From the IMG/VR virus record IMGVR_UViG_3300037485_000549, positions 1-33,084 of that record: a DNA stretch of 33,084 nt, one strand, 5' to 3'. The DNA comes from a virus. This document shows, piece after piece, positions 1 through 33,084 of the stretch. Every line of letters starts with the position of its first letter. The stretch's first letter is position 1. Both the position numbers and the translations under genes were made by a program. Under the pieces are notes generated by a model, which was not told the origin of the DNA, searched no databases, and saw nothing but the letters and a program-made list of their open reading frames with translations.

Positions 1-357
1 GAGTCTACAATGTACATGATTACGCCAACTGAGGCAGGTTTAAACTTCAACGATTTGACAGGTCTTATTGATGTTAATTTGACTGATTTAACTGTTGTTG
101 CAACAAGTGTAACGTTTGATGCTGTATTGGATTATGGAACGGCTTTGAACCCTATTAAATTTAGTGGTGCAATTTCTGCTGATTTCGCTTTGTATAACAA
201 TACAACCTCTGCAACGGTATCTGTAACGGCTGTTGAAAACTTACCTTTAGAAGGTAATTACACACTTACTTATATTGCTCAGACTGCTGCTGATTCTTTG
301 ACTTTGTCAATAGTTAAAACAGGGTTCGATGGTGAAGTAAGTTATTTGGCTGTATAA
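1..357 (+). CDS. Tail-tube candidate, C-terminal part (duplicate of 32631-32987)
   Basis: The frame is open from base 1 and ends with TAA at 355-357. It is the second reading of the C-terminal 118 residues of the protein encoded at 32082-32987, cut by the contig start, so the apparent internal ATG at 10 is not a real start. The encoded segment is Thr- and Val-rich with alternating hydrophobic residues, as in the Ig-like domain often attached to tail-tube proteins. Compared with the other copy there is one amino-acid difference, Leu against Ile. The following small gene starts in the stop codon (TAATG). Confidence 0.85.
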   Translation, partial: ESTMYMITPTEAGLNFNDLTGLIDVNLTDLTVVATSVTFDAVLDYGTALNPIKFSGAISADFALYNNTTSATVSVTAVENLPLEGNYTLTYIAQTAADSLTLSIVKTGFDGEVSYLAV

Positions 358-454
358 TGTTTGTCGAAGCTGGAAAAATACAATTTGCTGTTATTCATTT
401 AACTGACAAATCGTTAAAAGAGGCTCAGTTGCTGTTTAAACACGTTAACCCTTT
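1..454. repeat. Left copy of the 454-bp terminal redundancy
   Basis: These bases match 32631-33084 over their full length with 11 differences, which indicates a circular or terminally redundant genome of about 32,630 bp. Nine of the 11 differences lie between positions 21 and 57; the others are at 225 and 327. Ten of the 11 fall in the tail-protein reading frame without changing an amino acid or only as part of one Leu/Ile exchange. This looks like real strain variation caught by a metagenomic assembly rather than sequencing error. Confidence 0.93.
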
Positions 455-518
455 AGTGGTGAAGAAAGCGTTTGAATTAGCTAACAAAGGCCTTAAGAAA
501 CGTTCCAAAACGAACTAA
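357..518 (+). CDS. Small hypothetical protein downstream of the tail-tube candidate
   Basis: A 53-residue frame begins at the ATG that overlaps the stop of the preceding gene by one base (TAATG), a classic translational coupling. The product starts MFVEAGKIQF and has a Lys-rich, basic C terminus (KKRSKTN). It lies between the tail-tube candidate and a strong terminator, so it is the last gene of that transcript. The position fits a tail-assembly role, but I recognise no domain and assign no function. Confidence 0.7.
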   Translation: MFVEAGKIQFAVIHLTDKSLKEAQLLFKHVNPLVVKKAFELANKGLKKRSKTN

Positions 519-543
519 TATTAATCTTTAGAAAGGATAAAGG

Positions 544-573
544 AAGGGTGTAGCTAAGGTTGCACCCTTTTTT
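544..573 (+). terminator. Intrinsic terminator closing the head/tail-tube transcript
   Basis: The stem AAGGGTG (544-550) pairs perfectly with CACCCTT (563-569), extended inward by a U-G pair, around a loop of about 10 nt. A run of six T follows (568-573). It stands directly after the 53-residue gene and before a new promoter. Confidence 0.9.
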
Positions 574-590
574 ATTGTAACTTTGTAACA
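560..590 (+). promoter_or_regulatory. Bacteroidota-type promoter for the tail operon, overlapping the terminator
   Basis: A perfect -7 element TAACTTTG lies at 578-585, and the next gene starts at 591. The only upstream TTG (560-562) lies in the terminator hairpin, with a short spacer of 15 bp. Transcription would start at about 589-591, making the mRNA leaderless or nearly so. Confidence 0.65.
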
Positions 591-1046
591 ATGGGACTAA
601 TGGACACGGTTTTGGGTGATTTAATGGAGCGCAGCAAGGCACTTTCTCAGCGTGAAATATGGTTTTATGTGTTCTCAGATAGTAAGTTCAAAACAAAAGT
701 TCTCGATTTTGTACGTATTGACCAACTTTTCGAACAAGGAATAAACGAAAACGGCTATGTTATCGGTACTTATTCACTTATAACGGAAACTTTTTACGAT
801 GCAACTAAAAAATTCAATACACCTTATACATTGTATGACGATGGAGACTTTTACAAATCGTTTATGTTGGAAGTATTGCCAGACGGAATAATTATAGATG
901 CAGATGGAGTAAAAGAATCAGTAGATTTACTTCAAAAATTCACGGATAAAATATTAGGACTTACAGATGAGAGTAAAATTAAACTTATTTTGGAACTCAA
1001 AGAAAAATACTATACAGAAAGCCTTCGATTATTACGAGGATATTGA
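591..1046 (+). CDS. Tail protein upstream of the tape measure, chaperone-like position
   Basis: The 151-residue product lies between the tail-tube candidate and the tape measure, where tailed phages usually encode tail assembly chaperones. It is acidic and shows a motif I associate with a recurrent Bacteroidota phage family: YTLYDDGDFYKSF near residues 79-91 and DKILGLTDES near residues 119-128. No enzymatic motif is visible. Its last 80 bases overlap the next gene in another frame (+1, equal to -2). The -1 slippage typical of lambda G/GT would not join them. The role is inferred from position and family resemblance. Confidence 0.6.
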   Translation: MGLMDTVLGDLMERSKALSQREIWFYVFSDSKFKTKVLDFVRIDQLFEQGINENGYVIGTYSLITETFYDATKKFNTPYTLYDDGDFYKSFMLEVLPDGIIIDADGVKESVDLLQKFTDKILGLTDESKIKLILELKEKYYTESLRLLRGY

Positions 1047-1464
1047 CGAATTACCATTATCGAATTGGATTAAATGCACATCAAACGAATTGAGTTATGT
1101 TAGAAAAGGCAAAGAAGGGAACGAAGAAAGTGACATTGAAGCATGGCAAAAGATTTATGACAGTTATATTTTAGAGTATGGACTTTCAGATATGTACAAA
1201 AAGTTGCTTAATGCGATGAGAAAAAAGGCGTTGTTAGAAGTTGATTTCATAATCACAAGAGAACGCTTTAAACTTACAGAAATAGAGATGCAAATAGCGA
1301 ATTTAGATGCTATGCTGAATAATAAAGGGAGTGGAATAACAATAGAACAATCACTTATTCATTTGAGTAAATGGTTAGGAAGTTGGATAAATGTTAAGAC
1401 TATTACAACAAGAGAATATTTTAATTTAATGGAAGAATATGGCAAAGAAAATAAGCGCAAGTGA
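967..1464 (+). CDS. Tail assembly chaperone-like protein preceding the tape measure
   Basis: This 165-residue frame has the pattern FDYYEDIDELPLSNW near residues 20-34, which I recognise from small proteins encoded just before tape measures in Bacteroidota phages. The middle and C-terminal parts are helical and charged. ATG 967 is the only usable start before the conserved segment, giving an unusually long 80-base overlap with the upstream gene. The tape-measure gene starts 26 bases before this stop. Independent initiation is likely, but production by a -2/+1 frameshift from the upstream gene cannot be excluded. Confidence 0.6.
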   Translation: MRVKLNLFWNSKKNTIQKAFDYYEDIDELPLSNWIKCTSNELSYVRKGKEGNEESDIEAWQKIYDSYILEYGLSDMYKKLLNAMRKKALLEVDFIITRERFKLTEIEMQIANLDAMLNNKGSGITIEQSLIHLSKWLGSWINVKTITTREYFNLMEEYGKENKRK

Positions 1465-4400
1465 TATATTTCAAGAAGAGGATATATTTTTAGGAATTCG
1501 CCAGAGTGCGGAAAAGACTATTTTATCGTTTCAAGAGATTGATGCGGAGGTTAAAAAACTTGCAGGAAATTTAAAAAAGGACTTGTCAACTGCTGATTTT
1601 GGTAACACTAAAGGCATTAATTCATTTGTAGCAGCAACGCAAAAGGCAAACGATGCAAAGAATAAATCAATACAGATTGATAAGGTACTTGCGCAGGCAA
1701 CAAAAGATGTTATTGCAGCGGATAAAGCACTTGTCGACATTGAAATTAAAAAGCAAAAGTTAGCTCAGGAGCAAATTAAAACTAACAACGCAATAACAAA
1801 AAGCGAAAACGATAAAGCCAAAGCAACACAGAAAGCAGCGCAAGCAAGTAAGGTTGAAATGGACACGTACAAACAACTTGCCGCAAGCACAAGAGACCTT
1901 AAAAACCAAAGTAAGGAGTTAGGCGCTCAAATGTTAGCATCTGAAAAAGCTGGAAGAACTGGAACGGCGGCTTATGCAGCACTTGAAACACAATTTCGTG
2001 AAGTAACCGCAGCGGCTCAGGCTGGAGATGCAGAATTAAAGCAAATTGATAAAACAGTAGGTGATAATTTCAGAAATGTAGGTAATTACGAAGTAGCTAC
2101 AAAAGGTCTTAAACAACAGTTACGCGAAATGACTGTTGCTCTTCAAAATATGGAGTCAACAGACCCACGTTTTAAGCAAATGACAATCGATGCTGGTGAG
2201 CTGAAAGATAAGATAATGGACACAAATGCCGTTATTAAATCCACTGCTGGTAGTGCTGTTGAAAACTTGGGTAACGGTATAGCCAAAGCGGGTAAAGTTG
2301 GTATAGATGCGTTCGCAGGAATGACGGGCGCAATGGGGTTGTTTGGTATTGAATCAGAGGGCGCAATGCAAGCAATGTTAAAGCTTCAACAATTAGCTGC
2401 AATGTCAGAGGCATTGACAAGTTTGGGTTCATTAAAGGATACTATGACGGAAGTCAGAGCTTCATTTGTGGCTGCTGCTTCAAAGTTAGGGCTATTCACT
2501 ACTGCTAAGGTTGTAGATACAACGGTAACGACTACTCAAACGGTGGCTACTGAGGCTGCAACGGTGGCGACAAGTGGACTCGGAAAAGCTATGAAAGCAC
2601 TTCCAATAGTAGCAATTATCGCGGGGATAGCAGCACTTGCATACGGTATTTATAGTTTAGTTAGTGGAAATGAAGAGGCGGAAAAGGCTACAAAAGCGAG
2701 GGCGGAAGCTGAAAAAAGAGCAAACGAAGAATCGAAAAAAACAATTGAATTTGTATCTACAGAAAGTGGAGAATTTTCCGCATTAATTTACCAATTAAAA
2801 GCAACTAACAAAAATAGCGAGGATAGAAGAAAGTTGATTAAACAAATAAACGGAACATACGGAACAACATTAAAAAATCTATCGGACGAAACAGCGTTTC
2901 AATCTTCATTAAATGATGCCGTTCAAGACTATATTGATTTACAATACAATCGTTATAAATTAAAAAAAAATCAAATCTATATTGACCAACAAACAGCAAA
3001 GAAATTTGAAGCTGAATTAAAAATAAATAAGGCACGTGCAGAAGCTCAAGAATTAGTTGATAAAGGGATTTATAGAGGAATACAAGAGGCACTTTCTTAT
3101 AGAGAGGATTTAAGAGAAGAAATTGCGGAAAATCAAAAAGCGGTTGATGACGCAAATGCAGCATTATTAAAATTAGGTGTTAGAAGAGGCTCTTTGAAAG
3201 GTCAGGAAGATGCTTTAACAGAAGGAGGCAAAAAATACATTCCTATCTTAGAGAAAGAAATCAAAGCAACGGGTGATTTAACGAATGAAAATGATAATTT
3301 AATTGTTTCAAATGAAGAGTTAAAAAAGTCTTTATCTGATTTAACAGATGAATATACAAATAGAACGAGCACAGCAGAACAGATACTTTTAGCTGAAAAA
3401 AATGCTGCTGATGAAGAACTTAAAAGGCTTCATTCAATTTCAACTGATTTAATTAACCGAGACCAACAATTAAAAGATGCTTTATTATTAAATGATGCCG
3501 ATTATCAAGCCAAATCATTAGCATTAAAAGAGAATGTAGATGTAACAAATGCAGAAACGAAAGTACTTGACATTCAATTAAAACTTAAAAAAGCAAAAGG
3601 ACTTGAAGCAATTGCACTTGAAATTCAACTACAAAATGCACAATTAAAGTTGTTAAACGAGCAGGAACAAGCGGAACTTTTATCAGTTGGAAATAATGAA
3701 GCCGCTAAAAACAAAATAATAGTTGAATACGCTATTAAACGTGCTGATTTACAAACTGAATTTGCTGATAAATCGTTAAAAGATAACGAAGAGGCGGACA
3801 CAAAAGCACTTGAGCAAAAGGCGAAGAACCAAAAAACGGAAGAGGAAATAGTTAAAGCAGCAGCTGACTTCTTTATTGCACAATCTAATAAAAAGATAGA
3901 GCAAATTGACAAGGAAATTGCAGCGGCAAACGCTCAATATACGACACTTCAAACGCTCGCAGCAAATGGTAATATTAACGCAAAAGAAAGTCTCGCAGAA
4001 CAACAGAGAATCATAAACCAAGCGAATAAACAAAAGGAGAAAGAGTTAAAGAAACAACAAAGAATAGAACTTGCGAGAAATATTTATGCAACTTACAATG
4101 CTAAGGTAGCCGCAAATTCTGAACATCCTTTATTAGACACTATTAAAGATACAATGTTATTACAGCAGTTTATCGCAAGTTTACCTACGTTCTACGATGG
4201 TACTGAGGACACAGGAAAAAATGGTAACGGTATAGATGGAAAGGGCGGTTTTCACGCTGTGTTGCACCCTAACGAACGAGTAATACCAAAGAGTTTAAAC
4301 GAGCAAATCGGAGGCTTATCGAACGAAGCACTTGCAAAGATGGCTAATGAATATCAAAACGGTAAAATAATACGTTCAAATAGTCAAATAGGTAGTTCAT

Positions 4401-4570
4401 TTGACACAGCAATACTTGTAAGTAAAATGGATGAGTTGACTAATGCAATCAAATCTAAGCCCGAAACGAATATTGGAATAGGCGAAATTACGCAGTCAGT
4501 TATGGAAATCGTAAAGAGCACGAAACAAGGAAATACAACAACTTACAACCGTTATAAAGTTAGAAGATGA
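1439..4570 (+). CDS. Tail tape measure protein
   Basis: At 1043 residues this is the longest protein of the phage and sits in the tail block. It is rich in Ala, Lys, Glu and Gln with long heptad-like stretches (about 10-260 and 640-880), typical of a tape measure that sets tail length. A hydrophobic membrane-like segment lies near residues 380-410, followed by EEAEKATKARAEAEKR. The C terminus (about 910-960) has the motif FHAVLHPNERVIPK, common in tape measures of this host group. It overlaps the upstream gene by 26 bases and the downstream one by 4 (ATGA). Length predicts a tail of roughly 150 nm. Confidence 0.88.
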   Translation: MAKKISASDIFQEEDIFLGIRQSAEKTILSFQEIDAEVKKLAGNLKKDLSTADFGNTKGINSFVAATQKANDAKNKSIQIDKVLAQATKDVIAADKALVDIEIKKQKLAQEQIKTNNAITKSENDKAKATQKAAQASKVEMDTYKQLAASTRDLKNQSKELGAQMLASEKAGRTGTAAYAALETQFREVTAAAQAGDAELKQIDKTVGDNFRNVGNYEVATKGLKQQLREMTVALQNMESTDPRFKQMTIDAGELKDKIMDTNAVIKSTAGSAVENLGNGIAKAGKVGIDAFAGMTGAMGLFGIESEGAMQAMLKLQQLAAMSEALTSLGSLKDTMTEVRASFVAAASKLGLFTTAKVVDTTVTTTQTVATEAATVATSGLGKAMKALPIVAIIAGIAALAYGIYSLVSGNEEAEKATKARAEAEKRANEESKKTIEFVSTESGEFSALIYQLKATNKNSEDRRKLIKQINGTYGTTLKNLSDETAFQSSLNDAVQDYIDLQYNRYKLKKNQIYIDQQTAKKFEAELKINKARAEAQELVDKGIYRGIQEALSYREDLREEIAENQKAVDDANAALLKLGVRRGSLKGQEDALTEGGKKYIPILEKEIKATGDLTNENDNLIVSNEELKKSLSDLTDEYTNRTSTAEQILLAEKNAADEELKRLHSISTDLINRDQQLKDALLLNDADYQAKSLALKENVDVTNAETKVLDIQLKLKKAKGLEAIALEIQLQNAQLKLLNEQEQAELLSVGNNEAAKNKIIVEYAIKRADLQTEFADKSLKDNEEADTKALEQKAKNQKTEEEIVKAAADFFIAQSNKKIEQIDKEIAAANAQYTTLQTLAANGNINAKESLAEQQRIINQANKQKEKELKKQQRIELARNIYATYNAKVAANSEHPLLDTIKDTMLLQQFIASLPTFYDGTEDTGKNGNGIDGKGGFHAVLHPNERVIPKSLNEQIGGLSNEALAKMANEYQNGKIIRSNSQIGSSFDTAILVSKMDELTNAIKSKPETNIGIGEITQSVMEIVKSTKQGNTTTYNRYKVRR

Positions 4571-6285
4571 GACACTTTTTAAATGAAATTGAAATAACAC
4601 CTCGCAACCGTGAAGAAATCGGAGTAATTTCCGACTTTACGGATAACCCCGAAGTGTTAAAAATCAATGTAGACACTATTATTTTACCCCGTGAAGCCTA
4701 TGGAATAGTTCAAGACCATATTGCAACGCTTGGACTTTTTGAGGGCATTCCTTACCGTGTACAGATGGCAAACGGTATAAGTTTGAACTATTATGTTGAC
4801 CTTACAAGTGCGCCAATCTTCCGCAGTTACGAATGTGAGTTGAAAATACTACGTAGACAGTCAGCAGATAAGTTTTTTGAAGATGCGAACGGTACATCCT
4901 TTGAATTGATGCTTAAAAAAGGCGTTGTTTTCCCTCGTTTCAAAGTGCCGTACATCGTTGTAAAAGATAATCAAGCGGAACTTGCTATTAGTTTAGCGTT
5001 GGGTCTTTACTCTATGACAGATGCGCTTATTTCGGCTATTAAAGACTTAGCTACAACGGTCTCAGAGGGCGTTCAAGCGGGAACTCCTTCCGTAGGGGCG
5101 TCTGGTCCCGTAATTGGATTAGGTGACATTATAAGTTATGTGCTTAATATATTAGCGCAAGTTATCTACATTGCAGGATTACTAATTGCAATTACTAATT
5201 TAGGCCTTCAATTATTCAACCTTATTTTTCCAAAAGTTCGCTATTTATTAGGGTGTAAAGTAAAAGATTTAATCGAAAAAGGATGTGAATATTTAGGATT
5301 TACGCTTGATAGTACGCTACTTTCTTCTACTAGTTTTACAGTTTTACCTGTTCCATTGGTTCGAGGTCGTAAAGGAATATTTAAATTCATCTCAGATGAC
5401 TTGGTTGCTCCATTTAATAAGGGTGTTCCGAGTTCAAGCGATACTGTAAGCACGTTAGGGAGTCTTATTACGGCTATTGAAACAACGTTTAACGCACGAA
5501 CAAAGGTAGTTAATGGAGTGGTACAAATCGAAAGACGGGATTTTTGGCAGGATATAACTTCTATGAACGTTGCACCCGCTATGGTTATTCAAGCTGACCG
5601 ACAAGACGAATTTACGTATAACTCAGAGGACGTTTGGAAACGTTATTATATTCATTATTCTTTGGACTCTATGGATTTAAATACAATGGACGAATTATAC
5701 GATATTCATGATGCCGAGTTTTCAACAGAACCCGTAAACATTATTAATGCCGATTTAGTAACGATTAAGGGACTTCAAGACGTTTCACCACCATTTGCAT
5801 TAGGACAACGAAAAGACTCTTTAAATTGGCTTGAAAAGCAAGCGAAGACATTGTTTGAATTAATAGACGAAGTGAGCGGAATGTTTGGAGGTGGCACGAA
5901 TTTAGCAGCTAAAATTGATGCGCGCGTGGGTATTATGATTATTAGCCAAAACTTTTTTTCAGTGACTAAGTTACTTTACACGGTTGCAGGAAAACAGCCC
6001 GCTAATTTCAAGAATTATGTTAGCGCAAGTAGCCTATGGAATAAGTACCATTACATAAATCAAATTCAGCTAAACAGTTGGAAAATTAAAAGTTCAGTTA
6101 GGCTTAGAATTATGGAAGAAGATTTCGTAACTTTGTTGAATAATAATTATGCGGAAATTGGCGGGGTAAATTGTGAGATTCTTCAACTTGAGTGGATTGA
6201 TGAGAAGAGTTTGGCAACTATTACTTATAGAATACCCGATAATTATGCAAGTGGAAAGGTTACAACGCTTACAATTAACTCTTAA
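4567..6285 (+). CDS. Distal tail or baseplate-type protein
   Basis: The 572-residue product directly follows the tape measure with a 4-base ATGA overlap, the usual place for distal tail or tail-tip components. The N terminus is beta-rich without a signal peptide. Residues about 180-222 form a long hydrophobic stretch that could span a membrane twice (SYVLNILAQVIYIAGLL), possibly used in DNA ejection. The remainder alternates beta-like segments with few charged helices. I recognise no catalytic motif. The assignment to the tail tip is inferred from order. Confidence 0.6.
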   Translation: MRHFLNEIEITPRNREEIGVISDFTDNPEVLKINVDTIILPREAYGIVQDHIATLGLFEGIPYRVQMANGISLNYYVDLTSAPIFRSYECELKILRRQSADKFFEDANGTSFELMLKKGVVFPRFKVPYIVVKDNQAELAISLALGLYSMTDALISAIKDLATTVSEGVQAGTPSVGASGPVIGLGDIISYVLNILAQVIYIAGLLIAITNLGLQLFNLIFPKVRYLLGCKVKDLIEKGCEYLGFTLDSTLLSSTSFTVLPVPLVRGRKGIFKFISDDLVAPFNKGVPSSSDTVSTLGSLITAIETTFNARTKVVNGVVQIERRDFWQDITSMNVAPAMVIQADRQDEFTYNSEDVWKRYYIHYSLDSMDLNTMDELYDIHDAEFSTEPVNIINADLVTIKGLQDVSPPFALGQRKDSLNWLEKQAKTLFELIDEVSGMFGGGTNLAAKIDARVGIMIISQNFFSVTKLLYTVAGKQPANFKNYVSASSLWNKYHYINQIQLNSWKIKSSVRLRIMEEDFVTLLNNNYAEIGGVNCEILQLEWIDEKSLATITYRIPDNYASGKVTTLTINS

Positions 6286-6286
6286 T

Positions 6287-6505
6287 ATGGAAGAACAATT
6301 TAAAGAATTGAATAAAAATTTGAGTGAATCACTTAAAAAACTTCTTGATTTAAACAAAAACTTGTTGAAAGACCTAAATGTTGAAGAACAAAAGGCTATT
6401 TTGCCTATTCAAAACGATATAAACGCAGCTTTAAGAGCAGCAAAAGACGGAAATATATTAGCACTAAACGAAATTCAATCAAGATATGCCGGTACAAATA
6501 TTTAA
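6287..6505 (+). CDS. Small coiled-coil protein of the tail block
   Basis: The 72-residue frame starts at the ATG one base after the previous stop; a longer upstream extension would lie inside the previous gene and is unlikely. The sequence is a Leu/Lys/Glu-rich amphipathic helix (LNKNLSESLKKLLDLNKNLL) with heptad spacing, so it probably forms a coiled coil. Its last 20 bases overlap the next structural gene. It may be a minor tail component or assembly factor; no family is recognised. Confidence 0.65.
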   Translation: MEEQFKELNKNLSESLKKLLDLNKNLLKDLNVEEQKAILPIQNDINAALRAAKDGNILALNEIQSRYAGTNI

Positions 6506-8759
6506 CAAAACGTATACAGATATTTTTGGCAATTCGTTAGGATTTTACAGAATGAATGCAGGCGATAAGGTGAAACTTGCGTTAACTTTACGTGCTACAA
6601 TACGATTTTCATCACTTACAAATCCTTTATTTTTAGATGCTATCACAAATCAAATTACATCTAGCTCTTTAAGTTGGATTGAAGAGGGTTTCAGACCTAC
6701 TGACAACGTAACTTGCAACGTTTATGACGTGTCAGGAACTTCGATTTACAGTTGGACAACCTCAGTTTTGTACGTTGATGACACTATAATTCAGCTATCG
6801 AGCATTCCTTATTGGTACGATAATACAGCGCAGCAGTTCTTTATTATTTATGCTACTTATAAAATGCGTTCGACTTTGGAAGCGTCACTTAATCACGTTT
6901 TGAATTCAACTGCAGGAATGCCTTTCTCCTTAATTGATGGTGAAAGTACTCGAATGAAGTTTGAAGGTACGGATACGCTTGCGATTGGGTCGACAATTAC
7001 AGGCGTTGAACTTATTAATAAATCGGGTCAATATTTGACAAGTAGTGAGTTGACAAGACAAGCTGATAATGTCCTTGAAGATGGTTCTTTGGAGCGGTCT
7101 TTTTTGCTGGAATTAGAATATTTGCAAAGTGGTATAAGAAACCCCGATTGGTTTTTCACTGCTGAATGTTTAAAAACTTATCTTAAATTAGAGTGGGCAA
7201 GTTTAGCGGATGAACCCTTTGCCAAATCAATATCATTACTAAATGAATCTGGAAATACTGGATATTTCGACCAACCTTATAATACTGGCGTTGTTGATGC
7301 TGTACTTGTTCAAGGTGTAACTGTTTTAGATTGGTCCTCACCGACAACATTTGATGTAATAGTTGACTCAGCAAGTGTTGACTATGCAATCGGTGCGGCT
7401 TATCAATCAATTAATGTAGACTATTATAAAAACCGTCCTTATTCACAAGGTGAAATATCAATGGTTTTAGGGTCAACTATTCCGACAGTTGGAACGGCTT
7501 ATACATCTTTGACAAATGAATTTGGCGGTAATTATACGCTTGAATTAGATTCGATTATAACGGTAGGAACGATAAATACATTAAAAATTACTTTCACTCC
7601 TAACGCTTCATTTACAACGTTCTTCGATGGCTTAGAAGATGGCGACAGATTGTTTAAATTGTGGGTTAAATTTGGAAATCTTAACTTATTAGTATTCAAC
7701 GACCAACTAAGTAAATCTCCGCCTGTTGGAGGACCATTAATTCCTGTTCAAAACATCTTTATTGACCATTCAGATAATACTACTGAATCAGCAGATACGG
7801 CGCTTACATACGAGGCAAACACGGAGGACGACCTTGCTTTTTGTGGTAAGTTTTTACTTGAAAAGGGAGCGTCTTATGACTCAATAGAATATAGAATTGT
7901 GGCTTACAACCCTACAACGTTGGAAAGTTTTGATTTAAATACTTGCTTTTTTAACATATCAACGATTCCTTTCGTTGGAGGTCAGTACATTTTAAACCAA
8001 TCTAATACCGTTCAAAACACGTTACCAACAACAAGCGAGAAAAGAATAGCGAAACTTACACTTGACCCAAGTATCGACACTTTGACCGAGTACGGTATTA
8101 AGGTTTATTTTCCATTCTTATTGCGTTGGGAGTATTGGCTGCAGCAGTTAAATGCAGATGCTGATTTTTACCCTAACGAACAAACTAAAAATTGGTTTAA
8201 CTTCAATAATCTAGGTGATTGGGAACTTCGTTTAAATATTGAGCTTGTAAAAGACGGACTTGCTTACATATTTGAAGATACGGTACTTGATAAAGACTAC
8301 GACTCAGAGCCGTTAATCGTTCAGAACATAGAATTGTACATTGATGCGACTAATACGAACGTAGGGATAGTAACAGATGGTCAACTAATGCGAGTAATTG
8401 CAACTCATTCTTTAATTAGTGGGGAAGTTTGGGACGATGCGGTAACCTGGGGAATGATAACGGTCGAACCTACGGAAAGCAACCCGAGATTTATATCAAG
8501 TACGGTTATCGATTATGACAACAATCCTTCAAATCCATTAGTTCCTTTAGTTGGCGAAACGAAATGTAAACTTACTTTTCCAACTCCAACGCTTGCTAAG
8601 ATGGAATGCTTTTTTAACCCCGATTTGATTAATTTATCGAACGGTGTTAAATTCACTACAAAAATTAAAGGTTGTTCACTTGAAAGCCCAATGTTTAAAA
8701 TCACTACAACAAATTTAGACAAGTTGACAACAGATGATGATAACAAAATTATAGCGTAA
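6486..8759 (+). CDS. Large tail-tip or baseplate structural protein
   Basis: The 757-residue product is beta-rich, with many Thr, Ser, Asn and aromatic residues and few Lys-rich helices, as in baseplate or receptor-binding structural proteins. It begins MPVQIFNKTYTDIFGNSLGF, has no signal peptide and no visible enzymatic motif. It lies between the distal tail candidate and the tail fibre, and ends four bases before the fibre gene starts. Family membership is not recognised; a structural role in host contact is inferred from size, composition and neighbours. Confidence 0.6.
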   Translation: MPVQIFNKTYTDIFGNSLGFYRMNAGDKVKLALTLRATIRFSSLTNPLFLDAITNQITSSSLSWIEEGFRPTDNVTCNVYDVSGTSIYSWTTSVLYVDDTIIQLSSIPYWYDNTAQQFFIIYATYKMRSTLEASLNHVLNSTAGMPFSLIDGESTRMKFEGTDTLAIGSTITGVELINKSGQYLTSSELTRQADNVLEDGSLERSFLLELEYLQSGIRNPDWFFTAECLKTYLKLEWASLADEPFAKSISLLNESGNTGYFDQPYNTGVVDAVLVQGVTVLDWSSPTTFDVIVDSASVDYAIGAAYQSINVDYYKNRPYSQGEISMVLGSTIPTVGTAYTSLTNEFGGNYTLELDSIITVGTINTLKITFTPNASFTTFFDGLEDGDRLFKLWVKFGNLNLLVFNDQLSKSPPVGGPLIPVQNIFIDHSDNTTESADTALTYEANTEDDLAFCGKFLLEKGASYDSIEYRIVAYNPTTLESFDLNTCFFNISTIPFVGGQYILNQSNTVQNTLPTTSEKRIAKLTLDPSIDTLTEYGIKVYFPFLLRWEYWLQQLNADADFYPNEQTKNWFNFNNLGDWELRLNIELVKDGLAYIFEDTVLDKDYDSEPLIVQNIELYIDATNTNVGIVTDGQLMRVIATHSLISGEVWDDAVTWGMITVEPTESNPRFISSTVIDYDNNPSNPLVPLVGETKCKLTFPTPTLAKMECFFNPDLINLSNGVKFTTKIKGCSLESPMFKITTTNLDKLTTDDDNKIIA

Positions 8760-8762
8760 ATT

Positions 8763-10619
8763 ATGGCAAATCAAAAAATACACGAATACCCTTTAGAACG
8801 TTTTGTTTACGGTGACGACGATTATTACGATATCGATTATTGGGACGGTGCGGTTTATCAAACGGCAAAGATATTAGGCTCTACAATTAAGGCGGCAATG
8901 TTGTCAGGTATTGCGATAAGTTTGACCGCACCTTCTGCTTTTATAGTTGGTGGTAGTCCTGTTGACGGTACGGGTACACTTACTTTAACGGCGGCGGGTT
9001 TAGCAAATCAATACATTAGAGGCGATGGAACACTTGCTACCTTTCCAACGAGTGGAGGTGGTGGCAATAGCGTTAACTATTATTTGAACGGTGGGACAGC
9101 TGCAAGTGTTGGTACTTATTTCCAAATGAGTAAAACGCCAGTGCTTGGAACGGGAGTTGATTTCTCCCTTGCTGGAAACGGTTTAATTAGTCAATGGCTT
9201 ACAGATGTTAACGACCCAAACCTTGTTGAAATTCCTGCGGGAAATTGGAACTTTGAGATGTATTTTTCGGCTAGTTCAAGCGGTGGAACGCCAGCTTTTT
9301 ATATAGAAATTTTAAAATACGATGGCACAACCTTTACAAGTATAGCAAATAATTCAGCAAACCCTGAAGGAATAACGAACGGAACGGCAATTGATTTGTA
9401 CGTTTGTGCGGTTCCAATGCCATTAACAACGCTTTTATCAACTGATAGGATTGCATTACGCGTGTATGTTGTAAATAGCATATTAGGACGCACGATTAAA
9501 CACCATACGCAAAACTCGCATTTAAGCCAAGTAATTACAACTTTTTCGAGTGGTATTTCTTCAATCAATGGACTAACAAAACAAACGCAATATTTAGCTG
9601 TTGGAACAGCAGGAACAGATTTCGCTATTAACTCAGCAACAGATACACATACTTTTAATTTACCAACGGCAAGCGCAACAAAACGAGGTGCTTTGAGTTC
9701 AGCAAATTGGACTTCATTTAACGGCAAACAAAACCAAATTACGCTAACAACTACGGGAAGTGGAGCGGCTACATTTATATCAGACACTTTAAACATTCCA
9801 ACGGCAAGTGGTGGTACTCCTGCAGGAATAACGGGACAAATTCAATTTAATAACGGTGGTGCATTTGGGGCAGATTCGGGCTTGTTTTGGGATAACACGA
9901 ATAAACGTTTAGGAGTAGGAGCAACACCTTCAACAACTGTAAGACTTGACGTAAGAGCGCAAGGAGCGTTGAGTACTGATATAGCATTTAGAGTTAGGAA
10001 TTCAGCAGACACAAGAGACATTGTAAACATTCGAGGGAACAAAACTATTGAATTATTAGCAGACGCTCCAGCAACAAATGGAGGTTTATCTATAACGGCA
10101 AGCGCTTACAACGAACCGATTTTAAATTTTTACGATAATTTCACAACCAACAAAATGAAAATTGATTCATCAAATGGATTGATAGCAATTGCAGGAAATG
10201 GTAATTTTAGAATTGGCGTACTTTCGGGTGATGGTTACATGGGCATGGTTACGCCAACGACAAACAATAGATTTATAAAACTTGTGGGTACATTTGGCAC
10301 AGAATTTCTTTCAATTGGTGGTAATTCTTACGACGGAGCAGGTGGTACTTCTTTAACTTTAAAAACAATTACTAACGATAATAGCACATTTGTAACATTC
10401 TCAAAAACCAATAACACAAATAAAGTCGTAATAACTGACCAAGCGAATGTAGGAATAGGACAAGATAGTTTTGGAAGTTCTTCAAAGTTTGTTTTAGCTA
10501 TTGCAAATGGAACAGCTCCGACAACATCACCTGCTGGATGCGGTCAATTATACGTTTCAGGTGGCGCGCTTTATTACAGAGGTTCAAGCGGAACAGTTAC
10601 ACCAATAGCAGTAGCATAA
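8763..10619 (+). CDS. Tail fibre protein
   Basis: The 618-residue protein shows typical fibre composition: low charge, many Gly, Thr, Ser and Asn, and short beta repeats. Residues about 70-80 contain [10 protein letters not shown], and 76-95 resemble the shaft motif ending [11 protein letters not shown]. Near residues 297-322 stands [19 protein letters not shown], a motif common in fibres of Bacteroidota phages. The C terminus (about 580-618) has an [14 protein letters not shown] segment like the last part of many tail fibres. It probably binds the host surface and is a likely site of host-range variation. Confidence 0.82.
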
Positions 10620-10644
10620 TTACTTACATAAAAACATAAAAAAA

Positions 10645-10950
10645 ATGGCAATTTTAATAAAATCAAACGAAGAAAAGAGTATCACAATTTCAGGTACAGA
10701 ATTGAAACTAGAAAGTATCTATGCAAGATTAGAATTTGCAGCAAGAGCAGACGGAAAAACGTTAGAGATTGCAGTAGCAACATACGCAAGTAGAACAACT
10801 TTTGAAAGCAACCAACCAATCTTTACAGATGTACAACAAGGTAGTTTCACAGTTGAAATTTTACCTACTGAATTGCAAGACATCAATGCTGCAAATAAGT
10901 ACACAAGTTTGGCATTTGAGCAAATGGGCTACACAACTGAGATTCTTTAA
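10645..10950 (+). CDS. Small hypothetical structural protein
   Basis: The 101-residue product lies between the tail fibre and another large structural gene, with two bases to the next start. It reads as a compact mixed alpha/beta protein (MAILIKSNEEKSITISG), with no membrane segment and no known motif. Its position suggests an accessory of the tail fibre, such as a cap or chaperone, but this is only inferred. Confidence 0.6.
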   Translation: MAILIKSNEEKSITISGTELKLESIYARLEFAARADGKTLEIAVATYASRTTFESNQPIFTDVQQGSFTVEILPTELQDINAANKYTSLAFEQMGYTTEIL

Positions 10951-10952
10951 TT

Positions 10953-12131
10953 ATGGCGTGCGAATGTATACGTATTGAATTTCGACTCAATGACGAGCCG
11001 TCCTCTACAGTAGTTGAATTAAATATTGCGGGCACTTATAATAGCGAGAATTACTACACTTGGACTTATTTAGGAGTTGATTATTATCTTTATTATAATA
11101 ATGTAGGAGGTGGACAATGGGAAGTAACTTATGGAGGGCTTGGTTATCCTGCTTTTCCATTAGCTACATTTTGGAAAAATTCTGAACCACCGTGTCCTCC
11201 ATTGGGTAGTGTGCCTGTTGGTTGGGCAATTGGTTATTTTGACGAGTTTACAACTTCGGAATGCATACCTATCATTTTGAATTGCGGCATTGAAGATAGA
11301 ATTTTTCGTGAATACATAGCTATTAAACTTCCGCAGTCATTCACTGAGCAGGATAGAGGTATAAAAGATTGTTGTTGTGAGCAATTGGTTTTAGGCTCAG
11401 CAGCGGAAAGTTGGAAAAATGACCTTACGTCTTTTTGGATAAAATTAGCAAGTGATGCAGATACCGCAGAATTTCAGATATTAGATTGCGATGCAAACGT
11501 TTTAGGCACTTTCGAAATTAATACTTTTCCGAATGAAATAAACGCTTACTATGCAACTTGCGATTGGAACGAAATCTTAACAACTTTCGGACAAGGCAAC
11601 TATACACTTGCGATAAATTATAGTATTTCGGGCTTATCAGGCACGCTTTTGTGGGGTGATTATAAGTTATTACCGTACAGCATACATAACGCTCTTAAAA
11701 CGGCTCGCGTGCGTGCTATTTTTAACGGTAAACAAACGATTGACGGTATAGATTTCACTAATTCAAACGTGGAAAGTACTCACAGATTCTATGGTTACTT
11801 AGGAAACCGACAACCTAATATGGCAATCGATAATATTATCTATGACAATAGAGAAATGAAGCGAGTAATTAGAGAGAATCTAAACGATTACGAAATTGTA
11901 ACTGACCCTGAAAACGAATGTATTTTGCGCCCGTTATTAGAGTTGTTTTTCATCTCAGAAAACGAATTATTCATCTCAGATTACAACGCTCATAATCACT
12001 CTTATAGATACTTGGATTTGCCAGTTATTGTTTCGGAAAGTCCAGAGGTTGAGTATAAAGATTTCAGCAGAAAGGCGATTTTAAAATGTAAAGTAGCAGA
12101 TAAATTCAAAAGTCAGCGTACTTTTTACTAA
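10953..12131 (+). CDS. Structural protein at the end of the tail block
   Basis: The 392-residue protein is Cys- and aromatic-rich in its N-terminal half (CECIR at the start, DCCCEQ near residue 143). The C-terminal half resembles late structural proteins of Bacteroidota phages, with segments such as KTARVRAIFNGKQT near 250 and VEYKDFSRKAILKCKV near 369. No enzymatic domain is seen. It is the last gene before lysis, and its TAA stop overlaps the next -7 promoter element. A minor tail or host-contact role is plausible, unproven. Confidence 0.55.
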   Translation: MACECIRIEFRLNDEPSSTVVELNIAGTYNSENYYTWTYLGVDYYLYYNNVGGGQWEVTYGGLGYPAFPLATFWKNSEPPCPPLGSVPVGWAIGYFDEFTTSECIPIILNCGIEDRIFREYIAIKLPQSFTEQDRGIKDCCCEQLVLGSAAESWKNDLTSFWIKLASDADTAEFQILDCDANVLGTFEINTFPNEINAYYATCDWNEILTTFGQGNYTLAINYSISGLSGTLLWGDYKLLPYSIHNALKTARVRAIFNGKQTIDGIDFTNSNVESTHRFYGYLGNRQPNMAIDNIIYDNREMKRVIRENLNDYEIVTDPENECILRPLLELFFISENELFISDYNAHNHSYRYLDLPVIVSESPEVEYKDFSRKAILKCKVADKFKSQRTFY

Positions 12132-12136
12132 ATTTG
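12129..12136 (+). promoter_or_regulatory. -7 promoter element for the lysis genes
   Basis: TAAATTTG matches the Bacteroidota -7 consensus TAnnTTTG, and its first bases are the stop codon of the upstream gene. No TTG is found 17-23 bp upstream, so it is a partial promoter. Initiation would fall at about 12141, the start of a six-codon reading frame that overlaps the start of the next gene. Confidence 0.5.
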
Positions 12137-12157
12137 TAAGATGAAACCAAGCAAAAG

Positions 12158-12388
12158 ATGAATGAATTAGCAATAATCACGAAGAAATACGGAGTTACAG
12201 GTGTATTATGCGCTTGGCTTTCCATAACTACAATAAGAGTTGGTAATTTAGAAACAAAACTTGAGGATTGCTGGTCAGATAGGGCGTTTGAAATCAGAAA
12301 TCAACAAAAAAGCGAAAAACAAACAGAGTCAAAAGAGCAAATTTACGCTGTAATTCCTGATAAAATAACCATTAAAAAAGTAATATGA
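12158..12388 (+). CDS. Small membrane-associated lysis-region protein
   Basis: The 76-residue product has one moderately hydrophobic N-terminal segment (about residues 10-28, GVTGVLCAWLSITTIRV) followed by a charged Glu/Lys/Gln-rich region. This plan recurs beside endolysins in Bacteroidota phages and could be a holin, spanin-like or accessory lysis protein. It overlaps the next gene by 4 bases. A six-codon frame at 12141-12161 overlaps its start in ATGA form, which may couple its translation. Confidence 0.6.
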   Translation: MNELAIITKKYGVTGVLCAWLSITTIRVGNLETKLEDCWSDRAFEIRNQQKSEKQTESKEQIYAVIPDKITIKKVI

Positions 12389-12588
12389 GGCTAATCGACA
12401 GAATCAGAAAACGAACACCAATAAAAGACCGCCGAAGAGGTCGTATCGCAACGACAATAGGCACTGTTTGTGCAGCTGTTTTAGCTACTGGATTGGTAGC
12501 AAACCCAATAGGTATTGTTTGCTTGACTGTTGGAGCTGTTGTATTCGGTGGAAAGGCTTTATTTCACGCACAAAAAACAGTTAAATGA
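12385..12588 (+). CDS. Putative holin
   Basis: The 67-residue protein starts with a strongly basic stretch (residues 1-20, with RIRKR and DRRRGR). A long hydrophobic region follows (about 22-60), long enough for two short membrane helices joined at LVANPIG. Size, topology and position directly before the peptidase gene, with 4-base overlaps on both sides, suit a pore-forming holin that releases the endolysin. The family is not firmly identified; a non-holin membrane protein is possible. Confidence 0.6.
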   Translation: MRLIDRIRKRTPIKDRRRGRIATTIGTVCAAVLATGLVANPIGIVCLTVGAVVFGGKALFHAQKTVK

Positions 12589-13049
12589 TACTATCGAAAC
12601 ACGTTACTATTGAAGAGTTTGAACGCTCAGAAACTGCAATCAAATACGGTATTTCCAATAAAATGGGTTTCACTGAAAAAGATGCGGCAAAGTTACTATG
12701 TGAAAATGTATTTGAACCTATCAGACAGCATTTAGGTCGACCTATAAACATAAGCAGCGGGTTTCGTTCGTTAAGAGTGAATTCTCGCATTGGTGGGGCT
12801 GTTTCATCTCAACACGTAAAAGGTGAAGCGATGGACGTTGATTTGCACGACAAAGAGTTATTCGATTGGATAATTGAGAACGTTGTGTTTGACCAAATGA
12901 TAGCAGAATTTCCGATAAACGGTAAAGCAAGTTGGTTTCACATCTCCTATAAAAAAGGAAGAAATCGCAAACAAGCGTTAATTGCAATCAAGAAAAACGG
13001 CAAAACGGTATATTTACCTTACGAAGAAAACGAAAATCTACTATTTTAA
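12585..13049 (+). CDS. M15-family peptidase endolysin
   Basis: The 154-residue protein carries the zinc-site signature of M15 D-Ala-D-Ala peptidases: SSGFRS near 57-62, SSQHVKGEAMDVD at 74-86 with His77 and Asp84 as ligands, and His119 in WFHISY. Such enzymes cut peptide cross-bridges of peptidoglycan and serve as phage endolysins. There is no signal peptide, so export would depend on the small membrane proteins upstream. It is the last gene before a terminator and is overlapped by 4 bases by the putative holin gene. Confidence 0.88.
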   Translation: MILSKHVTIEEFERSETAIKYGISNKMGFTEKDAAKLLCENVFEPIRQHLGRPINISSGFRSLRVNSRIGGAVSSQHVKGEAMDVDLHDKELFDWIIENVVFDQMIAEFPINGKASWFHISYKKGRNRKQALIAIKKNGKTVYLPYEENENLLF

Positions 13050-13053
13050 TACA

Positions 13054-13103
13054 TTTATCTACGTAGTTCTACTTAGTTTATCTACGTAGTTCTACGTATT
13101 TTT
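13054..13103 (+). terminator. Repeat-built terminator after the lysis genes
   Basis: A 19-bp direct repeat, TTTATCTACGTAGTTCTAC, occurs at 13054-13072 and 13077-13095. The second copy sets up TACGTA (13083-13088), loop GTTC, TACGTA (13093-13098) and a run of five T. This reads as an intrinsic terminator. Because TACGTA is itself palindromic and present three times, the stretch could also bind a dimeric repressor just upstream of the early promoter. Confidence 0.65.
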
Positions 13104-13121
13104 CAACTTATTTCGTGAATA

Positions 13122-13155
13122 TTGTTTATATAAAAGAAAAGTTTATATATATTTG
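13122..13155 (+). promoter_or_regulatory. Early promoter P1
   Basis: TTG at 13122-13124, a 23-bp spacer and TATATTTG at 13148-13155 fit the Bacteroidota sigma-A consensus. The sequence around it, including a following run CAAAACAAAACAA, is nearly repeated at the promoter at 20003-20035. It should drive the early gene string from 13175 onward. Confidence 0.8.
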
Positions 13156-13174
13156 TAAAACAAAACAAAACAAT

Positions 13175-13378
13175 ATGAACGTAACAATAGAATTTAAAGA
13201 GGTTGAATTTACAATTGAATTTAACTACTTAGCAGCAATTGACGAGGATAACAATTTCGGAACGCCCGAAGTTATCGAAATCCTCAGAATAGAACATAAA
13301 GGCGAAGATATTACCCTTATTATGGAACATTTTGAAGGCGAATTAAAAGCGAAAATTTCACAATACTTAAATAATTAA
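13175..13378 (+). CDS. Small early protein
   Basis: The start was set at ATG 13175, because the in-frame ATG at 13115 lies upstream of the promoter and would not be transcribed. The 67-residue product (MNVTIEFKEVEFTIEF) is acidic with alternating beta-like hydrophobics and a C-terminal helix. It is the first gene behind the early promoter, where phages often encode host take-over or anti-defence proteins. No family is recognised. Confidence 0.72.
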   Translation: MNVTIEFKEVEFTIEFNYLAAIDEDNNFGTPEVIEILRIEHKGEDITLIMEHFEGELKAKISQYLNN

Positions 13379-13379
13379 T

Positions 13380-13580
13380 ATGCGAGAATTACACGACAAA
13401 GCCTCAGACTATTTAAATATGTATGAGGGAATGATTCAGCGACTAAACACGATGAAAGCGTACAATCGAATGGCAGCAACAAACGGATTCACCGAGAAAG
13501 ACATTTCAACAGTTGAAGCAGGCGTAAAAAGATTAAAATACAGTTATCAAAAAACACTTTGTAAAATTTTAGAATTATGA
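13380..13580 (+). CDS. Small early protein, helical
   Basis: The 66-residue product starts one base after the previous stop and overlaps the next gene by four bases. It is predicted mainly helical and basic (KRLKYSYQKTLCKILEL at the C terminus), with no membrane segment or known motif. It belongs to the co-transcribed string of small early genes. Confidence 0.7.
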   Translation: MRELHDKASDYLNMYEGMIQRLNTMKAYNRMAATNGFTEKDISTVEAGVKRLKYSYQKTLCKILEL

Positions 13581-13804
13581 CACCACAAGAAAAAGCAAAA
13601 GAATTAACGGAAAAAATGTTTAACGTTGATTTAAATTGCTCAAACGAATCTATGTGTATGCTTTACCCACACGCTCTTTTATGCGCATTATTAGCAGTTG
13701 ATGAGATAATGGAAGTTTGTTACTATACAAGAGAAGTAGAAAATAATGATTTATTTTCGTATGATTATTGGCAAGAAGTTAAACAAGAAATACAAAAATT
13801 ATGA
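13577..13804 (+). CDS. Small early protein
   Basis: The 75-residue product begins with a helical segment (TPQEKAKELTEKMF), a start I associate with many small Bacteroidota phage proteins, and has four Cys residues without a clear zinc-binding spacing. It overlaps both neighbours by four bases (ATGA), showing tight translational coupling in the early operon. Function unknown. Confidence 0.7.
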   Translation: MTPQEKAKELTEKMFNVDLNCSNESMCMLYPHALLCALLAVDEIMEVCYYTREVENNDLFSYDYWQEVKQEIQKL

Positions 13805-14046
13805 AAGAATTAAAAGACACGTTAGTCACATTGTGCATAATGATTGAAGCGCACGAAAGCAACCCATCTAAGCAGCTTGAACGCTCAATAGAAGTATTAG
13901 TAAACGACCTGACAAATGAACGAGAATGCGCCAAAAAGGTTGCAAGTTTAGAAAAAAGTTTAACCGAGATATTAGAAGTTGTTGAAGATTACGACCTTGA
14001 AGATTCTCAGAAAATTAGAGTAATAACAAAAATCGCGGAAAGATGA
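13801..14046 (+). CDS. Small early protein, helical and acidic
   Basis: The 81-residue product is acidic and almost wholly helical (KELKDTLVTLCIMIEAHE at the start), with a heptad-like pattern near residues 40-65 that may allow dimerisation. It overlaps the next small gene by four bases. No domain is recognised. Confidence 0.68.
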   Translation: MKELKDTLVTLCIMIEAHESNPSKQLERSIEVLVNDLTNERECAKKVASLEKSLTEILEVVEDYDLEDSQKIRVITKIAER

Positions 14047-14201
14047 AAACTAAAAAAAATACATTTATCAAATTAACTCCAAACCTTGCACAGATGGTGC
14101 GACACTGGAGAGGTCAAAAGTCAGAAAATGATAAAGGCGGAAGTTTTAACGTAACGCTTTATTTAGACTACTTAGAAGCGGTTAATCAACAAATAGGATA
14201 A
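14043..14201 (+). CDS. Very small early protein
   Basis: A 52-residue frame starts in the ATGA overlap with the preceding stop. The product is basic at the N terminus (MKTKKNTFIKLTPN) and contains MVRHWRGQKSENDKGG near the middle. Its place in the overlapping string and intact frame support a real gene. Function unknown. Confidence 0.65.
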   Translation: MKTKKNTFIKLTPNLAQMVRHWRGQKSENDKGGSFNVTLYLDYLEAVNQQIG

Positions 14202-14232
14202 AGTCTCTTAAAACGCATAAAAACACGATAAA

Positions 14233-14487
14233 ATGACAAAAGAACAGTTTAATTTAACGGTGATAATGTCAATACTTCCAAGTGTTGCCGATAAACTTGA
14301 AGATTTCCCGTTTAGATTCAAAGCGAAACAGCTACAAAACGAGGTTGTGAGAACGATAAGAAACCAGGACAAGTATTTTATGGACATTGCGGATAAGGAA
14401 ACGATAATACAACAGAACGACATTCAGCGAGCGTTTTTAGGGTGGTTAGATGAACAATTTAAAGATATTACAGATGAAACAAATTGA
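14233..14487 (+). CDS. Small early protein
   Basis: The 84-residue product is helical, with an N-terminal hydrophobic part and a charged C terminus. It starts after a 31-base gap without a visible terminator and overlaps the DnaA-like gene by 14 bases. It has no known motif; by position it may work with the replication genes that follow. Confidence 0.65.
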   Translation: MTKEQFNLTVIMSILPSVADKLEDFPFRFKAKQLQNEVVRTIRNQDKYFMDIADKETIIQQNDIQRAFLGWLDEQFKDITDETN

Positions 14488-14863
14488 TTTAAAAAAGGTA
14501 GTTTACATTTGCGAGCGCAATGGAATTTTGAAAGAAACACGCCAAAGAGAAATTGTTTACCAAAGAGCAGCAGCTTATAATTTTGTTAGAAAAAATAATA
14601 AACTTTCACTTGCTGCAATAGGTCAAATATTTAGTAAAAATCACGCAACGATTATTAACGCATTGAGAATGTACGATAATTTTATACAACAAAAAGACGA
14701 AATATTTCTTTGGAATATCAAAAGCATTGAAGCGCAACTAAACAACTGCGAGAAGGTTACGATAGTTTACACTAAACGACCTTTGCCAACTATTCGCAGA
14801 ACGAACAATTTTAGAGCTGCCAGAGTAAAGGTAAAATCAGTTAATTACGAAGATAATAATTAA
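14474..14863 (+). CDS. DnaA domain IV-like DNA-binding protein
   Basis: The start at 14474 (MKQIDLKK) is preferred over 14450 because it shortens the overlap with the previous gene to 14 bases. In this 130-residue product, residues about 30-75 match the C-terminal helix-turn-helix of the replication initiator DnaA: a REIVYQRAAAYNFVR helix, then LSLAAIGQIFSKNHATIINA, equivalent to the DnaA signature G-x-x-F-x-x-x-H-x-T. No AAA+ ATPase is attached. It may bind an origin or DnaA-box-like sites, or compete with host DnaA. The C-terminal tail (about 95-130) is basic. Confidence 0.75.
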   Translation: MKQIDLKKVVYICERNGILKETRQREIVYQRAAAYNFVRKNNKLSLAAIGQIFSKNHATIINALRMYDNFIQQKDEIFLWNIKSIEAQLNNCEKVTIVYTKRPLPTIRRTNNFRAARVKVKSVNYEDNN

Positions 14864-14867
14864 GAAA

Positions 14868-15128
14868 ATGAGAACTTTAAAAAGATACATCAATCAATAT
14901 AGAACCATTGAAACTAAATTAATCAACTTTCCTGACAATGTTAGAAAACTTGAGTTTTATGGCTACGTTAAAAACGATGGAATCAGCAAAATGAAAGGAA
15001 TTACAATTTATAATTTCGACACTATTTCATACTTATCAACATCTGAAAAAGGATTTATACATTGCGTTGGATTGAACGGAAAAATATTAAATCAAATAAT
15101 TTTAATTAATAATCAAATAAATAAATAA
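14868..15128 (+). CDS. Hypothetical early protein
   Basis: The 86-residue basic product follows the DnaA-like gene by four bases. It is mixed alpha/beta with many Lys, Asn and Ile, and shows no known motif or membrane segment. It is co-oriented with and probably co-transcribed with its neighbours. Confidence 0.6.
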   Translation: MRTLKRYINQYRTIETKLINFPDNVRKLEFYGYVKNDGISKMKGITIYNFDTISYLSTSEKGFIHCVGLNGKILNQIILINNQINK

Positions 15129-15133
15129 ACATC

Positions 15134-15934
15134 ATGAGAGTAGAATTAGTAAAAATCAACAAGGAAGTAGCAGAACAAATGCTAAGCATGAATATAAACA
15201 ACCGTAAATTTAAAGATGCGATTGTAACTAAATATGCGAACGAAATGCTGAAAGGCAATTGGAAAAACGACACTGGAGAATTGATTAAATTATCAAAAAC
15301 AAATAAATTGTTAGATGGTCAACATCGGTTAAGAGCAATTATAAAGGCAAATGTTGAATTAAGTATGTATGTTGCATTTGATTTGAATGATGATGTATTT
15401 GTAGTGTTAGATTCTGGAACAACAAGAACATCTAATGATGTATTTCATATTGCGGGGGCTCAATACTCAAGCTTAATTCCTCCAATGATACAATTTTCTC
15501 AAGCATTAAATAATGGGAATAGAAGTAACAGAGGGAATATTACATTGACAAACGTAGAATTGTTAAATAAATTTAAAGAAAATGAGGATTATTATTTAGA
15601 TATTGCTTCTAAAACATACGGCTATTATGTACAATTTGCTAAGATAATGAGCCCCACTTTAATCGGTTCGTTTATGATTCATTTTAATACTAAAAGTTCA
15701 GCAGATTGCGAGTTATTTTTTAACGAATTATGCACTGGTAGAGATGTGACAAACAACGTTATTTATTTGCTTAGAAACAAATTGATAGAAGATAGAACAG
15801 GCACAAGTAAAATGGATAGAGAGCATAAAAATGCACTAATAATTAAGGCTTGGAACTTCTACAGATTACGACAAGACGTAAAAGTATTAAGATACAATAA
15901 AGACGTTGAAAAATCTTTTCCAATTGCTATTTAA
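15134..15934 (+). CDS. ParB/sulfiredoxin-fold protein with DGQHR motif
   Basis: The 266-residue protein has a ParB-like N-terminal domain. Residues about 44-70 include GELIKLSKTNKLL and the signature DGQHRLRA (61-68), where related proteins bind or hydrolyse nucleotides or nick DNA. The C-terminal half is helical. Such proteins are frequent in phages and can act in DNA modification, segregation or regulation. It ends just upstream of a consensus promoter and a structured RNA cassette. The exact activity cannot be told from sequence. Confidence 0.75.
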   Translation: MRVELVKINKEVAEQMLSMNINNRKFKDAIVTKYANEMLKGNWKNDTGELIKLSKTNKLLDGQHRLRAIIKANVELSMYVAFDLNDDVFVVLDSGTTRTSNDVFHIAGAQYSSLIPPMIQFSQALNNGNRSNRGNITLTNVELLNKFKENEDYYLDIASKTYGYYVQFAKIMSPTLIGSFMIHFNTKSSADCELFFNELCTGRDVTNNVIYLLRNKLIEDRTGTSKMDREHKNALIIKAWNFYRLRQDVKVLRYNKDVEKSFPIAI

Positions 15935-15956
15935 TTAGATATTATTTGTATATTTG
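15924..15956 (+). promoter_or_regulatory. Promoter of the structured RNA cassette
   Basis: TTG (15924-15926), a 22-bp spacer and TATATTTG (15949-15956) match the host-type consensus and share the -7 octamer of the two other early promoters. The predicted start is near 15962, immediately before or at the first stem of the RNA. Confidence 0.75.
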
Positions 15957-15961
15957 TAAAC

Positions 15962-16055
15962 GTTACGATTCGACATTATAGTAACGAAAAGGAATTTTAA
16001 TTAACCTTTATACAAAGTAGGACGTCGAATCCCTATTGAGTATGAAGGTTTTTTT
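15962..16055 (+). ncRNA. Candidate structured small RNA or attenuator leader
   Basis: Between a consensus promoter and an intrinsic terminator lies about 94 nt without a reading frame but with several exact complementarities. CGTTAC (15961-15966) pairs with GTAACG (15981-15986). GATTCGAC (15967-15974) pairs with GTCGAATC (16024-16031). TAGG/CCTA (16018-16021, 16032-16035) encloses the latter in a loop. AAAGG (15988-15992) can pair with CCTTT (16005-16009), which is also part of the terminator stem. The set allows competing folds, as in an attenuator, or a compact tertiary fold, as in a trans-acting RNA. No known RNA family is recognised. Confidence 0.6.
16003..16055 (+). terminator. Intrinsic terminator of the RNA cassette
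   Basis: AACCTTTATAC (16003-16013) pairs over 11 bp, with one G-U, with GTATGAAGGTT (16040-16050), and seven T follow (16049-16055). The 26-nt loop carries the GTCGAATC box that matches the 5' part of the RNA. Read-through would feed the replication genes that start 46 bases downstream. Confidence 0.75.
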
Positions 16056-16100
16056 ATGTACTTAACTTTTTACGTGTTTTTAAATAAAATGCGATTTATT

Positions 16101-16313
16101 ATGGCAAATGTAAAATTGATTTTTTGCGGAAACGAAGAAGCAAAACAAGAGGAAAAACAATTACAGCTTTATGTTAACACGGATTACTTTTTGTATATTC
16201 AATTAGAAGATAAAAGTTCTAATTACGAATCAATGCAATGTACTGTTTTAGATAAAGAAACAGCAATTAAATTAAGTAGGGAGTTAAAAAAACAAATTTC
16301 TTTAATGCATTAA
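16101..16313 (+). CDS. Small hypothetical protein before the replication genes
   Basis: The start at 16101 (MANVKLIFCG) is preferred to 16056, which lies directly behind the terminator T-run. The 70-residue product is acidic in the middle, with beta-like segments and a helical C terminus. It ends two bases before the DUF6291 gene. Function unknown. Confidence 0.62.
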   Translation: MANVKLIFCGNEEAKQEEKQLQLYVNTDYFLYIQLEDKSSNYESMQCTVLDKETAIKLSRELKKQISLMH

Positions 16314-16315
16314 TT

Positions 16316-16990
16316 ATGGCGGAGGATAAAAAATCATTTGTTTTGTATTCAGACCAACGTTCAATTATTGAAATGCTGCCAGATGATAAGGCAGGAATAC
16401 TATTAAAACATATTTTTGCGTACGTTAATGATGAGAATCCAATCAATAACGACCCTTTGATTATGCTTGCATTTGAACCTATTAAGTTGCAGTTTAAACG
16501 TGATTTAATAAAGTGGTTAGCAACCAAAGAGGGGAGAAGTACAGCGGGAAAAGCAAGCGCAGAAGCTCGAAGATTATTAAAAGAAAGTCAACAAAGTTCA
16601 ACAAATTTAACAAATGTTGATTTTGTTCAACAAGAGTCAACAAATCCAACTGTTAATGTAACTGTTAATGATACTGTAACTGTTAATGTAATAAATAAAA
16701 TAGATTATCAAGCGTTGCTTGAGACATTGAATCTTTCTTTTGGTAGAAGTTTTCAAGTTATTAATAAAAAAGTACGTGCAAGTTATGAAGCTCGTTTAAA
16801 AGAAGGCTATACAAAAGACCAAATAAGAGACGCAATAAATAACTGTAAAATTAATGATTATCTTAAGGAACAAAATTATCAATATTGTACACCCGAATTT
16901 TTTAGTAGAGCCGAAACCTTAGATAAATATTCAAACGTTACAAAAAAAGATAAGGTTATTTATGCATCTCACAATAGAATAATAGACTGA
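16316..16990 (+). CDS. Replication protein, DUF6291 plus Phg_2220_C-like
   Basis: Of 224 residues, about 1-75 match DUF6291 (KSFVLYSDQRSIIEMLPDDKA, then HIFAYVND), a domain of phage replication initiator-like proteins. A Val/Asn/Thr-rich hinge (about 108-127) leads to a C-terminal domain (about 135-210, SFQVINKK, then ARLKEGYTKDQIRDAI and TPEFFSR), which matches the conserved C-terminal region of phage replication proteins (Phg_2220_C). It overlaps the ATPase gene by one base, consistent with an initiator or helicase-loader acting with that protein. Confidence 0.78.
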   Translation: MAEDKKSFVLYSDQRSIIEMLPDDKAGILLKHIFAYVNDENPINNDPLIMLAFEPIKLQFKRDLIKWLATKEGRSTAGKASAEARRLLKESQQSSTNLTNVDFVQQESTNPTVNVTVNDTVTVNVINKIDYQALLETLNLSFGRSFQVINKKVRASYEARLKEGYTKDQIRDAINNCKINDYLKEQNYQYCTPEFFSRAETLDKYSNVTKKDKVIYASHNRIID

Positions 16991-17985
16991 TGTACAAGAG
17001 ACTTGAAAACGTAAAGACCGAATTAGACAATTTCAGAGTAAATGGAGTTGAAAGAGGAAAGGATATAGGTTGGAGTTGGGAACAATTACCACTTACTATA
17101 AAAATAAAATGTACAACGTTTATCGGAGCAGCTCCTGCAAGCGGAAAAACAGAATGGTGGTTTGAAATATTAATCAACTTGAGCTGTTTGCACGGATGGA
17201 ATCACGTTATTTATTCTCCTGAGACTGGCGACTCAAAGGATATTTTCTCAGAACTTTGTCATAAATACATAGGTAAAAAATATGTTAACGGCGAAAATTC
17301 TATGAATGAATCGGAAAGAACACGTGCTGAATACTTTATCAACGAACATTTTATAGTTATTGACCCAATAGATGAAGATTTAACCGTAAATAAATTCTAT
17401 GAAATTGTTGATAATATTGAGAATGATTTGAATATGACTATCCACACAACAACGATTGACCCGTGGAACGAATTGACAGAACAATTTGAGCCTAATGATT
17501 TAGGTAGAGAGGACAAATATTTGAGTAGAATTTTAGGATTTGCACGAAAAAACGCCCGCAAAAAGAACCGACATAATTGTATTATTACACACGTTAGAGA
17601 CCAGATGCCTGTAACAAAAGACGGAGTAACATATTATCCACCACCAAGCGCGCGTGATTTGGCTGGGGGTCAGGTTTGGTTTAGAAAAGGTTTATTAATG
17701 ATTACACTTTGGCGACCACCAGCTGGAGTTGCTGAAGACGAAAGCGGATATTATGCGGAAAACGAATTGCATATTAGAATTGCTAAATCGAAACCAAAGG
17801 GAGTGAGTAAAAATGGAACTTACAAAATGTTTCTTAATATTGAAAAATATCAGTATTATGTAAAAGATTATTCAAACAAAGAAATTTATGCAGATAGAAA
17901 AAATCACAATCAAAAAGCAGTTACTGAGCTGAAAAGTTTTTCAGAATCTTACCACACTTTAAACAATCAAAATTTACCTTTTTAA
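16990..17985 (+). CDS. DnaB-like replicative helicase ATPase
   Basis: The 331-residue product is a RecA-fold ATPase of the DnaB C-terminal type without the usual N-terminal domain. Walker A is GAAPASGKT at residues 46-54. The following VIYSPETGD near 77-85 suits the conserved Glu region, and residues about 195-205 contain CIITHVRDQ, a DnaB-like H4 region. It should unwind DNA at the phage fork with the upstream protein as partner. The last residues, NNQNLPF, resemble an SSB C-terminal tip and match the end of the OB-fold protein at 21473-21814. Confidence 0.82.
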   Translation: MYKRLENVKTELDNFRVNGVERGKDIGWSWEQLPLTIKIKCTTFIGAAPASGKTEWWFEILINLSCLHGWNHVIYSPETGDSKDIFSELCHKYIGKKYVNGENSMNESERTRAEYFINEHFIVIDPIDEDLTVNKFYEIVDNIENDLNMTIHTTTIDPWNELTEQFEPNDLGREDKYLSRILGFARKNARKKNRHNCIITHVRDQMPVTKDGVTYYPPPSARDLAGGQVWFRKGLLMITLWRPPAGVAEDESGYYAENELHIRIAKSKPKGVSKNGTYKMFLNIEKYQYYVKDYSNKEIYADRKNHNQKAVTELKSFSESYHTLNNQNLPF

Positions 17986-17994
17986 ATAAAAATT

Positions 17995-18288
17995 ATGGAC
18001 TATTTAGAAGTAATAACAGCACAAACAAATATACTTGCGATAATCGAATCTTTGAAATTTACGGTTAGTGAACTAAAGGAAAAGAATCCAGAGCGAAAAG
18101 TATTTATTCAAGGAATGGAAAAGCACTTGCGACAAATGAACGAAACATTTTTAATTTTTAAACAGCAAAGCAAGGAGTTCGACACGTTGCAAAAAATGAA
18201 CTTCAACTTTCATAAAGAAAATATGGAGCTGAGATATGAGATTGAAAAACTAAAGGAAATAAACGCTAATTTAATGAATGGAATATAA
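17995..18288 (+). CDS. Small coiled-coil protein of the replication block
   Basis: The 97-residue product is nearly all helical and charged, with heptad-type spacing toward the C terminus (MNFNFHKENMELRYEIEK), so a coiled coil is likely. It follows the helicase by nine bases and overlaps the next gene by 11. No domain is recognised; an accessory role in replication is inferred only from place. Confidence 0.6.
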   Translation: MDYLEVITAQTNILAIIESLKFTVSELKEKNPERKVFIQGMEKHLRQMNETFLIFKQQSKEFDTLQKMNFNFHKENMELRYEIEKLKEINANLMNGI

Positions 18289-18643
18289 CAACGATTTTAA
18301 ATATGACTTGAAGGTAGGTCAGATTTATGAAAAACAATTTAGTCATTTATTAGGCAGTAAAATTGAAATTAAAAGAGATTTTAGATGTTTAGAAACTGGA
18401 AATATTTATATTGAATATCAGTCAAGAGGTAAAAGAAGTGGTATATCAACAAGTGAAGCTGAATACTGGTGCTATTGGTTAAGTGATTTTCATTGTATTT
18501 TTATAAAAACTGAAAAGTTAAAAGATTTATGTAGAAAATATTTAAACACAAATAGAGATAAATTAGGTGGAGATATGAATACTTCAAAAGGTATTTTATT
18601 ACCATTGATTGAATTTTTAAAACAACAAAATGAAGAAATGTAA
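18278..18643 (+). CDS. Putative PD-(D/E)XK-like nuclease
   Basis: The 121-residue protein has a sequence plan seen in small phage restriction-endonuclease-fold proteins. EIKRD stands near residues 29-33, then TGNIYIEYQSRGKRSGI (41-57) and a helix with AEYWCYWL. These elements could supply the acidic and Lys residues of the active site, but the order of catalytic residues is not certain. It lies between the helicase and NinG, so a role in recombination or DNA processing is plausible. Confidence 0.5.
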   Translation: MEYNNDFKYDLKVGQIYEKQFSHLLGSKIEIKRDFRCLETGNIYIEYQSRGKRSGISTSEAEYWCYWLSDFHCIFIKTEKLKDLCRKYLNTNRDKLGGDMNTSKGILLPLIEFLKQQNEEM

Positions 18644-19172
18644 GGAATGTAAGCAACCATTTGAACCGAGATTTAGTACGTTAGAAAAATACTGTTGGAA
18701 CAGCGACTGTAAGTTAATTGAAGCACTACAAAAACTCGAACAAAAGAAAAAAAGCGAATCAAAGGAATGGAGCGAAAGGAAATCCAAGTTGAAAAAAGAT
18801 ATGCTAACCTCAAAAGATTACCTACAATTGGCGCAGCAAGTTTTTAATAAGTGGATAAGAAAACGTGACGAGGGTTTAAACTGTATAAGCTGCGGAAAAG
18901 TAATCAAAGAGGGCAACTGTGATGCAGGCCACCTTTGGAGCGCAGGAGGACACGCAAACATTCGATTTAACGAACTTAATGTAAATAGTCAATGTTCTAG
19001 ACCTTGCAATAAAGATTTAAGCGGAGACCCGAATAATTACAGAATTGGATTTATACGAAAATACGGAATAGCCAAACTAGAATATTTAGATAGTATTGCA
19101 CACGCTGAAAGGAAGTATAATATTGAAGAGTTGAAAGAAATAATTAATATTTATAAAAATAAATTGAAATGA
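18630..19172 (+). CDS. ninG: NinG recombination protein
   Basis: The 180-residue product matches NinG (Rap) of lambdoid phages, a structure-specific Holliday-junction endonuclease. It has an N-terminal zinc ribbon (Cys4, Cys7, Cys22, Cys27), a basic helix, and a second Cys/His region from CISCGK near 89 through CDAGHLWSAGGHANIRF to CSRPCNKDLSGD. It overlaps its neighbours by 14 and 4 bases. Its final codons lie in a 17-bp repeat that recurs after the next gene, suggesting that the gene following it was inserted. Confidence 0.88.
   Translation: MKKCKECKQPFEPRFSTLEKYCWNSDCKLIEALQKLEQKKKSESKEWSERKSKLKKDMLTSKDYLQLAQQVFNKWIRKRDEGLNCISCGKVIKEGNCDAGHLWSAGGHANIRFNELNVNSQCSRPCNKDLSGDPNNYRIGFIRKYGIAKLEYLDSIAHAERKYNIEELKEIINIYKNKLK
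19154..19170. repeat. 17-bp direct repeat, left copy
   Basis: TAAAAATAAATTGAAAT occurs here at the end of ninG and again, exactly, at 19984-20000, three bases after the PAPS-reductase-like stop. The two copies bracket that gene. Confidence 0.75.
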
Positions 19173-19981
19173 TAACAGTCAACAGCATATCAGGTGGCAA
19201 AACGTCCTCATATTTAGCGGTTAATTATCCAGCTGATTATAATTTATTTTCTTTGGTTTCAGTTGAAGATAGAAAATTAACACCCATTGACAAAAAGTTT
19301 GTACAAATTATTTCAGATAAGATTAAAAAAGAATTTATCGGAACAGTTGAAAAAGACCAAACGTTAAAATGCGTTTTAGATTTGGAACAAATATTAGGCA
19401 CTGAAATAAAATGGCTATGCGGAGATTCATTTGAACAAATAATTAAAAAAGCCAGTGGATATTTACCTAATGTAATGGCGAGGTTTTGTACGTCTGAAAT
19501 GAAATTAAAACCTATCGCTGAATATTGCAGAAACGAAATAAAAGAAATTGTTTCCATGCGTTTAGGCATTCGCTACGATGAAGAAAATAGAGTTAATTAC
19601 GAGAATACTGATTTTAGATTTAATATCGGCAAATCAGAAAATGGTAGAAATAAATGGTTAACTGAAAAATATAGAGAATTAGATTATCCTTTGGTTGATA
19701 ATAAAATTGAACATTATCAAATTTATAAATGGAGTTTATCTTCTGGAATAGATTTTCCGAATGATTCGAATTGTGTAGGATGTTTTCATAAGCAAGTTCA
19801 ACAATTAAGAAAAAATTGGATTGATGAGCCTATTAAAATGCAATGGTTCGCAGACCAAGAAATAGGAAGGAAAAAGTTTAAAAAAGAAATGAGTTTTAAC
19901 CAAATTAAAACAATTGGTATTCAACAAGATTTTATTTTCGGTGGTGGTTCCAATTGCAATAGTGGAGGTTGTACTGATTAA
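19169..19981 (+). CDS. PAPS-reductase-like PP-loop protein
   Basis: The 270-residue product belongs to the adenine-nucleotide alpha-hydrolase-like superfamily: the PP-loop SGGKTSS is at residues 8-14, and Cys pairs occur late (NCVGCFHKQ, and GGCTD at the end) that could hold metal or sulfur. Phage members are usually annotated as phosphoadenosine phosphosulfate reductases, and relatives (DndC) act in DNA phosphorothioation. Here the true substrate is unknown. The gene starts in the ninG stop and is flanked by 17-bp direct repeats, as expected of an acquired cassette. Confidence 0.72.
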   Translation: MITVNSISGGKTSSYLAVNYPADYNLFSLVSVEDRKLTPIDKKFVQIISDKIKKEFIGTVEKDQTLKCVLDLEQILGTEIKWLCGDSFEQIIKKASGYLPNVMARFCTSEMKLKPIAEYCRNEIKEIVSMRLGIRYDEENRVNYENTDFRFNIGKSENGRNKWLTEKYRELDYPLVDNKIEHYQIYKWSLSSGIDFPNDSNCVGCFHKQVQQLRKNWIDEPIKMQWFADQEIGRKKFKKEMSFNQIKTIGIQQDFIFGGGSNCNSGGCTD

Positions 19982-19983
19982 AT

Positions 19984-20000
19984 TAAAAATAAATTGAAAT
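19984..20000. repeat. 17-bp direct repeat, right copy
   Basis: This is an exact copy of 19154-19170. Read in the ninG frame it gives the same Lys-Leu-Lys ending followed by TAA, so deleting one repeat plus the enclosed gene would restore an intact ninG. Confidence 0.75.
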
Positions 20001-20002
20001 AA

Positions 20003-20035
20003 TTGCATTTTATATAAAAAGAAAGTTTATATTTG
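20003..20035 (+). promoter_or_regulatory. Promoter P2 for the recombination genes
   Basis: TTG (20003-20005), a 22-bp spacer and TATATTTG (20028-20035) fit the host consensus. The surrounding 50 or so bases, including the A/C-rich leader CAAAACAAAACAA, closely resemble promoter P1 at 13122-13155, pointing to a duplication of the whole promoter-leader unit. Confidence 0.82.
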
Positions 20036-20059
20036 TAAACACAAAACAAAACAAGTCAA

Positions 20060-20191
20060 ATGAAAACAATTGCAGAATTAAACGCTAAAATGGTATTGAT
20101 TGCAGAATCAAACGGATTGACATACGAGCAATTCAGAAAATTACCAAGAAAAAAGTTTATTACAATGTGTAATATTTATAATCAAAAATAA
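20060..20191 (+). CDS. Very small early protein
   Basis: A 43-residue frame starts 25 bases behind promoter P2, after the A/C-rich leader. The product (MKTIAELNAKMVLIAESNG) is basic toward the end (RKLPRKKF) and helical. Position as first gene of the transcript supports translation. No family is recognised. Confidence 0.65.
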   Translation: MKTIAELNAKMVLIAESNGLTYEQFRKLPRKKFITMCNIYNQK

Positions 20192-20202
20192 ACATCAGTC
20201 AA

Positions 20203-20799
20203 ATGAGTAAAGAAGAAAAATTAAGTTTTGAAGAGTACTTGGATATCTCAAAACAAAACGCAGTTAAGGAAGTTGATAATTTAATTGATTTACCAAAAAC
20301 TGTTAAACTTAGCATTTATCACAAATTGCATTTAGCTAAGCAAGAAATAGGAAAAATTAACAAGTCAGCGGACAATCCTTTTTTTAAATCAAAATACGCT
20401 GATTTAAACACTATTTTAGATGTGGTTGAACCAATCTTACATAAACACGATTTGCTGCTGTTACAACCTATTGCAGATGGACACGTTCACAGTGTAATAA
20501 TTGACATTGAAAGTGGTAAAGAGTTTACAAGTCAAATTAAACTACCTGAGATAAACGACCCTCAGAAATTAGGGGGGTGTATTTCGTATTTTAGACGTTA
20601 TTCTTTGCAGTCACTTTTGAGTTTATCAATGCAGGATGACGACGCAAACGAGGTAACTAAACACGTAAATAAGCCTACTATATCGAACGAAAGATTTGAA
20701 AAGGCTATTATCGCAGTGAATGACGGAAAGGCGAAGAAAGAGGATTTATTTAAGTTTCAATTAACCGACCTTCAAAAGTCAGCACTTCAATTATTATGA
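20203..20799 (+). CDS. erf: ERF-family single-strand annealing protein
   Basis: In the 198-residue product, residues about 45-150 show the ERF pattern: LHLAKQEIGKINKSADNPFF, KYADLNTILDVVEPIL, and later GGCISYFRRYSLQSLLSLS with a DDDAN acidic turn. ERF proteins anneal complementary single strands and act with an exonuclease in phage recombination; here the YqaJ-type nuclease gene follows with a 4-base overlap. The C-terminal part (about 155-198) is variable, as usual in this family. Confidence 0.88.
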   Translation: MSKEEKLSFEEYLDISKQNAVKEVDNLIDLPKTVKLSIYHKLHLAKQEIGKINKSADNPFFKSKYADLNTILDVVEPILHKHDLLLLQPIADGHVHSVIIDIESGKEFTSQIKLPEINDPQKLGGCISYFRRYSLQSLLSLSMQDDDANEVTKHVNKPTISNERFEKAIIAVNDGKAKKEDLFKFQLTDLQKSALQLL

Positions 20800-21476
20800 A
20801 AGAGTTACTATTTAGATGCAGTTCACTTGGAAAGTTGATGACTGACCCAAGAACGAAAAGCGAAACATTGTCAGAAACGGCAAAAAGTTACATTCAAGAC
20901 TTGTTTAAAGAACGTGAATTAGGAATTTATAAGGAGTTTTCAAGCCGATATACTGATAAAGGTTTGGAGATGGAAGACGAAGCTATACAATTTGCCTCAG
21001 AGGTGTTAGGTTGGGAGTTTGTAGTAAAAAACGAGACCAGGTTTAACAACGAATGGTTAACGGGAGAGCCTGACATTAACACGGATTCTTTACTTGCTGA
21101 TATAAAATGCAGTTGGAATGGCAGTACTTTTCCTTTGTTCGACGAAACGTTAAAAAACAAGGAGTACTACTATCAATTGCAAGGATACCTTATGCTTACA
21201 GGGCACGAAACAAGCGAACTTGTGTATTGTTTGATGAATACGCCCTTACAGATAGTAGAAGACGAAATACGCCGCCAGCATTGGAAATTGAATTTGATTG
21301 AAGAAGATTTGGAGGTCAGAGATGTAATTCAGAAGATGCACAATTTCGACCATATTCCGAGTGAATTAAGAGTAAAAAGATTTATCGTACAAAAAGACGA
21401 AGCAGCACAAGAAAAAATCAAGGAGCGTGTCAAAGAGGCACGTATTTATTATAATAGTTTAAAAAATAGATTATGA
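20796..21476 (+). CDS. YqaJ-type recombination exonuclease
   Basis: The 226-residue protein has a lambda-exonuclease/YqaJ fold: an N-terminal SSLGKLMTDPR segment, Glu residues near 56-60 (GLEMEDEA), then GEPDI at 90-94 and ADIKCSW at 101-107, giving the D-x-K active site, and a tyrosine-rich YYYQLQGYLML helix. It degrades one strand of duplex ends to produce substrate for the ERF protein upstream. It overlaps both neighbours by four bases. Confidence 0.85.
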   Translation: MKELLFRCSSLGKLMTDPRTKSETLSETAKSYIQDLFKERELGIYKEFSSRYTDKGLEMEDEAIQFASEVLGWEFVVKNETRFNNEWLTGEPDINTDSLLADIKCSWNGSTFPLFDETLKNKEYYYQLQGYLMLTGHETSELVYCLMNTPLQIVEDEIRRQHWKLNLIEEDLEVRDVIQKMHNFDHIPSELRVKRFIVQKDEAAQEKIKERVKEARIYYNSLKNRL

Positions 21477-21814
21477 AAGTTGAAGGATTAGTGTACAAAA
21501 TTGGTACAAAAGAGGTTAAAAGTGAGAAATTCACTAAGCAAGATATTATTCTTGAGGTAGATGAAGGACCATACAAGCAACATTTATCAATTCAATTTGT
21601 AAACGATAAGTGCGCCTTCTTGCAGAATTTAGCAATAGGAAATAAGATAGGTATAGAAATTAATCTTAAAGGGCGTTTATGGACGAATGCAGCAGGAGTT
21701 GAGACGTGTTTCAATACTTTGGAAGGTTGGAAGTTGGAAGTTTTAGACTTGAATAATGCTGTTACAGCGGTTCCGATTCAAAACACAATAGAAAACGACA
21801 ATTTACCGTTCTGA
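21473..21814 (+). CDS. DUF3127 OB-fold protein, SSB-like
   Basis: The 113-residue protein matches DUF3127: a beta-rich OB-fold with KFTKQDIILEV (20-30), IQFVNDKCAFL (43-53) and LKGRLWTNAAGVETCFNTLEG. It ends with NDNLPF, like the acidic/hydrophobic C-terminal tip that bacterial SSB uses to recruit partners. It is encoded directly after the ERF and exonuclease genes, so it probably covers single strands in recombination and replication. No canonical SSB gene is seen elsewhere. Confidence 0.78.
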   Translation: MKVEGLVYKIGTKEVKSEKFTKQDIILEVDEGPYKQHLSIQFVNDKCAFLQNLAIGNKIGIEINLKGRLWTNAAGVETCFNTLEGWKLEVLDLNNAVTAVPIQNTIENDNLPF

Positions 21815-21821
21815 TAACAAT

Positions 21822-21843
21822 GGGAGCGTAAAAACCTCCCTTT
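21822..21843 (+). terminator. Weak hairpin after the recombination genes
   Basis: GGGAG (21822-21826) pairs with CTCCC (21836-21840) around a 9-nt loop; only three T follow. It may be a partial terminator or an mRNA-end stabiliser rather than a full stop. Confidence 0.4.
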
Positions 21844-21855
21844 AAAACTAAAATT

Positions 21856-21942
21856 ATGAGCAATAAAAACTTTATTATTTACGTGGTATCTTTAGTGGTA
21901 TCGCTTATTTCATTGGTAATTAGCATTTGTGTAATTATTTAA
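21856..21942 (+). CDS. 28-residue membrane microprotein
   Basis: The frame encodes MSNKNF followed by a single uninterrupted hydrophobic helix (residues 7-28, with VVSLVVSLISLVI), so it would be an inner-membrane microprotein. It starts 41 bases after the DUF3127 stop and ends ten bases before the next start. The clean start, stop and hydrophobic composition support it, but a frame this short could be chance. Confidence 0.5.
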   Translation: MSNKNFIIYVVSLVVSLISLVISICVII

Positions 21943-21952
21943 ACAAAAACAA

Positions 21953-22129
21953 ATGACAGCAACAGAATTTTTAATAGAATATTGTGACAGAGAAAATTGG
22001 AGCATTCCAAACAATATACTTGAACAAGCCAAAGAAATGGAGAAAGAGCAGCTGGAAAGTGCTTATTTAGCTGGAGAGGCAAAAGATAAACAATATTACA
22101 ACGAAACCTTTAAAAACACGGAAAAATGA
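21953..22129 (+). CDS. Small hypothetical early protein
   Basis: A 58-residue acidic, helical protein (MTATEFLIEYCDRENWSIPN) with AYLAGEAKDKQYYNETF near its end, a pattern I associate with small Bacteroidota phage proteins of unknown role. It overlaps the HTH gene by four bases (ATGA). Confidence 0.68.
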   Translation: MTATEFLIEYCDRENWSIPNNILEQAKEMEKEQLESAYLAGEAKDKQYYNETFKNTEK

Positions 22130-22353
22130 CAGCAAAACAACTATCTAAAGTAAACAGTTTAGCAAGGGAAATGATACAACTCCATTTACTCACTGAGAAT
22201 ATTACCTTAGCGAAGTTTTCACGAGATGCGGGACTTAGTCAAAATCAAATTTGGCTGTATTTAAACGCTGAAAACACGAGTAAAGGACTTCACACGACAA
22301 CCCTGGAGAAAATCGGCAAATATCTTTTAGATTATGAAAATAGCAATATTTAA
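22126..22353 (+). CDS. Small helix-turn-helix DNA-binding protein
   Basis: The 75-residue product has a single XRE-like HTH at residues about 25-60: ITLAKFSRDAGLSQNQIWLYL then GLHTTTLEKIGKYL, the usual arrangement with a second helix-turn-helix half. It probably acts as a transcription regulator. It is the closest recognisable DNA-binding gene to the palindrome array at 22722-23007, so it is the first candidate to bind there, though this is inference. It overlaps the next gene by 20 bases. Confidence 0.72.
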   Translation: MTAKQLSKVNSLAREMIQLHLLTENITLAKFSRDAGLSQNQIWLYLNAENTSKGLHTTTLEKIGKYLLDYENSNI

Positions 22354-22543
22354 AATAGGTGTTTTTATCGTAATTTGTGCGCAAGTATTCGTAGTATTTT
22401 GGATATTAAAGCCCGAAAAGAAAGTTACAAAAACACGAATTGAAAAGAAGGTGTACTACTTTTTAGACCCGATAGACTCCGCAAACGACAAGAGCCTGAG
22501 TAATGGAAAGAGAAACTACTACAATTATTTAGAAACAAATTAA
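22334..22543 (+). CDS. Small membrane-anchored protein
   Basis: The 69-residue product has one N-terminal membrane helix (about residues 5-25, GVFIVICAQVFVVFWIL) and a polar, Lys- and Asn-rich rest. It overlaps the HTH gene by 20 bases in another frame. It is the last gene before the 480-bp non-coding region. Function unknown. Confidence 0.6.
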   Translation: MKIAIFKIGVFIVICAQVFVVFWILKPEKKVTKTRIEKKVYYFLDPIDSANDKSLSNGKRNYYNYLETN

Positions 22544-22555
22544 ATTATAACTATC

Positions 22556-22591
22556 GTATAGGCGGTCGTTTTTCAATGCCGCTTATACTTT
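22556..22591 (+). terminator. Hairpin at the start of the non-coding region
   Basis: GTATAGGCGG (22556-22565) pairs over 10 bp with one G-U with CCGCTTATAC (22579-22588), loop 13 nt. Only TTTG follows, so termination may be partial. Its right arm plus the next bases reads TTATACTTTG, the same motif as the palindrome array further on. Confidence 0.5.
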
Positions 22592-22650
22592 GTTATGAAA
22601 AAAACTACAAAAATCAAATTGCTTTTGATAATTTGAGAAAATAGAAAAAA

Positions 22651-22699
22651 CGACACGCTACAACCCACTGTTTATGGGCATCTTGAAAAGTGAATTTTT
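22651..22699. repeat. Left flanking element of the palindrome array
   Basis: This stretch contains CCCA-CTGTTTA-TGGG, a short palindrome, and aligns at roughly 70% with 23009-23058 through the shared pattern CGA-ACGCT, TGTTTAT and GAATTT. The two related elements stand at both edges of the ACTTT/AAAGT array. Function unknown; an origin or recombination-site role is possible. Confidence 0.5.
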
Positions 22700-22721
22700 G
22701 GTTTTTACAAAGTATATTAGT

Positions 22722-23007
22722 GAAGTTTACACTTTGGTTTTTCACTTTGTAAATTTGAAAGTGTTTTATAAAAGATAGTGCTTTGCTTTTTTACTTTAAG
22801 AAATCAAAAGTCAATTTCAAAAGTCAATACTTTGGTTTTATACTTTGTAAAAGTAAAAGTCATTTTGTAAAGTGTATGCTTTGAATTTATACTTTCAAAA
22901 TTGAAAAGTGTTTTTATAAAGTGGAGAAGTGAAGTGCATACTTTCAATTTATACTTTCGTTTTTTCAAAGTGGTTGAGCAAAGTTTATACTTTGAAATAA
23001 AAACTTT
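22722..23007. repeat. Array of 49-bp palindromic units made of ACTTT/AAAGT boxes
   Basis: ACTTT (or GCTTT) boxes start at 22731/22744, 22780/22793, 22829/22842, 22878/22891, 22940/22953 and 22989. AAAGT boxes start at 22758/22771, 22807/22820, 22856/22869, 22905/22918 and 22967/22980. Within a unit the offsets are always 0, 13, 27 and 40, and the next unit begins at 49. The fourth unit is longer by exactly 13 bp and carries one extra GAAGT at 22931. Each unit is a 45-bp inverted repeat with a 4-nt joint, and the joints give AAAGTnnnnACTTT palindromes. Only the boxes are conserved. It is likely an ordered protein-binding array (origin, partition or packaging site). Confidence 0.85.
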
Positions 23008-23008
23008 T

Positions 23009-23058
23009 CGAACGCTCTGAAACGCCATGTTTATAGGGGTTTTAAAAATGGAATTTAG
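23009..23058. repeat. Right flanking element of the palindrome array
   Basis: This element is related to 22651-22699. It holds AAAC-G-CC and GG-G-GTTT arms around ATGTTTATA, an imperfect palindrome. It runs into the start of the next gene, which is one reason to prefer ATG 23048 over ATG 23027. Confidence 0.5.
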
Positions 23059-23380
23059 CAAAAGTAAAAAGCAATTTGATTTTTTAATAAAAAGTATTAT
23101 CTTTCGAAAAAAACACGTGGAAAAATGCGTTAAATATCTTAATGGAATACCAACCGAAGAGTGGATAGCAACGATTATAACACTCAAAAATACGGAAGCC
23201 TTGATAGGATATTCAATAGGGTACAAGACAGACGTAATACCAGCAATATGCGTACAGCGGTCAATCAACATCTGGAACTTAAAGAAAGAACTACGAAAAC
23301 ACGAAATAGGAATATTAAAGACTCAGAGCATAGGGCATTTGCATTATATTTATTTTTTACGACATTCATTAGAAAATTAA
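23048..23380 (+). CDS. Hypothetical protein downstream of the palindrome array
   Basis: The 110-residue product (start MEFSKSKKQF) is basic and helical, with a central EEWIATIITLKNTEALIGY segment and a Lys/Arg-rich C terminus. No known domain is seen. It directly follows the array, and such neighbours often encode the protein that binds it, so DNA binding is a possible role. The alternative start at 23027 would add seven residues. No -strand gene is needed to explain this region. Confidence 0.6.
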   Translation: MEFSKSKKQFDFLIKSIIFRKKHVEKCVKYLNGIPTEEWIATIITLKNTEALIGYSIGYKTDVIPAICVQRSINIWNLKKELRKHEIGILKTQSIGHLHYIYFLRHSLEN

Positions 23381-23388
23381 TATCTTTG
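23381..23388 (+). promoter_or_regulatory. -7 promoter element for the packaging/late operon
   Basis: TATCTTTG matches TAnnTTTG, directly after the previous stop codon. No TTG stands 17-23 bp upstream, so it may need an activator. The predicted start near 23394 lies just before a terminator-containing leader. Confidence 0.55.
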
Positions 23389-23397
23389 CAAGGACTG

Positions 23398-23430
23398 ATG
23401 TTTAGGTTTTGTAGCGCACGAGGGGAGTAG
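23398..23430 (+). CDS. Possible 10-residue leader peptide
   Basis: ATG at 23398 opens MFRFCSARGE and stops at TAG 23428-23430, inside the loop of the terminator hairpin. A ribosome here would melt the left arm (23413-23419), which could control termination. The frame is so short that it may be chance. Confidence 0.3.
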   Translation: MFRFCSARGE

Positions 23431-23454
23431 AAATACAAACTTTGTGCGTTTTTT
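23413..23454 (+). terminator. Leader terminator before the packaging operon
   Basis: CGCAC (23415-23419) pairs with GTGCG (23444-23448), extended by a G-U and an A-U pair, and six T follow (23449-23454). It stands between the promoter at 23381 and the first gene at 23476, so it would reduce or gate late transcription. Confidence 0.65.
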
Positions 23455-23475
23455 AACAATTAAAACACGAAAATT

Positions 23476-23700
23476 ATGAACAAAAAGAACTTAAAAGTAG
23501 CATTAGGAATATCTTTACTTCCGATATTTGGATTAATATTCTTCATTGACCGAGCAATGTTACTATTTTTACCTTGGTTACCACAGTCAAAGATTACAAC
23601 CTGGTTCGAAGGGCAAAAAGAAATGGCAGGCTCATTCACACGCGTACTATCATTAGGAGTGATATTAGGAATATATTGGACAGTCAGATTATTTATCTAA
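23476..23700 (+). CDS. Small membrane protein
   Basis: The 74-residue protein has two hydrophobic segments (about 8-33, LGISLLPIFGLIFFID, and about 56-73, VLSLGVILGIYWTV) with a short polar part containing LPWLPQSK between them. It is the first gene behind the leader terminator and precedes the methyltransferase and packaging genes. A membrane role such as superinfection exclusion or lysis help is possible; unknown. Confidence 0.62.
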   Translation: MNKKNLKVALGISLLPIFGLIFFIDRAMLLFLPWLPQSKITTWFEGQKEMAGSFTRVLSLGVILGIYWTVRLFI

Positions 23701-23701
23701 A

Positions 23702-23866
23702 ATGGGGTTGAATAAGAATCCAATAGGCTTAGGCGACACAGTAGAAAACATACTTGAAAGCACAGGAATAGCAAAGGTTGTTAAAAGTGTTATTAAAACG
23801 TGTAATTGTGGCAAAAGAAAGGATTTATTGAATAAAATAGTACCGTACAGAAACACGAAGAAATGA
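23702..23866 (+). CDS. Small CxC-motif protein
   Basis: The 54-residue product (MGLNKNPIGLGDTVENILES) contains TCNCGKRKDLLNK near residues 34-46. This short Cys-x-Cys motif with a basic tail recurs in small proteins of Bacteroidota phages. It may bind metal or nucleic acid. It overlaps the methyltransferase start by four bases (ATGA). Confidence 0.68.
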   Translation: MGLNKNPIGLGDTVENILESTGIAKVVKSVIKTCNCGKRKDLLNKIVPYRNTKK

Positions 23867-25131
23867 TAACACAAAAAGTAAATATAAAGGAAGTAATACC
23901 GAACAAGTCAAATCCCAGAATTATTCGAGATTCAAAGTTTGTCAAATTAGTTCAATCAATCAAAGATTTTCCGCAAATGTTGGAAATACGTCCGATAGTT
24001 GTTGATGAAAATAATATCATTCTTGGTGGAAATATGCGTTTTAAGGCGTGTATTGAGGCTGGATTGAAGGAAGTATTCATAATCAAAGCAAACGACCTTA
24101 CAGAAGAACAAAAACACGAATTCATAGTAAAAGATAATGTTGGTTTTGGAGAATGGGATTGGGATATATTAGCGAATGAGTGGAACACCGAAAAATTACA
24201 AGATTGGGGTTTAGACTTGCCTTTAGATTTAAGCGTTGAAGAACTCGAAGCAGAAGAAGATAATTACGAAATACCAAACGAGATAAACACGGACATCGTT
24301 TTAGGAGATTTAATAGAGATAGGAGAACATAGGTTACTTTGTGGAGATAGTACTGATAGCGATTCAGTAGCTAAATTAATGAACGGAGAAAAATGGGATT
24401 TAATGGCAACTTCACCACCGTACAATCAAGGAAATAGTTATGGTAATTTATTACACACAAAAGGACTTGGCACAGGCAAAAAAGATGTTAAATTATATGA
24501 AGATAAAAATTCAGATAACAGAAGTTCAGAAGACTATTTTAAATTTTGCATAGACATATTAACAACATCATCAATATTTAAAAATGAAAACGAGCATACA
24601 GTATGTTGGAATGTAGCATATAATGCAAAAAGCAGAAACGATTACGGAAAAATAATATTTTCAATTGATAATCCATTTGAAGTAAAAGAAACAATAATAT
24701 GGGATAAAACACATTCAATAAATTTACCACAAGTTGGTATTTATTCAAGAAGGTGTGAGTTTGTTTTTGTAATGAGTTCAAATGAAAAATATCATACAAG
24801 TCAAACATATAATGATTGCAGGTGGAATTATTGGCAAATTAAAAGTGCAGGTTCACAAATTACAGGAGAGGAAGTTGAACATAGAGCAGCCTATCCAATA
24901 GAATTTGCATCTAAAATGGTAAATGATTTTTCACTGCAAAATGATTTAATTTATGAACCATTTACTGGTTCTGGCACTACTATGGTCGCATCGCACCAAC
25001 TGAAACGCAAATGTTACGGAATGGAATTAGACCCAAAGTATTGCGATGTAATAGTTAAACGAATGATTAAATTAGATGAAACATTGACTATTAAATTAAA
25101 TGGAGTTGATGTTACAAAAGATTGGAAATAA
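23863..25131 (+). CDS. ParB-like domain fused to a DNA methyltransferase
   Basis: The 422-residue product has an N-terminal ParB-like domain (about 1-110) with IRPIVVDENNIILGGNMRFKA. A methyltransferase follows, with motif IV TSPPY at residues 183-187 and motif I FTGSGTT at 367-373, followed by MELDPKYCDV. This motif order (IV before I) is the beta class of N4-cytosine or N6-adenine enzymes. It probably modifies phage DNA to avoid restriction; the ParB part may give specificity. The target base and site cannot be read from sequence. Confidence 0.85.
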   Translation: MITQKVNIKEVIPNKSNPRIIRDSKFVKLVQSIKDFPQMLEIRPIVVDENNIILGGNMRFKACIEAGLKEVFIIKANDLTEEQKHEFIVKDNVGFGEWDWDILANEWNTEKLQDWGLDLPLDLSVEELEAEEDNYEIPNEINTDIVLGDLIEIGEHRLLCGDSTDSDSVAKLMNGEKWDLMATSPPYNQGNSYGNLLHTKGLGTGKKDVKLYEDKNSDNRSSEDYFKFCIDILTTSSIFKNENEHTVCWNVAYNAKSRNDYGKIIFSIDNPFEVKETIIWDKTHSINLPQVGIYSRRCEFVFVMSSNEKYHTSQTYNDCRWNYWQIKSAGSQITGEEVEHRAAYPIEFASKMVNDFSLQNDLIYEPFTGSGTTMVASHQLKRKCYGMELDPKYCDVIVKRMIKLDETLTIKLNGVDVTKDWK

Positions 25132-25149
25132 CACCGATATTACACCGAA

Positions 25150-25500
25150 ATGAATAGAGAAGATAATTTAAAGCCAGAATGGGGAAAAGGCGAAAGCGGA
25201 AATCCAAACGGACGCCCCAAAGGGAGCAAAAACCGTAGCACGATAGCCCGTAAATGGTTAGAGGTTAATCAATCCCTTAAAAACCCTTTAACGGGCGAGA
25301 ATGAAACGATGTCCCAAGAAGATTTGATGACTTTAGCATTGATAAAAAAGGCTAGGGATGGAGACACGAACGCTTATAAAGCATTAATGGATTCAGGTTA
25401 TGGCGCACCCGTTCAACAAATAGAACAAACGAATACAGAAATAGATTTATCAGGACTCACAACAGATGAATTAAAGGACTTACTAAACGAAGATGAATGA
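25150..25500 (+). CDS. DUF5681 protein, candidate small terminase
   Basis: The 116-residue product contains GNPNGRPKGSKNRSTIARKW near residues 17-36, the DUF5681 signature, then a helical region and an acidic tail. DUF5681 genes often lie just before the large terminase, as here with an 8-base overlap, so a small-terminase role in recognising the packaging site is likely. The basic N terminus would contact DNA. Confidence 0.68.
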   Translation: MNREDNLKPEWGKGESGNPNGRPKGSKNRSTIARKWLEVNQSLKNPLTGENETMSQEDLMTLALIKKARDGDTNAYKALMDSGYGAPVQQIEQTNTEIDLSGLTTDELKDLLNEDE

Positions 25501-26851
25501 ACGTAAGCAATACGCTAAACAGATGCTTAGAAATGAGCTTTCAAGACGCTCACTCTGGGAGTTTTGTTTGGCTTATGACCTTAATTTTTTCATAAATAGA
25601 CCGTTCTTAAAGGAAATTGCAGACGCTTTTCAAGAGATTGAAGAGAAGAAAATCAAAAGTCTTAGCGTTTCAATGCCACCAAGAGCAGGTAAAAGTTACA
25701 TTACTTCGTTATTCTGCGCATGGACAATCGGAAAAAATCCGACTAAGAGTGTAATGCGTAACACGTGTACCGCTACATTGTTTTTAAAGTTCAGTTACGA
25801 TGTCAGGGCAATAGTAAAGAGTGACAAATACCGCTCAATATTTCCCAATGTAAGCCTATCAGATGATAAATCGAATCTTCAAGGGTGGAATACAAATACA
25901 AGTAAGCAAGTAGGTTACTTTGGTGCGGGTGTAGGTGGTACTATTATAGGGTTTGGAGCGTCAAACGTTGCTATAACGGATGACCTTTACCGAGGCATTG
26001 AAGACGCTTTGAGCGACACTGTAAACGATAGAATAAACCAATGGAAGGAATCAACACATGATTCACGTTTTGAAAGTGGATGTGCACGTATTGATATAGG
26101 TACACGATGGAGTTTAAACGATGTAATAGGGCGTAATATGGAGTCAAAAATATACGACAAATCGATTATTGTGAGTGCAATGAATGAAGAGGGCGAATCG
26201 TTTTGTGAGGACGTATTGACAACAGCCGAATATATCGAAAAGAAGAAACGTACAGCGCCAGAAATATGGGAAGCGGAATACCAACAGCAGCCCGTAGATA
26301 TGAAAGGAAGGTTGTTTAATGAGTTAAAATACCTATCTAAAGAGGAGTTTGCCGAAATAACGAAATCTAACCCTATTGAAGGTTGTCTTGGCTACGTGGA
26401 CGTATCAGACCAAGGCACTGATTATACGTCAGTTGCAATTTGCGCAATAATTAAGAAACAGCTGTTTATTGTAGACTATTTAATGACCAGGGATAACACC
26501 GATATAACGATACCTCAAACCGCTGCAATGCTCGATAAATGGAATGTAAGCTATTGTAGAGTTGAATCGAATTCAATGGGTGCAATGTTTGAACGTCAAC
26601 TACGAACGCTAACACGGACAAAAACGCTTCAAGTGCATAACACACAAAACAAAATGACACGCATAATAATGAGTTCAGCACACGTAATGAATTCTATGAT
26701 TTTTATACGTAATGGAGACAATCAAAGTGAGCTATTCATTCAAAATGTACTAAGTTTTAGCAAGGAGGGTAAGAATAAAAATGATGATGCGCCCGACTGC
26801 TTAGCAGGATTATCTATATTTGTGCAATCTATGTTTAAAAAATTGTCGTAA
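25493..26851 (+). CDS. terL: Terminase large subunit
   Basis: In the 452-residue protein the packaging ATPase shows Walker A PPRAGKS at 62-68 and Walker B VAITDD at 159-164. The C-terminal RNase H-like nuclease has YVDVSDQGTDYTS from about 301, with Asp303 as the first metal ligand, and a later DDAPDCLAGL. It matches the phage terminase family that couples ATP hydrolysis to DNA translocation and cutting. Its stop overlaps a -7 promoter element. Confidence 0.92.
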   Translation: MNERKQYAKQMLRNELSRRSLWEFCLAYDLNFFINRPFLKEIADAFQEIEEKKIKSLSVSMPPRAGKSYITSLFCAWTIGKNPTKSVMRNTCTATLFLKFSYDVRAIVKSDKYRSIFPNVSLSDDKSNLQGWNTNTSKQVGYFGAGVGGTIIGFGASNVAITDDLYRGIEDALSDTVNDRINQWKESTHDSRFESGCARIDIGTRWSLNDVIGRNMESKIYDKSIIVSAMNEEGESFCEDVLTTAEYIEKKKRTAPEIWEAEYQQQPVDMKGRLFNELKYLSKEEFAEITKSNPIEGCLGYVDVSDQGTDYTSVAICAIIKKQLFIVDYLMTRDNTDITIPQTAAMLDKWNVSYCRVESNSMGAMFERQLRTLTRTKTLQVHNTQNKMTRIIMSSAHVMNSMIFIRNGDNQSELFIQNVLSFSKEGKNKNDDAPDCLAGLSIFVQSMFKKLS

Positions 26852-26856
26852 CTTTG
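26849..26856 (+). promoter_or_regulatory. Possible promoter before the portal gene
   Basis: TAACTTTG, identical to the -7 element before the tail operon, overlaps the terminase stop. A second TATATTTG lies at 26815-26822 inside the coding region. Neither has a TTG at the right distance. Confidence 0.45.
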
Positions 26857-26877
26857 CTTAAATTCTAATCAATTCAG

Positions 26878-28323
26878 ATGGAGATAAATTTTTGGGAGTC
26901 TTTTTTTGGCGTTAACAGCGGTCAACAAAACAGATTTATAAATCAATTTAACCGCTTAAGACCGATACAAAATCAGGTTTGGGGGGTTAAGAACGCAATT
27001 TGGATTGATACAAATAACGCTTGGGAGTGGTTTCTAACGATTCCAGAGTTTAGAGCTGTAATAGATAAGCGTGCTTCAATGATGAGCAGCAATATACCTA
27101 AGTTATACGATAAGAATAACGAAGAAATCACGGAGCATTGGTTCTTAGATATGGTACACCATCCGAACCCTGTACAAAGTTGGTCAGATGTTGTCTACTC
27201 TTTGTCAGTTAATGATGCGCTTTATTCAAATGCGTTCGCTTTTTGTCCTTTAAGAACTTTTAACCAAAGAAATTTATTCGTTCCGCTACCTTCTAACAAA
27301 ATACAAATCCAAACGAGTGGTAAAACGCTTAAACAAATGGATGTGAACGGTCTTATTGAAGGCTACAAGTTTGAATACGATGACAATGAAATCGAATCTT
27401 TGCCAGTAGAAGATGTTATTTATTTGACAACTACGGACGGAATGAACATAATCAAACCTACAAGTAGAATCGATGCGCTTAAATATCCACTATCTAACAT
27501 CAAAGCAAGTTACCATAAGCGAAACGTATTACTTGAAAATATTGGTGCAATAGGTATTTTATCGGCGCAAAATAGTGATATAGGTGGAGCTATTCCTATG
27601 ACTCCCGAAGAGAAAAGAGAGATACAAAAGGATTGGTTTAACCGTTCAAAAGACGAAATAATAATCACTGAGAGTCAAGTTAATTGGCAATCAATGTCAT
27701 ATCCAACAAGGGATTTAATGCTATTTGAAGAGCTTAACGCTGATAAGATGGCTATTATAGATGCTTACGGAATGAATGCAAACCTATTCTCAAGTGAGAA
27801 GGGTAGCACGTTTAGCAATGTTAAGGATAGTATTCGGATGGTTTACACCGATACGATAATACCTGAGACTCAACAAATGTACGATTCAATTTGTCATCAA
27901 TTAGGACTTGATAAGGAAGGCATTCGCATTGAAGCTTGTTTCGACCATTTACCAGTGTTACAAGATGACGAATTAGCCGAATACCAAGCATTAACTGAAA
28001 AGGTTACAGCATATAATTTGCTATTAAATGACGGAGTTATAACAAAAGAGCAATATGCAGCTGAATTTGGTTATGAATTGGAGCCAATTGACAAGGCTCA
28101 AGCACAACAAAACGGGTTAATTCAGGCACAAACAGAATTAAGAGGAACAGTGGGTGGTTTAAATGGTATTATTTCGCTTAATACAGCTGTTGCAACAGGA
28201 CAAATGACGAATGAGATTGCAGTTAATACCTTAGTAAATTACTACGGTTATGACAGAATAGTAGCTGAATCAATGATAACTGCGACACCTGAAACACCAA
28301 TAACACCAACAACAACGTTTTAA
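26878..28323 (+). CDS. Portal protein
   Basis: The 481-residue product lies between large terminase and prohead protease, the standard portal place in HK97-type phages. It shows portal-family traits: IPEFRAVIDKRASMMSS near 58-74, VHHPNPVQSWSDVVY near 92-106, a DLMLFEELNADKMAIIDAYG helix region, and a helical, Gln-rich C terminus. It would form the dodecameric ring for DNA entry and exit. The gene follows terL by 26 bases and ends two bases before the protease. Confidence 0.87.
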   Translation: MEINFWESFFGVNSGQQNRFINQFNRLRPIQNQVWGVKNAIWIDTNNAWEWFLTIPEFRAVIDKRASMMSSNIPKLYDKNNEEITEHWFLDMVHHPNPVQSWSDVVYSLSVNDALYSNAFAFCPLRTFNQRNLFVPLPSNKIQIQTSGKTLKQMDVNGLIEGYKFEYDDNEIESLPVEDVIYLTTTDGMNIIKPTSRIDALKYPLSNIKASYHKRNVLLENIGAIGILSAQNSDIGGAIPMTPEEKREIQKDWFNRSKDEIIITESQVNWQSMSYPTRDLMLFEELNADKMAIIDAYGMNANLFSSEKGSTFSNVKDSIRMVYTDTIIPETQQMYDSICHQLGLDKEGIRIEACFDHLPVLQDDELAEYQALTEKVTAYNLLLNDGVITKEQYAAEFGYELEPIDKAQAQQNGLIQAQTELRGTVGGLNGIISLNTAVATGQMTNEIAVNTLVNYYGYDRIVAESMITATPETPITPTTTF

Positions 28324-28325
28324 CT

Positions 28326-29075
28326 ATGAAATCAAACACATACCAAACAAAGGGAGCATCCGAAATAAAGGATATAAGCTCCGATAAAAGACAAGTAGCA
28401 ATATACCTGGCGAAGTTCGATAATATCGATGCCGATAACGATATGATTAAAAAAGGGTCGTTCACTAAGTCTATTTTAGAACGTGGTCCAGATTCAACAA
28501 GTAACCGTAAAATTGCTTTTTTAAGATGGCACGATTGGGAAAAACAAATAGGTAAATTCAATCAAATCGGAGAAGATGAAACGGGATTGTATGCTGTTGG
28601 TCAACTTGGAAATTCAACTATTGGCGAGGACGCTTGGAACGATTATAACGATGGAATAATTCGTGAACATTCAATAGGGTTTCAGTACATACAAGACAAA
28701 ATGAAATGGATAGATGACAGCACTTTGCCGTCTCAAGGTTACTATCAAATCACGGAACTAAAGTTATACGAAGGTTCAGCAGTTACTTTTGGAGCGAATA
28801 GCGAAACGAATGTTGTTGACGTAATGAAGAGCGAAGACAAAATAGATAAGGCGGTTAAAATATCAAATGATATTGACTTACTTATCAAAGGTCTCGCAAA
28901 TGGTAAAGGGTCAGATGAACGCCTTTATGAAATGGAAATGAAATTAAAATATTTGAATAGTCAGATGCTAATACTCGCAAAAAGTGAACCGTTCGTGAAA
29001 GAACATTCTCCGATTATCGAGTCATTAGAAGCGCCGAAACTATTCAATTGGAGTGAAGTAATAAGTAAATTTTAA
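28326..29075 (+). CDS. HK97-type prohead protease
   Basis: The 249-residue protein matches the S78 prohead protease family. His69 in LRWHDW and Ser116 in REHSIGF stand at the usual catalytic spacing, and Glu144 or Glu149 in the following strand (ITELKLYEGSAVTFGANS) may complete the triad. It removes scaffold or the capsid delta domain during maturation. The C-terminal helical part (about 165-249) may act as scaffold. Confidence 0.9.
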   Translation: MKSNTYQTKGASEIKDISSDKRQVAIYLAKFDNIDADNDMIKKGSFTKSILERGPDSTSNRKIAFLRWHDWEKQIGKFNQIGEDETGLYAVGQLGNSTIGEDAWNDYNDGIIREHSIGFQYIQDKMKWIDDSTLPSQGYYQITELKLYEGSAVTFGANSETNVVDVMKSEDKIDKAVKISNDIDLLIKGLANGKGSDERLYEMEMKLKYLNSQMLILAKSEPFVKEHSPIIESLEAPKLFNWSEVISKF

Positions 29076-29093
29076 CTAAAAAAACAAGAAAAA

Positions 29094-30290
29094 ATGGAAA
29101 ACAATTTAACACCTGAACAAGTAGTTGAAAAAATCAACGAAAAGTTCAATTCAACATTGGCAACAATGTCAACAAAATCAGACTTTGACGGTCTTAAAGC
29201 TGATGTAGAAACTCTTAAAGGTTTAGAGGCTAAATCTCAAGAAATCGAAAAAGCAATTGCACGTTTCGAAGGTAAAATGGAGGCTATCTCTGAAAAAGGA
29301 TTCAAATCTGAGCGTAAAGCAAAATCACTTGGTGAGGCTATTTCAATGGCATACGTTGCTAACATCGACAAGATTAAAGAAACTGCTGAAAAAGGCGGAA
29401 TGATGAGTCTTGAGACTAAAGCATTGTATGACACAACGATTGACGGTGATTACACTGGAAACATCGCATTGTCTACATTGGAAGCTGGCGTTTCTAAAAT
29501 TGCTCGTCCTGTTATCAAGATACGTGATATTGTCAATATGGGTATTACAAACTCTAAGTTTGTAACTTATATCTCTCAAGCGGTTCAAACATCTTCTGCT
29601 TGGACTGATGAAGCAGGAATCAAAGTATCGGGACAACCATCTTATGAAGAAATTTCTGAAGAAGTTAAGAAAGTTGCAGGTACTGTTAAGATTTCTAAAG
29701 AAATGCTTGCTGATTTATCTTTCGTTCAATCGGAAATCAATTCTGACTTGATGGCTTCAATCGACCAAGCTATCGAAGATGCTTTATTGAATGGTGCTGT
29801 TGGTGGTATTAATGGTATCTTGACTAACTCAGTTACTTTCTCGGCTGGTACTTTTGCGGGTACTGTTGTAACTCCAAACATTTCTGATGTTATTCGTGTT
29901 GCTATTGCACAAATTCAAAATGCTAACTTCGAACCAACACACGTTGTTTTGAATCCTGAGGATGTTGCTGCTATGCAATTGACTAAAACTTCGACTGGTG
30001 AGTACACATATCCTATGTTCTTGATGGACGTAAACAGAGTTGCTAACCTTACTGTAGTTTCTACAACTAATATGGTTGCTGGTACATTCTTAGTAGGAGA
30101 TTTCAGCAAGTCTAACGTTAGAATGAGAGAGGCAATGAACGTACAAGTAGGTTATGTTAATGATGACTTCCAACGTAATATGGTGACTATCCTTGCTGAG
30201 GCTCGTTTAGTTCAATACGTTAAAGCAAATGATTATCCAGCATTCGTTGATGGTAACATCGCAACAGCAATCGCAGCGTTGGCAGTATAA
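29094..30290 (+). CDS. Major capsid protein, HK97 fold
   Basis: The 398-residue product has a charged helical N terminus (residues about 1-80, LTPEQVVEKINEKFN) like the HK97 delta domain. A capsid core follows, with VKKVAGTVKISKEMLADL near 191-208 and a VLNPEDVAAMQLTKTSTGEY segment typical of HK97-like coat proteins. It forms the icosahedral shell after cleavage by the protease encoded just upstream. Its codon use shows more C-ending codons (such as ATC) than neighbours, as expected of an abundant protein. A strong terminator follows. Confidence 0.92.
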   Translation: MENNLTPEQVVEKINEKFNSTLATMSTKSDFDGLKADVETLKGLEAKSQEIEKAIARFEGKMEAISEKGFKSERKAKSLGEAISMAYVANIDKIKETAEKGGMMSLETKALYDTTIDGDYTGNIALSTLEAGVSKIARPVIKIRDIVNMGITNSKFVTYISQAVQTSSAWTDEAGIKVSGQPSYEEISEEVKKVAGTVKISKEMLADLSFVQSEINSDLMASIDQAIEDALLNGAVGGINGILTNSVTFSAGTFAGTVVTPNISDVIRVAIAQIQNANFEPTHVVLNPEDVAAMQLTKTSTGEYTYPMFLMDVNRVANLTVVSTTNMVAGTFLVGDFSKSNVRMREAMNVQVGYVNDDFQRNMVTILAEARLVQYVKANDYPAFVDGNIATAIAALAV

Positions 30291-30301
30291 AAATAAATAA
30301 T

Positions 30302-30329
30302 GGGGGTTGATATTCTTAACCCCCCTTTT
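30302..30329 (+). terminator. Intrinsic terminator after the capsid gene
   Basis: GGGGGTT (30302-30308) pairs perfectly with AACCCCC (30318-30324) around a 9-nt loop, and a short T run follows. The last T is also the first base of the next -7 element. Confidence 0.85.
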
Positions 30330-30336
30330 AAATTTG
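30307..30336 (+). promoter_or_regulatory. Promoter embedded in the terminator before the neck genes
   Basis: TTG (30307-30309, in the hairpin), a 19-bp spacer and TAAATTTG (30329-30336) fit the consensus. The next gene starts at 30341, so transcription would begin on or next to the ATG, giving a leaderless message. Confidence 0.75.
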
Positions 30337-30340
30337 CACA

Positions 30341-30643
30341 ATGGAAAAAAAGACTCGTAAAAAAAAGGATTTAAACGTTAAATTAAACGTGAACGATGCT
30401 GAATTGACAGTAAAAAGAGATGTTACAGGAACAGAAATTGACATCGATACTCGCCTTGTTGACATTCATATCGAAAAAGATGCTGATGGTGTTCACGCAA
30501 CTATTGAAATTGATGACAAAGTGATTTATGAATTCGAAGGAAACGGACAATCTAAGCACTTGCCTAAGGGCGTTTTATTCAAAATTAGCGGTGAAATGTT
30601 AAAGCAATTTATTAAAAGAGGTTTCGGAAAACTAAAAAAATAA
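30341..30643 (+). CDS. Small protein between capsid and neck genes
   Basis: The 100-residue product starts with a Lys/Arg-rich segment (MEKKTRKKKDL) followed by alternating beta-like charged strands (VKLNVNDAELTVKRDV, IDIDTRLVDIHIEKD) and a basic C-terminal helix. It could be a capsid decoration or head-completion protein by place. No family is recognised. It has its own predicted promoter. Confidence 0.65.
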   Translation: MEKKTRKKKDLNVKLNVNDAELTVKRDVTGTEIDIDTRLVDIHIEKDADGVHATIEIDDKVIYEFEGNGQSKHLPKGVLFKISGEMLKQFIKRGFGKLKK

Positions 30644-30646
30644 GCA

Positions 30647-31393
30647 ATGATTGTAACTATTTCTGACTTCACGGGCAAATATCAACTTAGTACGGGTATG
30701 TATGACACTGTAAAATTGCAGGATTATATCGACAAGTACGAAAAGCGTTATCTAATCGAATTATTCGGGGCTAATTTATACACTGAATTTGATTCTGATT
30801 TGTTGGCAAACGTGCCGCAGTCACCTAATTTTCTAAAGGTATTCAATCCCTTCTATGAGAATTTAACGTTTAGACAGTTGATAATATCAGAAGGTATCAA
30901 AGAGATGCTTAAAGGCTTCATTTATTTTGAGTATTCAAAGGATTTGATTAACCAAATGACACCGTACGGAAATGTTCGACCAATAAGCGAGAATTCAGAG
31001 CCAGTGAGCACGTTGTATTCAATGATTTATGCACGTTATAACGAAGCAATTCGAAGTTATAAGGCTATTCAGACCTACATACAAGTGAATTTTAACACTG
31101 TAACGGGTCAAGTGGTAACGGTTGAGTTATTGAATGCTGGTAGCACTTATGCAACTGCTTTAAATGTGCCAACTACAGCTACGTTTGGTAGTGGATTAAC
31201 GCTTGATATTGTCAGTGATGGTTCTTTAATCGAGTCGGGAACAATTAATGCCCCAGGAAGTAACTACCAACTTAATGAAGTTGTAACAGTTACGGGTGGC
31301 GATGGACTTGGAACATTTACGGTAACGTATATCGGAAAGGGTCATTTTAACACGTTTAATGGAATGCAAAAACAAACGGCTTACTGGATATGA
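30647..31393 (+). CDS. DUF6712-like head-tail connector with inserted beta domain
   Basis: Residues about 1-145 resemble the DUF6712 connector of Bacteroidota phages (YIDKYEKRYLIELFGANLY, then EGIKEMLKGFIYFEYSKDL). The family C terminus returns as FNGMQKQTAYWI at the end. Between them residues about 150-230 form a Gly/Thr/Val-rich beta segment (GSGLTLDIVSDG, then VVTVTGGDGLGTFTV) like small domains on phage surface proteins. It likely sits at the portal-tail interface and shows an extra domain outward. It overlaps the next gene by four bases. Confidence 0.68.
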   Translation: MIVTISDFTGKYQLSTGMYDTVKLQDYIDKYEKRYLIELFGANLYTEFDSDLLANVPQSPNFLKVFNPFYENLTFRQLIISEGIKEMLKGFIYFEYSKDLINQMTPYGNVRPISENSEPVSTLYSMIYARYNEAIRSYKAIQTYIQVNFNTVTGQVVTVELLNAGSTYATALNVPTTATFGSGLTLDIVSDGSLIESGTINAPGSNYQLNEVVTVTGGDGLGTFTVTYIGKGHFNTFNGMQKQTAYWI

Positions 31394-32064
31394 TAAACGA
31401 ACTATCTACAATTATTGGAAATATTGTTTCACAAATGGATTCAACCATTGAAGGAACTTTTGATGTTGATAAGACATTGACTTGCGATAGTAAATGGGCG
31501 CGTGTAGGAAAGAAAGTTACTAATTCAGATGGAGACGAATTTCTATTAACAGAGGTTGAATTTGATAATTATTTAGTAGCTGAAAACAGAGATTTAATAG
31601 ATTTAAACGGTACTATAAACCTCCCTACGCCGTTTTTTATTCACGGAACTAAAAAGGCAACCAACAGAGAATGGACTATTTTGAGTAACGATGTCACGGC
31701 TAAAACGCCAATTATTTGGTTGCTTGGTTCTTTGAATTTTAAACAGTTCGGGCGTGAAAGTACAATCGATATTGAAAGCTCAGTTCGTATATTCTTCTTA
31801 GATGAGACGGATGTAGCGAATTATTACACTGCTGACCATATTACCAATGTAGTTTATCCAATGGAGCAGTTAGCAAAAGAGTTTATAGAGACCATAAACA
31901 AAAATAGAAATTTTAAAACCATTGAAGACTGGGAAATAATCGAATTTACGAGGTTCGGTGTTGAACAAGAAAACGGAATGTTTCAGAACATTTTAGACGC
32001 AAATTTATCAGGGGTTGAGTTAAGAATAACGCTCACAAAGTATAAAGAAAATTGTAAATGTTAA
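31390..32064 (+). CDS. Neck or tail-completion protein
   Basis: The 224-residue product follows the connector with a 4-base overlap and precedes the tail-tube candidate, where neck and tail-terminator proteins are encoded. It is mixed alpha/beta, with no enzymatic motif; it ends with ENCKC, a Cys-rich tail. The assignment is from gene order. Confidence 0.58.
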   Translation: MINELSTIIGNIVSQMDSTIEGTFDVDKTLTCDSKWARVGKKVTNSDGDEFLLTEVEFDNYLVAENRDLIDLNGTINLPTPFFIHGTKKATNREWTILSNDVTAKTPIIWLLGSLNFKQFGRESTIDIESSVRIFFLDETDVANYYTADHITNVVYPMEQLAKEFIETINKNRNFKTIEDWEIIEFTRFGVEQENGMFQNILDANLSGVELRITLTKYKENCKC

Positions 32065-32081
32065 TTTAAAAAACAAAAATT

Positions 32082-32987
32082 ATGAGTATAGGATGTAATT
32101 GCGCAAGTGGATTAAGTAATACAGGGAGACCTAATTGCGTAAGTCTTCAAAGCGTAACAAGTAAATTAATAATGGTTCCTTTATTTGGAGCTGATGGAAC
32201 GGCAAATTTTATCGATTTGACTTCACCACTTCCAACTTGGAGTGATTTAATCAATGAAGCAGACGATACAAAGCGTTGGTTTCCATTACCAAACTTTGAG
32301 AATGTAGAGCTTCCAAAGGCGGATAGCCAATTTGAAGAGGCTAACAGTGGTCGTATGGTATTTTTACGTCAAGGTAAGCGTTCATTCGCTGGTGAATTAT
32401 GGGCAGAAGATTCAACTCCTACATTGTTAGGTAAGTTACAAAACAATCGTTGTGTTGATTTCGGTGTTTATATCGTTGATGTAAATGGTAATTTAGTAGG
32501 TTCAAAAGTAGGCGATAGATTATATCCAATCGCTGTTGATAATCCTTCATTTAATCCAACATTCACATTTGCAACTGATTCAACAACGCAAAAAATTATG
32601 TTAGGATTTGACTTCGACAGATTATTTGATGAGTCTACAATGTACATGATAACGCCAACTGAAGCTGGAATCAATTTCAATGATTTAACAGGTCTTATTG
32701 ATGTTAATTTGACTGATTTAACTGTTGTTGCAACAAGTGTAACGTTTGATGCTGTATTGGATTATGGAACGGCTTTGAACCCTATTAAATTTAGTGGTGC
32801 AATTTCTGCTGATTTCGCTTTGTATAACAATACAACCTCTGCAACGGTATCTGTGACGGCTGTTGAAAACTTACCTTTAGAAGGTAATTACACACTTACT
32901 TATATTGCTCAGACTGCTGCTGATTCTTTGACTTTGTCAATAGTTAAAACAGGGTTTGATGGTGAAGTAAGTTATTTGGCTGTATAA
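32082..32987 (+). CDS. Major tail (tube) protein candidate with Ig-like C terminus
   Basis: The 301-residue product has a Cys-rich N terminus (MSIGCNCASGLSNTG), a tube-like body (about 20-185) and a C-terminal Thr/Val-rich domain (about 195-301) with Ig-like character. Place between neck and tape measure, size and a following small coupled gene fit a tail-tube protein of a long-tailed phage. The C-terminal part is present twice in the window because of the terminal redundancy; the copies differ by one Leu/Ile exchange. Confidence 0.72.
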   Translation: MSIGCNCASGLSNTGRPNCVSLQSVTSKLIMVPLFGADGTANFIDLTSPLPTWSDLINEADDTKRWFPLPNFENVELPKADSQFEEANSGRMVFLRQGKRSFAGELWAEDSTPTLLGKLQNNRCVDFGVYIVDVNGNLVGSKVGDRLYPIAVDNPSFNPTFTFATDSTTQKIMLGFDFDRLFDESTMYMITPTEAGINFNDLTGLIDVNLTDLTVVATSVTFDAVLDYGTALNPIKFSGAISADFALYNNTTSATVSVTAVENLPLEGNYTLTYIAQTAADSLTLSIVKTGFDGEVSYLAV

Positions 32988-33084
32988 TGTTTGTCGAAGC
33001 TGGAAAAATACAATTTGCTGTTATTCATTTAACTGACAAATCGTTAAAAGAGGCTCAGTTGCTGTTTAAACACGTTAACCCTTT
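32631..33084. repeat. Right copy of the 454-bp terminal redundancy
   Basis: This is the second copy of bases 1-454. It covers the last third of the tail-tube candidate and the first 98 bases of the following small gene. If the circle is closed, position 33084 continues at 455. The sequence cannot show whether the virion DNA is truly terminally redundant (headful packaging) or whether the overlap comes only from the assembler. Confidence 0.93.
32987..33084 (+). CDS. Start of the small gene after the tail-tube candidate (partial)
   Basis: The first 32 codons of the 53-residue gene seen whole at 357-518; the window ends inside it. Its ATG overlaps the preceding stop by one base. Confidence 0.7.
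   Translation, partial: MFVEAGKIQFAVIHLTDKSLKEAQLLFKHVNP

Follow-up and report, generated by a model that had tools for sequence, protein, structure and literature searches.

The CI RNA of phage P4 and the C4 antisense RNAs of P1-type phages (Rfam c4, RF01695) are short leader RNAs of phage operons that carry self-complementary boxes. In the leader pseudoknot of ColIb-P9 repZ, loop-loop pairing controls a replication gene; the packaging RNA (pRNA) of phage phi29 carries two mutually complementary hairpin loops that co-vary while the sequence drifts; and the RNA antitoxins of type III toxin-antitoxin systems are laid out as promoter, pseudoknotted RNA, terminator, and gene. In the Salmonella prophage Gifsy-1, a single promoter yields both a terminated small RNA, IsrK, and a read-through mRNA (PMC4825925). 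IsrK pairs over ~30 nt with a downstream open reading frame and activates its translation in trans (PMC4825925).

The cassette that we describe here lies among replication genes on the plus strand of a 33,084-base virus record, the whole of which we call the window. It has ~100 distinct relatives, drawn from uncultivated viral contigs and from the named Flavobacterium phages FL-1, FCL-2, V186/FCV-1, and FCOV-S2. Its predicted leader RNA of ~94 bases represents a previously uncatalogued family, probably acting as a switch or a scaffold. The family is widespread in the phages of an understudied phylum and stands just ahead of the DNA-replication genes; its presence in cultured Flavobacterium columnare phages makes it testable now. 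The window has no match at gathering scores in Rfam 15 (which includes c4, pRNA, and the riboswitches), nor have 13 loci of the three types described below (A, B, and C) at E values up to 1, and a literature search over largely open-access papers found no earlier description.

Anatomy of the cassette

The elements of the locus, in order along the window, are these.

15134 to 15934, plus strand: upstream gene, 266 aa, phrog_5931, function unassigned; its 3' end lies 14 bases before the -7 box
15924 to 15926, plus strand: TTG, on our reading of the sequence a possible -33 element, with a 22-nt spacer to the -7 box
15949 to 15956, plus strand: -7 promoter box TATATTTG (TAnnTTTG), Flavobacterium sigma-A type
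15961 to 15986, plus strand: hairpin H1 (from fold and covariation), with a 6-bp stem, CGTTAC (15961 to 15966) and GTAACG (15981 to 15986), and a 14-nt loop of K plus ATTATA
15967 to 15974, plus strand: box K, GATTCGAC, in the H1 loop, kissing partner 1 (from covariation)
15987 to 16002, plus strand: A/T-rich linker with AAAAGG, of which AAA is conserved
16003 to 16050, plus strand: terminator hairpin H2 (from the fold, and from helices 3 and 4 of the covariation alignment)
16003 to 16013 and 16040 to 16050, plus strand: outer stem of H2, AACCTTTATAC and GTATGAAGGTT, 11 bp, enclosing exactly 26 nt
16017 to 16021 and 16032 to 16036, plus strand: inner stem of H2, GTAGG and CCTAT, inside the 26-nt loop
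16024 to 16031, plus strand: box K', GTCGAATC, in the apical loop of H2, kissing partner 2 (from covariation)
16049 to 16055, plus strand: T-tract (T7) of the intrinsic terminator, found throughout the family
16101 to 16313, plus strand: first gene 3' of the terminator, 70 aa, MANVKLIF..., its start placed by comparison with relatives L011 and L039
16316 to 16990, plus strand: DUF6291 protein, replication-initiation-like (Pfam PF19808, E 1e-20; phrog_428, replication initiation protein, E 8e-10)
16990 to 17985, plus strand: primase/helicase-like protein (phrog_239, E 9e-12)

A first-pass annotation of the sequence had proposed a self-contained cassette of promoter, structured RNA of ~94 nt, and terminator, and both the sequence and its homologues bear this out. 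A promoter is present as claimed, but of another kind than a consensus of the sigma-70 style, matches to which stand at background in a scan of the region (51 against 52.0 expected), so that we rejected that reading. The credible cassette promoter is of the Bacteroidota type (TTG, 22 nt, TATATTTG). The TTG may be the -33 element of the Flavobacterium promoter consensus. The TAnnTTTG -7 box has been mapped in Flavobacterium psychrophilum (PMC9723704). Membership in the family calls for this box within ~16 nt 5' of H1, where TATATTTG lies in the window, and the exact promoter core AGATATTATTTGTATATTTGT was found in 11 viral contigs, 7 of which carry the cassette.

The succession CGTTAC, box, GTAACG, box that had been described for the RNA is present with every box in its place, as is the terminator said to hold the last box in a 26-nt loop. 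From H1 to the T-run the RNA measures 94 nt. The fold of 15959 to 16054 has an energy of -24.6 kcal/mol (z = -4.24), a value that none of 200 shuffles equaled, and the minimum-energy structure keeps K and K' unpaired in two separate loops. K' occupies a 10-nt apical loop, owing to the inner stem within the larger terminator loop, and the H1 loop is complementary to it at 8 of 8 positions; computed on its own, outside the leader, the 8-bp K-K' duplex has an energy of about -9.7 kcal/mol. H2 alone reaches -18.7 kcal/mol, and its 11-bp outer stem followed by T7 is the signature of an intrinsic terminator. K and K' occur once each, with no second exact copy in the 33,084 bases.

The product of the first gene, whose frame on the open reading frame reading has a longer version beginning at 16056, matches no family in Pfam or PHROGs. 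A phosphoadenosine phosphosulfate reductase-like gene (phrog_424) lies at 19169 to 19981, within the replication region. The ends of the record (1 to 454 and 32631 to 33084) are 97.6% identical across 454 bases, as in a terminal repeat or a circular overlap with strain variation, so that little of the phage genome is likely to be missing.

Relatives and the covariation of the two loops

A descriptor that asked for a pair of hairpins whose loops are complementary, applied without the promoter or homologues, was not significant, with shuffles scoring equally high; chance is excluded instead because the homologues keep the complementarity of K and K'. We searched for them with a pattern blind to K, consisting of the promoter and the H1 scaffold with ten free letters at the position of K, which gave at least 92 usable distinct matches. 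Among the matches listed, 53 of the 60 with an H1 stem of at least 4 bp had at least 8 nt of downstream loop complementarity (one of the 53, L158, resembles a chance match by eye), and none of the 32 without an H1 stem exceeded 6 nt. Shuffled downstream sequence reached 8 nt in ~0.6% of controls, and swapping loops among members that differ in K gave this length in 0.8%. A second scaffold brought 21 members with 8 to 9 nt of complementarity, against at most 7 in non-members, and a third brought additional members with 6 to 8 nt. Scanning all loci (~5 Mb) with promoter and descriptor together returned 103 distinct candidate cassettes, a handful of them doubtful by eye; shuffled sequence (1.5 Mb) returned 2.

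Other anchors lead to the same architecture. Four contigs that share the upstream gene of the window all have a near-identical promoter, and among them the RNA can be aligned in L001 only, L002 and L003/L004 having other sequence in the same architecture. At loci anchored on the helicase, the cassette is present in at least 20 of 22 evaluable cases, three of them judged by eye. As conservation does not extend to the sequence of the RNA, comparison of the 401-bp region with named phages by blastn gave no match. Scans of genome contigs, whether anchored on proteins or by pattern, recovered no true member (five pattern matches lacked the architecture by eye), and a coarse first pass of model R1, run with no positive control over 395 genomes from the phylum to which G001 belongs, gave no match.

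Members fall into three types. In type A, the H1 loop consists of K and ANTATAG, followed by the AAA linker, the outer stem, a TGAA/GGAT internal loop in which tandem G-A pairs are possible by inspection, the inner stem, K' in the apical loop, and the T-tract. The TATA of the H1 loop is nearly invariant, and ANTATAG in H1 and TGAA in H2 are conserved while unpaired. TGAA, usual in type A, is not essential, given that the window and L001 carry CAAA instead; a close relative, L053, has TGAA, and set beside its relatives the window is a derived member whose CAAA is a derived copy. In type B the H1 loop is K alone, and in type C, K has 6 to 8 nt and K' is followed by CGAAAG. The family is thus defined by a common plan, and we infer a single ancestor for types A, B, and C.

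The comparative evidence for the RNA fold comes from model R1, which contains H1 and H2 and leaves out the K-K' pairs, and from an alignment of its 79 matches (61 distinct); the window, one of the model's seeds, scores 73.1 bits. Kinship among the sequences inflates the covariation counts that follow, and the cells are not independent events. The whole structure is paired in 91.7% of cells, as compared with 65.7% in shuffled alignments and 34 to 53% in slid ones, with two-sided changes in 24 of 27 pairs. The H1 stem (helix 1) is 99.0% paired, with two-sided changes in 4 of 5 pairs; the kissing helix, of which one pair was omitted for a misaligned column, reaches 98.8%, and 6 of the 7 pairs counted vary at both positions. 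Type A alone holds 18 different K 8-mers (19 with L158) among the matches listed, and the other types hold other sequences, which brings the family to dozens of matched loop sequences. Because so many different K sequences stay complementary to K', there is little doubt that the pairing is genuine across the family. The complementarity had been read as functional, with a lack of compensatory changes in homologues named as what would speak against it; the covariation check was run, and compensatory changes were found.

The same alignment bears on whether the inverted repeats might act as DNA, that is, as an origin, a recombination site, or a protein-binding site. Such repeats are present in the DNA, and replication genes adjoin them. 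In the nested stems, however, G-U pairs outnumber A-C pairs by 124 to 10 (87 to 1 in the core of the outer stem), a bias that makes sense only for plus-strand RNA, and the locus has a promoter and a T-tract. We regard a DNA-level element as having next to no probability. Selection, as the great excess of G-U over A-C pairs indicates, is acting on the plus-strand RNA and not on the DNA.

Alleles, downstream genes, and a third copy of K

Comparison of phages at one locus shows that the cassette changes independently of its surroundings. The K of FCL-2 is CATCCAC and that of V186/FCV-1 is GTAGAGAG, at a single locus where the upstream 120 bases are 93% identical and the RNAs are 52% identical, against a shuffled mean of 50%. 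The window shares 95 to 96% of its upstream 120 bases with L002 and L004 and 49 to 55% of its RNA; across all one-locus neighbors, 93 to 97% of those upstream bases are shared and the RNA sometimes cannot be aligned. Since the upstream sequence is near-identical while the RNA stands at shuffled identity, we read these cassette alleles as exchanged whole; selection favoring difference and the usual mosaicism of phages could each account for it. R1 matches FL-1 at E 3e-4, its K reading CGTCTCAC; FCOV-S2 and V186 are unlike in the sequence flanking K, and FCOV-S2 carries a second cassette. Two cassettes, each with a different K, occur in L033 (298 to 394 and 6245), L074, L146, L152/L159 (in L152 at 1350 and 3074), L257, and G411 (34907 and 43963), which are too few for a firm test of K avoidance.

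The order of cassette and gene is likewise seen by comparison. A same-strand ATG frame lies downstream in 75 of the 78 members examined, the gap between T-tract and ATG being 0 to 46 nt in 73 of them (median ~19) and 97 and 128 nt in the other two. A nearby same-strand start codon is to be expected for any RNA gene, because phage gene clusters are unidirectional; the TAnnTTTG box, for its part, is absent from every gap between T-tract and next start codon in the members examined. The downstream genes are not constant: many encode DUF6291 or replication-initiator-like proteins, others small proteins of 59 to 88 aa, and others endonuclease-like proteins. At many loci (the window at 16101 to 16313, L039, L054, L088, and L120) the first genes encode unassigned proteins of 59 to 88 aa whose C termini loosely follow LDKxTAIxLSxEL or a pattern like it. 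Cassettes stand directly 5' of endonuclease-like genes at L074:8432 (minus strand), L146:7086 (minus strand), L257:4649, L289:453 (minus strand), and L164:6414-6509; by motif, judged by eye, these resemble HNH (NUMOD4-type) or GIY-YIG homing endonucleases, and the cassette may travel with mobile endonuclease genes.

In some members a third, exact copy of K lies just 5' of the start codon (L014, L021, L031, L032, L238/L316, L313, L325, and L327), and L035 has a copy with one change that still permits G-U pairing. At L031 and L032 H1 is weak or missing, and the other loci with an exact third copy are of type C. The third copy usually sits inside a small H1-like hairpin and co-varies with K and K' (GGACAG, GTGCAG, GAGCAG, GGGCAG, ACAACCAC, and CCGACCAA). 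A match to K of at least 6 nt was found in the downstream region of 9 of 105 cassettes, 8 of them before the start codon, as compared with 1.5% for exchanged K; a partial 6-nt match in L144, 69 nt into the gap, is likely due to chance and was set aside. The window, like types A and B throughout, has no third copy. These copies show that in one sub-type the K code extends to the putative translation start. In L031 (4216 to 4340) and L032 (3985 to 4110), the 5' end of the predicted transcript carries a near-copy of the downstream start region (e.g., TAATAACAACCACAATGAA), much like a decoy translation start.

Proposed function and comparison with known systems

On balance we favor reading the cassette as a promoter-proximal leader, folded by the kissing pair, in which transcription stops early and which controls access to the genes for replication or to other early genes. 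RNA polymerase would start a few bases 5' of H1 and transcribe H1, the linker, and the terminator hairpin; K in the H1 loop would pair with K' in the terminator's apical loop over ~8 bp to give a compact kissing-loop RNA, and the short transcript of ~94 nt would end at the T-tract. Polymerases reading through would express the replication genes immediately downstream, and the kissing pair would set either the formation of the terminator or the recognition of the leader, making of it a transcription gate (an attenuator). In one sub-type K' would have an alternative partner in the copy of K at the start codon, permitting translational or in-trans feedback. Transcription, early termination in vivo, and read-through as the point of control are what we infer from the arrangement: because the next start adjoins the terminator with no promoter between them, the first gene should require read-through, and the promoterless gap together with the terminator is the main argument that the leader gates expression.

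The first-pass annotation had offered a small RNA or an attenuator of the replication genes, and that frame was the right one, the next genes encoding DUF6291 and primase/helicase-like proteins, but the competing-hairpin form that it gave the attenuator finds no support in the family. In that form an upstream AAAGG would pair with CCTTT and prevent the terminator. The two motifs do occur in the window; linker and arm share at least 5 nt of complementarity in 23% of members, however, against ~24% for shuffled linkers, and no conserved antiterminator pairing with the terminator arm was found in the family. K' lies in the terminator's loop and not in its arm, bracketed by the co-varying inner stem, so that kissing and termination can coexist. 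This speaks against both a competing-hairpin attenuator of the classical kind and the AAAGG proposal; we hold such an attenuator to be very improbable. The same coexistence, with the conserved unpaired nucleotides, suggests that the terminated RNA may itself be a product. A rival reading, possible if unlikely, is that it acts in trans as a small RNA upon host or phage RNA or protein, the downstream genes being mere neighbors reached by leaky read-through. Its discrete 5' hairpin and 3' terminator, its conserved unpaired motifs and compact kissing fold, and the high variability of the downstream genes all suit this reading, whereas K and K' are single in the window, leaving no perfect target in the phage, and the RNA is almost flush with the next start codon, leaving no space for a separate promoter.

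Allele swapping raises a different prospect, a self-recognizing circuit in which released leader RNA would pair, through K or K', either with leaders still being transcribed or with the copy of K at the start codon, giving allele-specific control of copy number or superinfection after the manner of P4 immunity. The replacement of RNAs at one locus beneath near-identical upstream sequence, the different K of each cassette where one phage has two, and the three-way covariation of K, K', and the third K are what such a circuit might leave behind, but any structured RNA may show compensated drift in its helices, genomes with several cassettes are few, and the third copy is confined to a sub-type; we think the circuit rather improbable. 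The more novel idea that K and K' form an RNA identity code, by which each phage's leader would recognize a leader or message only if it shared the same K, with allele-specific feedback or exclusion between related phages, without protein, as the outcome, and by which swapped cassettes would change identity, we put forward tentatively, as unlikely though conceivable. An antitermination or recruitment element like put or nut, in which RNA polymerase or a phage protein reads the fold of the leader and passes the terminator, would fit the position at the 5' end of a transcript ahead of an operon and the near-invariant unpaired residues. We consider it highly doubtful, given that the element contains its own terminator, that types A, B, and C share the architecture and not all of the near-invariant residues, and that no candidate protein is linked to the cassette. 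A terminator loop locked to the first hairpin of its transcript by a fast-changing, always matched code is an unusual design, and it may point to a novel means of timing phage genes or of distinguishing related phages.

Set against the known systems, the cassette shares single features with each. Unlike the type III antitoxins, it is a single unit with no tandem array, and its downstream genes encode replication and varied proteins in place of one toxin family. Unlike the phi29 pRNA, it has no Rfam match, possesses a terminator, and precedes genes for DNA replication and not for packaging. The repZ system of ColIb-P9 belongs to a plasmid, acts on translation, and depends on an antisense RNA transcribed separately from the other strand, whereas here the partner is the terminator loop. 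In its K-K'-K order type C is reminiscent of the P4 boxes, and target boxes on both sides within one leader are found in type C, the window having one K; the cassette differs from P4 and C4 RNAs in having no Rfam match and in holding K' within the loop of an intrinsic terminator. IsrK is the nearest worked-out analogue, a terminated leader that interacts with its own read-through message. Pairing of leader and translation region in the manner of IsrK is absent from the window, where no K lies near the start codon, and present in type C; the conserved pairing of the cassette joins two loops of the leader itself over 8 bp, with a partner at the start codon in a sub-type only.

Follow-up and report, generated by a model that had tools for sequence, protein, structure and literature searches.

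An accessory, gene-free element in a tailed-phage genome carries an ordered array of short boxes, and comparison with related phages indicates that the boxes are held by selection while the spacers between them drift almost neutrally. The array is very probably, on the evidence of this sequence pattern, a cooperative protein-binding site. Our favored reading, to which we give a probability of roughly 0.4, is that it is an accessory cis-acting binding array that would serve as operator or enhancer of the operon beginning at position 23108 and is passed as a block between phages.

The stretch of DNA analyzed here (the window) is 33,084 bases long. Its ends, 1-454 and 32631-33084, overlap by 454 bp at 97.6% identity, and the window is therefore probably the genome of a tailed phage, close to complete, in which the join varies between strains. 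It encodes a terminase, a portal protein, a major head protein, an ERF annealing protein and an exonuclease, together with an SSB-like protein, NinG, a DnaA-domain-IV protein and a replication-initiation-like protein. A tandem 23-bp repeat of CTACGTAG palindromes is located at 13054-13102 and is also present in G001, G003 and G004.

An ordered lattice of palindromic boxes

The array (22709-23007) consists of ACTTT boxes and their reverse complement AAAGT, arranged on a 13-14-13-9 lattice with a period of 49 bp. Five units start at 22731, 22780, 22829, 22878 and 22940, each with boxes at offsets +0, +13, +27 and +40; 17 of the 20 unit boxes are perfect and the remaining three have one-base mismatches. 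The preliminary description had recognized an ordered 49-bp box array at 22722-23007, with one unit stretched by 13 bp to accommodate an extra box, in the only long non-coding region. That pattern is present in the interval given, and its true start lies earlier, at an AAAGT at 22709 that is followed by GAAGT at 22722. The right end is formed by boxes at 22989 and 23003, with a spacing of 14 instead of 13. It is the fourth unit that is 13 bp longer, and the added box is an imperfect GAAGT at 22931. No other gap between plus-strand open reading frames in the window reaches 250 bp.

The lattice is far beyond what shuffled sequence produces. Against 2000 first-order Markov shuffles, which approximate the dinucleotide content, the region contains 22 boxes (shuffle mean 4.6) and seven box pairs at a single spacing (at most three in shuffles), so that the excess of spacing, for which a shuffle check had been proposed, is absent from all of the shuffled sequences. 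The 49-bp period was also called independently by TRF. A period of 49 bp corresponds to about 4.67 helical turns, which suggests that the boxes may wind around the DNA. The regular period is explicable by tandem duplication alone; the resistance to mutation of four boxes per unit is not.

Boxes diverge less than spacers

Between the window and its homolog in contig L001, 4 of 120 bases in lattice boxes (3.3%) are changed, compared with 41 of 165 in spacers (24.8%; Fisher p=3e-7), and this contrast is gone when the lattice is slid by three or more bases. Third codon positions of the neighboring genes differ at 20-38% between the same two sequences; spacer divergence is close to this value, and the array is therefore not simply young. 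The contrast agrees with the original proposal of selection on box spacing, the behavior of a multi-protein binding site, and extends it to the boxes themselves. Within the units examined, all 22 boxes of the inner pair ACTTT-N9-AAAGT, a 19-bp palindrome, are perfect, compared with 17 of 22 outer boxes (p=0.048). The most constrained part of the element comprises the last unit and the right flank (22940-23026), where 2 of 87 bases differ from L001 (P=2e-11 against an expectation of 30%). Conservation thus climbs toward the end of the element that bears a promoter-like site, and recent exchange could be a partial cause of it.

The palindromic boxes also give the region a propensity to fold, and the array might instead act as RNA, with ACUUU/AAAGU pairings that bind a protein or form long double-stranded RNA. 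In the window the plus strand folds with z = -7.0 relative to shuffles and the minus strand with z = -4.1. However, such folding arises from palindromic boxes alone, the z values for L001 and L010 are only about -3 to -4 on both strands, and no Rfam family matches above threshold. An RNA function is made less likely by the fact that L001 and L010 adopt other folds in place of the single long hairpin predicted for the window, and we regard it as very unlikely.

Distribution and block exchange

The protein encoded downstream of the array is found at 29 IMG/VR loci, four of which (L001, L002, L010 and L011) possess the array, with six, six, four and six units, respectively, compared with five in the window. 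The same box spacing, which the preliminary description proposed to seek in related phages, is therefore present in four other IMG/VR contigs, where the 13-bp extra step and the array ends are identical to those of the window. The collections hold only three independent versions of the array, and across these three lineages (five, six and four units) the lattice and the extra step are the same while copy number varies by whole units. Scans of IMG/VR with the exact four-box lattice, a relaxed six-box lattice, an alternative phase and the right flank recovered the same four contigs only. In GTDB genomes the exact four-box lattice has one isolated match, a single unit without repetition in a Bacteroidia MAG, which is apparently due to chance. 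No homologous DNA was detected in GenBank phages or PLSDB plasmids, no analogous arrays built on other words were detected in TerL relatives, and the array-less genomes contain almost no paired boxes. Promoter style, attC resemblance and protein families all point to a Bacteroidota host, and the carriers of the array appear to be a few uncultured Bacteroidota-type phages.

Left flank, array and right flank together form an accessory non-coding element (22596-23095) that relatives either have as a whole or lack. Many proteins of G003 are 95-100% identical to those of the window, yet G003 has no array at the site, and other array-less relatives exist with proteins up to 97-99% identical. The remaining relatives carry small ORFs and attC-like hairpins at the array site, or nothing at all. 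L001 and L010 possess near-identical elements between unrelated left flanks and right flanks that are about 66% identical, a pattern indicating that the element has recently been exchanged as a block between divergent phages. The breakpoints of the exchange coincide with an attC-like hairpin and with TATCTTTCG, and array-less relatives have both. Homologous exchange through these conserved borders would be the simplest account, perhaps aided by the phage ERF protein.

The hairpin at the left border (22548-22595, plus strand) has TAAC...GTTA ends and a covarying stem, in which 99.3% of cells are paired and three pairs show compensatory changes among relatives. A single-strand hairpin with AAC/GTT ends and a covarying stem is what an attC site would present. 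The TTATACTTTG at 22584-22593, initially taken as an extension of the array, is the 3' arm of this hairpin and is also found in array-less relatives, where the hairpin is retained. No integron integrase gene was recognized among the genes scanned in the window. Sites of the attC type have already been described in phages, including a Polaribacter phage (PMC9892861).

Between the HTH gene and the packaging operon lies a cassette hot spot made up of attC-like hairpins and the small ORFs that they flank, with examples at 22548-22595 of the window, L006:3666-4035, L005:4500-5119, L007:4650-5761 and L009:5450-5989. In L010 the hot spot (L010:2465-5574) extends over 3.1 kb from the HTH gene to the array and includes approximately seven small ORFs, e.g., 2738-3064 and 5124-5576. 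A 62-aa coiled-coil-like ORF takes the place of the array in L006 (4036-4260), L007 (5760-5990), L013, L014 and L024, and the direct TCAATTTATT copies on either side of it suggest a separate small insertion.

The array is also flanked by an inverted repeat, the left arm of which (22609-22626, plus strand) is an 18-bp perfect match to the right arm (23067-23084, minus strand) and has one mismatch in L001. An imperfect direct repeat, compared by eye, lies closer to the array, with a left copy ACGCT...TGTTTATGGG... at 22656-22693 and a right copy ACGCT...TGTTTATAGGGG... at 23011-23050, both on the plus strand; the exact pattern of the right copy is confined to the same four contigs. A small non-autonomous mobile element, with inverted-repeat ends and with boxes recognized by a transposase or recombinase provided in trans, would account for the 18-bp terminal-type repeats, which are of the kind found in MITEs, for the lack of genes, and for the presence/absence pattern and transfer between divergent phages. 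It is nevertheless improbable, as all five known copies occupy one identical site and none is found elsewhere in IMG/VR, whereas a MITE would be expected at multiple sites; there is no evident target-site duplication, and the ends of the exchange match conserved border sequences, as predicted for homologous exchange.

A promoter-like site and operon adjoin the array

Immediately to the right of the array is a promoter-like site of the Bacteroidota type, TTTG-N19-TATCTTTC (23075-23105, plus strand), the sole plus-strand match of this form in the window. Its TTTG lies within the right arm of the inverted repeat, and the spacing from TTTG to TATCTTTC is preserved in L001 and L010. Compared with TAnnTTTG, the flavobacterial promoter consensus (PMC9723704), TATCTTTC has a mismatch at the last base. 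A second candidate -7 box, TATACTTTG inside the array, was rejected as it has three bases between TA and TTTG.

The first downstream gene (23108-23380, plus strand) was given a GTG start, since L001 and L010 lack the ATG codons of 23027 and 23048 but conserve GTG 23108. A protein had previously been assigned to 23048-23380; the open reading frame stands and its start is more likely the GTG. Should the transcript begin at the usual distance from the promoter, the leader before this codon would be nearly nil. The 23108 protein has no Pfam or PHROG match, and its AlphaFold model (mean pLDDT 55) is too poor for use. The operon continues to the methyltransferase, terminase and portal genes. Array-less relatives manage to express the same operon, often with almost no gap behind the upstream gene, which speaks against the regulatory reading. 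Its methyltransferase gene (23863-25131) encodes a ParB-like N-terminal domain fused to an N6/N4 DNA methyltransferase and is highly variable between close relatives.

According to the favored model, a DNA-binding protein, probably a dimer, would bind the ACTTT/AAAGT boxes cooperatively, anchored by the 19-bp palindrome ACTTT-N9-AAAGT of each unit, and would coat about 300 bp. The bound array would then set the activity of the predicted promoter, which reads into the 23108 operon toward the methyltransferase, terminase and portal genes, and the whole module would pass from phage to phage, with homologous exchange at its conserved borders as the simplest route. We favor a regulatory role because the element adjoins the only plus-strand promoter-like match, and because the TTTG lies within the inverted-repeat arm, its spacing is kept and conservation rises toward the site. 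As an operator array, the element combines observed selection on its boxes with an adjoining putative promoter recognized by sequence match.

The position upstream of the terminase genes could also be that of a packaging site, and ordered arrays of short boxes are a typical trait of plasmid centromeres. A packaging or partition site was among the functions originally suggested, together with a replication origin. The small terminase gene is, however, 2.1 kb from the array, and close relatives with a 96% identical terminase lack it; among TerL relatives at 70-97% identity, only the known array contigs have an array. Neither a ParA, ParM or TubZ-like gene nor the adjacent NTPase and adaptor genes of a centromere were recognized among the proteins scanned, a set covering part of the small ORFs. 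A partition or packaging site is highly improbable.

Candidate binding proteins

A replication origin of the iteron type, in which an initiator dimer would bind the 19-bp palindromes and open AT-rich DNA like lambda O, is suggested by analogy. The repeated 19-bp inverted repeats, the AT-rich DNA and the variable copy number resemble the iterons of lambda O, imperfect inverted repeats of 19 bp that number four in lambda and six in Stx phages (PMC7466680). We nevertheless consider an origin quite unlikely. The array is absent from phages with nearly the same genome, and its presence does not track an initiator, helicase or DnaA-like gene: G005, which is array-less, shares the initiator-like gene 16316 (91%), and G001, which has the array, lacks it. 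This gene moreover holds its own repeat cluster. The cumulative GC skew of the window is monotonic and uninformative on the origin. Being dispensable and without a link to initiator, partition or terminase genes, the array fits poorly with the original suggestion of an origin, partition or packaging site.

Lambda-type origins lie within the initiator gene, and the CAACAAA/TTTGTTG cluster at 16588-16650, inside the replication-initiation-like gene (16316-16990), is plausibly such an origin. A CAACAAA-like cluster is also present in one G005 piece (L043, 10261). The phage protein at 14450-14863 has a DnaA domain IV (Bac_DnaA_C) and is undetected in array-bearing G006.

Among candidate binders, only the HTH_26 protein of the Cro/C1 type (22126-22353, plus strand) is both clearly a sequence-specific DNA-binding protein and found in every array-bearing contig covering its region. 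Its recognition-helix region is similar in both phage lineages, and in L010 a distance of 3.3 kb separates its gene from the array. The preliminary description had named this protein and the unknown protein at 23048-23380 as the nearest candidate binders, a proposal weakened by the finding that both are equally common in array-less phages. As array-less phages have HTH_26 and almost no paired boxes, the binder could equally well come from the host. The DNA methyltransferase was dropped as a reader of the boxes, its gene being only 43% identical in array-bearing G001. Gene-content comparison revealed no gene restricted to array-bearing phages, and the binder would therefore be a core phage or host protein.

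A host protein could also be the target of a decoy or sponge, in which the array regulates nothing nearby and instead titrates a host regulator, a defense protein, or the DNA-binding protein of a competing phage or plasmid. In favor of a decoy, the element is accessory, is exchanged as a block, contains no gene and has no phage gene as its dedicated partner, and it sits in a hot spot that holds small cargo genes in relatives. A decoy could lie anywhere, whereas the element invariably occupies one border, and its strongest conservation is directional, toward 23108; nor did the scans yield a candidate host target, the exact four-box lattice being absent from GTDB save for the one isolated match. 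A decoy thus appears unlikely. Somewhat speculatively, the exchanged lattice might assemble a filament-like complex of host protein and DNA, a portable control strip or decoy that would be open to any phage, as no partner gene is needed.

Accessory phage modules are usually described as genes. The element described here is an accessory module free of genes, in which the geometry for protein docking appears to be preserved while the rest drifts, and which has moved between phages that differ in the genes around it. Should the array be read by a core phage or host protein, regulatory or decoy DNA would prove to be cargo that phages trade, and the lattice would offer a means of assaying a new DNA-binding protein of Bacteroidota that acts cooperatively.

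Comparison with known systems

Under the favored operator or enhancer reading, one parallel is with cooperative multi-site phage operators bound by repressor dimers, which similarly place palindromic sites beside a promoter, here a promoter-like site, with a Cro/C1-type HTH gene nearby. The array differs from them in having far more sites (about 24) and a strict 13-14-13-9 lattice, and in that its neighboring HTH gene also occurs where such sites are absent. The likeness to the lambda O iterons of ori-lambda and Stx phages is limited to repeat form, AT-richness and copy number, as the array lies outside the initiator gene, has four alternating boxes per 49-bp unit, is dispensable in close relatives and has no matching initiator. 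The border and hot spot resemble the attC sites and CALINs of phages (PMC9892861) in the TAAC...GTTA ends and covarying stem of the hairpin and in the small ORFs that relatives hold between such hairpins at the array spot; the likeness does not extend to the box array, the right end of the element has no attC, and no integrase gene was recognized. The origin iterons of the PLE satellite bound by RepA (PMC8263062) are likewise non-coding, semi-palindromic repeats recognized by a protein, and PLE replicons show the same modular exchange and rearrangement of whole repeats, but the PLE's own RepA covaries with its iterons, whereas no gene covaries with the array.
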